Part shown: positions 1-64,000 of the stretch, in pieces | Layout: each line of letters begins with the position of its first letter | Numbering within the stretch: position 1 is the stretch's first letter | Assembly (NCBI RefSeq): GCF_001579845.1 | Contig: NZ_CP007440.1 | Coordinates: 6,284,029 to 6,348,028 of the forward strand | Source: Rhodoplanes sp. Z2-YC6860 | GTDB taxonomy: Bacteria > Pseudomonadota > Alphaproteobacteria > Rhizobiales > Xanthobacteraceae | Length of the DNA stretch: 64,000 nt | Direction: 5' to 3' | Program-made: the position numbers and the translations under genes | Notes under the pieces: model-generated | Seen by the model: only the letters and a program-made list of their open reading frames with translations | Database searches by the model: none | What the model was told of the DNA's origin: nothing

Positions 1-24
1 TTCGGACGCATAACGGGAGTGGAC

Positions 25-783
25 ATGAAAATCCTCACCACCATCCTCGCCTCGCTTTCGCTGATGATGCCATCTTCGGCCCGCGCCGCAGCGGCCGACG
101 ATCTGCGTGACGTCGCACCGGCGCTCGAGAAATATACCAACGAGCGATTGCTCGGCGACGTCTGGAAGCGGCCCGGGCTGTCGTTGCGCGACCGCAGCGT
201 CGTCACGCTCGCAGCGCTGATCGCGCGCGGCGAGACTGTCGAGCTGCCGCACTACCTCGATATCGCCCTCGACAGCGGTGTGAAACCCGCCGAGATCTCC
301 GAGATCATCACGCATCTCGCTTTCTATGCCGGCTGGTCCAACGCCTTGGCGGCCCTCGCTCCGACGAAGGGCGTGTTCGCCAGGCGCGGCATTAGCGCCG
401 ACCAGATTCCGCCTGCCTCGGTCCTGCCACTGCCGCTCAACGAGGCTGCGGAAGCCGAGCGCGTGAAGCGGGTCGGCGAGCAATTCGGCGCGGCGTTTCC
501 TGGTGTGGCGCGCAACACCACGGAATTCCTGTTTCGCGATCTTTGGCTTCGCCCGGACCTGGCGCCGCGCGACCGCAGCCTCATCACAGTCAGCGCGCTG
601 ATCGCGACCGGCCAAGTCGCGCAGATGCCCTACCACCTCATCCGCGCGCTGGATAACGGCCTCACCCAGGCCGAAGCCGCGGAAGCCATCGCGCATCTCG
701 CCTTCTACACCGGCTGGCCGAACGTGTTCTCGGCGCTGCCGATCGCGAAGGAGGTTTTCGAAAAACGACAATCGAAGGAGTGA
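25..783 (+). CDS. Exported carboxymuconolactone decarboxylase-like protein with two CMD domains
   Basis: The 252-aa protein begins with a Sec-type signal peptide (hydrophobic stretch ending near ARAAAA). Two tandem CMD/AhpD-like repeats follow, at about residues 55-120 and 175-245. Each has the pattern DRS-x-[IV]T-x-[AS]ALIA, then LPHYLDIAL or MPYHLIRAL, then HLAFY-x-GW. No CxxC pair is visible, so an AhpD-type peroxidase role is unlikely. I chose the ATG at 25 over the GTG at 19 because GGGAG lies just upstream. The stop is four bases before the exported cupin, so the two form an operon that may extend left of the window. CMD proteins are usually cytoplasmic, so export is unusual. The substrate is unknown. 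Confidence 0.8.
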
Positions 784-787
784 ACAG

Positions 788-1255
788 ATGAAGCAGTTGC
801 TTGCCGCAGCGGCGTTGAACGCCGTGGTCGCCTCGTCATCGCTAGCGGCGCAGAATATCGAAATCTTCCCGAACGGATCGCGGCCGTCCGGCCGGGGACC
901 AGCCGAGTTTTTCACCGGCTCGGTGGTTGTCGATCCGCTGTTGGCCGCGGGCCAGCAGACCCGCGTCGGCGCCGGCCATGTCACCTTCGAGCCCGGCGCG
1001 CGCAGCGCCTGGCACACGCATCCGGCAGGCCAACTGCTCATCGTCACGTCGGGCACCGGCTGGGTGCATGAATGGGGCGGCGCCAAGCGCGAGATCAAGC
1101 CAGGCGACGTCGTTTGGATTCCACCCGGCGTGAAGCACTGGCACGGCGCGACCGCAACGAACGGCATGCGGCATATCGCGGTTCAGGAAACTGTCGACGG
1201 CCGCAATGTCGATTGGCTGGAACAGGTGACAGACGAACAGTACGCCGCGCGGTGA
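788..1255 (+). CDS. Exported cupin-domain protein
   Basis: The protein has 155 aa, with a short signal peptide (about residues 1-20, ending SLAA) and one small RmlC-like cupin barrel. The first cupin motif is visible as [18 protein letters not shown], and the second as [17 protein letters not shown], giving a plausible His/Glu metal site. The sequence resembles secreted cupins annotated as (R)-mandelonitrile-lyase-like or quercetin-dioxygenase-like, but the reaction cannot be told from sequence. It lies four bases after the exported CMD protein and converges on the LysR gene six bases downstream. CMD/cupin pairs recur as small oxidative or aromatic modules; both here appear periplasmic. Confidence 0.8.
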
Positions 1256-1261
1256 AATCGA

Positions 1262-2152
1262 TTACTTCCGATACCGCAGCGCCTCGACGACCAGCGCAAA
1301 AGCCGCCGAAGCCTGTCGGCGGCTTGGATAGTACAGGTGGTAGCCCGAATAAGGCGGGCACCAGTCCGCGAGCACGCGCTTGAGCTTGCCTTTGGCGATG
1401 TATGGCTCGGCAAGGCCATCCGGCACATAAGCGAGGCCGTGACCGCCGAGCGCGGCGTGCAGCAGGTGCATCGTGGTGTTGAAGGTGAACTGCCCCTCGA
1501 CACGCACGCGCAACTCCCGTCCTCCTTTCTCGAATTCCCAGCTGTAGACGCCATGGACCGGCAGTCGCAGATTGATGCAGTTGTGGCCGATCAGTTCCTG
1601 CGGCCGCCTCGGCTCCGGGCGCTTGCGGAAATAGGATGGCGCTGCCACCACGGCCATGCGCATGTCAGGGCCAATGCGCACGGCGATCATGTCCTTGGCG
1701 ACCTGCTCACCGCTCCGCACACCCGCGTCGTAGCGTTCGGCGACGATGTCGGTCAGCCCATAGTCGACCACCAGTTCGACCTTGATATCGGGATAGTCCT
1801 TCAGAAGCTTGCCGAACTTCGGCATCAGGATCGTGTCGATCGCATATTCCGTCGCCGTGATCCGGATCGTGCCGGCGGGCTTGTCGCGAAGCTCGCTGAC
1901 CGCCGCGAGCTCAGATTCGATCTCTTCGAGCCGCGGTCCGACGTTTTGCAGGAGGCGTTCGCCGGCTTCGGTCGGCAACACGCTTCGTGTGGTGCGCGTC
2001 AGCAGACGAACGCCGAGGCGTGCCTCGAGTCCGCGGATGGTGTGGCTCAGCGCCGACTGGGATACGCCAAGCTTCGACGCCGCATTGGTGAAGCTGCGCT
2101 CGCGCGCCACGGCGATGAAGGCTGCCAGGTCGTCGAGATTGTCGCGCGGCAT
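1262..2152 (-). CDS. LysR-family transcriptional regulator
   Basis: The 296-aa protein has the standard LysR layout. A winged helix-turn-helix occupies about residues 5-65 (LAAFIAVARERSFTNAA, then SQSALSHTIRGLEARLG, then RLLTRTTRSVLPTEAGE). A periplasmic-binding-like effector domain follows, from about residue 90 to the end. It converges on the CMD/cupin operon with only six bases between the stops, so it is a neighbour but not an obvious divergent regulator of those genes. The effector is unknown. Length and motifs are complete. Confidence 0.9.
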   Translation of the reverse strand: MPRDNLDDLAAFIAVARERSFTNAASKLGVSQSALSHTIRGLEARLGVRLLTRTTRSVLPTEAGERLLQNVGPRLEEIESELAAVSELRDKPAGTIRITATEYAIDTILMPKFGKLLKDYPDIKVELVVDYGLTDIVAERYDAGVRSGEQVAKDMIAVRIGPDMRMAVVAAPSYFRKRPEPRRPQELIGHNCINLRLPVHGVYSWEFEKGGRELRVRVEGQFTFNTTMHLLHAALGGHGLAYVPDGLAEPYIAKGKLKRVLADWCPPYSGYHLYYPSRRQASAAFALVVEALRYRK

Positions 2153-2207
2153 TTATCGGCTTGGCTCATGAAAGACGCCCGATTATGCCACGTCCCGGCG
2201 CCGGTGC

Positions 2208-3008
2208 CTATTTCGGATCGCCCGGCGGCGACACTGTCACGCCGGGCGGGCCGCCTCGCTCGATCGCCTTCTGCACCACGCCGGTTGCCTTCGCGTCCTC
2301 GACAAACTCACCGACGTAGGACAGCCAGCCGGTCTTGCCTTTCGGCACCACCATCCGATTGATGTTGGCGCCGTAGCGGTCCGCCAGCACCGTCGATCCG
2401 TTGAGCTTCGCGGAGTATGTGAGAAGAGTCGGGCGGGCCGACGCCATCGCGGCCGCCTGCCCGGAGCGCAGCAGTTCAAAGGTCTGCTCCGGCGTTTCGG
2501 CCAATGTCAGCTCGGCCTGCTTCAGCAAACCGCTGAGCGAGATGGTCGACGCATGGTTGCGAACGGCAGCAATCTTCGTTCCGGTCCGATCGATGTCGGC
2601 GACGCGATGGACCCGCGAGTTGGCTGGGACCAGCAACGTGTAGTCGAATTGGAAAATCGGCGGCGAGAAGTCGCCAACGCTGGCAGACCGATCGTCAAAC
2701 GGCAGAAACAGCAGGTCGCAAGCGCCGCTCTTCAGGCAAGCGATGGCCTGCGGGGGCGTCGGGTGCTCGACCAGAACCAGCGGAACTCCGAGGCGCGCCG
2801 CAAACGCGCGGGCGCTCTCCGCCCACACGCCTTTAAGCTCACCGGACGCAGCGTCCTTGATGTATTGCGGCAGAAACAGCCCGATCCGGACCTCGCCGCG
2901 CTTCACGAGGTCGGCAACCCGTGAATCGGAACTCGGTTGCGCACTCGCCACTCCCGCGCATGCAACCAAAGCCCAAAGCACAAGCAGGAATTTGAAGCTT
3001 CGCCCCAT
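2208..3008 (-). CDS. Family-3 ABC transporter substrate-binding protein, orphan
   Basis: The 266-aa protein has a clear signal peptide (FLLVLWALVACAGVASA, cleavage near residue 23) and a family-3 solute-binding fold: RGEVRIGLFLPQY near the N-terminus, GVWAESARAFAARLGVPLVLV, and DLLFLPFDDRSA. This family binds amino acids and other small polar solutes for ABC importers. No permease or ATPase gene is nearby, so it is an orphan receptor or uses components encoded elsewhere. The divergent partner, 271 bp away, is the CHASE-GGDEF-EAL gene. A role as a periplasmic sensor input is possible but only inferred. Confidence 0.8.
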   Translation of the reverse strand: MGRSFKFLLVLWALVACAGVASAQPSSDSRVADLVKRGEVRIGLFLPQYIKDAASGELKGVWAESARAFAARLGVPLVLVEHPTPPQAIACLKSGACDLLFLPFDDRSASVGDFSPPIFQFDYTLLVPANSRVHRVADIDRTGTKIAAVRNHASTISLSGLLKQAELTLAETPEQTFELLRSGQAAAMASARPTLLTYSAKLNGSTVLADRYGANINRMVVPKGKTGWLSYVGEFVEDAKATGVVQKAIERGGPPGVTVSPPGDPK

Positions 3009-3169
3009 CGGAAATTTCCAGTTCCCAAAACAAATAGCAGACGCGTTTAAATCTAATCAACCATATCGCAGGAAATCGTCATTCGGTCGACGCAGGCCTG
3101 CGGGTGCTGCGCCAAAGTGGCACGGCCGTACACCAAACGATCACCGGAATGGCCCAAAGTTGCTGCACT

Positions 3170-3191
3170 CAGAGGGCTGGCCGGCCCTCTG
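3170..3191. repeat. Near-perfect palindrome in the divergent intergenic region
   Basis: Two 11-bp half-sites (CAGAGGGCTGG and CCGGCCCTCTG) form an inverted repeat with one mismatch and no spacer. It lies between the divergent solute-binding protein gene and the GGDEF-EAL gene, about 90 bp upstream of the latter. It could be an operator or a hairpin; there is no T-tract. The rest of this 271-bp gap shows nothing recognisable. Confidence 0.4.
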
Positions 3192-3279
3192 ACGGCGGCT
3201 GTCGGCCGCACGCGATCACCGTCTTGGCAGAAATGCCCGGCCCGTCGGAGAATGGAAAGAAGTTCCGGCCGGAGCCACG

Positions 3280-5766
3280 ATGTTCAGTCTGACACGAGAC
3301 ACCGTTCGCAGCTTGTTTTCGTTCCGGCCGCGCGGCTTCGAAAATCAGCAGCGTGGGCCGGTGTTGCGGCGGCTTCCGAGCCTTGCGGCGGTCGCGATCG
3401 GTATCGCGCTGACCGCCGCTGTCGCCTACATGGTTTCGTTGAGTGAAGAACGGAATGCCAAGCTCACCTTCGATGTCGCCGCCGACAATCGATCGCGGGT
3501 GCTGCAGGCCGGCCTCAACGAGTATCTGACCAAGCTCGGCGCCGTGCAGGCCATGTTCAATTCGGTGGACGACCAGGTCACGCGCCGTGAATTCGAGAAC
3601 TACGCCAACGCGCTTCTGAAATTCAGTCCTTCGATTCAGACCTTGTCGTGGCTGCCCCGCGTCCAAGCGGACGAACGCACCGCGTTTGAACGCTCGGCCC
3701 GCAACGAAGGCCTTGCTGGCTATCACATCAGCAATCGCGCCGTTGACGGCAGCTTCTTTGTGGCGCCGCACCAGGACGAGTACTTCCCGGTCTTGTTTTC
3801 CACCGTACCGAAGTCGTCGCCGCTCTACGGCCTCGACATGAGTCCCTATCCCAACACCCGGCAGCAGATGGACTACGCGCGCGACAACGCCACGCTCGGC
3901 TTCTATCAGTTGCCAAGTCTGGCGAGCGCTTCGGGCGTGCAGCACGGCTTCGTGTATCTGCTGCCAATCTACCGGCAAGGCCAGCCCAACAGCACGGTCG
4001 AGGAGCGCCGCCGCAACCTTATCGGTTTTGCATCCGGCGCGATGGTCACGGCCAAGATGATCGACGTGGTGCTCACGGTGCAATCCGCCCCGCAAGGGAT
4101 CGAATTCTATTTTTTCAGCCCGCACAGCGGACCGGATGACCTGCCGCTCTATGCACAACCTTCGACGTTGATCGCGCGGCAAGGCCTCAAGTCGCGAGGC
4201 CAGATGACGAAGGGCCTGCACTGGACCCAGGACATCGTGGCCGTCGGCAGGCCCTGGCTGACGGTGGTGGCTGTGCCGATGCCGGGCGGCATCCTCGAAG
4301 GGCGCTATGACCGCACCTGGATCGTCCTGATCGCAGGCCTGGCGCTCACCGCGGTCGTCGCGATCTATCTCTGGGGCGTGGCCCGCCACACGCTCAATCT
4401 GAGCGAGGCGAACAAGACGATCTCCGAGCTCGCCGAGACCGACACGCTGACGCGGCTCGCCAACCGTCGGGTTTTCACCGAGCGCCTCGAGGCAGCCTTT
4501 GCGGCAGCCAGGCGCGGGGCGGCGGCGTTCGCCGTGCTCTATTTCGATCTCGATCATTTCAAGGACGTCAACGACACGCTCGGCCACGCTCTGGGCGACG
4601 CCTTGCTGCGCGCGGTGACGGATCGCGTCAGGGGCGTCCTGCGGACCGACGACGTGGTTGCGCGTTTCGGCGGCGATGAATTTGCGGTGCTGCAGCACAA
4701 CATCGCCGGCACGGATGCGGCCACGACTCTGGCGGCTCGAATCTGTGGCGCGTTGGCTGCTCCGTTCATGATCGAAGGCAACGAGATTCATATCTCGTCC
4801 AGCATCGGGATATCGCTTTACGACCTCGACATCACCGAGCCCGAAGCCATGATGATCCAGGCCGACCTGGCGCTCTACCGGGCCAAGCAGGACGGCCGCA
4901 ACTGCTTCCGCTTCCACAGCGTCGACCTCGATCGCGAGATCGAGGAACGCGTGACCATCACGGAAGATCTGCGGGTTGCGCTCGAGCGCGGCGAGCTCGA
5001 ACTGCACTACCAGCCGCAGGTCGAGCTTGCCAGCGGACAGATCATCGGCGTGGAAGCGCTGATGCGATGGAATCATCCCACGCGCGGCGTACTGCAGCCG
5101 TCGATCTTCATCCCGATCGCGGAGCGGACCGGCCTGATCCTGCCGCTTGGACGATGGGCCATCGATGAGGCCTGCTGCCAATTGAAGCTATGGCAGGCCC
5201 AGGACATCGCGCCAAAGCTTGTCGCCGTGAACGTGTCCGCATTGCAGCTTCGGGCATCGAACGACCTGGAGGGCGACATTGCTGACAGCCTCAAGCGGCA
5301 CGGCATTGCCGCCGAGCTTCTGGAGCTTGAGCTCACCGAGTCGGTCCTGATGGAGGTCACGCAGCAGCACAACGACAGCTTCGAAAGGCTGGTGCGGCTC
5401 GGCGTGCGGATCGCGATCGACGACTTCGGCACCGGATATTCGTCACTGCATTATCTGACCTCATACCGCGTCAACCGCTTGAAGATCGCGCAGCAGCTCG
5501 TGTCGAAGGCCGACAGCGATCCCCGCAACGCCTCCGTGGTGCGTGCTGCCATCGGGCTCGCTCAGGATCTGGCGATCGACTGCATCGCCGAAGGCGTCGA
5601 GACGCAGGCGCAGGCCGAATTCCTGCTGTCCGCGGGGTGCCGGTACGCACAGGGTTATCGCTTCAGCATGCCGGTCGACGCCAAGCGCACCGGCGAAATG
5701 CTCCGGCAGGGCCGGGTCGGGGCCGAACACGCTCCGCAGCAGTCTCCGAAGTCGACGGCGGCTTGA
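3280..5766 (+). CDS. CHASE-GGDEF-EAL cyclic-di-GMP synthase/phosphodiesterase, membrane bound
   Basis: The 828-aa protein has TM helix 1 at about residues 30-52, a periplasmic CHASE sensor domain at about 60-290, and TM helix 2 at about 346-368. A GGDEF domain follows (about 384-545) with an intact FGGDEF signature. An RTDD inhibitory I-site sits five residues before GGDEF. The EAL domain (about 565-810) keeps EALMRW, NVSALQL, ELTES, DDFGTGYSS, AEGVE and AQGY, so the main metal and catalytic residues are present. The usual KID motif reads KIA here. Both activities are therefore possible, controlled by an extracellular ligand through CHASE. The start has GGAG five bases upstream. A 670-aa open frame on the opposite strand is a codon-bias shadow. 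Confidence 0.92.
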   Translation: MFSLTRDTVRSLFSFRPRGFENQQRGPVLRRLPSLAAVAIGIALTAAVAYMVSLSEERNAKLTFDVAADNRSRVLQAGLNEYLTKLGAVQAMFNSVDDQVTRREFENYANALLKFSPSIQTLSWLPRVQADERTAFERSARNEGLAGYHISNRAVDGSFFVAPHQDEYFPVLFSTVPKSSPLYGLDMSPYPNTRQQMDYARDNATLGFYQLPSLASASGVQHGFVYLLPIYRQGQPNSTVEERRRNLIGFASGAMVTAKMIDVVLTVQSAPQGIEFYFFSPHSGPDDLPLYAQPSTLIARQGLKSRGQMTKGLHWTQDIVAVGRPWLTVVAVPMPGGILEGRYDRTWIVLIAGLALTAVVAIYLWGVARHTLNLSEANKTISELAETDTLTRLANRRVFTERLEAAFAAARRGAAAFAVLYFDLDHFKDVNDTLGHALGDALLRAVTDRVRGVLRTDDVVARFGGDEFAVLQHNIAGTDAATTLAARICGALAAPFMIEGNEIHISSSIGISLYDLDITEPEAMMIQADLALYRAKQDGRNCFRFHSVDLDREIEERVTITEDLRVALERGELELHYQPQVELASGQIIGVEALMRWNHPTRGVLQPSIFIPIAERTGLILPLGRWAIDEACCQLKLWQAQDIAPKLVAVNVSALQLRASNDLEGDIADSLKRHGIAAELLELELTESVLMEVTQQHNDSFERLVRLGVRIAIDDFGTGYSSLHYLTSYRVNRLKIAQQLVSKADSDPRNASVVRAAIGLAQDLAIDCIAEGVETQAQAEFLLSAGCRYAQGYRFSMPVDAKRTGEMLRQGRVGAEHAPQQSPKSTAA

Positions 5767-5794
5767 CAGCCGACGTCCCGGACTCAACCCGCCT

Positions 5795-6238
5795 TCATTT
5801 CATCGGGGGAATGACCGAGGCGCCGGGCGGGGGCGCGCCATCCGGCGCGGGCGGCGGCGCACCGCCGGCCTCTTTCGCCATCTGGAACAGATTGGTCAGG
5901 CGCGGCCAGAAGTAGTCCTCGCCCGGATAGCCCTCCATCCGGGCGACCTCCTTGCCGTTCTCGACCAGCACGAAGGTCGGCGTGTAACGGATCGCGCCGT
6001 GCTTGATCGGCAGGTCGCGATCATGATCGAGATTGATCAGCCGCGGCGGCGCCTGCCGATTGAACTCGGTCTTGGGATAGATCGGACCGATCTCGCGATC
6101 CCATTTGGCGCACCACGGACAGCCGTCGCGGCGATACATGATGAGCTCGGCCGCATCGGCGGCGCGAGGCAGCATGACCGCGAGGCAGAACGCACCGAAC
6201 GCAACAAAAGCACAAGTGATAAGTCGTGCGGACCGCAT
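5795..6238 (-). CDS. Exported SoxS-like thioredoxin-fold protein
   Basis: From the ATG at 6238 the protein has 147 aa with a signal peptide (about residues 1-27, ending AADA). A thioredoxin-like domain follows with a GCPWC active site near residue 37. The stretch after it (KWDREIGPIYPKTEF) matches the SoxS-type thioredoxins associated with sulfur-oxidation clusters. A cis-proline-like YTPTFVL follows. The C-terminus is a low-complexity Pro/Gly/Ala tail. The longer frame starting at 6340 would place the signal peptide internally, so I rejected it. A role in keeping periplasmic Sox proteins reduced is inferred; the sox genes lie 9-18 kb away. Confidence 0.75.
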   Translation of the reverse strand: MRSARLITCAFVAFGAFCLAVMLPRAADAAELIMYRRDGCPWCAKWDREIGPIYPKTEFNRQAPPRLINLDHDRDLPIKHGAIRYTPTFVLVENGKEVARMEGYPGEDYFWPRLTNLFQMAKEAGGAPPPAPDGAPPPGASVIPPMK

Positions 6239-6317
6239 GGGAGCGACGTTTCCAGACTTTTCAAGGTGTCCGGATTCTGCCACGCCGCTCCCTCCTGACG
6301 CCAGCAATTTGGCGACA

Positions 6318-6764
6318 TCAGTCACCCTTGTTGGCGACATGAATATCGTTGGGGTACGGCGCGCCCCTTCCGGTCTCGACCAGGGACTTCATGCTCATCA
6401 GGAACGTCGCCCACTTGGTGCTGCAATGGTCCATGAACTCGCTGGGCTCCTTCCAGCCCTGATGCTTGAAGCGCACCACCGTGAAATCGTCTTCCGGCGC
6501 GAGATCGAAGCTGACCTTGGTGCCGATCCATTCGCCCGGCCCACCCGTCACCTGCCAGAGCACGCGCTTCGCCGGCGCAAGCTCCAGCACCTTCATGTCG
6601 ATGAAGCCGCGCTCGCCGAACTGGAACTTGATGACGGAACCGACATCGCAGTCGCCTTTGGTGTCCGTCGTCCACCAGCCGGCAAGACCATCTCGTGTGC
6701 TCAACGCCTTGTACGTATCCCTCGGCGGCGACTTCACTCCGACGCGATGCAAAATATCCGACAT
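6318..6764 (-). CDS. SRPBCC (AHSA1-like) domain protein
   Basis: The protein has 148 aa from the ATG at 6764, which has AAGGAG upstream. The START/Bet v1-like pattern is clear: an N-terminal strand (ILHRVGVKSPPRDTYKAL), the GLAGWWT signature after helix 1, and FKHQGWKEP before the C-terminal helix. These proteins form a hydrophobic ligand pocket; most have no known reaction. It is the last gene of a three-gene unit with a second SRPBCC protein and an ArsR repressor, an arrangement often seen for this family. Confidence 0.85.
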   Translation of the reverse strand: MSDILHRVGVKSPPRDTYKALSTRDGLAGWWTTDTKGDCDVGSVIKFQFGERGFIDMKVLELAPAKRVLWQVTGGPGEWIGTKVSFDLAPEDDFTVVRFKHQGWKEPSEFMDHCSTKWATFLMSMKSLVETGRGAPYPNDIHVANKGD

Positions 6765-6800
6765 GGATTTCTCCTTCCTCACCCAATCACATGACTGCAC

Positions 6801-7334
6801 TCACGCCGGCACGCGCCGGTCGTATTCCTTCTTGAGGCGGCTCCAGCCATCCCAGAACGGCTCCGGCTCGGTGCTCGTTGCACGCGCGACCAGAATGTCG
6901 AGATGCATGTGCCAGCCGGCGCCGACCATCAGCGTCATGTTGCGGTCCGGCAGGCGGCGGTGGATCACGGTGAGCAGCACCCGCTCGCCCGCCTGCGCGA
7001 GCTCGAAGGTCACCTCGCCGCTCTCGCCCCAGGTGAAGGTGAGCTTGTGCGGTGGATCGACTTCGATGATGCGGCTCGCCATGCGATGCTCGCCGGAGAA
7101 TCCGGGCGGGCGTTCGCCGGGCGGATCGGTCAATTCGTTGTTGCGCCAGACGAGTTCGAACGGCGCGCCAGCCTTCATCTGCATCTCGCCTGAGGCGAGC
7201 CACTTGCGGCGCAGATCGCTGTCCGTGAGATAGGCCCAGATGCGTTCGATGGGCCCGGGCAGCAGGCGCTGGATCTTCAGCGTCGCTGGTTCGATCAGCG
7301 TGCCATAGGCGTCGGGGGTCGCGCGTTGGTTCAT
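6801..7334 (-). CDS. SRPBCC (AHSA1-like) domain protein
   Basis: The 177-aa protein has a typical activator-of-Hsp90-ATPase-like/SRPBCC fold: LKIQRLLPGPIERIWAYLTD at residues 19-38, LRRKWLASG, PPHKLTFTWGE, and the C-terminal GWHMHLDIL helix. The start has AAGGAG followed by eight bases. It begins five bases after the ArsR stop and is almost certainly cotranscribed with it. ArsR-SRPBCC pairs are common in alphaproteobacteria; the ligand or stress sensed is not known. Confidence 0.87.
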   Translation of the reverse strand: MNQRATPDAYGTLIEPATLKIQRLLPGPIERIWAYLTDSDLRRKWLASGEMQMKAGAPFELVWRNNELTDPPGERPPGFSGEHRMASRIIEVDPPHKLTFTWGESGEVTFELAQAGERVLLTVIHRRLPDRNMTLMVGAGWHMHLDILVARATSTEPEPFWDGWSRLKKEYDRRVPA

Positions 7335-7339
7335 GTCGT

Positions 7340-7714
7340 CTACTCCTTCTTCTTACGAGTCTCTGATCGCGATTTGGATTTGCGCTCGTCGTCTTCGAGC
7401 AGCAGGCGTTCGAGCACGTCCAGACGGCCGGTCCAGTAGCGTTCGTAGAAGCCGAGCCATTCATGGGCGCTGGCGAGCGGCCCGGGCTCCAGACGGCAGA
7501 TGTGCGTGCGGCCGTGCACCTCGCGGCGGATCAGGCCTGCATTCTCCAGCGCCTTGATGTGCTTGGAGGCCGCCGCAAGCGACATCGCAAACGGCTCGGC
7601 GAGTTCGCTGACCGTCCGCTCGCCGCGCGTGAGTTCGCGGAGCATCCGCCGGCGCGTGGCGTCGCCAAGCGCGTGGAAGACCGTGTCGAGCCGATGGGCG
7701 TTTAATTCAACCAT
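7340..7714 (-). CDS. ArsR-family transcriptional repressor with leaderless start
   Basis: The 124-aa protein is a complete ArsR-type winged helix: FHALGDATRRRMLRELTRGE, then SELAEPFAMSLAAASKHIKALENAGLIRRE, then a basic C-terminal tail. The classical ELCVCDL metal motif is absent, so it is probably not an arsenic sensor. The ATG at 7714 fits the family N-terminus. It lies seven bases after a strong -10 element, so the mRNA likely starts at or next to the ATG with no ribosome-binding site. Two palindromic operators overlap the promoter and start codon, pointing to autorepression of this gene and the two SRPBCC genes. Confidence 0.88.
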   Translation of the reverse strand: MVELNAHRLDTVFHALGDATRRRMLRELTRGERTVSELAEPFAMSLAAASKHIKALENAGLIRREVHGRTHICRLEPGPLASAHEWLGFYERYWTGRLDVLERLLLEDDERKSKSRSETRKKKE

Positions 7715-7724
7715 GTGGTTGAAT
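7705..7724. promoter_or_regulatory. ArsR operator O1, overlapping the -10 and start codon
   Basis: This is a perfect 9-bp inverted repeat (ATTCAACCA / TGGTTGAAT) with a 2-bp spacer. It covers the downstream end of the -10 hexamer and the ArsR start codon. Its sequence matches O2 at 15 of 18 positions. Binding here would block RNA polymerase directly. Confidence 0.7.
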
Positions 7725-7750
7725 ATAGAAGCGGGCGCGAAGATAGTCAA
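7722..7750 (-). promoter_or_regulatory. Sigma-70-type promoter of the arsR-SRPBCC operon
   Basis: On the minus strand TTGACT (7745-7750) and TATATT (7722-7727) are separated by exactly 17 bp, close to consensus for a housekeeping sigma factor. The start codon follows the -10 by seven bases, so transcription should begin at about the A of the ATG. O2 covers the -35 and O1 the -10. Confidence 0.7.
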
Positions 7751-7762
7751 CCATTCGGTTGA
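7747..7762. promoter_or_regulatory. ArsR operator O2, overlapping the -35
   Basis: The inverted repeat TCAACC-ATTC-GGTTGA resembles O1. The two centres lie 40 bp apart, about four helical turns, which would let two dimers bind the same DNA face. Confidence 0.65.
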
Positions 7763-7836
7763 ATATTTTTTGAAGGGCAGACGCTGCCGATCACGGCAGG
7801 CCAGGTCCTGTTATTTCAGGAGCGGGCCGACACTCC

Positions 7837-7868
7837 TTTCCGATCTCGACCGGCCGCGCTATTTCGAA
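7837..7868 (+). repeat. 32-bp direct repeat, copy A
   Basis: This 32-bp stretch matches 10954-10985 at 29 of 32 positions. Both copies begin TTTCCGAT and contain CGACCGG and CGCGCTATTT. TTTCCG and TATTT- are 17 bp apart, so the element could be a promoter or a protein-binding site. Copy A lies between the 3' end of the MetE-like gene and the ArsR promoter. Confidence 0.5.
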
Positions 7869-7880
7869 AGCTGAGCGCTT

Positions 7881-8921
7881 CTACGATTTCGCCGCGACCT
7901 CGGCATGAATGCGCAGCAGTTCGGGCAGCGTGCCGGGGTCGCGGCGGCCGAAGCCGCATTCGGTCGCAAGCGAAAACTCAGAGCGGTGCTTCTTCGCCGC
8001 ATCGAGCCTTCGCATGGTGCCCTCCACGCCGTCGGTGTGGTGGACCAGGCCCAGGCTTAATTCCGTTTCCGGCTTGAGCTTCAGCCGATTGAGCGGCGCG
8101 AAGTAGGCGTCATCGGTGCGGTTGCGCGGCACCGGCATGTGGATGAGCTGGATCGGCCGCGTGACCTGGCGGCTCAAGCGATTGGCGAATTCCACAACGT
8201 CGCCCATGTCGGTCGGCTCGACCACATGCTTGTGCCCGGCGTCGCCGTAGCAGAAGTGAAACAGCAGATCGATGTCGGCCGGCACGTGGTTGGCGAGCCG
8301 AAGCACGATCCGCGCGAACGTCTCCTGCATCTCTTCTTTCGTGGCGCCATAAGGCGATTGCTGCGCCCGTTGCAGCCGCGCGAAGACGGCAGAAGCAATA
8401 TCGAATTGGATGGCGATCTGATCGTGCGGAAGCGTCGCGGCGATCTTGTCGATTTCGCGCAGCACCGCGTCGTTGAACAGCGTGTCGACCGCGCGCTGCA
8501 GATCCTCCTGGACGTAGAGCCAGATCACCGAGTGCGCCGGCACCAGATCGATCTGGAATTTGCATTGCGAGGGAATAACTCCCTGCCGCTTCAGCTCGGC
8601 AAAGACCTTGTATGACCGTATGGCGATGTCGCCGTAGAAGATGTTGTCGAATTTGACGGTCTCAACGGCGACGCCGGGCTTGAGCCGGTAGCGTTGACGC
8701 CGTTCCACGCCGCCGTGGAGCTGGAACATTTCGTCGGACGGCTCGAACGCCGGATGCTTGGCAAACACCGGCTCGAGCCACGTGATCCAGTCGAGGCGCT
8801 CACCGGTCTCCCCGTCCGGAATGCGCTTGAGATAAGGGCCAAGCGTACGGCTGACCGTCGAGAACACCTCGCGCGCGTCCGGCAGCGGCACGCTGCCGAC
8901 CAGATGAACATTTCGGGACAT
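7881..8921 (-). CDS. MetE-like (cobalamin-independent methionine synthase C-terminal fold) protein
   Basis: The 346-aa protein resembles the UROD/MetE-like TIM-barrel family rather than full MetE, which is about twice as long. The start of the barrel is visible as VHLVGSVPLPDAREVF with RIPDGETGERLDW. The putative zinc ligands remain: HFCYGD (His-x-Cys) in the middle and ATECGFGRRDP near the C-terminus. Members with this site move methyl or alkyl groups between sulfur and other acceptors. The 21-bp gap from the upstream Bug-receptor gene suggests an operon of an exported receptor plus this cytoplasmic enzyme. The substrate is unknown; a sulfur- or oxygen-linked methylated compound is a guess. 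Confidence 0.7.
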   Translation of the reverse strand: MSRNVHLVGSVPLPDAREVFSTVSRTLGPYLKRIPDGETGERLDWITWLEPVFAKHPAFEPSDEMFQLHGGVERRQRYRLKPGVAVETVKFDNIFYGDIAIRSYKVFAELKRQGVIPSQCKFQIDLVPAHSVIWLYVQEDLQRAVDTLFNDAVLREIDKIAATLPHDQIAIQFDIASAVFARLQRAQQSPYGATKEEMQETFARIVLRLANHVPADIDLLFHFCYGDAGHKHVVEPTDMGDVVEFANRLSRQVTRPIQLIHMPVPRNRTDDAYFAPLNRLKLKPETELSLGLVHHTDGVEGTMRRLDAAKKHRSEFSLATECGFGRRDPGTLPELLRIHAEVAAKS

Positions 8922-8942
8922 GGATTTCAGCCTTCTCCGGTT

Positions 8943-9920
8943 CTAGTTCGGCAACGTGATCTTGGCCTTGCGGATGACCTCGCCCCATCGTTGCGTTTCT
9001 TCCGCCACGTGCTGGCCGAGAAATTCGGGCGAGCCGAGCGGCAGGACAAGTCCCTGCCGCAGGAATTGATCGCGCATGGCCGGGTCGGAAAACACCTCGT
9101 TGGCCTGCCGGTTGAGCCAGTCGATCGCAGGGCGCGGGGTCTTCGCCGGCACGAAGAACGCAAACCATGATTGCGCGATGACGCTCGGATATCCGGCCTC
9201 CGCCATGGTCGGAACATCCGGCAGCAGCGGCGAGCGGTCTTTGGCCGTGATGGCGAGCGGACGCACCGCGCCGCTCCGGATGTTGTTGACGGCCAGACCG
9301 AGATTGTCGAACTCGATCGGAACGTGACCGGCAATCACGTCCTGGTTGGCGGGAGCGGCACCTCGATAGGTGACGCCCGTAAGATCGACGCCCGCCGCGA
9401 GCTTGAACATCTCGGCGGCGAGATGATGCGTGGTGCCGAACCCGGCCGATGCGTAGGAGTAGGCACCGGGCTTTGCCTTCGCCAACTCGACGAGTTCCTT
9501 CACGCTCCGCGCCGGCATACTCGGATGCACGACCAACACGGCCGGCCCCGTCGCCAGCAGCACGACCGGCGCAAAGTCCCGGGTCGGATCGTACGGCAGC
9601 TTCGGCTCAACATGGGGAAGCACCGATTGCGTGCCCTGGAAGCCGAGATAGACGGTGTAACCGTCAGGCGTGGATTTCGCGACGTAGTCGGCCGCGAGCA
9701 CGCCGTTGGCCCCGGTGCGGTTCTCGACGACGACCGTTGCGCCCGTGGCGTTCTGGACCTTGTTGGCGAATGTCCGGCTGAGAATGTCAGAAACGCCGCC
9801 GGCCTGCGTCGGCACGATGATCCGGATCGGATGGGCCGGATAGTCCTGAGCCTGCGCAGGCCAACCAAGGCAACAGGCGATCGCATAGGCAATGAGGGAT
9901 GATGCACGTCGCATCGCCAC
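8943..9920 (-). CDS. Bug-family (TctC-like) periplasmic solute-binding protein
   Basis: The 325-aa protein has a signal peptide (residues 1-24, ending AQAQDYPAHP). The Bug signature follows: PIRIIVPTQAGGVSDILSR, VVVENRTGANGVLAADYVAK and the DGYTVYLGF strand. Bug proteins capture carboxylates and related compounds, classically for TctAB tripartite transporters. No TctA or TctB gene is in the window. The GTG at 9920 has GGAGG five bases upstream; an ATG at 9914 is an alternative. It is divergent from the LysR gene at 10020, which probably controls it, and is followed by the MetE-like enzyme. Confidence 0.9.
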   Translation of the reverse strand: MAMRRASSLIAYAIACCLGWPAQAQDYPAHPIRIIVPTQAGGVSDILSRTFANKVQNATGATVVVENRTGANGVLAADYVAKSTPDGYTVYLGFQGTQSVLPHVEPKLPYDPTRDFAPVVLLATGPAVLVVHPSMPARSVKELVELAKAKPGAYSYASAGFGTTHHLAAEMFKLAAGVDLTGVTYRGAAPANQDVIAGHVPIEFDNLGLAVNNIRSGAVRPLAITAKDRSPLLPDVPTMAEAGYPSVIAQSWFAFFVPAKTPRPAIDWLNRQANEVFSDPAMRDQFLRQGLVLPLGSPEFLGQHVAEETQRWGEVIRKAKITLPN

Positions 9921-10019
9921 TCCGTCCTCCCCGTTTTGGCAGCGTCCTTTTCTTTACTGATCCCGCCCCGCAGCGATAATGTCTAATGCGAACTTGAAGC
10001 AACAAGATAACTGCAAGTT

Positions 10020-10925
10020 ATGGCCATCGACCCCAGACGGCTTCTTGAGCTCCGGCATGTCGCGCGGCTCGGCTCGTTCAGCCGGGCTGCCACCGCGCTC
10101 GGCATCTCGCAGCCCGCGCTCTCGAAGAACATCGCGGTGCTGGAGCGCTCGATCGGTGCGCGCGTGGTCGAAAGAACCCGCAAGGGATCAGCGCTGACCG
10201 AGATCGGCGAGCTTCTGCTGCGCCATTCGGACGGGCTCAACGCGCTGCTGGTGCGCGCGTCGGACGAAGTCAACGAGCGAAAGAAGGGACTGAGCGGCTC
10301 GCTCGCGATCGGCGTATCGCCAGTGGCGACCGCTTCGCTGGTGCCGCGCGCGGTCGCGGCGCTGCTCGCCGAGACACCGAACGTTTCAACGACGATCACC
10401 GAGAAGGCCGACGACGAGCTCATTCGCGAATTGCGGGCCGGAGAGATGGACCTCGTCGTCAGTCCGGCGGGGAGCCTGCACGATCCATCGGACATTCGCG
10501 CCGAGACCATCACGCGAGACCGTTTCGCTCTGTTCGTGCGGCGAGGTCATCCCCTCTCGCACCAGAAAGCCATTTCGTTGCGCGACTTGCGGGAGGCCCA
10601 ATGGGTCGTGCCCGACGCGCGCACCGCAATGTATCGGCAGATCGAGGCGCTGTTCGCCGCCCAAAGCGAGCCGTGGCCGCTGACGCTCGTGTCGACGAAC
10701 TCGATCACCACACTGAAATCGCTCATCATGTGGAGCGACTTCGTCACGATTTCGTCAACCGTGTTGATGCATCCGGAGGTCGAAGCCCGTTATCTTGTGG
10801 CGCTGCCGCTCCGCGGTGCGGGGGCGAGCCGCGAAATCACTGTTCGAACGCGCACACATCCTTTGCCGAGCGCCCTGGTCAATCGGTTCATCGCGCATTT
10901 GCGCAAGGTTGCAACGGACTCGTGA
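10020..10925 (+). CDS. LysR-family transcriptional regulator
   Basis: The 301-aa LysR protein has a helix-turn-helix at about residues 5-65 (LRHVARLGSFSRAATALGISQPALSKNIAVLE in outline) and an effector-binding domain from about 92. It is divergent from the Bug-receptor/MetE-like pair (99 bp between starts) and lies 98 bp upstream of an acetolactate-synthase-like gene on its own strand. It could therefore regulate either or both sides. The effector is unknown. Confidence 0.9.
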   Translation: MAIDPRRLLELRHVARLGSFSRAATALGISQPALSKNIAVLERSIGARVVERTRKGSALTEIGELLLRHSDGLNALLVRASDEVNERKKGLSGSLAIGVSPVATASLVPRAVAALLAETPNVSTTITEKADDELIRELRAGEMDLVVSPAGSLHDPSDIRAETITRDRFALFVRRGHPLSHQKAISLRDLREAQWVVPDARTAMYRQIEALFAAQSEPWPLTLVSTNSITTLKSLIMWSDFVTISSTVLMHPEVEARYLVALPLRGAGASREITVRTRTHPLPSALVNRFIAHLRKVATDS

Positions 10926-10953
10926 TTCAAGCGTTGCACCAATCTCGATCTGG

Positions 10954-10985
10954 TTTCCGATTTCGACCGGTCGCGCTATTTTGAA
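10954..10985 (+). repeat. 32-bp direct repeat, copy B, promoter-like
   Basis: This copy differs from 7837-7868 at three positions, all C/T. It lies 38 bp upstream of the acetolactate-synthase-like start and contains TTTCCG-17 bp-TATTTT, which could serve as its promoter. Confidence 0.5.
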
Positions 10986-11023
10986 CGGGACAATGCCGGG
11001 CCAAACCCACGCCGGAGAACATC

Positions 11024-12664
11024 ATGCCAAAAGGATCCGATCTGCTCGTTCGTGCGCTGGAGAACGAAGGCGTCGAGCGGATTTTCGGCGTCCCGGGCGA
11101 GGAGAACCTCGACGTGGTCGAGAGCTTGCGGACGTCCTCAATCAAGCTCGTGATCACGCGCCACGAGCAGGCGGCCGCGTTCATGGCGGCGACGCATGGC
11201 CGGCTCACCGGCCGGCCGGGCGTCTGCATCACCACGCTTGGACCCGGTGCTCTGAATCTGACAACAGGCGCCGCCTACGCCGAACTCGGCGCCATGCCGA
11301 TGGTGATGATCACTGGCCAAAAAGGCATCATGAGCAGCCGCCAGGCGCGCTTCCAGATCGTCGACGTGGTCAGCACCTTCAAACCATTGACCAAGCTGTC
11401 GCGGCAGATCGTCGGCGCCGGCACGATCCCGACCCTGGTGCGCGACGCCTTCCGCGTCGCCACCGAAGAAAGGCCGGGCGCTGTTCTCCTCGAGTTGCCG
11501 GAAGACGTGGCCGGCGAAGAGATCAAGGACCACCCCGTCGTTCCGCGGCATCAGATCGAGATTCCGGTCGCGCACCCGGCCGCCCTCGACCGCGCTGCGG
11601 CGATGATCCGCGACGCCAAGCGGCCGCTGATCATGCTGGGCGCGGCCTGCTCGCGCCCGCGCGGCACGACCGGCATCAACGCGTTCGTGCGGCGCACGCG
11701 CATCCCCTTCTTCACCACCCAGATGGGCAAGGGCACCGCGGCCGGCGGCACCGGCCTCTATATGGGCACCGCGGCGCTCTCCGAGCGTGATTACATCCAC
11801 GAGGCGATCGATCAGGCCGACCTGATCATCGCCATCGGCCACGACACCGTCGAGAAGCCGCCGTTCATCATGGGACCGAAAGGCCCGCGGGTGGTCCACG
11901 TCGGCTACACGCCCGCCAACGTCGATCAGGTGTACTTCCCGAACGCCGAAGTGGTCGGCGATCTCGGACCGAGCCTCGAACTTCTTGCGGACCGCGTGGA
12001 GGGCAACCTGCCGGCGGCAAGCGCGCTGTTACCGTTGCGCGACAAGATCCTTGGCCGTATTGCGGCCCGCGCGACGGACGATCACTGGCCGGTCATGCCG
12101 CAGCGCATCGTGCATGACGTCCGCAAGGTGATGCCGGCCGACGGCATCGTCGCGCTCGACAACGGCATGTACAAGATCTGGTTCGCCCGAAACTACCGGA
12201 CAGAAGCCGCCAACACGCTGCTGCTCGACAACGCGCTCGCCACGATGGGCGCGGGCCTGCCATCGGCGATGATGGCAGCGATGCTTTACCCCAACCGCCG
12301 CGTGATGGCGGTGTGCGGCGATGGCGGCTTCATGATGAACAGCCAGGAGCTCGAGACCGCGGTACGGCTCAAGCTCAACCTGGTCGTTCTCATCATCGAG
12401 GACTACGCCTATGGCATGATCCGCTGGAAGCAGGCGGTCGATCATTTCGCGGACTTCGGCCTGACCTTCGGCAATCCGGACTTCGTCCGCTATGCCGAGA
12501 GCTACGGCGCCAAGGGCACGCGGGTCACTAAGACCGACGAGCTGGTCCCGGTGCTGGAGAATGCGTTCGCCGGCGGCGGCGTTCACCTCGTCGTGGTGCC
12601 GGTCGACTACTCCGAAAACAAACGGGTGCTGGTCGACGAACTCGCGAGCGCCAACCGCGCTTGA
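11024..12664 (+). CDS. Thiamine-diphosphate enzyme, acetolactate synthase large-subunit-like
   Basis: The 546-aa protein has the three domains of the acetolactate synthase/benzoylformate decarboxylase group. The Pyr domain (about 1-170) carries the catalytic Glu in RHEQAAAF. The middle domain spans about 190-330. The PP domain has GDGGFMMNSQELETA, and the metal-binding segment ends EDYAYG instead of the more common NN-x-x-YG. No regulatory small-subunit gene follows, so a catabolic enzyme is more likely than branched-chain amino acid synthesis. Neighbours on the same strand are a Bug receptor and a tartrate-dehydrogenase-like enzyme, suggesting use of a hydroxy- or keto-acid. The exact product is not determinable. 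Confidence 0.82.
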   Translation: MPKGSDLLVRALENEGVERIFGVPGEENLDVVESLRTSSIKLVITRHEQAAAFMAATHGRLTGRPGVCITTLGPGALNLTTGAAYAELGAMPMVMITGQKGIMSSRQARFQIVDVVSTFKPLTKLSRQIVGAGTIPTLVRDAFRVATEERPGAVLLELPEDVAGEEIKDHPVVPRHQIEIPVAHPAALDRAAAMIRDAKRPLIMLGAACSRPRGTTGINAFVRRTRIPFFTTQMGKGTAAGGTGLYMGTAALSERDYIHEAIDQADLIIAIGHDTVEKPPFIMGPKGPRVVHVGYTPANVDQVYFPNAEVVGDLGPSLELLADRVEGNLPAASALLPLRDKILGRIAARATDDHWPVMPQRIVHDVRKVMPADGIVALDNGMYKIWFARNYRTEAANTLLLDNALATMGAGLPSAMMAAMLYPNRRVMAVCGDGGFMMNSQELETAVRLKLNLVVLIIEDYAYGMIRWKQAVDHFADFGLTFGNPDFVRYAESYGAKGTRVTKTDELVPVLENAFAGGGVHLVVVPVDYSENKRVLVDELASANRA

Positions 12665-12761
12665 GTATCCACCTGGAACCCAAAGCCTAAAGTCGGGGTA
12701 TCAACAGCCGCGACCGTCCGCCAAGATCGACCGATAAAATGACCGACTTGGGAGGCGACGC

Positions 12762-13748
12762 ATGAACTTCTTCAGACGTGTGATGCTCGCTGGCGCGTTC
12801 GCGCTGACCGCCGCTGCACCGCAGGCCGTCTCGGCGCAAAGCGCCTATCCGGCCAAGCCGATCACATTGGTGGTGCCGGCCGCGGCCGGCGGCCCGACCG
12901 ACACCGTCGCACGGCTTCTCGCCGAATCCATGGGCCGGACGCTCGGCCAGACCATCATCGTCGAGAATGTCGGCGGCGCCGGCGGCACGATCGGCATGGC
13001 GCGCGTCTCCAAGTCCGCGCCTGACGGTTACCTCATCGCGGTGTGGCACGTGGCCCAGGCGACGGCCCCTGCCCTCTACGACAATCTGCGCTACGACGTG
13101 GTGAACGATTTCGACCACATCGGCCGCATCACCGACGTGCCGATGACGGTGGTGTCCAAGACCGGCATGGCCGCAAAGGACATCAAGGAGCTGCTCGCCT
13201 GGATCAAGGCCCAGAACGGCAAGACGACTTACGGCCATGCCGGCGTCGGCTCGGCGTCGCATCTGTGCGCGCTCAATCTCATGAGCGCGCTCGACCTGAA
13301 GATGGAAGGCGTCGGCTATCGCGGCACGGGGCCTGCGATGAACGACCTGATCGGCGGCCAATTCGACGTGATGTGCGATCAGACCACCAACACCACCAAC
13401 CAGATCAAGGACGGTAAGATCAAGGGCTATGCGGTGACGACGAAGTTCAAGGTGTCGTCGCTCCCCGAGCTGCCGACGCTCGACAGCAGCGCGATTCCGG
13501 GCTTTGACGTTTCGGCGTGGCATGCGATGTGGGCGCCCAAGGGCCTGCCGAAGGAGGTCTCCGACAAGCTCGTCAGCGCGCTTCAGGTTGCTCTCAAGGA
13601 TCCGAAGGTGGTCGACCGTTTCGCAAGCCTCGGCACCGAGCCGGTCGCACCGGCGCTCGCGACGCCCGATGCGCTGAAGACGCATCTCGCCGCCGAGGTG
13701 CAGAAGTGGGGCCCCGTCATCAAGGCGGCAGGCGTCAAAGGCAACTAA
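12762..13748 (+). CDS. Bug-family (TctC-like) periplasmic solute-binding protein
   Basis: The 328-aa protein has a signal peptide ending near AVSAQSAYPAKP. The Bug motifs follow: PITLVVPAAAGGPTDTVAR, IIVENVGGAGGTIGMARV, and APDGYLI. The start has GGGAGGCGACGC upstream. It lies between the ThDP enzyme (97 bp) and the tartrate-dehydrogenase-like gene (18 bp), so it probably imports their substrate. No TctAB partner is present. Its ligand is likely a C4-C6 carboxylate, by inference from the neighbours. Confidence 0.9.
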   Translation: MNFFRRVMLAGAFALTAAAPQAVSAQSAYPAKPITLVVPAAAGGPTDTVARLLAESMGRTLGQTIIVENVGGAGGTIGMARVSKSAPDGYLIAVWHVAQATAPALYDNLRYDVVNDFDHIGRITDVPMTVVSKTGMAAKDIKELLAWIKAQNGKTTYGHAGVGSASHLCALNLMSALDLKMEGVGYRGTGPAMNDLIGGQFDVMCDQTTNTTNQIKDGKIKGYAVTTKFKVSSLPELPTLDSSAIPGFDVSAWHAMWAPKGLPKEVSDKLVSALQVALKDPKVVDRFASLGTEPVAPALATPDALKTHLAAEVQKWGPVIKAAGVKGN

Positions 13749-13766
13749 CGCTCAAGGTCATCAAGC

Positions 13767-14843
13767 ATGAAAACCTACTCCATCGCGGCCATTCCAGGGG
13801 ATGGCATCGGCACCGAGGTCGTGGCCGCGGGCCTCGAGGCGCTGACCGCGATCGCCAAGCGCGACGGCGGCTTCGCCTTCAAGTTCGATCATTTCGACTG
13901 GGGTGGCGAGTACTACAAGAAGCACGGCCGCATGATGCCGGAGAACGGCCGTGACCAGATCCGCAAGCACGACGCGATCATGTTCGGCTCCGCCGGCCAT
14001 CCGGACATCCCCGACCACATCACGTTGTGGGGCCTGCGGCTCGCGATCTGCCAGCCGTTCGATCAATACGCCAACGTGCGCCCGACCCGCGTGCTGCCGG
14101 GCATCACCTCGCCACTGCGCAACGTCAACGGCGGCGAGCTCGATTGGGTGATCGTGCGCGAGAACTCGGAAGGCGAATACGCTGGCGTCGGCGGACGGGC
14201 CCATCAGGGCTCGCCGCTGGAGGTTGCGACCGACGTGGCGATGTTCACCCGTGCCGGCGTCGAGCGGATCATGCGCTTTGCGTTCCGCCTGGCGCAGTCG
14301 CGGCCGCGCAAGCTTCTGACGGTCGTCACCAAGTCCAACGCGCAGCGTCACGCCATGGTGATGTGGGACGAGATCGCGGTCGAGATCGCAAAAGAGTTCA
14401 AGGACGTGACCTGGGACAAGATGCTGGTCGACGCCATGACCATGCGGATGGTGATGCGGCCCGAGAGCATCGACACGGTGGTGGCGACCAATCTGCATGC
14501 CGACATCCTGTCCGATCTCGCCGCGGCGCTCGCGGGCTCACTCGGCATCGCGCCGACCGCGAACCTCAACCCCGAACGCGCCTTCCCGTCGATGTTCGAG
14601 CCGATTCATGGTTCGGCCTTCGACATCATGGGCAAGGGCATCGCCAATCCGATCGGCACCTTCTGGTCGGCCGTGATGATGCTCGACCATCTCGGCGAGA
14701 AGCCCGCCGCCGGTCGCCTGATGAAGGCGATCGAGCGGGTCACCGCCGACAAGCGCTTCCACACGCCCGATCTCGGCGGCAAGGCGCGGACCGCGGACGT
14801 GACCGCCGCGGTGCTCGACGCCATCCACGGCGCCAACGCCTGA
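13767..14843 (+). CDS. Tartrate dehydrogenase/isopropylmalate dehydrogenase-family enzyme
   Basis: The 358-aa protein is a full-length beta-decarboxylating dehydrogenase. It begins with the IAAIPGDGIGTEV nucleotide-site turn and has ENSEGEYAGVGG and the metal-site signature NLHADILSDLAAALAGSLG. The sequence near HITLWGLRLAICQPFDQYANVRP is typical of the tartrate dehydrogenase (TtuC) branch rather than LeuB. Those enzymes oxidise or decarboxylate tartrate and D-malate with NAD and Mn/Mg. It is in an apparent operon with a Bug receptor and a ThDP enzyme. D-malate dehydrogenase is an equally good name. Confidence 0.85.
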   Translation: MKTYSIAAIPGDGIGTEVVAAGLEALTAIAKRDGGFAFKFDHFDWGGEYYKKHGRMMPENGRDQIRKHDAIMFGSAGHPDIPDHITLWGLRLAICQPFDQYANVRPTRVLPGITSPLRNVNGGELDWVIVRENSEGEYAGVGGRAHQGSPLEVATDVAMFTRAGVERIMRFAFRLAQSRPRKLLTVVTKSNAQRHAMVMWDEIAVEIAKEFKDVTWDKMLVDAMTMRMVMRPESIDTVVATNLHADILSDLAAALAGSLGIAPTANLNPERAFPSMFEPIHGSAFDIMGKGIANPIGTFWSAVMMLDHLGEKPAAGRLMKAIERVTADKRFHTPDLGGKARTADVTAAVLDAIHGANA

Positions 14844-14917
14844 GCGGCTGTGCCGCCCTCTTGTCGCGGCCTCGCAAAGCCTCGATATAAGGTGCGAGTT
14901 CCATTGAGATGTGATCC

Positions 14918-15487
14918 ATGGTTTCGCGCCGCTCGTTCATTGCAGGCTCTGCCGCAGGCGGATTGATCGCACTGCATGGCGGTGTCGCACGGGCCGAGGC
15001 CGTCATGACCGACGACGGCTATTACAGCGAGCCCTGGTTCCTGGAAAGTTTCCTCGAGCTTCCCGACGACCTTTCGGCCGCCACCGAAAAGGGCAAGCGC
15101 TTCGCCATCATGTGGGAGCTGCGCGGCTGCCCCTATTGCAAGGAAACGCATCTCGTCAATTTCGCTAGGCCCGAGATATCGAGCTACATTCAGCAGCATT
15201 TCGAGGTGCTGCAGCTCAACATCCTGGGCTCACGCGAGGTGCTCGACTTCGATGGCGAGAAGATCGGCGAAAAGCAGTTCGGGCAGAAATACGGTGTGCG
15301 CGCCACGCCGACGTTCCAGTTCTTTCCCGAGAGCATCGCTGGGCTCAAGGACAAGAGCCCGCGCGACCGCGAGGTGTCGCGCTTCCAGGGCTATCTTGAA
15401 CCGTCGCCGTTCCTTGCCGCGTTCCGCTTCGTCGCGGAACGCGCCTATGAGCGCGGCAGCCTGAACGATTATCTGAAATCGATCTGA
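14918..15487 (+). CDS. soxW: SoxW-like exported thioredoxin-fold protein
   Basis: The 189-aa protein has a twin-arginine-like leader (SRRSFIAGSAAGG) and a SoxW/thioredoxin-SoxW-type domain: the CPYC active site (ELRGCPYCKETH, about residue 70) and a cis-Pro VRATPTFQFF. These thioredoxins act in the periplasm to reduce Sox or related disulfides. It is the first sulfur-related gene left of the sox cluster, separated from it by two small-protein genes and two regulators. The symbol rests on fold and context; a more general thioredoxin name is also acceptable. Confidence 0.68.
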   Translation: MVSRRSFIAGSAAGGLIALHGGVARAEAVMTDDGYYSEPWFLESFLELPDDLSAATEKGKRFAIMWELRGCPYCKETHLVNFARPEISSYIQQHFEVLQLNILGSREVLDFDGEKIGEKQFGQKYGVRATPTFQFFPESIAGLKDKSPRDREVSRFQGYLEPSPFLAAFRFVAERAYERGSLNDYLKSI

Positions 15488-15511
15488 CCGGCTGCGCGTC
15501 CGGACCCAACG

Positions 15512-15700
15512 TCAATAGAGGTCGGCGTCGAAGGTGGCGGGCACACCGCCTGCTTCAGGCGCCATCTTGGTGGCCGGATAGAACGCGGACGTCCTGTCCT
15601 GCCGGCTCTTGTCCTGGGCCGAAACCACGCCGCGAAACACAACGCCGCACATTGCAAACGCGACCGCAAAAGCAACCAGACCGATCGTGAGATTGCGCAT
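15512..15700 (-). CDS. Small exported protein of unknown function, 62 aa
   Basis: I do not recognise this family. The start has AAGGA about seven bases upstream. Residues 4-28 form a strong hydrophobic signal or anchor (IGLVAFAVAFAMCGVVF) ending VVSAQ. The short mature part is charged and ends in FDADLY. It is tail-to-tail with the SoxW-like gene (24 bp between stops) and downstream of another small exported protein on the same strand. A role in the sulfur-oxidation locus is only suggested by position. Confidence 0.5.
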   Translation of the reverse strand: MRNLTIGLVAFAVAFAMCGVVFRGVVSAQDKSRQDRTSAFYPATKMAPEAGGVPATFDADLY

Positions 15701-15840
15701 GTGATGTTTCCTTCAAATAGGCCCGCTGGCAGCAGCACGCGCCGCAGAGCGGTGTTTCAGGTTGAAAAGAGGCACGGAGGCCACCGGCCGATACAGGGGA
15801 TGTGGCGGGGATGCGTACCGACCGGCGGCCCCCGATCTCG

Positions 15841-16203
15841 CTATGGGTTGACGGCCGCGGCCTCACGAATGCGCACCGGTGCATCGGGCTCGGTCCGAAG
15901 CCCGGCCGTCGCCGCGCCAAGCGTCGGATGAACCTGTAAGCCTTCGCACCGGTCAAATTCGCCGCAGGCCACCAGCCGGTCCAACGCTTCATGCTGGCTG
16001 CGGCTGTGCAGTCTCCTCCAGTCGCGCTCGAGCTTGGCGAGCTTCGCCTGCGACGAATGCCGAAGCGTCGGCTTCGTTGTCGCGGCTTGCGCGCAGCTGA
16101 CTGCAGCGGCGACCAGAACGGCGCACACGGCAAGCTTGGCAACAATCGAGGTCGTGGTGACCAATCGAATATAGACCGTGTTGGAAATGGCGCTCTTAAT
16201 CAT
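15841..16203 (-). CDS. Small exported protein of unknown function, 120 aa
   Basis: I do not recognise this family. The ATG at 16203 has AGAAGG seven bases upstream; a longer frame to 16341 lacks this. Residues about 17-41 form a signal peptide ending CAQAAT. The mature region has a basic helical stretch (KLAKLERDWRRLHSRSQ) and two cysteines in VACGEFDRCEG. The 283-bp region upstream holds several palindromes including a perfect CRP-like site, so it may be specifically regulated. Confidence 0.55.
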   Translation of the reverse strand: MIKSAISNTVYIRLVTTTSIVAKLAVCAVLVAAAVSCAQAATTKPTLRHSSQAKLAKLERDWRRLHSRSQHEALDRLVACGEFDRCEGLQVHPTLGAATAGLRTEPDAPVRIREAAAVNP

Positions 16204-16290
16204 GTTCAGCCTTCTCAAATAATCAGACGCAACGTGCCCTGAAATTGATTCCGCATTTGCAAAGTCGCGCGGACAGTGTCGAAACGAAGC

Positions 16291-16315
16291 CCTCCAAACA
16301 TCCACCATTTGGAGG
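16291..16315. promoter_or_regulatory. Inverted repeat upstream of the 120-aa small-protein gene
   Basis: CCTCCAAA and TTTGGAGG form a perfect 8-bp inverted repeat with a 9-bp spacer, 88 bp before the small-protein start. It could be an operator; no partner protein is known. Confidence 0.35.
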
Positions 16316-16339
16316 AGCACGCAATGCGATTCAATCAAC

Positions 16340-16441
16340 ACACTGTGAGATCGCGTGACGGACTGTGCGAAATGTCGCAGCGCCGGTAACGCTTTGCTGC
16401 TTCAGAGACACGCGATGCCCCACTCGAACCGCTCACAGTGT
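16340..16441. repeat. Widely spaced 10-bp inverted repeat
   Basis: ACACTGTGAG (16340-16349) and CTCACAGTGT (16432-16441) are exact reverse complements 82 bp apart in a 283-bp region with no gene. The right arm runs into a CRP-like site. Confidence 0.4.
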
Positions 16442-16454
16442 GATGCGCTTCACA
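16439..16454. promoter_or_regulatory. CRP-family-like binding site
   Basis: TGTGA-TGCGCT-TCACA is a perfect CRP consensus palindrome. It lies 32 bp beyond the 3' end of the LuxR gene and 236 bp upstream of the 120-aa small-protein start. Whether this organism's CRP homologue uses this consensus is not known from the window. Confidence 0.4.
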
Positions 16455-16486
16455 GAAACACGCTTCAGCCGCGCAAACGAAACGAA

Positions 16487-17614
16487 TCAATTGGCGAGCG
16501 GCGTCGCATAGCCTGCGACAAGCTTGACCAGATCCGCCTGACGCGCCGCGCCGGTCTTCTCGAACAGCCGGCTCAAATGCGTCTTCACCGTGGTGTCGGC
16601 GATGCCGAGAGCCGCCGCGACATCGGGCACGCCGCCGATCTGGACGATGGCGAGCAGCACGCGCAATTCAGCCGGCGTGAGATTGTAGCTCGAGCGGATC
16701 ACCTCCGGCGGCGACGGCGCTTCGAGCGCGGCCTTGCGCACGAACATCGCTGCCGCGGCCGAGCGCGCGCTGGCGCGCCGGCGCGCCACCGACGTGAGCG
16801 GCAGCACATGCGCCAGATACCGTTCGCCGTCGCGCGCCGCGAGCGGCAGCACAATGCTCTTCGCGCCGCTCTCGGTGTCGCTCTGCTCGGTGCCCGCGAC
16901 GGTCTCGCGCAGCGTCTGGTCGACATTGGCATCGCCCGCAGCGAGCCGCCCGCCGACCGAACGCAGAAATTCGCCGCTGCTCAGGATGTCCTTGCCGGCC
17001 ACGTTGGCGTGCATGATGCCGCAGTTCGCATCGATCAGGATCACGCCGGTGTTCATGCCGTCGAAGATGTCGGCGAAGGTGGCGGTCTCGGCCTCCTTCG
17101 ATTCAATGGTGCGGTGGATCGAGATGGCGCGCCGCATGTGCGGCACGATCAGCCCGAGGCGCCGCCGCATCTCGGTGTCGACCATGCCGCTCGCCTCATG
17201 GCGCGCGATGCTGAGATAGGCGCACCAGTTCGCGGTGCGCGTCAGCGCCACCATCGCGGCATCGACCCAGCCCTGGGGCTCGGCCCATTCCTGGTAAAAC
17301 CGGCCGCGGCGGAATTCGTCGTAAGGCACGAGGTCCGGCACCGTGAGGATCTGTTCGACGTCGCCGCAGGGCGCGTTCGCGATCGGGCCGAACTGGTAAT
17401 AGGTATCGGCGTAAAGCTGCAGGTGATAGTCGTCGATGCCGGTGTAGAAGTGAGCGCTCACGTTGCGCCTGGCGCTGTCTTTCACGAGCAGTCCGCCCAC
17501 CTGCCCGCCGACAAAATCGGCGATGGCTGCGAGCACCTCCGGCCACAAAGCCTGATCGAGCGCGGCGTCGTAGATGCTCGTGGTGAGCAGCGTGAGATTC
17601 CGTTGTTCGGACAT
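16487..17614 (-). CDS. LuxR-type helix-turn-helix transcriptional regulator
   Basis: The 375-aa protein ends in a GerE/LuxR DNA-binding domain (about 310-370): LTPAELRVLLAIVQIGGVPDVAAALGIADTTVKTHLSRLFEKTGA. The N-terminal 300 residues contain a PAS-like segment (FDGMNTGVILIDANCGIMHAN, about 185-205). There is no receiver domain or acyl-homoserine-lactone-binding pattern. AGGA precedes the start. It is divergent from the AraC-type regulator, with 199 bp between starts, so the two may cross-regulate. Proximity to the sox genes makes sulfur control possible but unproven. Confidence 0.85.
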   Translation of the reverse strand: MSEQRNLTLLTTSIYDAALDQALWPEVLAAIADFVGGQVGGLLVKDSARRNVSAHFYTGIDDYHLQLYADTYYQFGPIANAPCGDVEQILTVPDLVPYDEFRRGRFYQEWAEPQGWVDAAMVALTRTANWCAYLSIARHEASGMVDTEMRRRLGLIVPHMRRAISIHRTIESKEAETATFADIFDGMNTGVILIDANCGIMHANVAGKDILSSGEFLRSVGGRLAAGDANVDQTLRETVAGTEQSDTESGAKSIVLPLAARDGERYLAHVLPLTSVARRRASARSAAAAMFVRKAALEAPSPPEVIRSSYNLTPAELRVLLAIVQIGGVPDVAAALGIADTTVKTHLSRLFEKTGAARQADLVKLVAGYATPLAN

Positions 17615-17813
17615 GGATTTTCCTGAAATAACGGGGACATAAGGCTAAATCGGGTGAAACGTGTCGATGATGATCCGGATCACACAATTGAATGGATCGT
17701 GGCTGTTAAAATGAACCTCGCTCGCGTAAAACACCGCGCTTGCGGCAGCGCGAAATTCGGCCACTGCACTACACAAGCAGGTCAAGGCGATCTAGGGCGG
17801 GAGCGCAGCAAAC

Positions 17814-18809
17814 TTGGGCGACAGCGCAAAGGACAGTCCGAGCGGGGAAGGCAAAGCTGCTCCGAAGCCGAACGTGAACATCTGGTCCACCGAGGCAATC
17901 CGCGATCGCGACCGCTTTTCCTATTGGCGCGAAGCGCTTTGTCAGGCGGTATTCAATCTCAGCATTGAAGCGCGTCCCGACAATTTCTCGGCGCGCATCA
18001 CCTCGCGCAGCTCGGGCGTGTTGCGTTTTGTCACATCGCGATCCAGCGGATATCAGGTGGTCCGCACGCAGCGGGACATCGATACGGCGCCGGCCGATCA
18101 CTATTCCGTGTTCGTGCAGTTGCACGGCCACTCGGTCATCACTCAGGACGGCGAAGCGATGGCCTTCCTGCCGAGCGACATCGCAATATCGGACGGGCGC
18201 TTTCCATTCGTCGCCGATATGCGCGGCGACGGATACCGCGCCATCGCGGTGATTCCCCGCGAGATGGTCGACCGCCGCGCGCCATGGCTGCGAGGGAAAT
18301 CCTTACACAAGCTCGCGTCCGACCGCGCCTTCGTCGACCTCGCCAACCGCCATATTCTGGAACTGACCGCGCCCGACTCGACCCTGAGCGAAGGCGCCTC
18401 GGGACTGCTTACCGAGAATCTCTGCAACCTCCTGGCGCTCGCCAGCGCCAACGACGTCGCTCATAACCGGCTGCAGCCGGAATTGCAGATGGAGGCGATC
18501 CTCGCCTTCTGCCGGCAGCATCTTCACGATCCCGAGTTGTCACCGCAGCGTGTCGCGGATCGCTTCGGGATCTCGGTGCGGACGCTGCATCTGCGCTTTG
18601 CGCAGATCGGCGAGACCTTCGGCCGCTGGCTGCTGGAGCATCGGCTTGACGCCTGCAGCGCGGCGCTGCGTGACGAGAATCAGCGCGGCGTGAACATTTC
18701 CGATATCGCCTATCGCTGGGGATTCAACGATCTCTCGCACTTCAACAAGGTGTTTCGCGCGCGCTTCGATCAGACGCCGCGCGAATGGCGAAACCGCCCG
18801 GACATCTGA
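17814..18809 (+). CDS. AraC-family transcriptional regulator
   Basis: The protein has 331 aa starting from a TTG, the only plausible start before an internal Met at residue 121. The N-terminal AraC-binding-like domain 2 (RFSYWREALCQAVFNLSIE) resembles regulators of the AraC_binding_2 class. The C-terminal tandem helix-turn-helix spans about 225-325 (LSPQRVADRFGISVRTLHLRFAQ and ISDIAYRWGFNDLSHFNKVFRARF in outline). The end PREWR is typical. It is divergent from the LuxR-type gene. Effector and targets are unknown. Confidence 0.87.
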   Translation: MGDSAKDSPSGEGKAAPKPNVNIWSTEAIRDRDRFSYWREALCQAVFNLSIEARPDNFSARITSRSSGVLRFVTSRSSGYQVVRTQRDIDTAPADHYSVFVQLHGHSVITQDGEAMAFLPSDIAISDGRFPFVADMRGDGYRAIAVIPREMVDRRAPWLRGKSLHKLASDRAFVDLANRHILELTAPDSTLSEGASGLLTENLCNLLALASANDVAHNRLQPELQMEAILAFCRQHLHDPELSPQRVADRFGISVRTLHLRFAQIGETFGRWLLEHRLDACSAALRDENQRGVNISDIAYRWGFNDLSHFNKVFRARFDQTPREWRNRPDI

Positions 18810-18842
18810 GATATCCAGGCGGCTTGCCTTGCGCTGCGATGT

Positions 18843-19265
18843 CTATTCGGCGATCGTTTGGCCCGAGCCGCCGAACGGCGCCGGGAAGTCCTTGAACTTC
18901 GGCAACCCGTCGCGCATCGGCAGCACGGCCTCGGCATAGTTGACGTGCAAGCCCGGCTCGAACTTGAGCGTCGGGATCGTTGCCGCAAACACATCGACCA
19001 GACCGAGCGGCGGGTGGTTGGCCATCAGATGCCCGCCGCACTTCGTGCAGAATTTCCGCTCGCTCATCGGGGTCTTCGCGTAGGTCGCGACGTGCTCGGC
19101 GCCCACCGTGACCCGCACCGCCTCTGGCTTCCACAGCGAGAACGCATTCACCGGACCCGCCGACCAGGAACGGCACGAGCCGCAATGGCAATAGCCCATG
19201 CCTTCGGGTGAGCCGGTGACTTCCAATTTCACAGCGCCGCAAAAGCAGCTTCCAAGATGAGCCAC
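18843..19265 (-). CDS. GFA/CENP-V-domain zinc protein
   Basis: The 140-aa protein has the Gfa-like zinc fold: GSCFCGAVKLEV at the N-terminus, YCHCGSCRSWSAG at about 25-37, and FCTKCGGHL at about 73-81. These supply two Cys-based zinc sites. The family includes S-(hydroxymethyl)glutathione synthase, but most members have no proven reaction. It starts at a GTG with AAGGAG seven bases before it. It converges on the AraC gene and stands apart from the DsrE/SoxXA operon. Confidence 0.87.
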   Translation of the reverse strand: MAHLGSCFCGAVKLEVTGSPEGMGYCHCGSCRSWSAGPVNAFSLWKPEAVRVTVGAEHVATYAKTPMSERKFCTKCGGHLMANHPPLGLVDVFAATIPTLKFEPGLHVNYAEAVLPMRDGLPKFKDFPAPFGGSGQTIAE

Positions 19266-19489
19266 AATAATCTCCTTTGTGTTCGGGACGCATGCCGTCC
19301 GGCAAATCGCCGGAGCACATGAGGTGCCGCACTACCAAATCGCAAAACGCGGCACGTCCACCGATTGCAGGATATGCGATCGCGGGCCGCAGAAAAATGT
19401 CAGCAAGATCAAATCATTCGATCTGAATTATCAGCAGTGCTGATGACGCTCTGGGTCTCCGCAGCAAGACCGCGCGATTGAATCGCGGC

Positions 19490-20029
19490 TCAACCAACCT
19501 TCAGATAAGCAAAGCCTTTGCTCTGCAGTTCGGCCACGGTCGCGACGCCCGACGGCACGAACTTCAAAAACGAGTCCTGCTTGGTCTTTGCAAGATCGAT
19601 GTTGCTGCGCTTGTAGGTGATCTCGCAAAGATAAGCCTCGACGCCGAATTTGGTCAGGCCGGTGAAGCGCTTGTAGAGATCCGGATCGATCTGGTCGTTG
19701 GCCCAGGGCGTGCCCGACAGATCGTCGATAAAGAACTTGATGCCGGCGCCATGCGCCACGATCACGAGCCTCACCCGCAGCGTATCGAACTCGTAGGAGC
19801 TGAGGTGATTGTTCATGTTGGTGAGGAGCTGCGAGAAACGATTCTGATCGCCGAAATCGCAGTGATAGAGGCAGGCGATGTCGGTGTCCTTCTTCAGCGC
19901 TCCGAAATCGAGCTTGCCGGGCGCCGCGGCAAGCTTCGTCGCCGTCAGCGTTGCGCCCGAGACCACCATCGCTCCGAGAAATCCACGCCGGCTCGTGGTT
20001 GAGCCGGCCTTTGAATTTTTCTTCGGCAT
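19490..20029 (-). CDS. Tat-exported DsrE-family protein of the sox operon
   Basis: The protein has 179 aa from the ATG at 20029. The leader carries a twin-arginine motif (STTSRRGFLGAMVV), so it is probably exported folded. The rest resembles periplasmic DsrE/DsrF-like proteins (LRVRLVIVAHGAGIKFFIDD in outline). These bind or relay sulfur in other systems. A Cys-containing YLCEITYK segment could hold the reactive cysteine. It follows soxX by 26 bp and is the last gene of the soxA-soxX unit. A hairpin-like repeat just beyond the stop (about 19470-19489) may end transcription. Confidence 0.72.
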   Translation of the reverse strand: MPKKNSKAGSTTSRRGFLGAMVVSGATLTATKLAAAPGKLDFGALKKDTDIACLYHCDFGDQNRFSQLLTNMNNHLSSYEFDTLRVRLVIVAHGAGIKFFIDDLSGTPWANDQIDPDLYKRFTGLTKFGVEAYLCEITYKRSNIDLAKTKQDSFLKFVPSGVATVAELQSKGFAYLKVG

Positions 20030-20055
20030 GATGCGCTCTCCTTCTCGAACTCCGT

Positions 20056-20670
20056 TCACTTGTTGACCGGGCTGTCCGGGCTCATCACCAGCGCCACCAG
20101 ATCCTTGATCTGCTCGATGTTGAGCACGCCGCTCACGCCGAACCGCGGCATGTTCGAGCACGGGAAGGCCGCGTGAGCGCCGTAGATCTTGTCGTACACC
20201 GCCTTGGTGTCGGCCTCGCTGAAGTTGCGGTTCTTGCCGTAGTTCATGAGGCTCGGGCCGATGGTGCCGTAGCTCACCTCGGCCTTGCTGAGCTGATGGC
20301 AGGCATAGCAGTTGCCGCCGTTCGCCTGCCGCGGCGGATAGTCGGTGAAACGCAGCCCATAGCCCGACTGCGCGATCTTCTCGCCGGAGCTCCAATCGCC
20401 GACGAGCTTGCCGTCAGCCGGGTACTGGATGCGTGCCCGCTCGCGCTTCTGGATGTCCTCCGCCACGTTCTTCGGCGGCGCGTTGCGATAGAGTGAGCAC
20501 TGCTTCATCGTCTCGTCTTGATCGAAGCGCGAGCGCCAGTCGGCCGGCGCCGTCGGAAACGCCGCAACGATCGCGGCGTCGACCTTCGCGGTGTCGACGC
20601 TCGCTTTGTCCTGCGCCCGCGCGGGCAGACTGAGCAGGCAAACGGCAACGGCGAGAAGACAACGTTTCAT
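20056..20670 (-). CDS. soxX: SoxX, monoheme c-type cytochrome of the SoxAX complex
   Basis: The protein has 204 aa from the ATG at 20670. It has a signal peptide (1-20, ending ARAQ), one heme c motif CYACH at 121-125, and a likely distal ligand Met174 in CSNMPRFG. With SoxA it forms the cytochrome that joins thiosulfate oxidatively to the SoxY cysteine in the periplasm. It starts 14 bases after the soxA stop. The longer frame to 20868 overlaps soxA and lacks a signal peptide at its start. Confidence 0.93.
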   Translation of the reverse strand: MKRCLLAVAVCLLSLPARAQDKASVDTAKVDAAIVAAFPTAPADWRSRFDQDETMKQCSLYRNAPPKNVAEDIQKRERARIQYPADGKLVGDWSSGEKIAQSGYGLRFTDYPPRQANGGNCYACHQLSKAEVSYGTIGPSLMNYGKNRNFSEADTKAVYDKIYGAHAAFPCSNMPRFGVSGVLNIEQIKDLVALVMSPDSPVNK

Positions 20671-20684
20671 GGCCCCGCTCCCGC

Positions 20685-21509
20685 TCAGCGCTTCAAGCCC
20701 GGGGTGGCGATCTCGCCACCTTCGGCATTCTTGGTGAGATACGCGATCAGCGCCACGCTGACGTCGGAACCCATTTCGAGCTCCGGCATCCGCATCTGCC
20801 AGTAGCAATCGTAGAGGCGGTGCTGCATGGTCATCACCTGTGTGGTCGAGACGCGATAGGCCGGCCACTGCCCGACCACCTCCTTTGCCTCCTTGGGCTG
20901 CGCCAGAAACGGCAGGCCCTGAAGGCGGATGCGGCGGCCGGTGTCGTTGTGGCAGGTCGCGCAGGCGAAATCGTTCGGTCCCTGGCGGCGATAGAAGATC
21001 GCCTCACCGAATGCGACCATCGCCTGCTCCTGCGGCTTGTCGAGTCTGGCTGCGAATTTCTGGCCGTTCGACTTGACCGCCACGTAGGTTGCGATTGCGC
21101 CGAGGTCCTTCACAGGCTGACCGCCAGCCGGATAAGGCTTCTTCACCAGGTCGGCATGGTTCAGCCCTTGCAGCTTCTCCATGCACCACATCAGCCGCGT
21201 CTCGAGGTCCATCACCCGGTCGGCATCGGCGAAGTAGCGCGGCAGCTCCGCAAAAGCGCCATCGACCACGCCCGGCCCCTTGCCGAGATCGCATTGCTCG
21301 AGCGTCGCCTTCTTGGGGCCGGCCGCGGTGGTCCACAGCGCCTCGCCGCGGTCGGAATCGAGCAGGCCGGGATTGCTCCAGGGGTCTTCCTTGAGCATCT
21401 GGCGATACTTCTCGATCGCCTTCTCGGTGTCGTCCTGCGCCCGGGCCGGCAAACTCAAAAGCGTCAAAACGGCACAGCAGGCCGCTGCAACAAGGGCTGT
21501 TGTTCTCAA
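20685..21509 (-). CDS. soxA: SoxA, c-type cytochrome of the SoxAX complex, one heme site retained
   Basis: I chose a TTG start at 21509 because GGAGG lies five bases before it and the protein then starts directly with a signal peptide (about 1-24); an ATG at 21554 gives 15 extra residues. The 274-aa protein has a single CATCH heme motif at 183-187 and the catalytic cysteine C235 in LYDCYWQMRMP. The N-terminal heme position holds only two isolated cysteines (C73, C109), so this is a monoheme SoxA. It oxidises thiosulfate onto SoxYZ together with SoxX. It is divergent from soxY. Confidence 0.92.
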   Translation of the reverse strand: MRTTALVAAACCAVLTLLSLPARAQDDTEKAIEKYRQMLKEDPWSNPGLLDSDRGEALWTTAAGPKKATLEQCDLGKGPGVVDGAFAELPRYFADADRVMDLETRLMWCMEKLQGLNHADLVKKPYPAGGQPVKDLGAIATYVAVKSNGQKFAARLDKPQEQAMVAFGEAIFYRRQGPNDFACATCHNDTGRRIRLQGLPFLAQPKEAKEVVGQWPAYRVSTTQVMTMQHRLYDCYWQMRMPELEMGSDVSVALIAYLTKNAEGGEIATPGLKR

Positions 21510-21787
21510 TGACGCCTCCGGCAGTTCTGAATTCGATGTTCCAGGCGCCGACATTGTTGGCGGCGCGCTTCAAGTCAAGCGTGCCCAGCGCCGCAACCAG
21601 TTTGTGCCAGGATAGCGCCAGTTCGTGGCATGAAAAGCTCGCGTTCTGCTGCGCCGCGGAATGCTCTTGCGCCGTATCGCCCGCGCTGCCGCGACGGCGC
21701 ATGCGTCATCCATACCGGCCCAAGCGGCTCCCATTCCGGCGCACGATACGCTATGTACAGCCCGCAGTTCGGGATCGAAGGAACACC

Positions 21788-22240
21788 ATGACGCTGACTT
21801 TCAATCGCCGCGAGGCCCTGGCGCTTGCCGCCGGAGCCACAGGCGCTCTCGCGCTTGGCGCGCCGCCGGCATTCGCCAAGAACGACGCTGACGAGGCGAT
21901 CAAGAAATTCACCGGCGGCAAGACGCCGATCGAAGGCAAGGTCAAGCTCGACCTGCCGGAGATCGCCGAGAACGGCAACACCGTGCCGATGACCGTGACG
22001 GTCGAGAGCCCGATGACCGAGGCCTCCCACGTCACCGACGTGCTGGTGGTCGCCAACGAGAATCCGCGCTCGGGTGTCGTCACCTTTCACTTCTCGCCGG
22101 CGAGCGGCGTGGCCGAAGCCAACACCCGCATCCGTCTCGCGGCGACGCAGGACGTCACCGCAGTCGCCAAGATGAACGACGGCTCGTTCTACTTCGCGAG
22201 CAAGCAGGTGAAGGTCACGATCGGCGGCTGCGGCGGCTGA
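21788..22240 (+). CDS. soxY: SoxY, thiosulfate-carrier subunit
   Basis: The 150-aa protein has a Tat-type leader (NRREALALAAGATGA) and ends in GGCGG, the swinging-arm motif whose cysteine carries sulfur intermediates in the Sox cycle. The body is an immunoglobulin-like fold (GKVKLDLPEIAENGNTVPM, then VVTFHFSP). It is followed by soxZ after 20 bp. The 278-bp region shared with divergent soxA must hold both promoters; I could not pick out a convincing -35/-10 pair. Confidence 0.96.
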   Translation: MTLTFNRREALALAAGATGALALGAPPAFAKNDADEAIKKFTGGKTPIEGKVKLDLPEIAENGNTVPMTVTVESPMTEASHVTDVLVVANENPRSGVVTFHFSPASGVAEANTRIRLAATQDVTAVAKMNDGSFYFASKQVKVTIGGCGG

Positions 22241-22260
22241 TCGTTACAAGGAGAACAACA

Positions 22261-22590
22261 ATGGCCGCCGTCAAACCCCGCATCAAGCTCGACAAGAAGG
22301 AAGCCAAGAAGGGCGAACTCGTCGAGGTGAAGGCGCTGGTGCAGCACGTCATGGAGACCGGCAACCGCCGCGACACCTCGGGCGCCATCGTGCCGCGCAA
22401 GATCCTCAACAAGTTTGTCTGCACGGTCGCCGGCAAGCAGGTGTTCGCCGCGGACTTCGAGACTGCGATCTCGGCAAACCCGTATATCCAGTTCAAGTTC
22501 AAGGCCGAGGCGTCGGGCCCCGTGGTGCTGACCTGGACCGACGACGATGGCTCGACCATCACGGGTGAAGAGTCGATTACGGTCAGCTAG
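22261..22590 (+). CDS. soxZ: SoxZ, partner of SoxY
   Basis: The 109-aa protein has no signal peptide, as usual for SoxZ, which is exported with SoxY. The SoxZ fold is recognisable: KPRIKLDKKEAKKGELVEVKALV in outline, HVMETGNRRD, and WTDDDGSTITGEESI near the end. AGGAG lies upstream of the start. It forms the SoxYZ carrier heterodimer. A 131-bp palindromic element separates it from soxB. Confidence 0.96.
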   Translation: MAAVKPRIKLDKKEAKKGELVEVKALVQHVMETGNRRDTSGAIVPRKILNKFVCTVAGKQVFAADFETAISANPYIQFKFKAEASGPVVLTWTDDDGSTITGEESITVS

Positions 22591-22615
22591 CGCTCGGTCG
22601 CGCAACACGCACTGT

Positions 22616-22746
22616 CACCCTCCCCTGGAGGGGGAGGGTCGCGAGCGAAGCGAGCGGGGTGGGGTGAACTTCTTGCTGCAAGGATCACCCCACCCCGACT
22701 GCCGAACTCCGTTCGGCAGTCGACCCTCCCCCTCCAGGGGAGGGTG
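22616..22746. repeat. 131-bp nested palindromic element between soxZ and soxB
   Basis: The outer arms 22616-22641 and 22721-22746 are exact 26-bp reverse complements. A second perfect 13-bp pair (22655-22667 and 22685-22697) lies inside them. The element is GC-rich, built on CCCTCCCC/GGGGAGGG. It starts 26 bp after soxZ and ends 36 bp before the soxB ATG. In the transcript it would fold into a very stable hairpin that could lower soxB expression or protect upstream mRNA. A shorter relative occurs at 47108-47130. Confidence 0.85.
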
Positions 22747-22782
22747 AACACCGCCGGTGCTGCAGCAGAGGCGGCGTTACAC

Positions 22783-24465
22783 ATGATCTCCAGGCGCGAA
22801 TTTCTTCAGGTCGCCGCAGCCACCGCCGCGCTGACGCCCGCCGGATGGAGCCGCGGCTTCGCGCAGCATCGCCTCACGCAGGACGATCTCCTTCGCTTCG
22901 AGCCGCTCGGCAACGTCACGCTCGTTCATCTCGCCGACCTTCACGCCCAACTCAAACCGGTGCTGTTCCGCGAGCCGTCGGTCAACATCGGGGTCGGCGA
23001 AGCACGCGGAAAGGTGCCGCATCTCACCGGCCGCGATCTCCTGGACCTTTACAAAATTCCGCCCGAAAGCGCGCAGGCCTATGCGCTGACCTCGGACGAC
23101 TTCGCGGCGCTCGCCAGAAGCTACGGCCGGCTTGGCGGCCTCGACCGCATCGCGACGGTGGTGAAATCGATCCGCGCCGAGCGCTCCGGCCGCACGCTCT
23201 TCCTCGACGGCGGCGACACCTGGCAGAACAGCTTCACGTCGATGCAGAGCAAAGGCCAGGACATGGTCGACTGCATGGCGCTCTTGAAGCCCGACGCCAT
23301 GGTCGGCCATTGGGAGTTCACGCTCGGCACCGAACGCGTCAAGGAGATCACGGAAAAGCTCGGCTTTCCATTCCTCGCGCAGAACGTCCGCGACACCGAA
23401 TGGAATGAGCCCGCCTTCGACGCCACGACCATGATCGAGCGCGGCGGCGTCAAGATCGCGGTGATCGGCCAGGCCTTTCCCTACACGCCGATCGCCAATC
23501 CGCGCTGGATGATGCCGACGTGGTCGTTCGGCATCCGCGAGGAGGACCTGCAAGCCAACGCCAACAAGGCGCGGCAGCAGGGCGCCGAACTCGTGGTGCT
23601 GCTCTCCCACAACGGCTTCGACGTCGACCGCAAGCTTGCCGGCCGCGTGAGCGGGCTCGACGTGATTCTCACCGCACACACCCACGACGCGCTGCCCGAC
23701 GTCGTCAAGGTCGGCAAGACCCTGCTCGTCGCTTCCGGCAGCCACGGCAAGTTCGTGTCGCGGCTCGATCTCGATGTGCGCGGCGGCAAGGTGAAGGACT
23801 ATCGCTTCAAGCTGATCCCGATCTTCTCCGACGCCATCGCACCCGACGCCGAGATGGCAGCGAAGATCGCGGCCGTACGCGCGCCGCATGAAAAGATGCT
23901 CGGAGAGACCATCGGCCGCACCGAGACGCTTCTTTACCGCCGCGGCAGCTTCAACGGCACGCTCGACGACGTGATCTGCGACGCACTGCTCGCCGAACGC
24001 GACGCCGAGATCGCGCTGTCGCCCGGTTTCCGCTGGGGCACATCGCTCCTTCCCGGCCAGGACATCACCCGCGAGGACATCTACAACGCCACCGCCCTCA
24101 CCTATCCGGCGGCCTACCGCACCACGATGACCGGCGCGCGGCTGAAGGAGGTGCTGGAGGACGTTGCCGACAACCTGTTCAATCCCGATCCCTACTACCA
24201 GCAGGGCGGCGACATGGTTCGCACCGGCGGCCTGTCCTACACGATCGACATCGCGCAGGCCGCCGGCCGCCGCATCGGCGATCTCACCTTGCTGCGCACC
24301 GGCCAGCCGCTCGACCCGGCGAAGGACTACACCATCGCGGGCTGGGCCAGCGTCAACGAAGGCACCGAAGGCCAGCCGATCTGGGACGTGGTGATGCGGC
24401 ATATCGAGCGGCAGCGCACCGTCGCGCCGCGTGACGCCGGCCACGTGCGCGTCATCGGCAATTGA
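22783..24465 (+). CDS. soxB: SoxB, di-manganese thiosulfohydrolase
   Basis: The protein has 560 aa from the ATG at 22783, the point where the Tat leader begins (SRREFLQVAAATAAL). A metallophosphoesterase-like domain follows: the LVHLADLHAQLKPVLFREPS metal-binding segment, FLDGGDTWQNS, GHWEFTLG, LLSHNGFDVD and TAHTHDALP. A 5'-nucleotidase C-terminal domain spans about 400-560. It hydrolytically releases sulfate from SoxY-bound thiosulfate in the periplasm. A frame beginning at a GTG in the palindrome (22744) would bury the Tat motif. soxCD does not follow. Confidence 0.96.
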   Translation: MISRREFLQVAAATAALTPAGWSRGFAQHRLTQDDLLRFEPLGNVTLVHLADLHAQLKPVLFREPSVNIGVGEARGKVPHLTGRDLLDLYKIPPESAQAYALTSDDFAALARSYGRLGGLDRIATVVKSIRAERSGRTLFLDGGDTWQNSFTSMQSKGQDMVDCMALLKPDAMVGHWEFTLGTERVKEITEKLGFPFLAQNVRDTEWNEPAFDATTMIERGGVKIAVIGQAFPYTPIANPRWMMPTWSFGIREEDLQANANKARQQGAELVVLLSHNGFDVDRKLAGRVSGLDVILTAHTHDALPDVVKVGKTLLVASGSHGKFVSRLDLDVRGGKVKDYRFKLIPIFSDAIAPDAEMAAKIAAVRAPHEKMLGETIGRTETLLYRRGSFNGTLDDVICDALLAERDAEIALSPGFRWGTSLLPGQDITREDIYNATALTYPAAYRTTMTGARLKEVLEDVADNLFNPDPYYQQGGDMVRTGGLSYTIDIAQAAGRRIGDLTLLRTGQPLDPAKDYTIAGWASVNEGTEGQPIWDVVMRHIERQRTVAPRDAGHVRVIGN

Positions 24466-24613
24466 AAATTTTCGCTCGCTGAGAATTTTACACAGCGCGG
24501 TTCCCGCGCAACGACGCGTCCATTTGTCTCGACCGCCGATATTGTCAACGTGCGGTCATTCAGCCTTCTGCTGTTGCTGCGGAAAATCCGCAAATAACAA
24601 AACGAGGATGGAT

Positions 24614-24721
24614 ATGTTTGAGCAAAACAGCAGTCTCACCAGGTTTCGCTATGTGGCCGGCGCCGTGATGCTGGCGGCGTTGTCCGTCGGCATTCTGCAA
24701 TTGGCCGGCATCCGGTTCTAG
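24614..24721 (+). CDS. Possible 35-aa single-span membrane peptide
   Basis: An ATG at 24614, with ACGAGG six bases upstream, opens a frame of 35 codons. Its centre (VAGAVMLAALSVGILQLAGI) would span a membrane, and the N-terminus has one charged patch. I do not recognise it. It lies 148 bp after soxB on the same strand. The frame is short enough to be chance, though its membrane-like composition is notable. A two-codon-longer start at 24608 also exists. Confidence 0.35.
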   Translation: MFEQNSSLTRFRYVAGAVMLAALSVGILQLAGIRF

Positions 24722-24758
24722 ACGGGGCTCCAGTAGCACCCTCTTCGCGAGAGGCCGG

Positions 24759-24805
24759 ATCGCCCGCAGGAGCTTGTCCGGCCAAAGGCCGGGCCTGCGG
24801 GCGAT
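24759..24805. terminator. Nested hairpin after the soxB region
   Basis: ATCGCCCGCAGG and CCTGCGGGCGAT are perfect 12-bp arms, with a smaller CCGGCC-AAA-GGCCGG hairpin inside the loop. There is no T-run, so it could be a Rho-assisted terminator or an mRNA-stabilising structure. The remaining 170 bp to the ThDP gene show nothing else. Confidence 0.4.
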
Positions 24806-24975
24806 AACGAGTTGAGCGTGAGGAGCGGCCGCCGAATCCTCACGCAGCCCCCACAGCCCGTCTTGCCCGCCCCCATAGAATGGCGCAGATGGCGCCCGCC
24901 CAAACGAAATCCGCCCCTTGAGCATTGCCGGAGAGCCTGGAATACATGGCCGGCAAAACAAAGGGCTGAAGCTTG

Positions 24976-26577
24976 ATGAACAATGCCGATCTGATCGTTG
25001 CCACCCTCAAGGCCGCCGGCATCCGCCGCGGTTTCGGCATCCCAAGCGGCAACGTGCTGCCGCTGATGGAGGCGATGCGCAAAGGCGGCGTCGATTTCGT
25101 GCTCACCGCCCATGAGGGGTCCGCGGGCTTTGCCGCCGACGTCACCGGCCGCATGAGCGGCGCGCCCGGCCTGTGCATCGCAACGCTTGGCCCGGGTGCG
25201 ACGAACCTCACGACCGGCGTCGGCAACGCCTGGCTCGACCGCTCGCCGATGATCGCCATCACCTGCAATCTGGTCACCGAGCAGCTCGGCCGGCGTATCC
25301 AGATGTGGATCGATCATCATGCGCTGTTCAAACCGATCACCAAGGCGTCGTTCCGGCTGGAGAAGGGCAAGATCGTCGAAACCATCAACGAGGCCGTGCG
25401 GATCGCCATGAGCGAGCCGCGCGGGCCGGTGCATCTCGACCTGCCCGAGGACGTGGCGCTCGCGCCAGCAAAGGAAGAGCTCGCTGCGGCCAAGCCCGCG
25501 ACGTCTCTTTCCCCAGCCTCCGACGCCGCCATCGCCAAGGCCCACGAGCTGATCGCCAAGGCCAAGCGGCCCATTGCGGTTCTGGGTTCCACCGCGATGC
25601 GGCTCGGCAAGCCCGACCTCCTCCGCCAGGTGATCGAGCGTCACAACCTGCCGTTTGCCACCACCACCATGGCGAAGGGCATGATCGACGAGGATCATCC
25701 GCTCTCCATCGGTGTGATCGAGCGCGCCTGCCGCCAGCATCAGCGCAAGCTTCTCCGCTCCGCCGATCTGATCGTCGGTCTGGGCTACGACACCATCGAG
25801 GTCGAGTATGAAGCCTGGATCGCCGAGGTGCCGCTCCTGCAAATCGACATGGACAAGGTCGACGTTGCGCCGTCGGTGAACGTCGCGCACGAAGTCACCG
25901 GCGATCTCGACCATTCGCTCGGAAAGCTCGCCACGCTCCCCGCCACCACCCATGACTGGACGCCGTCGGCACTCGCCGAGCACCGCCGCGCGTTTCATGC
26001 GGCGCTCAGGCCCGCCAGCAACACCTTCACGGCGCACGCCGCGATCGATGCCGTGCGCCGCGCGCTGCCGCGCGAAGGGCTGCTCTCGTTCGACGTCGGC
26101 GCGCACACCCATCAGATCGCGAGCCAATGGACGGCTTACACACCCAAGAGCTTCCACGTCACCAACGGCTGGTCGTCGATGGGCTTCGGCCTGCCCGGCG
26201 CGATCGCGGCGAAACTCGCGCGGCCCGATCTGCCTGTCGTCTGCCTGATTGGCGACGGCTGCTTCCAGATGACCTGCGGGGAGGTCGCGGTCGCCAAGCG
26301 CATGGGACTCGCGCTGCCGATCGTGGTGCTCGATGACAAGTGGCTCGCGCTGATCAAGGTGAAGCAGATCCGCCGCCAGTTTCCGCTCTATGGAACAGAC
26401 CTCCAGGAAGAGGAGTACACCGAGCCGCCGCAGCATTACTTCGGCGTGCCCGCCGTCGGTGCGCGCAGCCCGGAGACGCTGGAAAATGCGGTGAAGGCCG
26501 CGCTCAAGGCCAAGGGACCGACCGTGATCGAGGCCGTCGTCGACTCCGACCACTATGTCGAAACGGTCTACGACTAA
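24976..26577 (+). CDS. Thiamine-diphosphate-dependent enzyme, acetolactate synthase/decarboxylase family
   Basis: The protein has 533 aa from the ATG at 24976. The Pyr domain (about 1-165) has the catalytic Glu in TAHEGSAGFAAD. The middle domain covers about 185-330. The PP domain contains GDGCFQMTCGEVAVAKRMG and ends DDKWLALIKVKQ instead of NN-x-x-YG. It differs in all domains from the ThDP enzyme at 11024, so this is not a recent duplication. It heads a run with a VOC protein, an FAD monooxygenase and a Bug receptor, which suggests degradation of a 2-keto acid or aromatic-derived acid. The true reaction (decarboxylase, lyase or synthase) is open. Confidence 0.82.
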   Translation: MNNADLIVATLKAAGIRRGFGIPSGNVLPLMEAMRKGGVDFVLTAHEGSAGFAADVTGRMSGAPGLCIATLGPGATNLTTGVGNAWLDRSPMIAITCNLVTEQLGRRIQMWIDHHALFKPITKASFRLEKGKIVETINEAVRIAMSEPRGPVHLDLPEDVALAPAKEELAAAKPATSLSPASDAAIAKAHELIAKAKRPIAVLGSTAMRLGKPDLLRQVIERHNLPFATTTMAKGMIDEDHPLSIGVIERACRQHQRKLLRSADLIVGLGYDTIEVEYEAWIAEVPLLQIDMDKVDVAPSVNVAHEVTGDLDHSLGKLATLPATTHDWTPSALAEHRRAFHAALRPASNTFTAHAAIDAVRRALPREGLLSFDVGAHTHQIASQWTAYTPKSFHVTNGWSSMGFGLPGAIAAKLARPDLPVVCLIGDGCFQMTCGEVAVAKRMGLALPIVVLDDKWLALIKVKQIRRQFPLYGTDLQEEEYTEPPQHYFGVPAVGARSPETLENAVKAALKAKGPTVIEAVVDSDHYVETVYD

Positions 26578-26645
26578 TGCGGCGTGAGGATTGCGCGGCC
26601 CGCCGCTTCGCCGCATCATGTGCTCAACAATAGAAGGATTTGGTT

Positions 26646-27023
26646 ATGTCCAAGCTGCGCCATATCGCCGTGATCGTTGAAGACCCGGAAGCTTCAGCAA
26701 AGTTCTTTGAGGAGGCCTTCGACATGAAGCGCGCCGGCACGGCACGGCGCGGCATCTACATGTCGGACGGCATTTTCAATGTCGCGCTGCTGAAGAAGGA
26801 GGGCGACGAGAAGCTCGGCCTCTATCACTTCGGCATGTGGGTCGACGACCTCGATGCGGCCGAGAAGAAGGTCGTGAATGCCGGCGGCGAATATCTCGCC
26901 GGACGGCCGACCTCGCCGAAGTCGTTCTATGAGGCGAAATACAAGAGCCCGACCGGGCTCGTTTTCGACCTGACTCACACCGGCTGGGCCGGAGCCGTGA
27001 AGGACGTGGTGCCGGCGAAATAG
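26646..27023 (+). CDS. VOC (glyoxalase/dioxygenase-fold) protein
   Basis: The protein has 125 aa from the ATG at 26646, with AAGGA upstream. A single vicinal-oxygen-chelate module pair is visible: LRHIAVIVEDPEASAKFFEEAFDM, then YHFGMWVDDLDAAEKKV, then KSPTGLVFDLTH. His4 and His near 61 could form part of a metal site. VOC proteins include ring-cleaving dioxygenases, glyoxalases and epimerases. It is 16 bp before the FAD monooxygenase, so it is likely part of the same pathway. Confidence 0.85.
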   Translation: MSKLRHIAVIVEDPEASAKFFEEAFDMKRAGTARRGIYMSDGIFNVALLKKEGDEKLGLYHFGMWVDDLDAAEKKVVNAGGEYLAGRPTSPKSFYEAKYKSPTGLVFDLTHTGWAGAVKDVVPAK

Positions 27024-27038
27024 CCGGCGCTGGCGTCA

Positions 27039-28256
27039 ATGTCGAAGTCCGATCCCATCGTGGTGGTGGGCGCAGGCCCGGTTGGCCTGTGCCTCGCACT
27101 CGCGCTCGCGCAACAAGACGTTTCAGTGGTTCTCGTCGAGTCGATGACGGACGAGAACTTTCTCGATCAGGTGCCGCGGGCCGGCTCCAACCACCCCACC
27201 ACGCTCGAGTTCTTCGACCGCATCGGGCTCTACGACAGGATGGAGCCCCGCGGGCTCATCGCTCCCAAATTTCACTATTGGGATCGCCAAGACAACGCTC
27301 TGATCGCTGAGTTCGATCACGCGCTGCTCAAGGACGACACCAAATTTCCGTTCGTGCTCCAGTGCGAGCGCATCAAGATCATCGAAGAGGCGCTGAAGCT
27401 CGCGAAGGCGCACCCGTTGATCGACGTGCGGATGGCGACGGAGTTCTTGGGCTTCACACAGAACGCCGACGCCGTGCTGGTGCAGGTGAAAAATGCGGCG
27501 GGTGATGCCGAGACGATCCGCGGCTGTTACCTCGTCAGCGCCGAGGGCGCGCGCAGCATCGCGCGCAAGGATCTGAACCTGGAATTCGAGGGCTTCACCT
27601 ACCCGGAGCGCACCATCAACATCGAGGTGGCCTACGATTTCCGCAAGCACGGCTACACCGAGCGCAATTACATCTCCGATCCGGTCGAGTACTCCAACCT
27701 GTTCCACTGGAAAGGCCCGCCGGATCGCTGGCGTATCCATTTCCCGACGAACATCGACGACGACGAGAACGAGCTGAAGCGGCCCGAGGCGCTGCAGAAA
27801 CGACTCCAGCAATTTCTCGGCATCGACCACGAGTTCGAGATCTGCGGCTGCAACCTCTACACCGTGCACCAGCGCGTCGCGGCCAAGTTTCGCGTCGGCC
27901 GCGTGGTGCTCGCGGGCGACTCCGCTCACGTCAACAGCCCGATCGGCGGCATGGGGCTGAACAGCGGCGTCCACGACGCCTTTAATCTCGCCGACAAGCT
28001 GGCCCGCATCCTGCATGGCTCTGCCGATGATGCAGAGCTCGACAGATACGAACGGCAGCGGCGGCATGTGGCAGTCCAGCACACGCAGGCGGGAACCATC
28101 CGCAACAAGCGGCTTCTGGAAGAGCGCGACCCGGCTGTGCGCAAGCGCAATCACGACGAGTTGCGGCGCCAGGCCGAGGATCCTGCGCTGGCGCGCAAAT
28201 TCCTGTTGCGCACCGCGCTGTTCGACAGCCTGCGCGAGGCCGAGCAGATTTTGTAG
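27039..28256 (+). CDS. FAD-dependent monooxygenase (aromatic hydroxylase family)
   Basis: The 405-aa protein is a flavoprotein hydroxylase of the PheA/MhpA-like group. It has an FAD-binding GAGPVGL near residue 11 and GDSAHVNSPIGGMGLNSG near 290. The middle DG motif reads EG here (SAEGARS), an unusual change. A typical substrate-domain arrangement lies between. It is cytosolic and would hydroxylate an aromatic or related ring with NAD(P)H and O2. A paralogue is at 51618. It lies between the VOC protein and the Bug receptor (19 bp to the latter). Confidence 0.85.
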   Translation: MSKSDPIVVVGAGPVGLCLALALAQQDVSVVLVESMTDENFLDQVPRAGSNHPTTLEFFDRIGLYDRMEPRGLIAPKFHYWDRQDNALIAEFDHALLKDDTKFPFVLQCERIKIIEEALKLAKAHPLIDVRMATEFLGFTQNADAVLVQVKNAAGDAETIRGCYLVSAEGARSIARKDLNLEFEGFTYPERTINIEVAYDFRKHGYTERNYISDPVEYSNLFHWKGPPDRWRIHFPTNIDDDENELKRPEALQKRLQQFLGIDHEFEICGCNLYTVHQRVAAKFRVGRVVLAGDSAHVNSPIGGMGLNSGVHDAFNLADKLARILHGSADDAELDRYERQRRHVAVQHTQAGTIRNKRLLEERDPAVRKRNHDELRRQAEDPALARKFLLRTALFDSLREAEQIL

Positions 28257-28275
28257 AGCTCCAGGAGACAGTGCC

Positions 28276-29253
28276 GTGCGACGGATTGCTGCGTTTCTGA
28301 TGTCCGTGACCGTCGCCAGCGCTGCATTCGTCGCGCCGGCATTTGCCGAATGGCCCGAGCGGCCGGTCAAGCTGATCGTGCCGTTCGCCGCAGGCTCCAG
28401 CTCCGACACCATCGCCCGCATCGTCGCCGCCAAGGCCAGCGAAAAGCTCGGCCAGCAGATCGTGGTCGAGAACCGCGTCGGCGCCAGCACGATCATCGGC
28501 ACCGATGCGGTCGCGAAAGCCGCCCCCGACGGCTACACGCTGGGCCTTGCCAACACCACGACGCATGCGGCAAGCGCGGCGCTCAACACCAGCCTGCCGT
28601 TCGATCCGGTGAAGGACTTCATCCCGGTCGCGATGATCGGCTCCTCGCCCTTCGTGCTGATCAGTGCGCCGCAGATGCCGGCCAAGACCTTGGCCGAGTT
28701 CGTGGCGCTGGCGAAGGCCAAGCCCGGCGCGCTGAGTTACGCGTCCGCCGGCACCGGCACGCTCGCGCATCTCGCGGGCGAATTGTTCAAGCGGCAGGCC
28801 CAGGTCGACATCACCCACGTGCCCTATCGCGGCACCGCGCAGTCCATGATCGATCTGATGCAGGGCCGGATCGAGCTTTCGGTCTCGACCATCCCGCCGA
28901 CCTTGCAGCAGATTCACGAGGGCAAGCTCCGCGCGCTCGCCGTCATGGGCGAGCATCGCAACGGCATGCTGCCGGAAATTCCGACCGTCGCCGAAGCCGG
29001 CGTTCCCGGCTGCGAGGCCGGTCTCTGGACCGCGATCGTGGTGCCGGCAGGCACGCCCGACGCGATCGTCAAGCGGCTGAACGGGATCATGGCAGCGGTC
29101 GCGGCCGCTTCGGACGTGCAGCAGGCGATGAAGATCCAGGGCGTCGACCCCGAGCCCGGCTCGCCCGAGACGGTGGCCGAGCGGATCAAGGCCGACGTCG
29201 TCAAATGGAAAGACGTCGTGAAGACCGCCAAGATCGCCGGCGCGCAGCAATAG
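28276..29253 (+). CDS. Bug-family (TctC-like) periplasmic solute-binding protein
   Basis: I start this at a GTG (28276) with AGGAG eight bases upstream, which gives 325 aa and a signal peptide at the N-terminus (ending PAFAEWPERP). Bug motifs: PVKLIVPFAAGSSSDTIAR, IVVENRVGASTIIGTDAVAK, and DGYTLGLANT. It is the last gene of the ThDP-VOC-FAD monooxygenase run and probably captures the substrate of that pathway. No TctAB partner is present. A palindromic repeat follows nine bases after the stop. Confidence 0.9.
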   Translation: MRRIAAFLMSVTVASAAFVAPAFAEWPERPVKLIVPFAAGSSSDTIARIVAAKASEKLGQQIVVENRVGASTIIGTDAVAKAAPDGYTLGLANTTTHAASAALNTSLPFDPVKDFIPVAMIGSSPFVLISAPQMPAKTLAEFVALAKAKPGALSYASAGTGTLAHLAGELFKRQAQVDITHVPYRGTAQSMIDLMQGRIELSVSTIPPTLQQIHEGKLRALAVMGEHRNGMLPEIPTVAEAGVPGCEAGLWTAIVVPAGTPDAIVKRLNGIMAAVAAASDVQQAMKIQGVDPEPGSPETVAERIKADVVKWKDVVKTAKIAGAQQ

Positions 29254-29261
29254 CCGTACAC

Positions 29262-29380
29262 TCCGCGGTCATTCCGGGGCGCGAGAGTAGCTCGCGAACC
29301 CGGAATCCAGTTCGATCGGGACTGCCTGCATGTCTGGATTCCGGGTTCGCGCCTTCGGCGCGCCCCGGAATGACCGCGGA
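29262..29380. repeat. 119-bp nested palindromic repeat
   Basis: The outer arms 29262-29283 and 29359-29380 are perfect 22-bp reverse complements (core GTCATTCCGGGGCGCG). An inner pair around 29292-29310 and 29334-29350 (GAACCCGGAATCCAG / CTGGATTCCGGGTTC) nests inside. It is typical of alphaproteobacterial intergenic repeats and may serve as a terminator between the Bug gene and cobF. Confidence 0.85.
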
Positions 29381-29456
29381 AATCTGAGCTTTTCATTGCG
29401 TCCCCTCGAACCAGCTTGCATATGTTCCAGGCGACATTGCCAACGGGACGCAAGCG

Positions 29457-30203
29457 ATGAGAAAGCTCTCCATCATCGGCATCGGTGCGGGCAATCCCGA
29501 TTACATCACCGTGCAAGCGATCAAGGCGCTGGAAACGCTCGATGTCGTGTTCCTAATCGACAAGGGCGAGAACAAGGACGATCTCGCCAAGCTGCGCCGC
29601 GAGCTTTGCGACCGCTACATCAAGAAGCCGTTTCGCGCCGTTGAAGCCAAGGACGCGGCACGCGACCGCAAGCCAACCTCCTACGAAACCGCAGTGACCA
29701 CCTGGCACGACAAGCGCGCCGCCATCTACGAAGCCATGATCCGCGACGAGCTCGCCGACAACCAGCACGGCGCGTTCCTGGTCTGGGGCGACCCGTCGCT
29801 CTATGACAGCACGCTTCGCATCGTCGATCAGGTCGCGGCGATGAAGACGGTCACCTTCAAGCTCGACGTCATCCCGGGCATCACCGCGGTTCAGGCGCTC
29901 GCCGCACAGCATCAGATCGCACTCAACCGCATCGGCGGGCCGATCCACGTCACCACCGGGCGCCAGCTCGCCAATGGCCTGCCGGGCGACGACACCGTCG
30001 TGATGCTCGACGGCGAATGCACCTTCAAGACCGTCAAGGAGAGCAATGTCGATATCTATTGGGGCGCCTATCTCGGCACGCCCGACGAAATCCTGATCTC
30101 GGGCTCGCTCGGCGAACGCGCCCCCGAGATCGAGCGCGTGCGCAGCGAAGCGCGAGCCCGCCACGGCTGGATCATGGACACGTATCTGCTGCGAAGGACC
30201 TAG
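29457..30203 (+). CDS. cobF: CobF, precorrin-6A synthase
   Basis: The 248-aa protein is an SAM-dependent tetrapyrrole methylase (KLSIIGIGAGNPDYITVQAIKAL in outline, WGDPSLYD, VIPGITAVQALAAQHQI). The layout is that of CobF, the enzyme that methylates C1 with deacetylation to give precorrin-6A in the aerobic pathway. It is separated from the other early genes and is convergent with cobS. Their stop codons share the tetranucleotide CTAG at 30200-30203. Confidence 0.93.
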   Translation: MRKLSIIGIGAGNPDYITVQAIKALETLDVVFLIDKGENKDDLAKLRRELCDRYIKKPFRAVEAKDAARDRKPTSYETAVTTWHDKRAAIYEAMIRDELADNQHGAFLVWGDPSLYDSTLRIVDQVAAMKTVTFKLDVIPGITAVQALAAQHQIALNRIGGPIHVTTGRQLANGLPGDDTVVMLDGECTFKTVKESNVDIYWGAYLGTPDEILISGSLGERAPEIERVRSEARARHGWIMDTYLLRRT

Positions 30204-30982
30204 CGCGGCGTGGCGACGATGGCGGCTGCGATGAGCAGCACAATGATTTCGCCGACCTGCTCCAGCGCGCCCAGCACGTCTCCGGTCTGTCCCTGGATCT
30301 GCCGCCAGCTGAGCCACGCCATGAAGGCTCCGGCGCCGGCCAGAAGCAACAGCGCGATGATGCCGCCCTTGATATCGAGGCCGGCCAGCAGCGCGGCAGC
30401 CCCGATCACCACGGCGACAAGCGACACCGTCTGCGACGGCACACCTGCATCCGCCGCCAGCCCGTCGGCCCGCGCCGATGGCACGATGTGCATGAACAGC
30501 GGAATTGCGGCGCGTCCGCCCGCATGAGCGGCAATCAGCGCCGCGAGCACGGCCATGTCGTCGCCCAGTTCGGCGATCGCGCAGACCCGCAGCATGAACG
30601 ACAGGATCAGCGCGACCACGCCATAAGTCCCGATCCGGCTGTCACGCATGATCTCGAGCTTGCGCTCGCGCGTCGCGCCGCCGCCGAAGCCATCGGCAAC
30701 GTCGGCAAGGCCGTCATCGTGCAGCGCTCCGGTGAGCAAAGTCGTCGCCGCCACCGTGAGCACAGCGGCCGGCAGCAGCGGCACATGCAGGACGAGCGCG
30801 ATCGAAAACACGATCGCGCCGGCAAATCCGACCACGACACCGACCAGCGGCGCGCTCCACAGCGCCCGCGCAAGGTCTCCCTTCGCCACCTCCGCGTCAT
30901 GCCGCAGCGGCAATTGCGTCAGGAACATGAAACCGAGTTTCAGCTCGGTCAGGCGCTGTCGCAGCCAGGCTTGGTCGATCAT
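30200..30982 (-). CDS. cobS: CobS (CobV), adenosylcobinamide-GDP ribazoletransferase
   Basis: The 260-aa integral membrane protein has the hallmark FLTQLPL near residue 20 and TGALHDDGLADVADGFGGGATRERKLEIMRDSRIGTYG in outline (residues 84-122), with the Asp-rich metal site. Hydrophobic segments follow throughout. It joins alpha-ribazole to adenosylcobinamide-GDP to make cobalamin. It is divergent from cobT across about 91 bp, where a shared regulatory region must lie; I see no clear riboswitch there. The name is shared with an unrelated chelatase subunit, not present here. Confidence 0.93.
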   Translation of the reverse strand: MIDQAWLRQRLTELKLGFMFLTQLPLRHDAEVAKGDLARALWSAPLVGVVVGFAGAIVFSIALVLHVPLLPAAVLTVAATTLLTGALHDDGLADVADGFGGGATRERKLEIMRDSRIGTYGVVALILSFMLRVCAIAELGDDMAVLAALIAAHAGGRAAIPLFMHIVPSARADGLAADAGVPSQTVSLVAVVIGAAALLAGLDIKGGIIALLLLAGAGAFMAWLSWRQIQGQTGDVLGALEQVGEIIVLLIAAAIVATPR

Positions 30983-31073
30983 GGCTCGGGCCCCCGGTCA
31001 GGTTCTTATAGAATTGTTCGTGCCCACCTCGCCAGTTATGGTGAACCTGACAACCCCCGACCCAAAGACCGTC

Positions 31074-32126
31074 ATGAGCGCAACAACACAGGCCAGCGAC
31101 GACCAGGAGGCTGCGCCGTTCCAGACGCTGGCCGAGTTGCGCAAGGCGTGCCTCGATCTGCCAAAGGGCGACGACGGAGCCGCAGCCGCGGTCGTGGCCC
31201 GCCAGGCTCAGCTCACCAAACCACCCGGCAGCCTCGGCCGGCTGGAGGACATGGTCGCCTGGCTCGCGCGATGGGGCCGCAACCCGCCGCGGCTCGATAC
31301 CGTCGACATATTGGTGTTTGCCGGCAATCACGGCGTCACGGTCCACGGCGTCTCGCCCTACCCGGCCGCCGTCACGGCCCAGATGGTGGCGAATTTCTCT
31401 GCCGGCGGCGCCGCGATCAATCAGCTCGCCGGCTCGGTCGGGGCGAGGCTCCGCGTGGTCCCGCTCGATCTCGACAGACCGACGGCGGATTTCACCGTCG
31501 AGCCCGCGATGGACGAGGCGGCGTTCATCGCCGCGGTGACGACCGGCTACCGCGCAGTGCGGCCGGAAGCCGATCTCGTCTGTCTCGGCGAGATGGGCAT
31601 CGGCAACACCACGGCTGCTGCCGCCGTCGTCGCGGCGCTGTTCGGAGGCGGCGGCGCGCGCTGGGCCGGCCGCGGCACCGGCCTCGACGATCGCGGGCTG
31701 ACACGAAAGCAGACGGTGATCGACAAGGCGCTGGCGCGGCACGTCGGCATCGCAGACGATCCGCTTCTCGTTGCTGCGGCGCTCGGCGGGCGCGAGCTGG
31801 CGGCCATTCTTGGCGCGACGCTGTCCGCACGGCATCATCGCATCCCGGTACTGCTCGACGGCTTCGTGTGCACAGCGGCGGCTGCGCCTCTCGCAAAACT
31901 CCGCACCGATGCGCTCGATCATGTGCAGGCAGCACATGTCTCGGCCGAAGCCGGCCATCGCATGCTGCTCGATGATTTAAAGCTCAAGCCGCTGCTCGAT
32001 CTCGGCATGCGACTCGGCGAAGGCTCAGGCGCGGCAGTCGCGGTGTCATTGCTGCGCGCAGCGCTCGCCTGCCACGACGGCATGGCAACGTTTGCCGAAG
32101 CCGGCGTCGCCAACAAGCCGCACTAA
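31074..32126 (+). CDS. cobT: CobT (CobU), nicotinate-nucleotide:dimethylbenzimidazole phosphoribosyltransferase
   Basis: The 350-aa protein matches this enzyme throughout: TKPPGSLGRLEDMVAWLARW, FAGNHGVTVHGVS, LGEMGIGNTTAAAAV and the catalytic Glu in RLGEGSGA near the end. It activates the lower ligand dimethylbenzimidazole. I chose the ATG at 31074; an ATG at 31038 would add 12 residues. It is divergent from cobS and convergent with cobB, overlapping its stop at 32123-32126. The longer upstream frame is a cobS shadow. Confidence 0.92.
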   Translation: MSATTQASDDQEAAPFQTLAELRKACLDLPKGDDGAAAAVVARQAQLTKPPGSLGRLEDMVAWLARWGRNPPRLDTVDILVFAGNHGVTVHGVSPYPAAVTAQMVANFSAGGAAINQLAGSVGARLRVVPLDLDRPTADFTVEPAMDEAAFIAAVTTGYRAVRPEADLVCLGEMGIGNTTAAAAVVAALFGGGGARWAGRGTGLDDRGLTRKQTVIDKALARHVGIADDPLLVAAALGGRELAAILGATLSARHHRIPVLLDGFVCTAAAAPLAKLRTDALDHVQAAHVSAEAGHRMLLDDLKLKPLLDLGMRLGEGSGAAVAVSLLRAALACHDGMATFAEAGVANKPH

Positions 32127-33439
32127 CTTTCGCGCGCGATGGCGTGGAAGAACGTGCCGGACACAAGTTCGCGCCGGCTTCCGGTCTCCACCACGGGCTT
32201 GCCTTGCGCATCGGTGACTTCGACGAACGGCTCGTCGCTGCCTTTGTCAATGATGCTGGCGTGATGGAATTCGTGCCCGCGCACGACATCGCCTGCGGCA
32301 CCCAGCGGATGATCGGCCAGGAGCCGCGCCTGTCTGTATCCGAGATGCAATCTGCGCTTGGCAAAGCTCGTCGCGTGCGAGAGGAGGCCTGCCATCGCGT
32401 GCCTTGTGCCGCTGGCGTCTTCCAGGCCCTCGCCAAGAACCATGTAGCCGCCGCACTCGCCGTGAACCGGACGCGTGCGCGAAAACTCCTTTAATCCATC
32501 CTTGAAACGCTGTGCAGCAGCGAGGGCTCCGGCGTGCAACTCGGGATAACCGCCGGGCAGCCAGCAGACATCGCAATGATCCGGTGGCGCTTCGTCGCGC
32601 AGCGGCGAGAACGGAACGATCTCGGCGCCGCTCCTTCGCCAGTCGTCGAGCACATGCGCGTAAACGAAAGAAAACGTCGCATCGGACGCAAGCGCGATAC
32701 GCTGGCCCGGCGTCTTCAATGTCGGAGCCGTGGACGAAGAAAGATCGGGCAAAGGCGCCGCCATCGCCATGATGGCATCGAGATCGAGATGCCGCGCCGC
32801 CATCTCGGCAAAGCTTGCCAGCCGCGCGTCGAGATTGACATGTTCGCCGGCCTGCACCAGGCCGAGATGCCTTTCGGGTAGGACCATCTTGTCGTCGCGC
32901 GGGATCGCACCCAGCACCGGGATGCCGAGCGGCTTCAGCGCATCGGCGATCAGCGTGCGATGGCGATCGCTGCCCAGCTTGTTGAGCACCACGCCGCCGA
33001 CACGAACCTTCGGATCGAACGACGCGAAGCCTGCCGCAACCGCAGCAGCCGACTGCGACTGGCCCGACACGTCGAGAATGAGCAACACCGGCAACGCAAA
33101 GCGCGCCGCGAGGTCCGAGGCCGCGCCCGAACGGCCGGGCACCCCCGGCACGCCGTCGAACAGCCCCATTGCGCCTTCGATCACCAGCACGTCGGAGGCT
33201 TGCGCGGCCTCGCCGATCAGCGCCTCGATGGCGGCGGGCGGCATCGCCCAGCTGTCGAGATTGACGCCCTTTTGCGCCGTGGCCGCGGCATGAAACGCCG
33301 GATCGATGTAGTCCGGCCCGGACTTCGCCGCGCGCACCGCGATGCCCTTGCGGCGCAGCGCGCCCAAAAGCCCGAGCGTCACCGTGGTCTTGCCGGAGCT
33401 CGAACGCGGCGCCGAGACGATCAACCCGCGCGCCGTCAC
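32123..33439 (-). CDS. cobB: CobB, hydrogenobyrinic acid a,c-diamide synthase
   Basis: The 438-aa glutamine-dependent amidotransferase has an N-terminal P-loop (APRSSSGKTTVTLG) and a C-terminal GATase domain with nucleophile HGECGGYMVLG (Cys near 335) and HEFHHASI later. It amidates the a and c side chains. It starts at a GTG that overlaps the cobA stop by four bases (GTGA), so translation is probably coupled. It is the last gene of the cobL-E-M-A-B segment. Confidence 0.94.
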   Translation of the reverse strand: MTARGLIVSAPRSSSGKTTVTLGLLGALRRKGIAVRAAKSGPDYIDPAFHAAATAQKGVNLDSWAMPPAAIEALIGEAAQASDVLVIEGAMGLFDGVPGVPGRSGAASDLAARFALPVLLILDVSGQSQSAAAVAAGFASFDPKVRVGGVVLNKLGSDRHRTLIADALKPLGIPVLGAIPRDDKMVLPERHLGLVQAGEHVNLDARLASFAEMAARHLDLDAIMAMAAPLPDLSSSTAPTLKTPGQRIALASDATFSFVYAHVLDDWRRSGAEIVPFSPLRDEAPPDHCDVCWLPGGYPELHAGALAAAQRFKDGLKEFSRTRPVHGECGGYMVLGEGLEDASGTRHAMAGLLSHATSFAKRRLHLGYRQARLLADHPLGAAGDVVRGHEFHHASIIDKGSDEPFVEVTDAQGKPVVETGSRRELVSGTFFHAIARES

Positions 33440-34230
33440 CGGGCCGCCTCGGAGACGAGATGAAGAAGCTGGTTCCGCACCGTCACGATCTCGCCGATCA
33501 CGATCAGGCCCGGCAGGCGATAACCGAGCTTGCCGACCTCACCGGCGAGGCGGTCCAGCGTGGTGATCACGATATGCTGCTCCGGCAAGGTCGCCGCGAC
33601 GATCACGGCCGCAGGGGTTGCCGGCGCAAGGCCACCGCGCGCCAGCGCCGCGGTGATGTGCTCGATGTTGCGCATCGCCATATAGATCACGATCGGCTGG
33701 CCGGTGCGCGCCAGCGCGCTCCAGTCGAAGTCGGGATCGGCGTGGCCGGTGACGAACGTGATGGCCTGGTTGACGCCGCGCATGGTCGCCGGGATCGAGG
33801 CCGTGGCCAGGCCCGCAATGCCCGCCGTGATACCCGGGACAATGCGATACGGAATGCCCGCTTCGGCGAGCGCGATGGCCTCTTCGCCGCCGCGGCCGAA
33901 CACGAAGGGATCGCCGCCCTTGAGCCGCAGCACCTTGTGGCCCTGCCGCGCCAGCTCGATCAGCCGCGCCGTGATATCGGCTTGTTGCGTCGATGGCCGG
34001 CCGCCGCGCTTGCCGGCAAATTCCAGCGTGGCGCCCGGGCGGGCCAGCGCCAGCGTCTTCTGGTTCACCAGCGCGTCATGCACGATCACATCGGCCTGCG
34101 CCAGCGCCGCCAGCGCATCGAGCGTGAGCATGCCAGGATCGCCAGGGCCTGCACCCGCAAGCCAGACATGACCGGGCTCCATCTTCGGAAACCGGTCGTG
34201 CAGGACCGCAAGCGCTTCGAGCGGGTTCAT
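33436..34230 (-). CDS. cobA: CobA, uroporphyrinogen-III C-methyltransferase
   Basis: The 264-aa SAM-dependent methylase contains VWLAGAGPGDPGMLTLDAL, RLKGGDPFVFGRGGEE and VPGITAGIAGLA, the classic CobA/SUMT set. It makes precorrin-2 from uroporphyrinogen III, the branch-point step. There is no siroheme (CysG) oxidase/ferrochelatase domain. I kept the ATG at 34230, 21 bp after cobM; an ATG at residue 17 is an alternative. Confidence 0.94.
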   Translation of the reverse strand: MNPLEALAVLHDRFPKMEPGHVWLAGAGPGDPGMLTLDALAALAQADVIVHDALVNQKTLALARPGATLEFAGKRGGRPSTQQADITARLIELARQGHKVLRLKGGDPFVFGRGGEEAIALAEAGIPYRIVPGITAGIAGLATASIPATMRGVNQAITFVTGHADPDFDWSALARTGQPIVIYMAMRNIEHITAALARGGLAPATPAAVIVAATLPEQHIVITTLDRLAGEVGKLGYRLPGLIVIGEIVTVRNQLLHLVSEAAR

Positions 34231-34251
34231 GAGAGCAGCAACTTCAACGTG

Positions 34252-35010
34252 TCATCGCCCGCCGCGGAATCGACGGCGGTAGTCCGGATCGTACAGCGCG
34301 CTCTCGCGAAAATCATGCGCGGCGAGCGCCTTCCCTACGAGCACCAGCGCGGTACGCTCGATCGGCTCGGCCGCGACCTGCGCGCAGATCGTGCCGAGCC
34401 TGCCGCGCAGGATCCGCTCATCGGGGCAACTCGCCCGAACCACCACGGCGACCGGACAATCCGCGCCATAGACCGGCAGCAGTTCGCTCACAATTGCGTC
34501 GAGCGCGTGGATGGCGAGATGAATGGCCAGCGTCGCACCGGTTGCGGCGAAAGCGGCCAGTTTTTCGCCCTCGGGCATGGCCGAGGCGCGGCCGGGCATC
34601 CGCGTGAGCACGACGCTCTGCGCGATCTCCGGCACCGTCAGCTCGCGGCCCAGCACGGCCGCTGCCGCCGCGAAGGCGGGCACGCCGGGCGTCACGGTAT
34701 AGGGAATGCCGAGCCGTTCCAGCCGCCGGGTCTGTTCGGCGAGCGCGCTGTAGATCGAAAGGTCGCCGGAATGCAGCCGCGCCACATCATGGTTCTTGTC
34801 TCGTGCCGCGACGAATTCTGTCTCGATCTCATCGAGCGACATCGGCGCGGTGTCGACGATACGCGCGCCGGGCGGGCAAAATTGCAAGAGCTCCTTCGGC
34901 ACGATCGAGCCGGCATAGAGACATACCGGGCATTGGCCGATGAGATCGCGGCCGCGCACCGTGATGAGGTCGGCAGCGCCGGGGCCTGCGCCAATGAAAT
35001 GCACCGTCAC
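34252..35010 (-). CDS. cobM: CobM, precorrin-4 C11-methyltransferase
   Basis: The protein has 252 aa from a GTG at 35010, which has GGGAGA upstream and overlaps the cobE stop by four bases. CobM features are clear: [22 protein letters not shown] at the N-terminus, [33 protein letters not shown] and [13 protein letters not shown]. It methylates C11 of precorrin-4. A longer frame from 35040 lacks a good ribosome site. Confidence 0.93.
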
Positions 35011-35393
35011 GGCGTATCTCCCGTGATGGCGAGCGCGCAAGTCGCCGGACCGACAGCGACGCGTGGAGCAATGAGTCGCGCGCCGGGGCCAGCGGCGGCG
35101 AGTGCGGCGGCCTCCGACACCGATGGCACGCCGGTCATGGCCAGCACGCGTTCCGATCGCGTCAACGCGCGCGCGCCGGCGGCGACCAGATCGACCTGTA
35201 GCACGACGACCATCTTCAACCCACGGCCGGTTGCCGCGGCCGCGATGCCGGGCTCGGACGATTTCGCGTGCGACGTTGCGATCAGCCCCAGCGCACCGCT
35301 TGCAAGACCCGCTTGCGACAGCGCCGCGCCAATCGCCGCTTCGATCTCCTGTGCCGATGCGCCCGCCTTGCAGCCAATGCCCGCGACGATCAT
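35007..35393 (-). CDS. cobE: CobE/CbiG C-terminal-like protein
   Basis: The 128-aa protein (from the ATG at 35393, in an ATGA overlap with the cobL stop) matches CobE, the small protein equivalent to the C-terminal part of Cbi[36 protein letters not shown], and [15 protein letters not shown]. CobE binds pathway intermediates in the aerobic route, though its exact role is unsettled. It sits between cobL and cobM. Confidence 0.88.
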
Positions 35394-36637
35394 GGCTTGG
35401 TCCAGAGCCATTGCGTCACCGGCATCGCCGGCCGCCATCCAAACTTTCCGCCGACGTGATCGGCACGCGACAGCGCCACGCGGACCAGTTCGCCGCCGTG
35501 CGAGGCGTGACGCGTCAGCAAAACCGCCTCGGTCTCCAGCGTCACGGCGTTGACCACGAGACGTCCACCGGAACGAAGCGCGGCCACCGCGGCATCGATC
35601 ATGCCCGGCTCGGCTGCGCCGCCGCCGATGAAGATCGCGTCGGGCACCGACAGACCCTTGAGGCAATCGGGCGCCCGGCCTTCCACGACCTCCAGCCCCG
35701 GAACGCCGAAGGCTGCGGCGTTGCGCCGGATGCGCGCGGCCCGCTCCGGATGTCGTTCAACGGAAATCGCGCGGAGTGAAGGGTCGGCCAGCATCCATTC
35801 GATGGAGACCGAGCCCGAGCCCGCTCCGATGTCCCAGAGCCGTTCGCCTTTTCGCGGCGCGAGCGACGACAACGTGATGGCGCGGACCTCACGCTTGGTG
35901 ATCTGTCCGTCGTGTTCGAACAGCGCGTCTGGCAATCCCGGCGCACGCGACAGAATGCGGGCATCGGCCGACGCTTCGACCTCCAACGCAACCACGTTGA
36001 GCGGGCTGACATCCACCAAATTAAACTTGGCTGCCGCCGACGTCCGGACGCGCTCGTGCGGACCGCCGAGCGCTTCCAGCACCGTGAGTCTGGTTCCGCC
36101 GAAGCCGTTGTCGCTGAGCAACGCCGCCAGTGCACGGGGCCCGTCGGCGTCCGATGTCAGCGCCAGCACATGCGCGCCGGGATGCAGATGCGGGCGAATG
36201 AGATCGAGCGCGCGTCCGTGCAGCGATACCAGCGCCGTGTCCGGCAGCGCCCAGCCCATACGCGCTGCCGCAAGGCTGAAGGCCGACGGCGCGGGCACGA
36301 CCAGCATTTCGCCGGAATCGACATGGCGCGCCAGCACCGAGCCGACGCCATAAAGAAACGGATCGCCGGAGGCGAGCACGCAGACGCTCCGCCCACGTTG
36401 CTCCATCACTTCGGCGGGCGCGCGGTCGAACGGACTCGGCCACGGCCGCATCGCCCCGCGAACCAGCGACCTCGCCAGTTCCAGATGGCGCTTGCCGCCA
36501 AACACGATCTCGGCGTCCGCGATCAGGCCGCGTGCGACGGCACTCAACCCGTCGATGCCGTCCTCGCCGATCCCGACAATGGACAGCCAGCGGCGCGGTG
36601 CGGCACTCTCAGCGGTGAGCGGATGAGCGGATGGCAT
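35390..36637 (-). CDS. cobL: CobL, precorrin-6B C5,15-methyltransferase (decarboxylating)
   Basis: The 415-aa fusion has an N-terminal CbiE-like methylase (about 15-205: [28 protein letters not shown]) and a C-terminal CbiT-like Rossmann methylase (about 230-415: [35 protein letters not shown]). It methylates C5 and C15 and removes the acetate carboxyl group. The only plausible start is the ATG at 36637, within the CATG that is also the cobK start on the other strand. No spare DNA remains for a separate promoter outside cobK. Confidence 0.93.
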
Positions 36638-37400
36638 GAGGAACGTTCTCATACTCGGCGGCACGACGGAAGCGCGGCAGCTTGCGGGGTTGCTCGCAGG
36701 CCGCGCCGACATCAAGGCCGTGCTGTCGCTGGCCGGCCGCACCGCGACGCCCGCCGCGCAGCCGGTTCCGGTGCGGATCGGCGGCTTCGGCGGCGTGGAG
36801 GGTCTGGCCGACTATCTCTGGGCCGAGCACGTCGATGCGCTGATCGACGCGACCCACCCTTACGCGGCAATCATTTCGCAGCATGCCGCCGAGGCCACGG
36901 CGTCGGTTGGCGTTCCGATCGTGGCGCTGCGTCGGCCAGCTTGGAGCGCTGTCGCGGGCGACCGCTGGAGCGAAGTCGATGATATGTCCGGCGCTGTCGC
37001 TGCGCTCGGCAAAGAGCCGAAGCGCGTGTTCCTCGCCATCGGCCGCAAGGAGGTCGTGGCGTTCACCGAGGCTCCACAACATCATTACCTGATCCGCAGC
37101 GTCGACCCGATCGATCCGCCGCTGAACGTACCCAATGCGGCCTACATCCTCAGCCGCGGCCCGTTTCCCGAAAGCGACGAAAAAGCGCTGCTGTCGGAAC
37201 ACCGCATCGACACCATCGTCGCCAAGAACAGCGGCGGCAGCGCGACCTATGGCAAGATCGCGGCCGCGCGAACGCTGGGCCTCAACGTCATCATGCTGCG
37301 ACGCCCTCATCTTCCCGACATTCCGGCGGTCAACGACGCGCACGGCGTGGTCGCGTGGCTCGACCATCAATGGCCGCCTTCGACAAAGCGCGGCGTGTAA
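36636..37400 (+). CDS. cobK: CobK, precorrin-6A reductase
   Basis: The 254-aa NADPH-dependent reductase has NVLILGGTTEARQLAGLLAG at the start, ALIDATHPYAAIISQHA, and YILSRGPFPESDEKALL. It reduces precorrin-6A. It is the only gene of this block on the plus strand. Its start ATG (36636-36638) shares CATG with the cobL start, and its last 34 bp overlap the end of convergent cobJ. Any minus-strand transcript running from cobJ into cobL is antisense to cobK. Confidence 0.94.
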   Translation: MRNVLILGGTTEARQLAGLLAGRADIKAVLSLAGRTATPAAQPVPVRIGGFGGVEGLADYLWAEHVDALIDATHPYAAIISQHAAEATASVGVPIVALRRPAWSAVAGDRWSEVDDMSGAVAALGKEPKRVFLAIGRKEVVAFTEAPQHHYLIRSVDPIDPPLNVPNAAYILSRGPFPESDEKALLSEHRIDTIVAKNSGGSATYGKIAAARTLGLNVIMLRRPHLPDIPAVNDAHGVVAWLDHQWPPSTKRGV

Positions 37401-38128
37401 ACGAGTGGAGATCGGCCCGGCCGCTCGATGACGCGCGTCAGCGGCGAGCCAATGATGATCAGCGTGGCCATGTCGGCTGCCGACGGATCGACGGCATCAA
37501 GACTATAGATCCCGATCTTCTCGTCGGGGCGTCCGACTGCGCGACCGAACACCACCGGTGTCGATGCCGGCAGATGTTGCCGCAGCCGCTCGAACGCCTT
37601 GCCGAGTTGCCAGGGCCGCGCCCGCGAGATCGGATTGTAAAGCGCGATGACGAAGCCCGCGCCTGCCGCTGCATCGAGCCGGCGCTCGACGACACCCCAC
37701 GGCTTCAGATTGTCCGACAGCGAGATCGCGCAGAAATCATGACCGAGCGGCGCGCCGACCCGCGCCGCAACCGCAAGCATCGCGGTGACACCCGGCACGA
37801 CCGACACGTCGAGACTGCGCCAAGCGGCATCACCGCGGTCGATCTGTTCACAGACCGCAGCCGCCATGGCAAACACGCCCGGATCACCACCCGACACCAT
37901 CGCCACCTTGGCGCCCTGCGCAGCATGGCGGAGCGCGGCGGCGGCGCGGCTTCCCTCCTCGCGATTGTCGGAAGCATGGCGCGTCTGTCCGGACTTCGCC
38001 GGCACACGATCGAGATACGGTCCATAGCCATAGAGCGCGTCGGCGCGATCGAGCGCGGCGGCGGCTTCCGGCGTCAGCGTCTGCGGGCTCCCCGGTCCGA
38101 GCCCGATCACTGCAAGAGCGCCGCTCAC
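37367..38128 (-). CDS. cobJ: CobJ, precorrin-3B C17-methyltransferase
   Basis: The 253-aa methylase has LAVIGLGPGSPQTLTPEAAAAL, YGYGPYLDR, VSGGDPGVFAMAAA and VVPGVTAMLAVAARVG, typical of CobJ. It performs ring contraction and C17 methylation. The start overlaps the cobI stop (ATGA). The 3' end overlaps convergent cobK by 34 bp. Confidence 0.95.
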   Translation of the reverse strand: MSGALAVIGLGPGSPQTLTPEAAAALDRADALYGYGPYLDRVPAKSGQTRHASDNREEGSRAAAALRHAAQGAKVAMVSGGDPGVFAMAAAVCEQIDRGDAAWRSLDVSVVPGVTAMLAVAARVGAPLGHDFCAISLSDNLKPWGVVERRLDAAAGAGFVIALYNPISRARPWQLGKAFERLRQHLPASTPVVFGRAVGRPDEKIGIYSLDAVDPSAADMATLIIIGSPLTRVIERPGRSPLVYTPRFVEGGH

Positions 38129-38850
38129 GGCCGCGTCTCCCAGCCCGGCACCAGAATGACCGAGAAGTACGGCGCGTCGTTGTCGTGCTTGTCTTCGAGC
38201 CGCAAGGTGACGGCTTCGGCCGTGGTGCCACGCTCCACGTAGATGGCGCGCGACAGCCGCCCGGTCCGTGTCAGCACGCGCCGCACCTTTTCCAGATTAC
38301 GGCCGAGCTTCATCACCACGGCGGCATCGGCATCCGCAAAGCGGCGTTCCAATTCGGCTTCGGGCAATGTCGCCGGCAACACCACGAACACATCGTCGCC
38401 CTGCGCGATCGGCGCGCCCGCGAGCGACCAGCAGCCCGACATCGCGGTGACGCCAGGAACGATCTCGGCGCGGTAGCGCGGCGCCAGCCGCACATGCAGA
38501 TGCATGTAGGAGCCGTAGAACAGCGGGTCGCCTTCGCTGAGAATCGCGACCGTGCGCCCGGCATCGAGATGGCGCGCCACCGCCACGGCCGAGCGGTCGT
38601 AAAACTCGCGGATCGCCTTGCCGTACTCCGCGCAATGCCGCGGCAGTTCGGTCGTCACCGGATAGAGCAAGGCAAGCTCCTCGACACCGGCGCGTACGTG
38701 GCCGTTGACGATGCGCCGTGCATTGCTGGCGTTGCCCGCCTTGGCAAAATGCGCGACGACATCGGCCTCGGCCAGCGCGCGCGCAGCCTTGAAGGTCATG
38801 AGCTCGGGGTCACCCGGCCCGACACCGACGCCGATCAGCCGCCCGCTCAT
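38125..38850 (-). CDS. cobI: CobI, precorrin-2 C20-methyltransferase
   Basis: The protein has 241 aa from the ATG at 38850, an ATGA overlap with the cobH stop. It has LIGVGVGPGDPELMTFKAARAL, LSEGDPLFYGSYMHL and IVPGVTAMSGCWS, diagnostic of CobI. It methylates precorrin-2 to precorrin-3A. The frame continuing upstream is a shadow of cobH. Confidence 0.95.
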   Translation of the reverse strand: MSGRLIGVGVGPGDPELMTFKAARALAEADVVAHFAKAGNASNARRIVNGHVRAGVEELALLYPVTTELPRHCAEYGKAIREFYDRSAVAVARHLDAGRTVAILSEGDPLFYGSYMHLHVRLAPRYRAEIVPGVTAMSGCWSLAGAPIAQGDDVFVVLPATLPEAELERRFADADAAVVMKLGRNLEKVRRVLTRTGRLSRAIYVERGTTAEAVTLRLEDKHDNDAPYFSVILVPGWETRP

Positions 38851-39482
38851 AGGCCCGCCCTTGCCAGCGCGTTGATCGCGGCGGCCGTCATGGCGCTGCC
38901 GCCGAGCCGCCCGCGCACGATCAGATAAGGCACGCCCGACGGATCGACCGCCAGCGCCTCCTTGGATTCGGCTGCGCCGACAAAGCCCACCGGAATGCCG
39001 AGGATCGCGGCTGGCTTCGGCGCACCCTTGGCCAGCATTTCCAGGAGATGAAACAGCGCGGTCGGCGCATTGCCGATGGCGACCACCGAACCCGCGAGTT
39101 GCTCGGCCCAAAGCTCCAGCGCCGCCGCCGATCGCGTGGTGCCGAGCTTCTGCGCCAGCGCCGCGACGCGTGGATCGTGCAACGTGCAACGGACTTCATT
39201 GCCGGCCGGCAGCCGCGCCCGCGTCACGCCATGCGCCACCATCTCGGAATCGCACAGAATCGGCGCGCCGGCGCGCAGCGCCGCGCGGGCTGCTGCGACC
39301 AGCCCGTGGCCGAACTGGATGTACTGGGCCGCGTCGGTGCTGCCGCAGGCGTGCACCATGCGGACCACGACATCGGCCTCCTCCTCCGAAAAGCGCGACA
39401 GATCGGTCTCGGCACGGATGATCGCGAACGAGCGTTCGTAGATCGCCGTGCCGTCGCGGAGATAGTCGTGCCGGTCGCTCAT
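38847..39482 (-). CDS. cobH: CobH, precorrin-8X methylmutase
   Basis: The 211-aa protein has the catalytic-His segment VRMVHACGSTDAAQYIQF (His about 43) and GIPVGFVGAAESKEAL near the C-terminus, which is standard for CobH. It moves a methyl group from C11 to C12 to form hydrogenobyrinate. The start ATG at 39482 is in an ATGA overlap with cobG. Confidence 0.95.
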   Translation of the reverse strand: MSDRHDYLRDGTAIYERSFAIIRAETDLSRFSEEEADVVVRMVHACGSTDAAQYIQFGHGLVAAARAALRAGAPILCDSEMVAHGVTRARLPAGNEVRCTLHDPRVAALAQKLGTTRSAAALELWAEQLAGSVVAIGNAPTALFHLLEMLAKGAPKPAAILGIPVGFVGAAESKEALAVDPSGVPYLIVRGRLGGSAMTAAAINALARAGL

Positions 39483-40723
39483 GACCGCACCCGAATAAGC
39501 CGGCCAAGCTGTTCGGGCAAGGTATCGACCGTGGCAGAGCCGACCCGATCGTCGCCGCGATAAATCTCGCAGGCGCCGTTGCGGCCGACGATGGTCATGG
39601 GCGCGGCGGCCGGATAGGCGCAGCCTTTCACGCATCCGGAGATGTGAACGAAACCTGGCGCCTCTGTGCCGTTCAGGACGTCAGCCACGACCGGCGCCAA
39701 CGCACGTGACGGAATCTGACCCGCCGAACAGATCGGCGCGCCGGCACAGGCGATCACGCGGCGGCGCGGATCGCTTGCCTCGACGATGAAGTTCATGGCC
39801 TTCGCCGCGGCGACGACATCAGCCGCGAGGTTGGCCGGAATGCCCACAAGAAGCAGCGCCCGCTTCGGCGCTGTGCGCAACCCGGCCGCCTGGACGTGCG
39901 CGGCGAGATCGACCAGCGAATGCAAGCTCTCGGCGTCCGAATGGCCGAACGACGGGGCGATGCCGATGGCGACATCGCCGGAGCGCAGCGCATGCACGCC
40001 GACGGGATCGGCCTTCGCCCGAGGAGCCGGAACAGCGGCCGCGGCCATCATGCGGTCCAGAGCCGACTTGAACCCGTCGATTCCCACCGTCTCGACGGCA
40101 TGACGCATCCGCGACTGCGGAGCGAGCGTTGCCAGGACTTCGATCAGCCGCATCGCGCATTCGACCGCTCGATGGGCAGCGATAACGCCGAGCGGAACCG
40201 CGCTTGTCGCACCTCCGCCAAGCGCGACATGGAAGTCCGGCTCGCCGTCGCTCTGCATCGCCCGCAACCGGATGTCCGCCGAAAGCTCGTCAAGATGAAG
40301 CGGACCGCCACCATCGATTGCGACGGACAGTTTCGCAGAGAGCCGCGAGGTCAACGGAGCGCTTGTCAGCGCGCGCCGCAGTTCGTTGGCGACCGGCTCG
40401 GCATCGAACACATTGCCGCAATCGAGGCCCGACAGCGGATCGACGATGACGGGAATGCCATCGCTCGCCGGAATGCCGAGGTCCGACACTTCGGCGGCGA
40501 AGTCCGCCGCCGAGACTTGCGTCAACCCACGGAACTGGATGCTGCCGCGCGAGGTGATCTCGATCACCCCGTTGCCGCGGCGCTGCGCCGCTGCGCAAAG
40601 GCCCGCGAAGGCCGCAAGCGGAATGGTCGATCCGGCCGGCGTGAGCCGCGCAAGCAAGCCGTCGCCGGTCGCCATCGGCGCCGACAGGCCCGGGCACGCG
40701 CCGCGTCGCATCGGCGCGTTCAC
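39479..40723 (-). CDS. cobG: CobG, precorrin-3B synthase
   Basis: The 414-aa sulfite/nitrite reductase-like monooxygenase starts at a GTG in a GTGA overlap with cobN. It has the ferredoxin-like repeat GDGLLARLTPAG near the N-terminus. The [4Fe-4S]/mononuclear-iron cysteines lie late: CAGAPICSAGQ and HISGCVKGCAYP. It uses O2 to form the C20-hydroxy gamma-lactone, so its presence marks the aerobic route. No CobZ alternative is present. Confidence 0.93.
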   Translation of the reverse strand: MNAPMRRGACPGLSAPMATGDGLLARLTPAGSTIPLAAFAGLCAAAQRRGNGVIEITSRGSIQFRGLTQVSAADFAAEVSDLGIPASDGIPVIVDPLSGLDCGNVFDAEPVANELRRALTSAPLTSRLSAKLSVAIDGGGPLHLDELSADIRLRAMQSDGEPDFHVALGGGATSAVPLGVIAAHRAVECAMRLIEVLATLAPQSRMRHAVETVGIDGFKSALDRMMAAAAVPAPRAKADPVGVHALRSGDVAIGIAPSFGHSDAESLHSLVDLAAHVQAAGLRTAPKRALLLVGIPANLAADVVAAAKAMNFIVEASDPRRRVIACAGAPICSAGQIPSRALAPVVADVLNGTEAPGFVHISGCVKGCAYPAAAPMTIVGRNGACEIYRGDDRVGSATVDTLPEQLGRLIRVRS

Positions 40724-43700
40724 GACACAGCCTCCGCACGAAGCTCGGCGATGCTGCCTTCGACATCGTTGCGGCGCGGATGCCAAAGGCCGAGGCGGCG
40801 CGCCTGCTCGAAACGTTCGGCCATGGCCTTCGCGGCCGCGGGATTCTCCGCTTTGAGAAAAGCGCGAACGGCGGGATCGGCGAGATAGGCGTCGTGGACG
40901 AGATCCAGCAGCGTGCTGGAAACGGCGCCGGTGGTGTGTGCGAAATCGACCAGCCGATCGACGGTTTCGGCAAGCTCCGCTGCGCCGCGCGGGCCGTGCC
41001 GCATCTGGCCGGCAATGAAGCGCGGATTGATCGCGCGGGCGCGCACGATGCGCGCCAGCGCCGTGGCAAGCGACCGCGCGCGCGGCCGCTGGGGATCGGA
41101 GGTGTCGAGCATCACCAGATCGGGATTGCGGCCGAGCGACGCGGCAGCGGCCGCAAAACCTCCGACGAACGCCGCGTCCTCGGCGCCTTCGAGCAGGTCG
41201 CGCGCCGGATCGTCGCCGGTGTGCAGCAGCAGATCGGCGCTGGCGACGCGTTCGGCGAAGGCGCCGGGCTGATGACGAGGCTCGCCATTGGCGCCGCCGT
41301 AAACGTGCGATGCGGCGGCCAGATAAGCCGCGCCGATATCGTCGCGGTCGGCTTCCCGGCCGATCATGTCTTCAAGACCGGCCCCATAAGCGCCCGGCGC
41401 GGTGCCGAAGATGCGGGCAAGCGCCATCTTAGCGTGGCCGTTTGCGGAGCGGCGGATTGCGGCAAGCGGATTCTCGTCCGCCGTCTCATCGCGCGCCGCG
41501 ATCGCCTGCGTGGCGGCATCGAGCAGCGCGATCTGCGCCGGGAAGAGATCGCGGAACAGGCCGGAGATGCGCCACGTCACATCGACACGGGCGCGGCCGA
41601 CCGCTGCGCACGGCAGCACCTCGATGCCCGTCACGCGGCCGGTGCCCAAGTCCCAGACCGGGCGGCAGCCCATCAGTGCGAGCCCCTGCGCGATCTCCTC
41701 GCCGCCGGTGCGCAGCGTGGCGCTGCCCCAAAGGTCGATCACCAGCGCGCGCGGCATATCTCCATGCGTCTGCATGTAGCCGCGCAACACCTCGTCAGCC
41801 GCCATGCGGCCGAGATCCATCGCGGTCGGCGTCGGCAGCATGCGCGGATCGGCGGTGTACATGTTGCGGCCAGTCGGCAGCACGTCGCGACGCTCGCGGT
41901 GCGGCGAGCCTGCCGGCCCCGGCGCGACGCGACGGCCTTCGAGCGCGTCGAGCAGACTCTTGCGTTCGTTCGCGGCGCTCGCCGCGCGAGAAGCGTCGGC
42001 ATCGTCGGACGCGCGGCCGTAGACGTGCTGCCCGTCCTTGATGGCGAGATCCTTCAAATCGCAGAGCCAGGCATCGATCTGGCGCAGCGCCTCGTCGGGC
42101 GACGCCTGAGCGCCGACACCGGCCTCGCGCGCCAATCCGCTCCGCTGTGCGGTCTCGGCGATGAGCCGCGCCAGCCGTTCGCGCCGGCGACGATCCAGTC
42201 CGTCGGCCTGGGCGTATTCGTCAACCAGACGTTCGAGTTCGCGCGCGTCTCCCGAAAGATCGGCGCCGACCAGCGGCGGCGGCATGTGACCAAGGGTCAG
42301 CGCCGCGAGGCGGCGCTTGGCTTGGGCTGCTTCGCCCGGATTGCTCACGATGAACGGATAGACCACAGGCAGCGGCCCGACCACGGCCTCCGGGAAACAT
42401 GAGGCCGTCAGCGCGACCGCCTTGCCGGGCAGCCATTCCAAAGTGCCGTGTGCGCCCATATGGACGATCGCATCGGCTTTCAACTGGTGACGAAGCCAGA
42501 GACCAAAGGCCATCAGGGCATGGCGCGGCGGCAGCGACGGATCGTGATAGTCGCTGCGGCGATCGGCGGGCCGGCCACGGTCGGGCGGCAGCGCGACAGT
42601 GACGTTGCCGAAGGACTGCGCGCGAAAATGAAATGCGTTGTTTTGGACGTCGGGATCGGTCTCGGGCGATCCCCACGCCGTATGGATACGCTCGACAACA
42701 TCGGCCGGGCATCGGACCAGTTCATCCCGATAGGCATCGAGCGGCATCGATACTTCGGCCTGCCCGAGTTCATCGAGCAGTTCTTTCGACGAACCCGGAA
42801 TATCGCCGACCGGGTAACCGGCCTGCGCAAGATCGTCGAGCAACGCGAGCACACTCGCCGGCACATCGAGACCGACCGCATAGCCCGTGCGCCCAGACGC
42901 GCCGGGATAGTCCGGCATCAGCACCGCGATCCGACGTTCTTCGCGCGGTGTTGTTCTCAATTTCACCAGAGCAGCGACGCGATCGGCCACCATCGCGACG
43001 CGATCAGGCTCCGGCTGATTGGCCGTGGCTGCGAAGGACAGCCCTTCAAGCGGCGCAGATTGATTCTTGAACGCGATGGCGCCGGCCAGCACGCGGCCGT
43101 CGAGCTCCGGCAACACCACATGCATCGCGAGATCGGCGGCGCCGAGCCCGCGCGGGCTGTCGAGCCAGGCGGCGCGTCTGGTCGTCGCGACCACCGCCTG
43201 CAGCACCGGCACGCCCATCTCGTCCAACGGAGATTCTGCAGCGCCCTCACCGGTCGCGGCAAAGGCCGTGGTGGTCACGATGACCGAAGGCTTCAGCCTG
43301 CGCATCGCGTCGCGCAGGAACGTGGCTGATTCAGCGTCTTTCAGGCTGGGCACGAACAGCGGCGCCGGGGCAAGACCGCGTGCCGCAAGCGCAGCCGCAA
43401 GCGCGTCGATTGGCGCGACGTCAGCGGCAAGCAGCATCGATCGGTAAAAGACAAGCGGAATGACCGGTCTGCTGTTCGGCAAGGTCGCCACGAGCCGCTC
43501 GAGATCAATCGCTGCGGGCGCGTAACCGCCGCAACGTGGCAATGGCCGCGGTCCGGCACAATCAAGCTGCGCAAGCCTGCGCAGCAATGCCCGCAAATTG
43601 TCACGTCCGCCTTCACGGAAATACGCCAGCAGCGCCGTCAACCCATCCGCCGGGAGAGTCGAGCATTCGGCCAATCGCGGATCGTCGCGATCCTCGCCCG

Positions 43701-44043
43701 GCAGCATCGCGAGCGCGATGCCGCGCTCCTTCGCCAGCGCCGACAGCCGGTCGGCGCCATAGCGCCACCAGTCGAGCCCGCCAAGCAGCCGCACCACGAT
43801 CACCTTGGCATGGGTTCCGACACGATCGATCCACAGATCGACCGACATCGGATGCTTAAGATCGCGCAGCTGCACCAGCCGAACGCTCGGCAGCGCGTCG
43901 CGCTCGGCATTCCATGCCGACGCCAGCCCGGCGAGATCGCTGTCAGCGAACGACAGGATCGCGATGTCGCCCGGCGTCTGTCCAAGATCGACCGGCTCGA
44001 CGATGTCGTCGAGGCTCGTGGAGCTGGTCGAGAGCAGATGCAT
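40720..44043 (-). CDS. cobN: CobN, large subunit of aerobic cobaltochelatase
   Basis: The 1107-aa protein of the CobN/BchH/ChlH family starts with MHLLSTSSTSLDDIVEPVDLG and contains MGAHGTLEWLPGKAVALT (about 525-545) and FHFRAQSFGNVTVALPPDRG before it. It inserts cobalt into hydrogenobyrinate diamide with ATP. It is somewhat shorter than the roughly 1275-aa classical enzyme but looks intact from end to end. Its AAA partners (chelatase CobS and CobT) are not in the window. It starts three bases after the cobW stop and overlaps cobG. Confidence 0.94.
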   Translation of the reverse strand: MHLLSTSSTSLDDIVEPVDLGQTPGDIAILSFADSDLAGLASAWNAERDALPSVRLVQLRDLKHPMSVDLWIDRVGTHAKVIVVRLLGGLDWWRYGADRLSALAKERGIALAMLPGEDRDDPRLAECSTLPADGLTALLAYFREGGRDNLRALLRRLAQLDCAGPRPLPRCGGYAPAAIDLERLVATLPNSRPVIPLVFYRSMLLAADVAPIDALAAALAARGLAPAPLFVPSLKDAESATFLRDAMRRLKPSVIVTTTAFAATGEGAAESPLDEMGVPVLQAVVATTRRAAWLDSPRGLGAADLAMHVVLPELDGRVLAGAIAFKNQSAPLEGLSFAATANQPEPDRVAMVADRVAALVKLRTTPREERRIAVLMPDYPGASGRTGYAVGLDVPASVLALLDDLAQAGYPVGDIPGSSKELLDELGQAEVSMPLDAYRDELVRCPADVVERIHTAWGSPETDPDVQNNAFHFRAQSFGNVTVALPPDRGRPADRRSDYHDPSLPPRHALMAFGLWLRHQLKADAIVHMGAHGTLEWLPGKAVALTASCFPEAVVGPLPVVYPFIVSNPGEAAQAKRRLAALTLGHMPPPLVGADLSGDARELERLVDEYAQADGLDRRRRERLARLIAETAQRSGLAREAGVGAQASPDEALRQIDAWLCDLKDLAIKDGQHVYGRASDDADASRAASAANERKSLLDALEGRRVAPGPAGSPHRERRDVLPTGRNMYTADPRMLPTPTAMDLGRMAADEVLRGYMQTHGDMPRALVIDLWGSATLRTGGEEIAQGLALMGCRPVWDLGTGRVTGIEVLPCAAVGRARVDVTWRISGLFRDLFPAQIALLDAATQAIAARDETADENPLAAIRRSANGHAKMALARIFGTAPGAYGAGLEDMIGREADRDDIGAAYLAAASHVYGGANGEPRHQPGAFAERVASADLLLHTGDDPARDLLEGAEDAAFVGGFAAAAASLGRNPDLVMLDTSDPQRPRARSLATALARIVRARAINPRFIAGQMRHGPRGAAELAETVDRLVDFAHTTGAVSSTLLDLVHDAYLADPAVRAFLKAENPAAAKAMAERFEQARRLGLWHPRRNDVEGSIAELRAEAVS

Positions 44044-44046
44044 CGA

Positions 44047-45081
44047 TCATCCGTTGAGCATGCGCACGATCTTGTCGCGGTCGAGGCCCTTGAGCCCGAT
44101 CACGACAAGCTGCGTGCCGCGCTGTTCCGACGGCGTCCAGGCGCGGTCGTATTGTGTGGTCACGCGCGGGCCGACGGCCTGGACCAGGAGCCGCATCGGC
44201 TTGTCGCGGACCGCAGCGAAGCCCTTGATGCGCAGCACGCCCGCAGCCTCCGCGGTGGAAGACACCAGCCTGGACAGCGCATCGGGATTTTCGATCTCAG
44301 GAAGCGGCACGATGAAGCTCTCGAAGTCGTCGTGGTCGTGATCGAGCTCGTCGTCGTGATGGGTCTTGCGGTTCTCGATGTCGGCCTCGGTGCCGATGTT
44401 CAACCCGAGCAGCGCCGGGGCATCGACCTTGCCGCCCGCAACCTTCACCACCTTCACGGCGCGCGGCAGCGCACCGGTCACCGCGGCTTGCGCCTTCTCC
44501 AGGCCGCCCTGATCCAGCAGGTCGCATTTGTTGAGCACCACGAGATCGGCGCAGGCGATCTGGTCCTCGAACACCTCTTCCACCGGATCGTCATGATCGA
44601 GCGCATCATCGGCCGAGCGCTGCGCCGCGAGCGCCGCCATGTCGTCGGCAACGCGGCCCGCGGCGAGCGCCGCGCCGTCGACCACCGCGACCACACCGTC
44701 GACGGTGACGCGGTTCTTGATCGAGGGCCAATGGAACGCCTGCACCAGCGGTTTCGGCAACGCGAGGCCCGAGGTCTCGATCACGATGTGCTCGACCTTC
44801 GGTTCTTTCGCCAGAATGACATCGAGCGCCGGCACGAACTCGTCGGCCACCGTGCAGCACAGGCAGCCGTTGGCGAGTTCGACGATGTTCTCCTCCGGGC
44901 AGGCGGCATCGCCGCAGCCTTTGAGGATCTCGCCATCGATGCCGACATCGCCGAACTCGTTGACGATCACCGCGAGTCTTCGGCCATTCGCATTCGCCAG
45001 CACGTGGCGGATGAGCGTCGTCTTGCCGGCGCCGAGAAAGCCGGTGACGATCGTGCAGGGAATGCGCGCCAGCGAGGTCAT
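44047..45081 (-). CDS. cobW: CobW, COG0523 GTPase metallochaperone
   Basis: The 344-aa GTPase has a P-loop GFLGAGKTTLIRH, the CLCC metal motif (ELANGCLCCTVADEF, about 73-87), ETSGLALPKPL, NKCDL, and a His/Asp-rich loop (KTHHDDELDHDHDD, about 226-240). CobW is thought to deliver cobalt to CobN. It starts by overlapping the DUF1636 stop (ATGA) and ends three bases before cobN. It is under the riboswitch. Confidence 0.95.
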   Translation of the reverse strand: MTSLARIPCTIVTGFLGAGKTTLIRHVLANANGRRLAVIVNEFGDVGIDGEILKGCGDAACPEENIVELANGCLCCTVADEFVPALDVILAKEPKVEHIVIETSGLALPKPLVQAFHWPSIKNRVTVDGVVAVVDGAALAAGRVADDMAALAAQRSADDALDHDDPVEEVFEDQIACADLVVLNKCDLLDQGGLEKAQAAVTGALPRAVKVVKVAGGKVDAPALLGLNIGTEADIENRKTHHDDELDHDHDDFESFIVPLPEIENPDALSRLVSSTAEAAGVLRIKGFAAVRDKPMRLLVQAVGPRVTTQYDRAWTPSEQRGTQLVVIGLKGLDRDKIVRMLNG

Positions 45082-45503
45082 CCTTCGGACTCCGTGAAAT
45101 CGAGCGGCGGGACGCGCGCGATCAGGCCGCGCTTCAGTGCATCCGGCCGGCCCCGCCAGGGCATCAGGCCGTCGGCGGATTGAGAGAGAAGCTGCGCACC
45201 TTTCACCAACGCTTCGGCGTCGGTCGAGGCATCGAGGTGGCCGAACACATAGGTCCAGGCGTTCGGGCTGCGCAGCACCGCGCTGCAGCCGCGCTTGCAG
45301 TTGGCGAGACAGCGCAGCGGCTGCACGGTGACGCCTGAATTTTCGGCAGCTTGGATCGTCGCCGCAGCCAGCGCCGCGCCCGGCCGCGGATGGTCCTCGG
45401 GATCTTCCGGCCGCCTGCAGGTGGTGCAGACATAGATCACCGTCGCCGCGCTTTCGCGCGCGGGCGTCTCGACGGTCTTGTCCGGCAGATCGGTCAACGA
45501 CAC
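45078..45503 (-). CDS. DUF1636 predicted metal-binding protein, first gene of the cob operon
   Basis: The protein has 141 aa from a GTG at 45503 preceded by TGAGGAG six bases away; ATGs at 45530 and 45545 are weaker alternatives. It is rich in cysteine: CTTCRRPEDP near residue 24 and LRCLANCKRGCSAV near 63-77, a pattern suited to an Fe-S or metal site in a thioredoxin-like ferredoxin fold. DUF1636 genes are frequently next to cobW, but their role is unproven. It is the first gene after the cobalamin riboswitch. Confidence 0.85.
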   Translation of the reverse strand: MSLTDLPDKTVETPARESAATVIYVCTTCRRPEDPEDHPRPGAALAAATIQAAENSGVTVQPLRCLANCKRGCSAVLRSPNAWTYVFGHLDASTDAEALVKGAQLLSQSADGLMPWRGRPDALKRGLIARVPPLDFTESEG

Positions 45504-45622
45504 CCGTGGCTCCTCAAGAGCGGACAGCATTCCACCAGGGTGCAAACGAACGCGGTCGACACGCGCGGCCCGGCGGCCGCGGTCGTGAAACGGCGTCAGG
45601 GCACCCCGCCCGGCGCTCGACC

Positions 45623-45804
45623 GAATTGACGGCAGGTCTCCTGGCTCGCGGGTCGCCGCCCGTCACCGCCTTCCCGGGCCGGAACCCAGTGGCATTGTGG
45701 CACGAGCTCGCCGCTGACAGTTGCGGGGGCAGCTGCGGAATTGGGCTCAAGGCGCCCGCACCGCATTCCCTTTTCACTCTTCCGCACGAAGAGACCGTCA
45801 ATTC
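45623..45804 (-). promoter_or_regulatory. Cobalamin (AdoCbl) riboswitch controlling the cob operon
   Basis: Read on the minus strand, all major parts are present. A perfect 10-bp P1 stem is formed by 45795-45804 with 45623-45632. The core then reads GGGAATGCGGTGC, CTGCCCCCGCAACTGT and GCCACTGGG. The conserved B12 box GCCAGGAGACCTGCC lies at about 45631-45645. The aptamer begins at the predicted transcription start. About 120 nt separate it from the DUF1636 start. A strong hairpin with arms CGCGGCC/GGCCGCG lies in that leader, but no poly-U follows, so control is more likely of translation or Rho access. Vitamin B12 should repress the operon. Confidence 0.95.
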
Positions 45805-45810
45805 CAGTCC

Positions 45811-45839
45811 AATAAATGGCCTGGGTGAGCCTTTGTCAA
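45811..45839 (-). promoter_or_regulatory. Promoter of the riboswitch-controlled cob operon
   Basis: On the minus strand TTGACA (45834-45839, exact consensus) and TTTATT (45811-45816) are 17 bp apart. Transcription would start at about 45804, the first base of the riboswitch P1 stem. Confidence 0.72.
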
Positions 45840-45944
45840 TGCGAGCGCGGATTGGCCCTTTTGTGCCGTGTATAGCTTTTGGGCAGCACCTTGTGTTTCA
45901 AAGGGCTGGCCAAATCCGGCCATTTCACGGGACCTCGTCGTTCG

Positions 45945-46469
45945 TTGGAAAACCACCTGCCATTGACCCTGGTGCTCGGCGGCGCGCGCTCCGGCAAGAG
46001 CCGTTATGCCGAACAGATGGTCATGGCGTTGCCGTCGCCCTGGATTTACGTCGCGACTGCCGAGCCGTTCGACGACGAGATGCGCGAGCGCATCGCCGAA
46101 CACAAAAGCCGCCGCGGCGAGGACTGGCACACCCTCGATGCACCGACGGATCTCGCCGGCGCCATCGAGGATGCGTCCGAGGACCAGCCGGTGCTGGTCG
46201 ATTGCCTGACGCTGTGGCTCAACAACTTGATGTTCCGGAAGATCAACATCGACACGGCGGTCGAGAACCTCGAAGCCGCTTTGGCCGGACGCGAGGCGCC
46301 GACCGTGCTGGTCTCCAACGAGGTCGGCTTCGGCATCGTGCCCGACAACGCCGAGGCGCGGCGCTTTCGCGATCTGCAGGGCCGGCTCAATCAGCGGATC
46401 GCGGCGCTGGCCGGACGCGTGGTTCTGATGGTCGCGGGAATTCCGGTGCTGGTGAAAGGCGAACCATGA
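45945..46469 (+). CDS. cobU: CobU (CobP), adenosylcobinamide kinase/guanylyltransferase
   Basis: The protein has about 174 aa if started at the TTG at 45945; other TTG starts at 45879, 45891 and 45963 are possible. The P-loop LVLGGARSGKSRYAEQ is at the N-terminus. VDCLTLWLNNLM and VSNEVGFGIVPDNAEARRFRD follow, all diagnostic. It phosphorylates adenosylcobinamide and adds GMP. It overlaps cobO by four bases (ATGA). It lies divergent from the riboswitch operon. Confidence 0.93.
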   Translation: MENHLPLTLVLGGARSGKSRYAEQMVMALPSPWIYVATAEPFDDEMRERIAEHKSRRGEDWHTLDAPTDLAGAIEDASEDQPVLVDCLTLWLNNLMFRKINIDTAVENLEAALAGREAPTVLVSNEVGFGIVPDNAEARRFRDLQGRLNQRIAALAGRVVLMVAGIPVLVKGEP

Positions 46470-47080
46470 GCAACATCGACGACACCGAGGCCGAGCGCCA
46501 CCGCTCCAAGATGGCGAAGCGCAAGGCCGTGCAGGACGCCGAGGTCGCCGACAAGAAGATCGAGAAGGGTCTTCTGATTGTCCACACCGGCACCGGCAAG
46601 GGCAAATCGACCGCGGCCTTCGGGCTGGCGCTGCGCATGCTCGGGCGCAGCAAGCGCGTCGGCGTGGTGCAATTCATCAAGGGCGCCTGGCATTCGGCCG
46701 AGCGCGATGCGCTGGAGAAATTCGGCGATCAGGTGTCGTGGCACACCATGGGCGAAGGCTTCACCTGGGACACGCAGGACCTCAAGCGCGATGTCGCCGC
46801 CGCCGAGCGCGCCTGGGCCAAGGCGCGCGAGCTGATGGCCGATCCGTCGTTCGCGCTCATCATTCTCGACGAGCTCAACATCGCGCTGCGCTATGACTAT
46901 CTCAATCTGGCGTCTGTGGTTGCCGAACTGTCCGCACGCCGCAACGATCTGCATATCGTCGTCACCGGCCGCAACGCCAAGCCCGAGCTTGTCGCCGCCG
47001 CCGACCTCGTCACCGACATGAGCCTCGTGAAGCATCACTTCGCCGCGGGCGTGAAGGCGCAGCCCGGTATCGAGTTCTGA
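46466..47080 (+). CDS. cobO: CobO, corrinoid adenosyltransferase
   Basis: The 204-aa protein has the ATP-binding loop VHTGTGKGKSTAAFGLALRMLG (in outline, about 35-55), then VVQFIKGAW and IILDELNIALRYDYL. It attaches the adenosyl group to the cobalt. It starts in an overlap with cobU. CobQ follows after an 81-bp gap that contains a short palindrome. Confidence 0.95.
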   Translation: MSNIDDTEAERHRSKMAKRKAVQDAEVADKKIEKGLLIVHTGTGKGKSTAAFGLALRMLGRSKRVGVVQFIKGAWHSAERDALEKFGDQVSWHTMGEGFTWDTQDLKRDVAAAERAWAKARELMADPSFALIILDELNIALRYDYLNLASVVAELSARRNDLHIVVTGRNAKPELVAAADLVTDMSLVKHHFAAGVKAQPGIEF

Positions 47081-47107
47081 CATGGCGCGACGTGCCCCCC
47101 ACCCCAA

Positions 47108-47130
47108 CCCTCCCCCTTTCAGAGGGAGGG
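47108..47130. repeat. Short palindrome between cobO and cobQ
   Basis: CCCTCCC and GGGAGGG flank a short loop, preceded by a C-rich tract. It looks like a degenerate fragment of the larger element between soxZ and soxB. Confidence 0.5.
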
Positions 47131-47161
47131 AGCGGACTGCCCGCGAAGGACAAGATTCGCC

Positions 47162-48619
47162 ATGACCGCGCGCGCGATCATGTTCCAGGGCACCGGCTCC
47201 GATGTCGGCAAGTCGCTGCTGGTCGCGGGCCTCGCGCGGGCTTACACCAAACGCGGCCTGAAGGTGCGGCCGTTCAAGCCGCAGAACATGTCGAACAACG
47301 CCGCGGTTGCCTTTGACGGCGGCGAGATCGGCCGGGCGCAAGCGCTGCAGGCCCGCGCCGCGGGCGTGCAGCCGAGCGTGCACATGAATCCGATCCTGCT
47401 GAAGCCGCAGAGCCAGGTCGGCTCTCAGGTGGTGGTGCAGGGCAAGGTCTACGCCACCGCCAAGGCCGCCGAATACATGATGATGAAGCAGAAGCTGCTG
47501 CCTCATGTGCTCGACAGCTACGAGCGGCTGAAGGCCGATGCCGATCTGGTATTGGTCGAAGGCGCAGGCTCCGCGTCGGAGATCAACCTGCGCCGCTACG
47601 ACATCGCCAACATGGGCTTCGCCCGTGCCGCGAACGTGCCTGTGGTCGTGGTCGGCGACATCGATCGCGGCGGCGTGATCGCGAGCCTGGTCGGCACCAA
47701 GGCGGTGCTCGATCCTGACGATGCCGCGACGGTGGTGGGCTTCATCATCAACAAATTCCGCGGCGATCCGAGCCTGTTCATTCCGGGCAAGGAGGCGATC
47801 GTCCAGGCGACCGGCTGGCCGGCGCTGGGCTTCGTGCCGTATTTTTCAGAGGCGCGGAATCTGCCGGCCGAGGATGCGCTGGCGCTCGATCATGCACCGG
47901 TCCGGCGTCCGGGCGCCAAGCTCAAGATCGCGGTGTTGATCCTGCCGCAGATCGCCAATTTCGACGATCTCGATCCGCTGGAAGTGGAGCCCCATGTCGG
48001 TCTCGTTCGCGTGCATCCGGGCACGGCCATTCCGGGCGATACCGACTTGGTGATCCTGCCCGGCTCGAAGACCACGATTGCGGGGCTCAACGCGCTCCGC
48101 GCCGCGGGTTTCGATATCGACATCGCAGCACACGTGCGGCGTGGCGGCACGGTGATCGGACTTTGCGGCGGCTACCAGATGCTCGGCCGCACGGTCGCCG
48201 ATCCTCATGGCGTCGAAGGTCCCGCGGGCACTGCGCAGGGGCTCGGGCTGTTGGATGTCGAAACCGTGCTGACCTCTGAAAAAACGCTGACCCATGCCAA
48301 CGGCACGACCAGCGACGGCATGCCGTTTTCCGGCTACGAGATGCACATGGGCGCGACCCAGGGGCCGGACTGCGCGCGGCCTTTCGCGACCATCGATGGC
48401 GCGCCGGAAGGCGCGGTTTCGGCCAACGGCCGCGTGATCGGCACTTATGTGCACGGGCTGTTCGCCGACGACCGCCAGCGCTCGGCGTGGCTGCAACGGC
48501 TCGGCGCAGGCCCGACAAATGTTGCATACGAAGAGTTGGTTGAATCGACGCTGGACCGGCTGGCCAAGCATCTCACCACGTTCGTCGATCTCGATCGCCT
48601 GCTCAGCTTAGCGCGGTGA
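47162..48619 (+). CDS. cobQ: CobQ, adenosylcobyric acid synthase
   Basis: The 485-aa glutamine amidotransferase has the N-terminal [20 protein letters not shown] (in outline) and [11 protein letters not shown], and a C-terminal GATase domain with [10 protein letters not shown] (Cys about 338) and GTYVHGLF. It amidates four side chains to give cobyric acid. It is convergent with cbiB, with a 17-bp overlap at the 3' ends. Confidence 0.96.
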
Positions 48620-49571
48620 CGATCAACGCCAGCGCCGCAACAAGCGCGATCAGCAAACCATCGGCGCGGCGATAGAGCTTCAGCGCCGCGCGGATGTCTT
48701 CAGCGTTCGCATCGCGGCGGCCGTTGCCCATCAGCGCGTCATCCACCGTCACGCCGTCATAGACACGCGGCCCCGCGAGCGACAGATCGAGCGCGCCGGC
48801 CATCGCGGCCTCGGGCCAGCCGGCATTCGGCGAACGATGATGGCGCGCGTCGCGCCGCACTGTCCGCCAGGCGCGCGACGCAGCCTCGCGATCCAGCAAC
48901 GCCGCAGCCGCGATGATCAGCAGCGCCGACAGCCGCGACGCCGGCAGATTGATCAGATCGTCGAACCGCGCCGATGCGTAGCCGAAGTCGCGATGCCGTT
49001 CGGTCTTGTGACCGATCATGCTGTCGGCGGTGTTGACCGCCTTGTAGGCCGCGCCGCCGGGCAAGCCGCCAACCACGAGCCAGAACACCGGCGCGACCAC
49101 GCCGTCGGAAAAGTTTTCGGCGAGGCTCTCGATCGCAGCGCGGGCCACGCCTGCCTCGTCGAGCGACTGCGGGTCGCGGCCGACGATCTGCGACACCGCC
49201 TTGCGGCCGCCCTCGAGTCCTTCACGGTCCAGCGCGTCGGCGACACGCAGGACATGATCGTGGAGGCTGCGCTGCGCGATCAGCGAACTCGCGACCAGCG
49301 CAACCAACACGGCGCCATAGGGCAGCAGCAACAGCGCCGATTGCACCGTGAAGGCCGCGAGCGCCGGAACCGTAACGATCACCAACAGCGCCGCAAAGCC
49401 CGCAGCCTTGCGGAATGCGCTGCTGCGCCCCGGGCGGTTCAATGCCCGGTCGAGCCGGTCGATCAGATTGCCGAACCAGATCACCGGATGGCCGATGGCG
49501 GCAAACACGCGCTCTGGATAGCCCGCCGTTGCTTCAATGAGCAGGGCCAGTAAGGTGGTCGCGATGCTCAT
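48603..49571 (-). CDS. cbiB: CbiB (CobD), adenosylcobinamide-phosphate synthase
   Basis: The 322-aa membrane protein has several hydrophobic segments ([36 protein letters not shown]) and the CbiB signature [20 protein letters not shown] with [14 protein letters not shown]. It attaches aminopropanol (phosphate) to the corrin. Its start overlaps that of divergent cobC by eight bases. The last 17 bp overlap the end of cobQ. Confidence 0.95.
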
Positions 49572-50601
49572 CCGTCCTCAAACCACAGCGCCCGCCCAGG
49601 CCCCGATGCTGGAACCGCTCGCCCATGGCGGCGAACTCGCCGCCGCGCGGCGCATGTTCCCGGCCGCGCCCGAACCCTTCATCGATCTGTCGACCGGGAT
49701 CAATCCCCAACCCTATCCCCTGCCCGCGCTGCGGAGCGAAATCTTCGCCCGGCTGCCGGATCGCGCCAGCATCCGTGCCTTGGCCGCGGTCGCAGCCGCG
49801 GCCTATGGCGCGCCGTCGGCGGATCATGTGGCGCCGGCGCCGGGCACGCAAATCCTGCTGCCGCATGTGGCGGCGCTGGTTCCGCCGGGCCGCGCCGCGA
49901 TCCTGCGAACGACCTATGCCGAGCATGCGCGCGCCGTGACGCTGGCCGGCCATGATGTAAACGAAGTCGCCGACGCCGACGGGCTTGCGCATGCCGATCT
50001 CGCCATCGTGGTCAATCCGAACAATCCGGACGGCCGTGTCGTCGACAAGGCCACGCTGCTCCGCATCGCAAAGGATCTGCGCTTGCGTGACGGCATCCTG
50101 GTCGTCGACGAATCCTTCGCCGATGTCGCGCACGGCGCGAGCCTCGCCGGCGAGGTCGATCGCGACAACATCGTCGTGCTGCGCTCGTTCGGGAAGTTCT
50201 ACGGCCTTGCGGGGCTCAGGCTCGGCTTTGCGCTGGCAGCCCCCGAGTTGATCAACCGGATCGAAGCCGTGCTCGGTCCTTGGGCCGTGGCAGGTCCGGC
50301 CATCGAGATCGGCAAGGCCGCTTTGGGTGACAACGAGTGGCGGCAGCAAACGTTGAACCGCCTCGCGATGGATGCGAAGCGCCTCGACGGACTGCTCGCG
50401 GACGCGGGCCTCGCCGTCGTTGGCGGCACTTCGCTTTATCGGCTGGCGGAATCGTCGAACGCAACCGAATGCTTCAATCGCCTCGGCCGCGCCGGCATCC
50501 TGGTGCGGCGCTTTGCCGAACAGCCGCAATGGCTGCGCTTCGGCCTGCCGGCCGATGAGACCGCGTGGCAGCGGTTGAGCGACGCGCTCGGCTTGAATTG
50601 A
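49564..50601 (+). CDS. cobC: CobC (CobD in Salmonella), threonine-phosphate decarboxylase
   Basis: The 345-aa PLP enzyme of the class I/II aminotransferase fold has FIDLSTGINPQPYPLP near residue 40, VVNPNNPDGRVV, and the PLP-Lys segment RSFGKFYGLAGLRLGF (Lys about 216). It makes aminopropanol phosphate from threonine phosphate. I chose the ATG at 49564 because AAGGTGG precedes it; an ATG at 49537 adds nine residues. It is divergent from cbiB. Confidence 0.92.
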   Translation: MLIRPQTTAPAQAPMLEPLAHGGELAAARRMFPAAPEPFIDLSTGINPQPYPLPALRSEIFARLPDRASIRALAAVAAAAYGAPSADHVAPAPGTQILLPHVAALVPPGRAAILRTTYAEHARAVTLAGHDVNEVADADGLAHADLAIVVNPNNPDGRVVDKATLLRIAKDLRLRDGILVVDESFADVAHGASLAGEVDRDNIVVLRSFGKFYGLAGLRLGFALAAPELINRIEAVLGPWAVAGPAIEIGKAALGDNEWRQQTLNRLAMDAKRLDGLLADAGLAVVGGTSLYRLAESSNATECFNRLGRAGILVRRFAEQPQWLRFGLPADETAWQRLSDALGLN

Positions 50602-50626
50602 AGCACCCTGCTGCCACGCGCACACT

Positions 50627-50735
50627 GTCACCCGCGGGCTTGACCCGCGGGTCCATACGAAGGCGCAACAACGCACGTCCTTACGACTTCCGTCGCTGCA
50701 CCCGTTCTTGGATTGCCGGGTCAAGCCCGGCAATG
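50627..50735. repeat. Double-hairpin intergenic repeat, copy 1
   Basis: Two hairpins about 60 bp apart have matching inverted cores: CCGCGGGCTTGACCCGCGG at about 50630-50650 and ATTGCCGGGTCAAGCCCGG at about 50712. The same composite structure occurs at 52923-53015 and 57816-57922. It may be a bidirectional terminator between cobC and the convergent gene at 50780. Confidence 0.8.
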
Positions 50736-50779
50736 ACACCGCCGTTGTAGCCCGCGATGCGAGCTAATTGGAAACAGCG

Positions 50780-51532
50780 CTAAAACTCCTCCAGCAGCCG
50801 GCCGAGTCCTGGAATCTTGTCCATGATCTTGTTCGCCCGCAGCGCGTGCCAGTAGGTCGCAGTGTTGATCGCGATCACGGGCTTGCCGAGCCACATCTCG
50901 GCCGCAGCCGCGAGTCGCACCATGCTGAGATTGGTGCCGACCTGGATGATGGCATCGACATCGCGGCCGTTGCCGTTGAGCTCGATCAGCCTTTCCCGCA
51001 GCAGGTCGGGCGGCACCTCGGCGATCGCCGTCCAGCTCTTGCATTGCAGATAGACGTCGCGGACCACCTCGAAGCCCGAGTCCGTGAAATAGCGGATCAC
51101 CTGCTCGTTCGCGACCGGATAGTACGGCGACAGCACCGCGATCCGCTTGATGCCGCCGTAAGCCTTCATCGCCGCGGTGCAGGAATGCGAGCCGATGCTG
51201 ATCTTGACGCCCGCGGCCTGCTCGACTTTTTCCTGAAAGGCATCCGCGCCCTTCGCGCCGCCGTAGAACGTCACCGCCGACATGCCCATCACCAGATAAT
51301 CCGGCGAGCAGGTCATCACCGACCGCACGGCTTCGAGCGTGTTCTCGCCGATCACCTGGGTGCCGGCCATGAACGTGTCGTTGCTCACCGCCTGGGCGTT
51401 CGGCGTAAAAATGCGGCTATAGTGGTTGGTGACACCCGGCGGCCGCATCATCTCGAAATCGGGCTGCACGATGGTGTTAGTCGAAGGCCCCAGCACGCCG
51501 AACTTGCACCGCCAGCCGAGAACGTCTCTCAT
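50780..51532 (-). CDS. Asp/Glu-racemase-superfamily protein (maleate isomerase/arylmalonate decarboxylase-like) lacking both cysteines
   Basis: The 250-aa protein has the two-lobed superfamily layout: FGVLGPSTNT near the start, KRIAVLSPYYPVANEQV at about 129-145, and VDAIIQVGTNLSMV at 192-205. The two positions that normally hold catalytic cysteines (YGC-T/S and S-CTNL) read MGMS (82-85) and VGTN (198-201). Other cysteines exist (75, 118, 164) but lie off the usual motifs. It may therefore bind a ligand or catalyse a different step. It is divergent from the FAD monooxygenase at 51618 with 85 bp between starts, so they are probably coregulated. I chose the ATG at 51532; a TTG at 51553 adds seven residues. 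Confidence 0.78.
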   Translation of the reverse strand: MRDVLGWRCKFGVLGPSTNTIVQPDFEMMRPPGVTNHYSRIFTPNAQAVSNDTFMAGTQVIGENTLEAVRSVMTCSPDYLVMGMSAVTFYGGAKGADAFQEKVEQAAGVKISIGSHSCTAAMKAYGGIKRIAVLSPYYPVANEQVIRYFTDSGFEVVRDVYLQCKSWTAIAEVPPDLLRERLIELNGNGRDVDAIIQVGTNLSMVRLAAAAEMWLGKPVIAINTATYWHALRANKIMDKIPGLGRLLEEF

Positions 51533-51617
51533 CGCGCCACCGCTCCGATCCAACTGGAATCCATCTTGCTACGTCCGGACCTGAACTGAAAGAGCGCGAA
51601 CCGAAAGCGCAACATCG

Positions 51618-52817
51618 ATGCCAACTGACAAAGACCGCATCATCGTCGTCGGCGCCGGACCCGTGGGGCTCACCGCGGCATTGGCGCTCGGCCGCCGCGG
51701 CATTCCGACCGTGCTGCTTGCCGCCGAGCCGGAGCTGGTGATGGAGCTGCGCGGCTCGACCTTCCATCCGCCGACGCTCGACCTGCTGGACGAATTCGCG
51801 GTGGTGCCGCGCATGATCGAGGTCGGGCTGAAAGCGCCGACCTGGCAATTCCGCGACCGCGAAACCGGCCCGGTCGCGACCTTCGATCTCGCGCTGCTGG
51901 CGGGCGACACCAACCACCCCTATCGCGTGCAATGCGAGCAATGGAAGCTGATGCGCTTCCTGGAAGCCGAGTTGAGGAAGCTTCCGGGCGCGGACATCCG
52001 CTTCGGCCACGAGGTCACCGGCGTAACGCAACACGAAAGCGGCGTGACCGTCACGGCCAGGACCGCCAACGGCCCCGTCGAGATCGCCGGACGTTACGCG
52101 GTCGCGGCCGACGGCGCGCGCAGCGCCGTGCGCCGCTCGCTCAATGTCGAGTTCGAAGGCTTCACCTATCCGGAGCTATTCCTGATCGCCTCGACCGATT
52201 TCAAGTTCGAGAACACCCTGACCGACATCGCTTATGTCAACTACATCGCCGACCCGAACGAATGGCTGGTGCTGCTGCGCGTGCCGGAGTTGTGGCGCGT
52301 GCTGGTGCCGGCGCCGGAAAACGCCAGCAAGGAAGAAATGCTGTCTGAGCCTTACTTGCAGGCGGTGCTGAACCGCGTGGTGAAGCGCGACGAGCCCTAT
52401 CGGATCGCGCATCGCTCGCTCTATCCGGTGCATCAGCGCGTGGCGAAGAGCTTTCGCCACGGCCGCGTGGTGCTGGCCGGCGATGCCGCCCACATCAACA
52501 ACCCGCTCGGCGGCATGGGCATGAACGGCGGCATCCAGGACGCTTTCAATCTCGCCGACAAGTTCAAGGCCATCTTCGCCGGCGCCGACGACATCCTGCT
52601 CGACCGCTACGACCGCCAGCGCCGCACCGTCGCGGTCGAGGCGGTGCAGCAGCAGACCCATCGCAACCAGCAGGTCATCAGCGAGCGCGATCCGGCGACG
52701 CGGCAGAAGGCGCTCGATGCCATGCGGCGGACCGCGGCCGACAAGGTGACGGCCCGGGAATACATGCTGCGATCCTCGATGATCGCGAGTCTGCGCCGGG
52801 CGGCGGAAATTGCATAG
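51618..52817 (+). CDS. FAD-dependent monooxygenase (aromatic hydroxylase family), paralogue of 27039
   Basis: The 399-aa protein has GAGPVGLTAALALGRRG at 12-28, the DG motif in AVAADGARSAVRR, and GDAAHINNPLGGMGMNGG near 293. It shares with the enzyme at 27039 the order HP-x-TL, LNVEFEGFTYPE and the NPLGGMGMN-GG-x-DAFNLADK stretch, so the two are clear paralogues. It would hydroxylate an aromatic or cyclic substrate. Here the partner gene is an Asp/Glu-racemase-fold protein, not a ThDP enzyme. Confidence 0.87.
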   Translation: MPTDKDRIIVVGAGPVGLTAALALGRRGIPTVLLAAEPELVMELRGSTFHPPTLDLLDEFAVVPRMIEVGLKAPTWQFRDRETGPVATFDLALLAGDTNHPYRVQCEQWKLMRFLEAELRKLPGADIRFGHEVTGVTQHESGVTVTARTANGPVEIAGRYAVAADGARSAVRRSLNVEFEGFTYPELFLIASTDFKFENTLTDIAYVNYIADPNEWLVLLRVPELWRVLVPAPENASKEEMLSEPYLQAVLNRVVKRDEPYRIAHRSLYPVHQRVAKSFRHGRVVLAGDAAHINNPLGGMGMNGGIQDAFNLADKFKAIFAGADDILLDRYDRQRRTVAVEAVQQQTHRNQQVISERDPATRQKALDAMRRTAADKVTAREYMLRSSMIASLRRAAEIA

Positions 52818-52922
52818 CGCAATGCGCATCCCGCAAGCAGTTTAGAGCGGTTTTACTTGAATATCGTGCGACGAAGCTCCAATTAGCCGCGCTAGAGCAT
52901 TTCGCTACGTTGCACCACCTCC

Positions 52923-53015
52923 GCTGTCATGGCCGGGCTTGTCCCGGCCATCCCGCTTAGGGACGCACTCTGCCCACCTAAACGGGATGCGCGGGTCAAG
53001 CCCGCGCATGACAGC
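52923..53015. repeat. Double-hairpin intergenic repeat, copy 2
   Basis: The outer arms GCTGTCATG and CATGACAGC enclose two hairpins, ATGGCCGGGCTTGTCCCGG at about 52929-52951 and ATGCGCGGGTCAAGCCCGC at about 52987-53009. It lies in the 263-bp gap before the MFS gene and shares the layout of copies 1 and 3. Confidence 0.8.
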
Positions 53016-53080
53016 TGAGTTTGCGGCGACTTATGTGAAAAACGCCATAAGCGTTCGCCTGCATTCATTCAGGAATTCTC

Positions 53081-54325
53081 TTGGACCAATCCCCTTCGCC
53101 CGCGCCGAAATCTGCATCCCGTTCTTTTGCGGCCTTCACCTATCCCGCCTACCGCGCCCAGTTCGCCTGCTACGTGCTGGCCATGATGGCCGACAACGTC
53201 GAGCACGTGATCAGCTACTGGATGGTGTTCCAGAAGTTCCATTCGCCGGCGCTCGCGGGCTTCGCGGTGCTGTCGCACTGGCTGCCGTTTTTGCTGTTCT
53301 CGGTCGCCGTCGGCGGACTCGCCGACCGCGTCGATCCGCGCCGCATCATCCAGTGGGGCATGGGGCTGTTCATGCTGGCCTCGGCCGGATGGGGCTTCTT
53401 CTTCGTCACCGACACGCTGTCGATGTGGGGAGCGATGGTGCTTCTCGTCATTCACGGCTGCGCTGGCGTCCTTTGGCAGACCCCGAACCAGATGCTGATC
53501 TACGACATCGTCAGCCAGGCGCATCTGCCGAGCGCGGTCCGATTGAACGCCACGGCGCGCTATCTCGGCGTGCTGGTCGGTCCCGCTGTCGGCGGCGTCA
53601 TCATGCTGACGCTCGGGCCGTCCAAGGGCATCATCGTCAACACGTTTTTCTATCTGCCGATGGTGCTCTGGCTGTTCTGGGCGCCGGCGCGGCAGGCCGG
53701 CGCCGCGGCGCGCCGCCTCGCCGTCCGCGGCCTGGCCGACATCATCGAGACCATCCGCGCCATCGCGGGTTATCCGGTCCTCACGTCGATGACGCTGCTG
53801 GCCGGACTGACATCGTTCATGGTCGGCAATGCCTACAATGCGCAGATGCCCGGCTTTGCGACCGATCTCGGCCATGGCGATCCGGGCGTGTCGTACAGCC
53901 TGCTGCTTGCCGCAGACGCGGCGGGAGCGCTGCTGGCCGGGTTTGCTTTGGAGGCCTGGAGCCGGTTCAAGCCGACGCCGCGACTTGCGATCCTTCTTTC
54001 GGCCTTATGGTGCTCGTCGCTGCTCGCCTTCGCTTGCGTGAGATACTACCCGGCTGCGCTGATCCTGCTGTTCGCCGCGGGCTTCTTCGAGCTTTCCTTC
54101 AACACCATGGCGCAGGCGCTGGTTCAGCTCGATGCGCCCGTCGACCTCCGCGGACGCGTGCTCGGTCTGTACAACATGGCAGGCCTCGGCATGCGGGCGT
54201 TCAGCGGCATCACCGTGGGACTTCTGGGCTCGGCCATCGGCATCCACTGGTCGCTCGGCGTCTCAGCGGCCGTGTTGCTGGTAATGCTGCTGTTCCTGCA
54301 CCGCCTGGCGATGAAGCGGAGCTAG
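53081..54325 (+). CDS. Major facilitator superfamily transporter
   Basis: The 414-aa protein, started at a TTG with AGGA upstream, has about 12 hydrophobic segments. The loop between segments 2 and 3 (GGLADRVDPRRII) matches the MFS GxLaDrxGrkr signature. ARYLGVLVGPAVGG and DLRGRVLGLYNMAGLG are typical of MFS_3/enterobactin-exporter-like proteins. It is probably an exporter of a small molecule. It follows the FAD monooxygenase by 263 bp including a repeat, so it is not clearly in the same operon. Confidence 0.85.
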   Translation: MDQSPSPAPKSASRSFAAFTYPAYRAQFACYVLAMMADNVEHVISYWMVFQKFHSPALAGFAVLSHWLPFLLFSVAVGGLADRVDPRRIIQWGMGLFMLASAGWGFFFVTDTLSMWGAMVLLVIHGCAGVLWQTPNQMLIYDIVSQAHLPSAVRLNATARYLGVLVGPAVGGVIMLTLGPSKGIIVNTFFYLPMVLWLFWAPARQAGAAARRLAVRGLADIIETIRAIAGYPVLTSMTLLAGLTSFMVGNAYNAQMPGFATDLGHGDPGVSYSLLLAADAAGALLAGFALEAWSRFKPTPRLAILLSALWCSSLLAFACVRYYPAALILLFAAGFFELSFNTMAQALVQLDAPVDLRGRVLGLYNMAGLGMRAFSGITVGLLGSAIGIHWSLGVSAAVLLVMLLFLHRLAMKRS

Positions 54326-54488
54326 TACCCCGAATCCAAAGTTCGCATCATTTCCCGGCAGACATTTTTTGCGAACTTCGGATAGCTATCCTTCAAACAC
54401 TCCGTGATGATATTGCCGACCGGGCGCCCCTCGCCTGTATTGTGCGCGTCACATAACAAACCATTGGGGTGGCAGGAGGAGGCACTCG

Positions 54489-54962
54489 ATGGCAATGCTC
54501 CCGATAAGCCCATTCAAGGTCGCACGTAACGGCGACCGATACGCAGCTCATCGCGACGTTGGCATCGGCACCCTTTCTTTCAAGGTCACAGCTGCGGACA
54601 GCAACGGGGCGTTTCTGGTGGCCGAGATCGCGCACCATGCCAAAGGCGGTCCTCCGCGACATTTGCATCGCGATCAGGACGAGTGGTTTCACGTCACTGA
54701 AGGTGAATACATCGTCGAAATTGGCGACGAGCGATACCGGCTTGGGCCGGGCGACTCGGCCTTCGGGCCGCGTGGACTACCGCACTGCTGGGCCAACGTC
54801 AGCGAAGGACCGGGACGGATTGCTTTCGTGTTTACACCCGCAGGTCAAGCGGAGGCGTTCTTCCTGGAAATCACCAAGGCAAACGCAATGGCGCCGACGG
54901 ACCCGGCGTTTTGGCTGCCGTTCGGAATGGCATTGGTGGGGCCGCCTCTGAAAGTGACATGA
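54489..54962 (+). CDS. Cupin-domain protein
   Basis: The 157-aa cytoplasmic protein has a single cupin barrel. Motif 1 is PPRHLHRDQDEWFHVTEGEYIVEIG and motif 2 is LGPGDSAFGPRGLPHCWANV (in outline), giving His, His, Glu and His as likely metal ligands. GGAGGAGG precedes the start. Similar cupins occur in many catabolic and regulatory settings. No neighbour indicates a substrate. Confidence 0.82.
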   Translation: MAMLPISPFKVARNGDRYAAHRDVGIGTLSFKVTAADSNGAFLVAEIAHHAKGGPPRHLHRDQDEWFHVTEGEYIVEIGDERYRLGPGDSAFGPRGLPHCWANVSEGPGRIAFVFTPAGQAEAFFLEITKANAMAPTDPAFWLPFGMALVGPPLKVT

Positions 54963-55230
54963 CCACTCCGGCCGCTATCGGGCATCCGCGCCACAGGCTG
55001 CCTCGTTCTGTTGCCGGTGGTTGGCCGCGAAAGCGGCCCTGAGATCGAACGCGGGTTTGCAACAGGCGCTTGGCCAGTTGAAGGGCCGGCGATGGCTCTT
55101 GTCAGGCACAATCAGATGCCGCACGCTTTGCAAGGCCTGGGTGCTTGTTGCAGATGGCAAGTCAAATAACGGCGATTGTTACCGCTTCCCTCGCAGGGAC
55201 AGTTTCACGGGGCGTAAAAGGAGTGCGCGC

Positions 55231-55746
55231 ATGTCATCGCTAATCCCGACCGTCAGCGCCTTGGAGCGCCGCCTTGCAGGTTTGCCGGTGGTGAAACAGT
55301 CAGCGCGCGAGGTCGTCGTGAGTGCGGGCTCACAGACGGGAAAACTGCTTTTCCTGAGAAGCGGTGCCGTAGAGGTCATCAAGGACGGCGTCCATATTGC
55401 CAACGTCTCGGCCGCCGGCTCGGTGTTTGGCGAACAGGCCGTCCTCTTGGACCAGCCCCATACGGCCGACGTGAAGACGGTGGAGGACTCCGAGTTCTAT
55501 GTTGCCGATGCGCAGACCATCCTTTCAGGCGATCCAACGATCGCCCTTTATGTCGCCGCGGTCCTTGCACGCCGGCTCGACGCTGCCAACCGCTCGCTGA
55601 TCGAGGTCAAGCGGCAGCTGGAAGCCGGCAAGCCTTCCGAGATGATCGGCAAGATGGTGGAAAAAGTGCAGGAGCAACTCAATTTCAGCGATGGCGCCAG
55701 TCTCGTCTACGGCGGCTATCCATACGATCCGCATCTTGCCCGATAA
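55231..55746 (+). CDS. Stand-alone cyclic-nucleotide-binding-fold protein
   Basis: The protein has 171 aa from the ATG at 55231, with AAAAGGAG upstream. It is almost only a CRP-like beta-barrel: LFLRSGAVEVIKDGVHIANVSAAGSVFGEQAVLLDQPHTADV in outline (about 33-75) and a C-helix. The phosphate-binding Arg of the GE-x(6-8)-RTA signature is replaced by His (PHTA). There is no helix-turn-helix or enzyme domain. It may bind another ligand or act through protein contacts. The 268-bp region upstream holds nothing recognisable. Confidence 0.78.
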   Translation: MSSLIPTVSALERRLAGLPVVKQSAREVVVSAGSQTGKLLFLRSGAVEVIKDGVHIANVSAAGSVFGEQAVLLDQPHTADVKTVEDSEFYVADAQTILSGDPTIALYVAAVLARRLDAANRSLIEVKRQLEAGKPSEMIGKMVEKVQEQLNFSDGASLVYGGYPYDPHLAR

Positions 55747-55807
55747 GACAATGCGCTGAAGAGATGCGGGTGAGCTTCCGAGCCTCAACGCTCGCCCGCG
55801 CCGCCTG

Positions 55808-56305
55808 TCAGTTGCCCTTCCGATAGAACGCGTAGTCGGCCGAATATGGCGCGCTCAGCAACGCGCCTGCGGCTGGGCACGCCCCTTCGGCGTTGCCGCC
55901 CTTGGTGTCGAGCCGCAGGACCGTCGTCACATCGGTGAGCCGGCCCTTGCCGGCATGCGACGTTGCCTCGAGCTTGAGCAGCGGAATGTCCTGCGCTGTC
56001 GCGCCGGACGCCCGGCCGACAGCTTTGGCCGCGACGATGCTGCCGTCGTCGAGCGCCCAATGCGGACCGGCATAGTGACGGCCGACAGTCTTGCCGCCTT
56101 CGATCAACGTCGCGATCGGCTCGCGGAATTGCCAGGCGAGCTTGCCGGATGCGTCCGCTTTGCACTCGTAAACCTGCGCACCTTCGGCATGAAGCCGGAC
56201 GACCAGTGTTTCGCCGGACACCGCGATCGCGGCGGGGATTTCGGCAGAGGCGGCTGCCGATACTAGTGCAACGGTCAAAAGGCCCGCCAGCGACATCCGT
56301 TTCAT
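55808..56305 (-). CDS. Exported DUF3455 protein
   Basis: The 165-aa protein has a signal peptide (1-21, ending ASAEIP). The DUF3455 pattern follows: LHAEGAQVYECKADASGKLAWQFREPIATL and GRHYAGPHWALDDGS, ending in SADYAFYRKGN (all in outline). AGGAGGAC precedes the ATG at 56305. Function is unknown for the family. It is 14 bp downstream of the PEP-mutase-family gene on the same strand and probably cotranscribed. Confidence 0.85.
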   Translation of the reverse strand: MKRMSLAGLLTVALVSAAASAEIPAAIAVSGETLVVRLHAEGAQVYECKADASGKLAWQFREPIATLIEGGKTVGRHYAGPHWALDDGSIVAAKAVGRASGATAQDIPLLKLEATSHAGKGRLTDVTTVLRLDTKGGNAEGACPAAGALLSAPYSADYAFYRKGN

Positions 56306-56319
56306 CGAAAGTCCTCCTC

Positions 56320-57180
56320 TCACGCCTGATATTTGGTTTCCTTGCTCCAGTAGTCCGGGAAACCCACGATGCCTTGCAGATCGGTGAACGACACCGCCTG
56401 GGGCTGCGCCGCCTTTGAACCAGGTTTCAACGCGTCGAGCGTCCCCTGAATGGCGGAGACCGCAGAGGACAACAGCATCACCGGGTAGAGCGCGAGCTTG
56501 TAACCGATCTCGTGCAGTTTCGCCGGCGGCAGCACCGGCGTCTTGCCGCCCGGCACCATGTTGGCCATGCAGGGCTTTGTCATGACCGAGCAGAACCGGC
56601 GCATCTCGTCCTCGGTTTCGGGCGCCTCGAAGAAAATGATGTCGGCCCCTTCGGCTTCGAAATCCATGCAGCGCGCCAGCGCCTCGTCGAAGCCGTGCAC
56701 CGCGCGGGCATCGGTGCGCGCCATGATGAGAATATCGGTGTTGGCGCGAGCGTCCACCGCGGCACGGATCTTCATCCGCGCCTCCTCGCGCGAGATCACC
56801 TGCTTGCCGCGGGTGTGGCCGCATTTCTTCGGGCTGACCTGATCCTCGATCATCACGCAGGCGGCGCCGGCGCGCGCATATTCGATCACCGTGCGCTGCA
56901 CGTTCAGCGCATTGCCGTAGCCGGTATCGCCATCGCCGATCACCGGCATGTCGCCCGCCGCCGCGCAGCAGTTGCGCAGCGTGTCGAGCATCTCGCTGAA
57001 CGAAATGAGGCCGGTGTCCGGCAGGCCGAGCCGCGCCGCCGACACCGCAAAGCCGCTCATGAACGTGACCTTGAAGCCTGCAGCCGCGACGAGCTTCGCC
57101 GACAATCCGTCATAGCAACCCGGCATGACGTCGATATGGGGTTGAGCGAGCACTTCGCGCAGGCGTTGGGCGGGTGTCAC
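56320..57180 (-). CDS. Isocitrate lyase/PEP mutase-family enzyme (oxaloacetate decarboxylase-like)
   Basis: The 286-aa TIM-barrel protein starts at a GTG with GAGGA upstream. It has the metal site GDGDTGYGNA (about 83-92) and the signature QVSPKKCGHTRGK (about 114-126), the PEPM/ICL KKCGH loop with its catalytic Cys. It forms or breaks a C-C bond next to a carboxylate: oxaloacetate decarboxylase, 2-methylisocitrate lyase-like or a related lyase. Exact identity cannot be set. Confidence 0.85.
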   Translation of the reverse strand: MTPAQRLREVLAQPHIDVMPGCYDGLSAKLVAAAGFKVTFMSGFAVSAARLGLPDTGLISFSEMLDTLRNCCAAAGDMPVIGDGDTGYGNALNVQRTVIEYARAGAACVMIEDQVSPKKCGHTRGKQVISREEARMKIRAAVDARANTDILIMARTDARAVHGFDEALARCMDFEAEGADIIFFEAPETEDEMRRFCSVMTKPCMANMVPGGKTPVLPPAKLHEIGYKLALYPVMLLSSAVSAIQGTLDALKPGSKAAQPQAVSFTDLQGIVGFPDYWSKETKYQA

Positions 57181-58081
57181 GGCGTGTCCTCTTTGTGAAG
57201 CAGAACCACCGAACGCTGATCGTCCCGGTGGCTTCCGTCAAGCGTCCGATGGTGTCCGGCGCCCGGCGTTTTTCGTTTTGCATTCTTGCAAATCACGTGT
57301 AGACGCGAATTTGCCTCGTTCGTTGAGAGCGTCATCTAGAGACGTCTATTTGGCGGAGCGGGGTGTGGCGCCTGCAGGCGTGGCTCGTGACCACGTCCCA
57401 GGGTGTGAGGTCATTGTCCGTCCCCGATGAGGGGGCCGCCTTCAGTGGCAGGGCGCGGTCGGGTGAAAGCGGGCGCAAATGCCCCCTGGAGCATGGTGGG
57501 TGAAAGCCCAGCCGGTCCGATCGAATCTCGAACGGTGGCCTCGCAATAAATCGCCACAGTGGAGCGCCGGGAGGCGAGCGGACCTGATCGCAAAGGTCCG
57601 CGGGCGCCCTCGCAAAGCGCCCAGATATCTGCGCCGTCTCGGCGCTCCGCTCCCTCACTCATGTGAGGGGAAGGAAAAGAGAGAGGCGCTGGCCCCGCGC
57701 CTGATCTGAAGGGGGCGATGACGCACGCCTGTATGGATATTGAGGGGACGCGTTGAGGAACGCGGCTGTTTGAAAATTGAATCGGTAATCACCGCCGCCA
57801 GCCCACCCACCGGGTCATTGCCGGGCTTGACCCGGCAATCCATGAGAGGCCGCAGCAAAGGGAATCGTAAGAACATGCGTCGTTGCGTCACCGGATGGGC
57901 CCCCGCGTCAAGCGCGGGGGTGACGACCACCTTTGTTGACGGAGGCGCGGTTCTCTGCACCACACGCTTGGTTCTCTGCCCCAAGCACGCCCGGCGGTAC
58001 GACGCTGTGCTTTGGATGGTTTTACCCAAGAACGACGGTGTGTCTGGTGCGTGCGCCAGCGCAATCCAGGTCAGCACAATT
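57181..58081. other. 0.9-kb region with no convincing gene
   Basis: Open frames here are short and overlap without ribosome sites or recognisable motifs. From 57421 to about 57720 the DNA carries many short hairpin-forming tracts (for example GCGGACCTGATCGCAAAGGTCCGC and GGCGCTGGCCCCGCGCC). This composition differs from coding DNA and looks like a repeated or decayed element or a structured RNA. A double-hairpin repeat follows at 57816-57922. Confidence 0.5.
57816..57922. repeat. Double-hairpin intergenic repeat, copy 3
   Basis: The hairpins ATTGCCGGGCTTGACCCGG (about 57817-57839) and GCCCCCGCGTCAAGCGCGGG (about 57899-57921) are spaced and oriented as in the copies at 50627 and 52923. Confidence 0.75.
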
Positions 58082-59059
58082 CTAGTTTGCCGGTGCGATG
58101 CCGGCCACCTTGAGGGCCGCGGCATAAGCGTCGCGCTCCTGCTTCAAGGCGGCCACAGATTCCTCGAGCGACAGCCCGCCGCGCACGATGCCGAGCTTGC
58201 TCAGCTTCGCGGCAATGTCCGGCGACCTGGCAAAGCTGCTGATCTCCTTGCGCAAAGCCACAGCGATCGGCTCGGGCGTCGCAGCCGGCGCGAAGAAGCC
58301 GTTCCACGACGAGAACTGGAAGCCCGCAATGGTCTCGGCCACCGTCGGAATATCCGGCGCCGCGGCGATCCGCTGCGGCGTGCCGACGGCAATCAGCCTG
58401 ATCTTGTCGCTGTCGATGTGCGGCAGCAGCGACGACGAATTGCCGAAATAAAGATCGACCTGCCCCGCGATCAGATCGGAGATTGCCTGCGGCTCGCTCT
58501 TCTGCGGCACCATCACCAGGTTGATTCCGGCCTGTGCGAACAGCAGCACCGGAGCGAGATGACTGATGTTCTGCGTGCCCGCGACGGTGAAGTTGAGCTT
58601 GCCGGGATTGGCCTTCGCGTAAGCGATGAACTCGGGCAGCGTCCTCACCGGCAATTCGCGCCGGATTGCAATCATCTGCGTGCCGGTGCCGATGTTGGAG
58701 AGCGGCACGAGCTGCTTGCCTGGATCGAAGCTCAGCTTCTGCACCTGCGGCGTCAGCACGACAACGGATGCTGCCGCGAACATCAGCGTGTAGCCGTCGG
58801 GCGCAGCACTCGACACCTGAGCGGAGCCGACCGCGCCGCCGGCGCTCGGCCGGTTCTCGATCACGAAGGTCTGGCCGAACTTGGCGGTGAGATGCTGCGC
58901 GCCGAGCCGCGCCATCATGTCGGTGTTGCCGCCGGCGCCGAACGGCACGATGACGGTCACCGGCCGGCTCGGCCAGTCGTCGGCAAGGGAGACGCTCGCA
59001 GTCTCCCCGAGCACCGCGAGCGCGGACAGCAGCAAAGCCAGGCGACCAACAGAGAGCAT
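58082..59059 (-). CDS. Bug-family (TctC-like) periplasmic solute-binding protein
   Basis: The protein has 325 aa from the ATG at 59059 and a signal peptide ending ASVSLADDWPSRP. Bug motifs: PVTVIVPFGAGGNTDMMAR, FVIENRPSAGGAVGSAQV and DGYTLMFAA. It is a single-gene unit divergent from the URC operon, with a 331-bp gap. It might bring in a pyrimidine-related or other acid; that is inference. A short variant start at 59119 has no signal peptide at its N-terminus. Confidence 0.9.
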   Translation of the reverse strand: MLSVGRLALLLSALAVLGETASVSLADDWPSRPVTVIVPFGAGGNTDMMARLGAQHLTAKFGQTFVIENRPSAGGAVGSAQVSSAAPDGYTLMFAAASVVVLTPQVQKLSFDPGKQLVPLSNIGTGTQMIAIRRELPVRTLPEFIAYAKANPGKLNFTVAGTQNISHLAPVLLFAQAGINLVMVPQKSEPQAISDLIAGQVDLYFGNSSSLLPHIDSDKIRLIAVGTPQRIAAAPDIPTVAETIAGFQFSSWNGFFAPAATPEPIAVALRKEISSFARSPDIAAKLSKLGIVRGGLSLEESVAALKQERDAYAAALKVAGIAPAN

Positions 59060-59390
59060 GTCATTCCCCTGTTTCTTGGGAGGATGCCTGTGCGGCCGTG
59101 CCTTGTCGCGCAGGCCCATCCCTTCAGAGTTAGCTGCAGTGCAGCAAGCAACTCCCGCGCCAGATCACCCCACAAGTCCCGCCGGCCCGACGTTAACCGG
59201 CTGATCAGAAAAGAAGTTCTCCTACCCTGTAGCGGCCGGCCGAGAGAGTGGCTATATTGTTTTTTTAGTGGGTGGTCGAAGCGTCTGGTCGCGTCGCCCC
59301 CGCTAAATAGTCAAAACCTGATCTGTCGGCCCGTCATCCTGGCGGGCCGAAGACCTTTTTGGAACAGACTGCTTTTTGGAACCGACTGCG
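59060..59390. other. Divergent intergenic region upstream of the URC operon
   Basis: The 331-bp gap must hold promoters for the Bug receptor and URC1. A TATATT box lies at 59253-59258 followed by an eight-base T-tract, but no matching -35 is clear. Its right end is a 17-bp tandem repeat directly abutting the URC1 start. Confidence 0.4.
59356..59389 (+). repeat. 17-bp tandem repeat directly before URC1
   Basis: TTTTTGGAACAGACTGC (59356-59372) is repeated as TTTTTGGAACCGACTGC (59373-59389), with one mismatch and no spacer. The second copy ends one base before the URC1 ATG and supplies its upstream region. Confidence 0.75.
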
Positions 59391-60647
59391 ATGACTGCGC
59401 CGAACCGACCGGACCACATTCGCCTCACCTCGCATCCCGACCCCGAGGGCAAAGCCCGCTTCCCGATCCAATGGGACGCGCCGACCGCGCGCGAGCGCGG
59501 CCCGGTGATCGGCACGGTGTCAAAGCCCGGGCTCCGCAATGTCATCGGCAGCCATGGCGGCTCCTATTCGGTGTATCGCGCGCTCGCGGTGTCAGCAGGC
59601 GCGCTCGACCCGATCCGGCGCCCGGACCTCACCAACACCTATCCCGCGGCCAATATCGGTCCGTTCCCGCAATGGACCGAGCCTGAGAAGATCGTCTCGC
59701 TCGATCCGTGGGGCCATCTCGTCGCCGACGTCTACAAGCAGGAGATCGCCGAAGGCCTCGATATCCGTCCGACCATCGCGATCACCCGCGCCCGCCTCGA
59801 CCTGATCGAGATCCGCGAAGCGCTGGAAGCCGGACGGTTGAAGGCCGACGGCCACTCGATCCATGAGAACGGCTCGGTGTCCGTGGTCAAGGTCGCGATC
59901 GATCCGGTGTGGTACCTCCCCGGCATCGCGCAGCGCTTCGGCACCACCGAGACAACGTTGCGGCGGACTCTCTTTGAACAAACCTCGGGCATGTTCCCCG
60001 AGCTCGTCACGCGTCCCGACCTGCACGTGTTCCTGCCGCCGATCGGCGGCATCACGGTCTATCTGTTCGGCGACATGGGCCGGCTGACCGATCCGCGCAC
60101 CAAGTTCACCTGCCGCGTTCATGACGAATGCAACGGCTCCGACGTGTTCGGCTCCGACATCTGCACCTGCCGGCCGTATCTCATTCACGGCATCGAGGAA
60201 TGCGCACGCGCGGCCCAGCAGGGCGAGTTCGGCATCATCGTCTACAACCGCAAGGAAGGCCGCGCGCTCGGCGAAGTGACCAAGTTCTTGGTCTACAACG
60301 CCCGCAAGCGCCAGGAGGGCGGCGACGCCGCCGCGACCTATTTCGAGCGCACCGAATGCGTGGCCGGCGTGCAGGACGCGCGTTTCCAGCAGCTCATGCC
60401 CGACGCGCTGCACTGGCTCGGCATCCGCCACATCGACCGCTTCGTCTCGATGAGCGACATGAAGCACGACGCGCTGGTCGGCCAGGGCATCGACATCGTC
60501 GAGCGCATTCCGATTCCGCCGGAGCTCGTGCCGCCGGATGCGCACGTGGAGATCGAGGCGAAGAAAGCCGCCGGTTACTACACGCCGGAGCCGCAGAAGC
60601 CCGGGGCCCTCGAGAACACCTCCGGCAGGCCGCTCGAAAAGTACTGA
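59391..60647 (+). CDS. URC1-type GTP cyclohydrolase II-like protein (uracil catabolism)
   Basis: The 418-aa protein combines a roughly 200-residue N-terminal extension with a GTP-cyclohydrolase-II domain. The zinc cysteines are intact: C247-x10-C258-x-C260 (HDECNGSDVFGSDICTC). The catalytic stretch reads NRKEGRALGEVTKFLVYNAR, against RQEGRGIGL in RibA, so the chemistry is probably altered. In the URC pathway this protein acts with URC4 to open the uracil ring of a ribosyl-uracil intermediate. It is followed after two bases by the URC4 gene. A start at the TTG at 59376 is less likely. Confidence 0.88.
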   Translation: MTAPNRPDHIRLTSHPDPEGKARFPIQWDAPTARERGPVIGTVSKPGLRNVIGSHGGSYSVYRALAVSAGALDPIRRPDLTNTYPAANIGPFPQWTEPEKIVSLDPWGHLVADVYKQEIAEGLDIRPTIAITRARLDLIEIREALEAGRLKADGHSIHENGSVSVVKVAIDPVWYLPGIAQRFGTTETTLRRTLFEQTSGMFPELVTRPDLHVFLPPIGGITVYLFGDMGRLTDPRTKFTCRVHDECNGSDVFGSDICTCRPYLIHGIEECARAAQQGEFGIIVYNRKEGRALGEVTKFLVYNARKRQEGGDAAATYFERTECVAGVQDARFQQLMPDALHWLGIRHIDRFVSMSDMKHDALVGQGIDIVERIPIPPELVPPDAHVEIEAKKAAGYYTPEPQKPGALENTSGRPLEKY

Positions 60648-60649
60648 TC

Positions 60650-61876
60650 GTGTCAGAAGCGTCTGCTGCGAAGTCGTTGCTCAATGCCAGTGCCGTGCGC
60701 GAACGCGCGCACAAGATGCTGGCTCTCGGCGACCAACTGCCGAACTTCCGGGTCGATCTCGGCAAGCTCGAAGGCGCGGCGCAGCTCGTGATCGATACCA
60801 CGCGGGCCGCCTATCCGACGCTGGATGTGCCATTCCATTCGCGCTGGCGGCACTTCGACATCGACGGCTTCGACTACTGGAAAGAGATCGACGAGGCGAT
60901 GGCATGGCCGTCACCGGCGGAGCGTTCGCGCACCGCGATGGATCTCGCGATCATCAGCGTGCTGCTCGATGCCGGCGCGGGACCCGGCTGGCGATTCCTT
61001 TACGACGTGAGCGGCGAGTATGTCAGCCGCTCCGAGGGCCTGGCGCTTGCCAGCCTGGTGATGTTCCGCAACTGCGAATTCTCCAAGTGGCCGAGCTATC
61101 CGTTGCGGGTCGACGGCGAAATCCTCGCGGCGCTCACCGAAGACAAGCTCATCAAGGGCTTCCAGGTCACGGCGCAGAACCCGCTGGCGGGCGTGGCCGG
61201 TCGCGTCGCGCTGTTGCGCCGACTCGGTCAGACCGTGCTGGCGAAGCCTGAGGTTTTCGGTACCAAAGATACGCCGCGGCCGGGTGGCATATTCGACCAT
61301 CTCGCTTCGCTCGCCGAGAACGGCCGCATCGCCGCGCCGGTGATCCTGCGCGAGGTGCTGACGCATCTCGGACCGATCTGGCCGTCGCGGCTGACGCTCG
61401 GCGGCATTGCGCTCGGCGACTGCTGGAAGCATGCGTCAATGAAAACCGACGACGCGACCAACGGACTCGTGCCGCTGCACAAGCTGTCGCAATGGCTGTC
61501 CTACTCGCTGATCGAGCCGCTGCAATGGGTCGGCATTGAGGTCACCGACATCGACGGGCTGACGGGCCTGGCCGAATACCGCAACGGCGGGCTGTTCATC
61601 GACACGGATGTGCTCACGTTGCGCGATCCGGCGGCGGCGCAGCGCGAGCACACGGTCGACTCCGAGCTGGTCGTCGAATGGCGCACACTGACGGTGGCGC
61701 TGCTCGATCGTCTCGCCGACGTCGTGCGAACCAAGCTCAACATGGATCGCCAGTCGTTGCCGCTCGCCCGCATCCTGCAGGGCGGCACATGGACCGCCGG
61801 CCGCAGCGTCGCGAAACGCAAGCGCGCCGACGGCGGCCCGCCGCTGAAGATCGTCAGCGACGGCACGGTATTTTGA
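60650..61876 (+). CDS. URC4/urg3-type DUF1688 protein (uracil catabolism)
   Basis: The 408-aa protein starts at a GTG two bases after URC1. It matches the DUF1688 family: [18 protein letters not shown] near residue 25, [41 protein letters not shown] and [16 protein letters not shown] (in outline). URC4 is required for uracil degradation in yeast and bacteria, but its reaction is still unresolved. Its position between URC1 and UPRT supports the pathway assignment. Confidence 0.9.
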
Positions 61877-61889
61877 ATCGGGGGTTACG

Positions 61890-62519
61890 ATGAAAGGCGT
61901 CACTGTCGTCAAGCATCCGCTGGTGCAGCACAAGCTGACCCTGATCCGGCAGACCGGGACTTCGACCAAGTCCTTCCGCGAGCTGTGCCGCGAGCTCGGC
62001 ATCCTGCTCTGCTACGAGATCACCCGCGATCTGCCGCTCGATTGGGTCGAGATCGAAACGCCGATGACCAAGATGAAAGCCCCGGTCATCGCCGGCAAGA
62101 AGCTCGTGTTCGCGCCGATCCTGCGCGCGGGTCTGGCGCTCGTCGAAGGCATGCTCGACCTCGTGCCGGCCGCGCGCGTTGCGCACATCGGGCTCTATCG
62201 CGATGCCGACACCAAGGTGGCGGTCGAATATTATCTGAAGACCCCGGCCGATCTTGCGGCGCGCGATGTGGTCGTGGTCGCGCCTGTCGTGGCGACAGCC
62301 AACACCATGGTGGCGGCGATCGACCGCCTGAAGGAGCGCGGTGCGAAAAGCATCCGTGCCGCCTGCCTGCTCGCGGCGCCCGAAGGCCTCGAGCGGCTTC
62401 TCGGCATCCATCCCGACATCCAGTTGTGGACCGCCGCGATCGACGAGCACCTCGACGAGGACGCCTACATCATTCCGGGCCTCGGCGACGCCGGCAATCG
62501 CGCCTACGGCACCGAATAG
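61890..62519 (+). CDS. upp: Uracil phosphoribosyltransferase with atypical PRPP loop
   Basis: The 209-aa protein has the UPRT N-terminal [27 protein letters not shown] and the uracil-binding [17 protein letters not shown] at the C-terminus (both in outline). The PRPP loop, normally DPMLATGGSA, reads [10 protein letters not shown] at residues 131-140, losing the acidic residue and both glycines. In the URC pathway it makes UMP, the substrate for ring opening. It is 13 bp after URC4. Whether it is active with this loop is an open question. Confidence 0.88.
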
Positions 62520-62603
62520 CGCTTTAGTCGGGTTTGCGCCCCCTCGTCGTGACCGTCTACCATGAGCCAAAGCCTTAAGGCTCATGAACCGTGGGAGGGA
62601 ACG

Positions 62604-63743
62604 ATGAAGCGCACAATTTCTGCGATCGGTGTTGCTGCGGTTTTGTTGACCGCGAACTCGGCCTTTGCCGACATCAAGATCGGCGCGGTGCTGTCGGCGA
62701 CCGGACCGGCATCCTTCCTCGGCGATCCCGAGAAGAAAACCATCGAGATGTACGTCGCCGACATCAACGCCAAGGGCGGCATCAACGGCCAGCAGATCAA
62801 GCTGTTCGTCTATGACGACGGCGGCGATCCCAACCAGGCGCGCACCTTCGCGATCCGCGCGATCGAGGAAGACAAGGTCGACGCGCTGCTCGCGGGCTCG
62901 ACCACGGCGACCACGATGCCGATCATCGCGCTCGCGGAGGAAAACCAGATTCCGCTCATTAACTTCGCTGGCGCCGTGCAAGCCGTGTCTCCGGTGAAGA
63001 AGTGGAACTTCAAGACGCCGCACACCGACCTGATGGCCTGCGAGAAGATCTTCGAGGACCTCAAGAAGCGCAATCTGACCAAGGTGGCGCTCATCTCCGG
63101 CGCTGATGCCTTCGGCAAGTCGATGCGCGACCAGTGCATGACCGTCACCGGCAAGTACGGCGTCGAGGTGCTGCACGAGGAGACCTATCAGCCACGCGAC
63201 AGCGACATGACGCCGCAACTCACCAACATCAAGGCCAAGGCCGGCGTGCAGGCCGTCATCAATCCGGGCTTCGGCCAGGGGCCGGCGATCGTGACGCGCA
63301 ACTACAAGCAGCTCGGCATCAATGTGCCGCTCTATCACGGCCATGGCGTCGCGACGAAGCAGTTCATCGAGCTGGCCACGCCCGCCGCGGCCGAAGGCGC
63401 GCGGCTGCCGGCCGCGGCGCTGCTCGTCGCCGAGAAGTTGCCCGACAGCGATCCACAGAAGAAGGTCGTCGTGTCCTACAAGCAGACCTACGAGAGCAAG
63501 ACCGGCCAGCCGGTCTCGGCCTTCGGCGGACACATGTATGACGGGCTGATGATCCTCGCCGGCGCGTTCGAGCGGGCCAAGAGCACCGACAAGACCAAGG
63601 TCCGCGACGAGATCGAGAAGACCAAGGGCTTCATTGGCACCGGTGGCGTGGTCAACATGAGCCCGACCGATCACCTGGGCCTCGATCTGACGGCCTTCCG
63701 CATGCTGGAAATCCGAAACGGCGACTGGACCCTGGCGCAGTAG
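62604..63743 (+). CDS. Branched-chain-type ABC transporter substrate-binding protein
   Basis: The protein has 379 aa from the ATG at 62604, with GGGAGGGA upstream. A signal peptide ends ANSAFADIKIG. A LivJ/type-1 periplasmic-binding fold follows: GAVLSATGPASFLGDPEKKTIEM, INGQQIKLFVYDDGGDPNQA and VDALLAGSTTATTMPI (in outline). It follows UPRT by 84 bp and precedes the permease gene, so it probably delivers uracil or a pyrimidine-related compound to the URC enzymes. The ligand is inferred from context. Confidence 0.87.
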   Translation: MKRTISAIGVAAVLLTANSAFADIKIGAVLSATGPASFLGDPEKKTIEMYVADINAKGGINGQQIKLFVYDDGGDPNQARTFAIRAIEEDKVDALLAGSTTATTMPIIALAEENQIPLINFAGAVQAVSPVKKWNFKTPHTDLMACEKIFEDLKKRNLTKVALISGADAFGKSMRDQCMTVTGKYGVEVLHEETYQPRDSDMTPQLTNIKAKAGVQAVINPGFGQGPAIVTRNYKQLGINVPLYHGHGVATKQFIELATPAAAEGARLPAAALLVAEKLPDSDPQKKVVVSYKQTYESKTGQPVSAFGGHMYDGLMILAGAFERAKSTDKTKVRDEIEKTKGFIGTGGVVNMSPTDHLGLDLTAFRMLEIRNGDWTLAQ

Positions 63744-63768
63744 CGGTTACCCTCGCCTCACAGGCACC

Positions 63769-64000
63769 ATGCCGGAATTCCTCCAGTTCCTGTTTTCCGG
63801 GCTCACGGTCGGCGCGATCTACGCGCTGATCGCGGTGGGCTTCACGCTGATCTACTCGTCCTCCGACGTCATCAACTTCGCCCAGGGCGAGTTCGTGATG
63901 ATCGGTGGCATGGGCACATTCTTCCTCGGCCTCGCCGGCGTGCCGCTGCCATTGGCGGCGGTGCTGGCTGTCGTTGCCGCCACGGCCGTGGGCCTGCTGC
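63769..64000 (+). CDS. Branched-chain-type ABC transporter permease (LivH-like), cut by the window edge
   Basis: The first 77 residues are visible from the ATG at 63769. They show MPEFLQFLFSGLTVGAIYAL, IAVGFTLIYSSSDVINFAQGEFVMIGG and further hydrophobic segments, the usual LivH start with its INFAQGE motif. The gene continues past position 64000. It is 25 bp after the binding-protein gene in the same unit. Confidence 0.88.
   Translation, partial: MPEFLQFLFSGLTVGAIYALIAVGFTLIYSSSDVINFAQGEFVMIGGMGTFFLGLAGVPLPLAAVLAVVAATAVGLL

Follow-up and report, generated by a model that had tools for sequence, protein, structure and literature searches.

Operons interrupted by a gene of opposite orientation have been described as noncontiguous operons, and the closest described case is the Staphylococcus aureus operon menE-menC-MW1733-ytkD-MW1731, in which an opposite-strand gene lies between the operon genes and is overlapped by the operon mRNA (PMC7154746). 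The cob cluster examined here likewise encloses an opposite-strand gene, cobK. The S. aureus mRNA is described as untranslated opposite the embedded gene, whereas the strand opposite cobK carries a conserved start codon, a ribosome site and an open frame. By layout the cob cluster is like a noncontiguous operon; co-transcription, on which membership would hinge, is reported for S. aureus (PMC7154746), whereas between cobJ and cobL we infer it. Excludons, as discussed in the same review, are neighboring transcripts that overlap in antisense and regulate each other (PMC7154746); an overlap of this kind is predicted in the cob cluster, but there both sides serve one pathway. A third point of comparison is pop of E. 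coli O157:H7, a long translatable ORF on the strand opposite ompA (PMC7103648). It differs from the cob frame, which seems to be selected for translatability only and which joins two operon genes.

The same gene order and overlaps (cobL with cobK at their starts, cobK with cobJ at their ends) occur in the cob cluster of the Rhizobium etli plasmid pRetMIM1d, where the cob genes are annotated separately and the PLSDB gene table, which is incomplete, has no antisense ORF. In the 40 listed of 273 plasmid records with a match, no feature other than cobK and cobJ is annotated under cobK, and no antisense gene is named there. The literature matches listed, which cover few subscription papers, include no description of an antisense bridge or of antisense cobK. 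The antisense ORF was also absent from the sequence-only reading that preceded this analysis, and the new result here is this candidate bridge on the other strand. On comparative grounds we think it probable that cobK is embedded in a single operon, and that an antisense "translation bridge" carries ribosomes from cobJ to cobL.

Gene order around cobK

The window (the whole stretch of DNA analyzed, 64,000 nucleotides) comes from a genome of 8.19 Mb in a single contig. Its minus-strand genes run in the order DUF1636, cobW, cobN, cobG, cobH, cobI, cobJ, and then cobL, cobE, cobM, cobA, cobB, and an RF00174 aptamer lies upstream of the arm that ends in cobJ (Table 1). The match of CobK to NF005968 exceeds the cut-off of 231 and covers residues 2-246 of 254. 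The sequence-only reading had placed cobK on the plus strand between minus-strand cobJ and cobL, and both the sequence and the profile matches bear out its coordinates. The sequence also confirms the CATG that it had assigned to both the cobK and the cobL start codons (the position of the latter being inferred from alignment), as well as the 34-bp overlap of the 3' ends of cobK and cobJ. The order that it had given, cobN-G-H-I-J followed by cobL-E-M-A-B, is likewise correct, with cobE recognized by its position and a CbiG-type match below the cut-off. At the far end of the cluster, cobB on the minus strand and cobT on the plus strand share 4 bp at their 3' ends (window 32123-32126). A second cobalamin riboswitch is found elsewhere in the same genome (3359484-3359687, 125.6 bits).

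Table 1. Features of the cob cluster, in positions of the window
Feature	Position	Strand	Basis
cobK, precorrin-6A reductase, embedded backwards	36636-37400	+	254 aa; NCBIfam NF005968, 345.4 bits
cobL, CbiE and CbiT domains, first gene past the bridge	36637-35390	-	415 aa; profile search
cobJ, last gene ahead of the bridge	38128-37367	-	NF004648, 436.3 bits
cobI, upstream arm	38125-38850	-	NF004647, matched on a longer ORF
cobH, upstream arm; true start further in	38847-39635	-	NF006136
cobG, upstream arm; true start further in	39479-40786	-	TIGR02435
cobN, upstream arm	40720-44043	-	NF008973
cobW, upstream arm	44047-45081	-	TIGR02475
DUF1636 protein, first in the upstream arm	45078-45545	-	Pfam PF07845, 110.9 bits
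Cobalamin riboswitch ahead of the upstream arm	45614-45814	-	RF00174, 144.7 bits
cobE, downstream arm	35007-35411	-	Position, plus a partial CbiG-type match that falls short of the cut-off
cobM, downstream arm; full listed ORF, whose true start is probably internal	34252-35040	-	TIGR01465
cobA, downstream arm	33436-34230	-	NF004790, 286.1 bits
cobB, last gene of the downstream arm	32123-33439	-	NF002204, 505.9 bits
Candidate antisense bridge ORF, 253 codons, TTG start	37370-36609	-	ORF list and sequence
Purine-rich Shine-Dalgarno-like stretch ahead of the bridge start	37374-37380	-	Sequence; statistic computed for the group, not for the window alone
CATG common to the start codons of cobK (+) and cobL (-)	36635-36638	both	Sequence; 50/177 loci
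cobJ and cobK 3' ends, overlapping by 34 bp	37367-37400	both	Sequence; 3' overlap in 163/177 loci

Loci carrying cobK were drawn from genomes related to that of the window at the level of genus, family, order, class or phylum, and the cob proteins of the window were placed on them; the stretches were hand-picked to spread over families and genera and are part of the matching genomes. The arrangement seen in the window, an opposite-strand gene within a run of same-strand genes of the same pathway, recurs in 104 of 149 distinct cobK loci, with cobL and cobJ both opposite to cobK and one on each side. Conservation in related genomes had been left by the sequence-only reading as a point to be checked; the cobL-cobK-cobJ layout is common and not peculiar to this genome. 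Though gene order differs, cobK lies on the other strand from its nearest cob neighbor on either side in 140 of the 149 loci (the 104 included). Orientation around cobK is mixed in four loci (L096, L097, L099 and L152), and in five the nearest cob gene is on cobK's own strand (L157 and L160-L163). A second layout has cobK between cobA and cobM, opposite to both (L093, L132, L134, L136, L138 and others). Within the genus of the window cobK was detected in only three of 11 genomes, the window's own included, and some of these genomes are incomplete.

A second collection, of named organisms, consisted of the best 80 of 581 relatives of an alignment of layout loci, and its proportions are therefore no census: five were repeats, 73 have the layout and two do not show it. 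The 73 loci include Mesorhizobium, Rhizobium, Ensifer, Sinorhizobium meliloti, Agrobacterium, Methylobacterium and Bradyrhizobium, and also Rhodopseudomonas palustris, Sphingomonas, Azospirillum, Halomonas cupida and Ectothiorhodospira, the last two of which are gammaproteobacteria. In the first set the 3' ends of cobK and cobJ overlap in 92 of 104 loci, 89 of those in one phase; the starts of cobK and cobL overlap in 66, and a CATG is common to both starts in 33. When the two sets are pooled (177 layout loci), the 3' overlap is found in 163 and the CATG in 50.

The frame antisense to cobK

In the window, the TTG start of the antisense ORF overlaps the TGA stop of cobJ, each of its codons over cobK is the reverse complement of a cobK codon, and it terminates 29 nt inside cobL. 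GC-rich genes commonly have long antisense frames. With just 0.22 antisense stops expected in the window, an open frame there is no proof on its own, and significance from the window alone was rejected on this ground.

Comparison among loci is more informative. Stops in this frame within cobK derive solely from the sense codons TTA, CTA and TCA, and their expected number was taken from how the remaining cob genes of each locus use their codons. Over the whole of cobK, the first set contains 48 stops versus 117.3 expected, and the frame is open in 88 of 104 loci versus 51.0 (sd 4.3); the second contains 44 versus 113.4, with 61 of 73 loci open versus 31.4 (sd 3.5). In the 157 loci that have the usual 3' overlap, 20 stops are found in whole cobK versus 155.9 expected. 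In the stretch that separates the cobJ stop from the cobL start, these loci have just 6 stops versus 147.0 expected, and this part of the frame is open in 151 of them versus 77.1 expected (sd 5.3). Thinning to below 60% CobK identity leaves 45 loci with 3 stops versus 50.2 expected; below 55%, 23 loci have none versus 32.5, and below 50%, seven loci have 1 versus 10.8.

The other 20 loci, which lack the usual overlap, show no overall depletion (72 stops versus 74.0 expected), a contrast that rests on five of the 20 (L133, L140, L248, L250 and L254), which carry 64 of the 72 stops. When the 20 are divided by presence of the bridge, a split that is partly circular, the nine that keep it have 0 stops versus about 7.6 expected and the eleven without it have 72 versus about 66.

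The depletion is not a general codon bias, because the three codons concerned are strongly depleted in cobK relative to elsewhere (TTA, 0 versus 0.0067; CTA, 0.0019 versus 0.0154; TCA, 0.0081 versus 0.0492) while eight other A-ending codons (GTA, ACA, GCA, CCA, GGA, CGA, AGA and ATA) are near normal, at 0.85-1.30 times their use elsewhere. It is also frame-specific. In 69 thinned loci the in-register antisense ratio is 0.49 for cobK and 0.78-1.22 for five control genes, and the other antisense frames of cobK, at 1.42 and 0.90, are much like those of the controls (1.07-1.43 and 0.78-0.87); in these figures, as in those for the cobI/cobJ and cobB junctions given below, nine of the 104 cobK 3' ends overran a stop. 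For the 157 loci the in-register ratio is 0.13 in cobK versus 0.71-1.30 in eight control genes. Partial depletion is found in cobW as well (60 stops versus 89.3 expected, a ratio of 0.67, in 43 loci) and in cobT (5 versus 9.7, a ratio of 0.51, in only 8 loci).

The frame begins in the same place in most loci. A start codon lies over the cobJ stop in 95 of 104 loci (ATG in 64, GTG in 28 and TTG in 3) and in 62 of the 73 replication loci, or 157 of the pooled 177. For comparison, a start overlaps the stop in 99 of 99 loci at the true cobI/cobJ junction and in 28 of 58 at the end of cobB. Opposite the bridge start, CobK has His in 84 of 104 loci. In the alignment column where this position falls most often, around which the CobK alignment is ragged, His occurs in 48 of 104 CobK sequences of this layout versus 1 of 45 from other layouts, so that a fixed CobK residue is no easy explanation of the bridge start. 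Shine-Dalgarno energy was calculated by pairing the 15 bases ahead of a start with the anti-Shine-Dalgarno sequence, with matched internal cobJ sites as controls. It is -5.60 at the bridge start (95 sites) versus -3.19 at the matched sites (520 sites, p = 7.5e-14), and -5.38 versus -2.88 in the replication set (p = 1e-13); the values for two real gene starts are -4.96 (cobI) and -5.20 (cobH). The strand opposite cobK thus carries a start, a ribosome site and a long open frame that are all conserved, as in an antisense overlapping gene.

The place where the frame ends is also regular. It reaches the cobL start in 164 of 177 layout loci, and its end falls between -50 and +90 nt of that start in 94 of 104 loci and in 70 of 73 replication loci. 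In the 145 loci where it passes the cobL start, the stop lies a median of 17 nt beyond. The bridge frame in 123 of these 145 is the one whose first stop in control genes (cobJ, cobI, cobM and cobH) comes a median of 182 nt in; in the remaining 22 the bridge ends in the other frame, where the control genes stop at a median of 4 nt.

The bridge is not indispensable, since it is missing in 13 of the 177 layout loci: eleven without the usual overlap, together with L164 and L070. At L070 an ORF crosses cobK and ends within a 155-bp spacer. Six usual-overlap loci contain a stop between cobJ and cobL, which in five of them lies 2-29 nt ahead of the cobL start. In the remaining one, L164, which belongs to the genus of the window, a 916-bp insertion parts cobK from cobL. 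A glutathione-S-transferase (GST)-like gene occupies L164:1438-2085 in the insertion, and the bridge frame is broken there. Where spacers of 90-400 bp are present, the bridge frame is open in only 7 of 14 loci, two of the seven being close relatives, and shuffles give about 2.8 (summed single values). The cobA-cobK-cobM layout could be measured in 13 of 14 loci; cobK and cobA are 1.1-1.3 kb apart in 12 of the 13, and no frame is open from cobM to cobA in any of them, although L134 and L138 have a single stop in one frame. The bridge is therefore seen only in the cobL-cobK-cobJ layout. Two loci, L177 and L178, have a same-strand ORF between cobJ and cobK that presumably resembles methionine aminopeptidase.

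An overprinted protein gene with a functional product would account for the start codon, the Shine-Dalgarno signal and some 250 open codons in most loci. Selection on its amino acid sequence should be visible in cobK, whose four-fold (synonymous) sites are the first codon positions of the antisense frame, but these sites diverge as fast as those of neighboring genes: the relative change is +0.001 (p = 0.89, 37 pairs) and, when repeated, -0.012 ± 0.019 (62 pairs), with no slowdown. Nor does the product encoded in the window match any Pfam family at E 0.1 or better. We therefore regard a functional protein as unlikely. Since the synonymous sites are not slowed, the sequence of the bridge product seems unconstrained, and it seems to be translatability, not protein sequence, that is kept. 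In the same comparisons the four-fold sites of cobI were more conserved than those of its neighbors (+0.040, p = 5.8e-6; +0.046 in an earlier run).

Transcription of the locus

The sequence-only reading had reasoned that, unless a promoter for cobL lies inside cobK, cobL through cobB must be read from a transcript antisense to cobK. The conserved start, Shine-Dalgarno signal, open frame and end point lend this indirect support. The absence of a cobL promoter inside cobK is also consistent with what was found: a simple consensus scan, which may miss alphaproteobacterial promoters, detected no sigma-70-like site in 35300-38300, and AT profiles gave no clear promoter ahead of cobK and cobL, mean AT being at most 0.40 in every 6-nt window of the 80 nt upstream of cobL. 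These negatives carry little weight, since the consensus may be ill suited to this group. Two terminator-like sites were found in 35300-38300, and shuffles give 1.6. Within the end of cobI, 41-36 nt ahead of the cobJ start, there is a six-base stretch with a mean AT of 0.67 (154 loci) in otherwise GC-rich sequence.

No B12 box (one mismatch allowed) occurs between mid-cobJ and mid-cobL in any of the 177 loci, and one is present upstream of cobJ in 52 of the 67 loci that have at least 7.5 kb of upstream sequence. A separate riboswitch for cobK or cobL was considered and rejected: B12-box matches near cobK in L035, L175 and L176, with as many as two mismatches, were unconfirmed by Rfam. The features of the bridge would be of consequence only on a minus-strand transcript covering cobK, which supports, short of proof, that the riboswitch transcript runs on from cobJ into cobL. 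Opposite cobK, the antisense strand does not appear markedly Rho-prone, as its excess of C over G is ordinary. The cobK starts of the 104 loci have a mean Shine-Dalgarno energy of -3.10, like random sites and unlike most cob genes, so cobK expression may be weak or leaderless.

These observations also bear on the excludon-like control proposed in the sequence-only reading, in which the operon transcript would repress cobK in antisense and link it inversely to B12. Such control could coexist with a bridge. The antisense overlap would be complete, a riboswitch lies upstream (with the B12 box ahead of cobJ as counted above), and the lack of a Shine-Dalgarno signal at cobK would fit low expression. 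However, CobK is presumably required whenever the operon is, and mutual exclusion of two parts of the same pathway would be odd. A translated antisense strand should moreover pair less with cobK mRNA, and bridge translation would then weaken an excludon rather than make one. We consider this explanation improbable.

Least probable of all, in our estimation, is a frozen and functionless layout, in which a cobL promoter lies inside cobK, the overlaps lock the gene order and the open frame is mere codon bias: overlaps at both ends would make inversion costly (the 3' overlap is present in 163 of 177 loci) and high GC content frequently leaves the in-register antisense frame of a gene open (77 of 157 expected here), but there are 6 stops versus 147 expected while other A-ending codons are near normal, a start codon and a Shine-Dalgarno signal occur in the same frame, no sigma-70-like promoter was found (with the reservation made above for alphaproteobacterial ones), and AT content ahead of cobL stays low throughout the 80 nt.

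The proposed bridge and its implications

We return to the translation bridge as the preferred explanation. A minus-strand transcript under riboswitch control would continue past cobJ, cross cobK in antisense and extend into cobL-E-M-A-B. Ribosomes finishing cobJ would begin again at the start codon lying over the cobJ stop, translate about 250 codons in register with those of cobK, and stop just inside cobL, which would deliver them to the cobL start. Transcription of cobK would have to begin within or near cobL. Comparison of loci shows a conserved start, a Shine-Dalgarno signal, the near-absence of stops in one frame, an end at cobL and no detectable constraint on the sequence of the product; the transcript, its translation across the bridge in cells and the benefit of that translation are what these features would predict.

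Bacteria that depend on Rho should terminate a transcript when hundreds of antisense bases in it go untranslated. The purpose of the bridge would be that ribosomes do not leave the transcript for some 730 nt, and the candidate benefits are shielding from Rho, blocking of pairing with cobK mRNA, or translational coupling to cobL. If the conserved bridge is real, it would be an evolved answer to the Rho problem of noncontiguous operons, and would provide comparative evidence, with no transcriptome needed, for an operon that is read through an antisense gene. It would also represent a kind of ORF that is selected for being translated and not for its product. For annotation it would be a warning that an open antisense frame need not be a protein gene to be genuine. 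Silent mutations in cobK offer a concrete test.

With somewhat less confidence than we place in the cob case itself, we favor the broader view that non-informational frames, kept only for their translatability, bridge backward genes in operons, and that cobJ-cobL would be the first case known, extending through much of the alphaproteobacteria and some gammaproteobacteria. The same rule may extend to noncontiguous operons in general.

Follow-up and report, generated by a model that had tools for sequence, protein, structure and literature searches.

The adjoining URC1, URC4 (DUF1688) and uracil phosphoribosyltransferase (UPRT) genes of Rhodoplanes sp. Z2-YC6860, near the 3' end of the 64,000-nucleotide stretch of DNA analysed here (the window), probably form a bacterial uracil-breakdown unit of a known but little-studied kind, while sequence comparison suggests that the importer genes beside them are very probably a separate unit of the aromatic-acid HAAT type and not a uracil transporter. 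This two-unit explanation is based on gene order, protein families, predicted folds, the conserved arrangement of the trio and the paa genes found near importer orthologues; from these we infer all substrates, the order of the URC reactions and the chemistry of URC4.

The URC gene trio

URC1, URC4 and UPRT are encoded on the same strand (+), separated by 2 and 13 bases, and a branched-chain-type binding protein and permease follow 3' of UPRT, as the first-pass annotation had described; the reading frames and codons of the trio and of the importer genes were checked (Table 1).

Table 1. Features at the 3' end of the window (positions within the window)
Feature	Position	Strand	Remarks
URC1	59391..60647	+	ATG..TGA; GTP-cyclohydrolase-II-like, with GTP_CH_N domain; probable UTP ring-opening enzyme
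URC4 (DUF1688)	60650..61876	+	GTG start, TGA stop; probable N-ribosidase, urea-releasing (predicted)
UPRT, uracil phosphoribosyltransferase (URC6 counterpart)	61890..62519	+	ATG..TAG; Pfam UPRTase, NCBIfam upp
Perfect inverted repeat	62561..62586	.	8-base arms, 10-base loop; between UPRT and binding-protein gene
Periplasmic binding protein, HAAT-type ABC importer	62604..63743	+	ATG..TAG; Peripla_BP_6 187 bits; probably for an arylacetate-type acid
LivH-type permease	63769..64000	+	continues past window end

The family assignments, that of the binding protein included, are far beyond chance. URC1 matches the Pfam families GTP_CH_N (269 bits) and GTP_cyclohydro2 (48 bits), and can be aligned over residues 6-413 with the UTP cyclohydrolase entries 7eev/7ej3 (583 bits); we take these entries to be the UTP enzyme, the PDB label reading GTP cyclohydrolase II. 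The protein also carries a Cx10CxC motif at residue 247, presumably a zinc site. A role for URC1 as a riboflavin enzyme was rejected because of its GTP_CH_N domain and the presence of two further genes with a GCHII domain in the genome. URC4 matches DUF1688 at 466.5 bits (cut-off 25), and the UPRT, the sole UPRTase match in the genome, scores 226.5 bits against Pfam UPRTase and 247.8 against NCBIfam upp (cut-off 208.35).

DUF1688 was found in 76 of 198 genomes of this bacterial family. Of the 75 other genomes with a match, 40 had their URC neighbourhoods examined; the trio was tight and on the same strand, with gaps below 400 bases, at 32 of 41 loci, the present one included. The same three protein families occur as URC1/URC4/URC6 in Lachancea kluyveri and as urg1/urg3/urg2 in Schizosaccharomyces pombe, where the urg genes are clustered as the URC genes are here. 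The present genes differ in being bacterial and in forming a tight same-strand unit with the urease gene elsewhere in the genome.

By analogy, UPRT would convert uracil to UMP and, after phosphorylation, URC1 would open the pyrimidine ring of UTP; the ribosylurea so formed, or its phosphate, would then be split by URC4 at its N-glycosidic bond, and urease would act last, on the urea set free. A search for the alpha subunit of urease alone returned one match over the cut-off, at 5.85 Mb, which provides a way to use the urea that the URC route should yield. The first-pass annotation had read the region as a single uracil-catabolism operon with its own importer; the protein families, the conserved trio and the urease alpha subunit uphold uracil catabolism by URC as an inference, whereas the importer part does not stand, as discussed below. 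A literature search on URC1/URC4, DUF1688 and UTP cyclohydrolase returned, among the matches listed, no paper on bacterial URC function.

Predicted fold of URC4

The predicted model of URC4 (pLDDT 93.7) gave 11 Foldseek matches in the PDB at E ≤0.001, all of them DUF2419/Qng1, the queuosine-5'-monophosphate salvage enzyme. Matches to 7u07, 7u91 and 7ugk had E values of 1e-8 to 5e-7 and a probability of 1.00, with TM scores of 0.71-0.74 by target and 0.57-0.62 by query; identity is 15-18% and the rmsd about 5 Å. URC4 is not a member of the Q_salvage profile, DUF1688 being its only Pfam match, and a PDB profile search returned nothing. A search for PF10343 relatives matched none of 299 genomes, and the control of the same search was likewise silent, so this negative carries no weight. 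No solved structure for the URC4/DUF1688 family was found in the PDB search, nor was DUF1688 or URC4 mentioned in the literature checked, among the matches listed. The Qng1-like fold fits an N-ribosidase that frees urea from ribosylurea, and from this model we put the chances about even that URC4/DUF1688 is such an enzyme, converting ribosylurea, probably as its phosphate, to urea and ribose (phosphate).

Importer genes and the gap after UPRT

The binding-protein gene begins 84 bases after UPRT and is followed 25 bases later by LivH. Reading the contig from 6338000 to 6357500 placed LivM, LivG and LivF after LivH, beyond the window, completing a full Liv set of two permeases and two ATPases (LivH and LivG identified by NCBIfam, LivM and LivF from their reading frames and matched in relatives). 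Because this gap is 84 bases long and contains a perfect inverted repeat, a feature absent from the first-pass annotation, the importer is more loosely connected to the URC trio than the members of the trio are to one another. The repeat was matched once against a chance mean of 0.08 and is also predicted as a hairpin; it was not reported by a terminator scan and is absent upstream of all 10 orthologous binding-protein genes examined. An operator and a hairpin are both possible. Given the shared strand and short distance, co-transcription of the importer with URC is also possible.

Genomic context of importer orthologues

A comparison across genomes revealed an association of importer orthologues with phenylacetate genes. 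The comparison covered 20 importer regions, mostly those of highest identity, drawn from 17 genomes among the 77 others with a binding-protein match, together with named loci represented by the best 80 of 583 confirmed. PaaK occurs at 17 of the 20 family loci and at 62 of these best 80 of 583; URC genes occur at none of either set, and conversely none of the 40 other URC loci has an orthologous importer. As a control, PaaK was found at one of those 40 URC loci. The locus L063 (binding protein at 85%) encodes PaaE, PaaN and PaaK over curated cut-offs. Three of the 20 family loci lacked every aromatic marker used, as did 13 of the best 80 of 583 named loci; some of these are on short contigs. 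Neighbours were counted by identity thresholds and several loci stop at contig ends, where absences carry little weight.

The binding protein and DUF1688 co-occur in 15 other genomes and are close together in none. The binding protein and a DpgC-like gene co-occur in 13 others, in six of which they are on one contig at most 15 kb apart; five of the 20 DpgC regions read were picked for a nearby importer gene. In a genome of the same genus (G176), a TRAP transporter takes the importer's place between UPRT and the FlK, DpgC and PaaK genes. Distant HAAT genes, including permeases, occurred within the stretch read at three other URC loci (L085, L089, L114).

Ligand of the importer

The binding protein (62604) and LivHMGF most likely constitute a HAAT importer for an aromatic carboxylic acid, to judge from related sequences: phenylacetate, a substituted arylacetate or the matching arylglyoxylate. 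Its best PDB matches by both fold and sequence are the HAAT aromatic-acid binders of R. palustris (4dqd/3sg0), CouP (4f8j) and probably Variovorax IadK2, with 27-31% identity in the fold alignment. In the Foldseek search with the predicted model (pLDDT 82.9), the first 14 rows were R. palustris aromatic-acid binders or 7ylt, with phenylpyruvate-bound 4dqd ranking first.

The first-pass annotation had proposed uptake of uracil or another pyrimidine by an importer in one operon with URC. The position on the same strand 84 bases 3' of UPRT, the variety of HAAT importer ligands and the want of any other importer adjoining the trio in this genome all speak for this proposal, and uracil binding by the 62604 protein is conceivable from the sequence. 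We nonetheless reject it as very improbable because aromatic acids are indicated both by the cross-genome linkage described above and by the closest relatives of known structure. In addition, an NMT1-type importer cassette of the pyrimidine/triazine type, a type that adjoins URC in 5 of 40 relatives, is encoded at 0.73 Mb in this genome. A Xan_ur_permease gene at 2.90 Mb could, by its family, have uracil or a purine as cargo.

Uptake of the plant auxin indole-3-acetate, or of a related auxin, is unlikely, if somewhat less so than that of uracil. Variovorax IadK2, a B-III aromatic-acid binder, is reported to have nanomolar affinity for indole-3-acetate (PMC10374108), and 7ylt, which is likely IadK2 (7YLT is counted in PMC10374108), ranks with the closest matches by both sequence and fold; however, the closest orthologues are neighbours of PaaE, PaaN and PaaK in phenylacetate clusters, and the top fold match is with a phenylpyruvate-bound protein. 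An ordinary branched-chain amino acid importer seems as improbable as one for uracil. Its NCBIfam best match is indeed a branched-chain amino acid binding-protein subfamily, as for the LivH/LivG-type parts, but all these scores fall well short of the curated cut-offs (87.3 bits against 477 for the binding protein), leucine-type binders rank after aromatic-acid binders in both sequence and fold, and R. palustris proteins of the same class are reported to have bound aromatic acids and other compounds, not branched-chain amino acids (PMC3223731). A literature search for a phenylacetate HAAT importer gave no lead among the matches followed up, PMC6759348 not dealing with a linked importer. PMC8556258 concerns another transporter class.

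Genes beyond the window

Consistent with an aromatic-acid importer, genes for an FlK-type thioesterase, a DpgC-like protein and a PaaK-like ligase lie 3' of it, just beyond the window. The DpgC-like protein can be aligned almost from end to end (338 bits) with DpgC, (3,5-dihydroxyphenyl)acetyl-CoA 1,2-dioxygenase (2np9, 5kag), from which it differs in falling under the curated equivalog cut-off (434.8 against 530) and in being accompanied by PaaK-like and FlK-type genes. The PaaK-like ligase, with phenylacetate-CoA ligases as its nearest PDB chains (520 bits), likewise falls below its curated cut-off (603.4 against 646.3 bits); the substrates of both enzymes may thus differ. The imported acid would feed the PaaK-like CoA ligase, the DpgC-like O2-dependent arylacetyl-CoA dioxygenase and the FlK-type thioesterase. 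PaaA has no match in this genome, which indicates that the organism lacks the usual aerobic route for phenylacetate; what becomes of the imported acid would therefore depend on the DpgC-like enzyme. A literature search returned no catabolic DpgC among the matches listed.

Implications

The tempting but unsupported assignment of a branched-chain-type importer to uracil is replaced here by a better-supported one to aromatic acids, and the PaaK-like/DpgC-like/FlK set suggests a catabolic, O2-dependent alpha-oxidation of arylacetates. The Qng1-like fold of URC4 makes an unexplained URC step concretely assayable; if the proposed activity is true, this poorly understood step would gain an explicit chemistry, and a tRNA-base salvage enzyme would be tied by descent to pyrimidine catabolism. 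Because the trio is widespread among members of this bacterial family, URC in bacteria can be tested genetically.

Gene content and conservation of the URC trio

In the closed 8.19 Mb host genome, URC1, URC4 and UPRT are packed together on one strand, 2 bases (URC1/URC4) and 13 bases (URC4/UPRT) apart, and have clear family assignments, confirming the first-pass annotation. Its reading of the trio as a URC pathway is a sound inference, the same three families being found as URC1, URC4 and URC6 in L. kluyveri and as urg1, urg3 and urg2 in S. pombe. The available text of PMC7530994 states that L. kluyveri URC4 converts ribosylurea to urea, and that of PMC2174524 describes the S. pombe genes as uracil-induced neighbours. 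The host genome also encodes a urease alpha subunit, a single UPRT and two GCHII-domain genes besides URC1. Residues 6–413 of URC1 match PDB entries 7eev and 7ej3, which are labelled GTP cyclohydrolase II in PDB and which we take to be structures of UTP cyclohydrolase. A title on UTP cyclohydrolase appears among the references of PMC12507026.

Of 198 genomes sampled from the bacterial family, 76 contain DUF1688, and 32 of the 41 URC neighbourhoods compared (40 others and our own) hold the trio on one strand with gaps below 400 bases. Among the remaining nine, UPRT is absent from the stretch in five, including one whose contig ends there (L107), inverted in one and 1.8 kb away in another, while L092 has a split URC4 and in L088 URC1 lies past the contig end.

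Divergently upstream of URC1 lie a PEP-mutase/isocitrate-lyase family gene and a TctC binding-protein gene; same-genus genome G011 retains both there and G134 the PEP-mutase gene (loci L083, L086). A hairpin of 11 pairs with a T run behind it precedes URC1 by 41 bases on the same strand and is a candidate old terminator or leader attenuator; terminator-type sites in the scan numbered 3 versus 3.3 in shuffles, a count not beyond chance.

Coordinates of the features discussed (window positions unless a locus, L, or genome position is given)
Feature	Position	Strand	Remarks
PEP-mutase/isocitrate-lyase family and TctC genes	56320-59059	-	divergent from URC1
Hairpin and T run	59326-59355	+	
URC1	59391-60647	+	GTP_CH_N + GTP_cyclohydro2
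URC4	60650-61876	+	GTG start; DUF1688
UPRT	61890-62519	+	UPRTase
Inverted repeat	62561-62586		
Importer binding protein	62604-63743	+	84 bases after UPRT
LivH (importer permease)		+	25 bases after binding protein; runs out of window
FlK-type thioesterase, DpgC-like dioxygenase, PaaK-like ligase	L002:13107-16279 = genome 6351106-6354278		DpgC-like on opposite strand
TRAP transporter, G176	L088:6763-9773		
NMT1 cassette and ring-opening genes, own genome	L260:7256-16990 = genome about 725255-734989 (0.725-0.735 Mb)		

The adjacent importer and its linkage

The binding protein and permease described as following the trio are both in place, and LivM, LivG and LivF lie beyond LivH (L002, the locus running past the window end), which makes the HAAT set of the importer complete. 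LivF is followed by an FlK-type thioesterase, a DpgC-like protein and a PaaK-like ligase, a gene set for aromatic CoA chemistry. The gap between UPRT and the binding-protein gene contains a perfect inverted repeat with 8-base arms, whose hairpin has a z of -2.66 and which was absent upstream of 10 of 10 orthologous binding-protein genes examined. The importer and URC genes may share transcripts.

The proposal that this importer takes up uracil is not supported by its linkage elsewhere, as URC genes occur in none of 20 importer regions and URC1, URC4 or UPRT in none of the best 80 of 583 importer loci, two sets that overlap partly, with some contigs common to both. The binding protein has a match at E 1e-60 in 78 of the 198 family genomes, and 16 genomes, including our own, carry it together with DUF1688. 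In none of the 15 others are the two near each other: four have them on a shared contig, separated by roughly 0.4 Mb or more, and 11 have them on separate contigs, of which some are fragments. The 20 regions carry PaaK (17), PaaE (10), FlK (6), PaaN (4), DpgC (1) and, near FlK and PaaK, a molybdopterin oxidoreductase gene (5), with three lacking an aromatic marker. The best 80 of 583 loci, the closest of which belong to MAGs named Pseudorhodoplanes, Hyphomicrobiales and Pseudolabrys, carry PaaK (62), PaaE (33), FlK (16), a molybdopterin gene (12), PaaN (11) and DpgC (1), and 13 are without PaaK, PaaE, PaaN, the molybdopterin gene and DpgC. At one locus with 85% identity (L063), PaaE, PaaN and PaaK score above NCBIfam cut-offs. 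As a control, one of the 40 other URC loci (same-genus G176) carried PaaK, versus 62 of these best 80 of 583 (Fisher p 1.7e-16, a guide only as the loci are related). Distant other HAAT genes, including a permease, do occur in three URC loci (L085, L089, L114) and Liv-like ATPase genes in L098, L112 and L116; with 44 first-look candidates in our own 8.2 Mb, an estimated one in ten 20-kb stretches would carry one by chance, so that these few cases are near expectation.

Within the genus (n = 11 genomes) the importer was detected at E 1e-100 in our own genome only. In G176, a TRAP transporter, whose DctP was assigned with Pfam and NCBIfam and whose DctM was named by eye, occupies the place of the HAAT importer between UPRT and FlK/DpgC/PaaK, and thus different transporters precede the same downstream set. 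The binding protein and DpgC-like gene, both at E 1e-60, co-occur in 14 genomes including our own, and six of the other 13 (G038, G092, G111, G123, G166, G174) have them on the same contig no more than 15 kb apart; 20 DpgC regions include PaaK in 11 and URC genes in none. Overall, this is an ordinary neighbourhood made up of two units.

An arylacetate-type acid is the most likely substrate of the importer. The best PDB matches of its binding protein, by sequence and likewise by fold (model pLDDT 82.9), are R. palustris binding proteins and 7ylt; phenylpyruvate-bound 4dqd ranks first, p-coumarate and caffeate complexes fall among the first 14 matches, and amino-acid binders rank after the R. 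palustris proteins and 7ylt. The latter is likely Variovorax IadK2; a paper on Variovorax and auxin to which 7YLT is counted (PMC10374108) places IadK2 among the B-III binders and gives it a nanomolar affinity for indole-3-acetate. Thermal-shift assays identified R. palustris binders of this class that took aromatic acids, along with other compounds, but no branched-chain amino acids (PMC3223731), and CouP structures carry coumarate and ferulate (PMC3610893).

The DpgC-like protein aligns with DpgC across nearly its entire length, and both it and the PaaK-like ligase score under curated NCBIfam cut-offs. DpgC converts arylacetyl-CoA and O2 to arylglyoxylate. Because of this chemistry, and because our own genome has no match to PaaA, the phenylacetyl-CoA epoxidase subunit usual under aerobic conditions, a catabolic, O2-dependent alpha-oxidation of arylacetates (as arylacetyl-CoA) by the DpgC-like enzyme would be plausible. 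Relatives L073, L074, L076, L078 and L079 carry between FlK and PaaK a molybdopterin/FeS pair, to which NCBIfam gives no specific name and which we infer to be Pad-like; anaerobic phenylacetate degradation likewise leads from phenylacetyl-CoA to phenylglyoxylate, and a title cited in the same source names the enzyme as a molybdenum-iron-sulfur enzyme (PMC9765128, available text).

An NMT1-type cassette

Of the 40 other URC loci, five (L098, L099, L102, L108, L120) have next to the trio a cassette that comprises LysR, NMT1 binding proteins, SsuB/SsuC-type ABC components, one SDR and an amidohydrolase. Our own genome carries such a cassette, not adjacent to URC, with its first NMT1 binding protein at 81% (84% over 91% in a second comparison). 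Beyond it lie a further amidohydrolase and then a cyanuric-acid/barbiturate-type ring-opening amidohydrolase (557 bits versus a cut-off of 360). The cassette is a better candidate than the HAAT importer for pyrimidine-type uptake, and uracil would suit it no better than cyanuric acid, barbiturate or some other ring imide.

Predicted fold of URC4

By sequence, no solved relative of URC4 was found in PDB, the single match (E 0.29) being at chance level. A confident AlphaFold2 model built from 38 sequences (pLDDT 93.7, pTM 0.92) retrieved with Foldseek 11 PDB chains at E ≤0.001. Every chain is DUF2419/Qng1, the enzyme that salvages queuosine-5'-monophosphate, and predicted URC4 thus shares its fold (E 1e-8 to 5e-7, probability 1.00; TM 0.71–0.74 by target and 0.57–0.62 by query; rmsd 4.8–5.4; identity 15–18%). 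Qng1 is an N-glycosylase. The modelled fold naturally suggests that URC4 could be a ribosylurea N-ribosidase, which agrees with the yeast account for L. kluyveri in the available text of PMC7530994. A search of literature outside subscription papers found no published link between DUF1688/URC4 and Qng1. The Qng1-like fold of URC4 is a useful lead.
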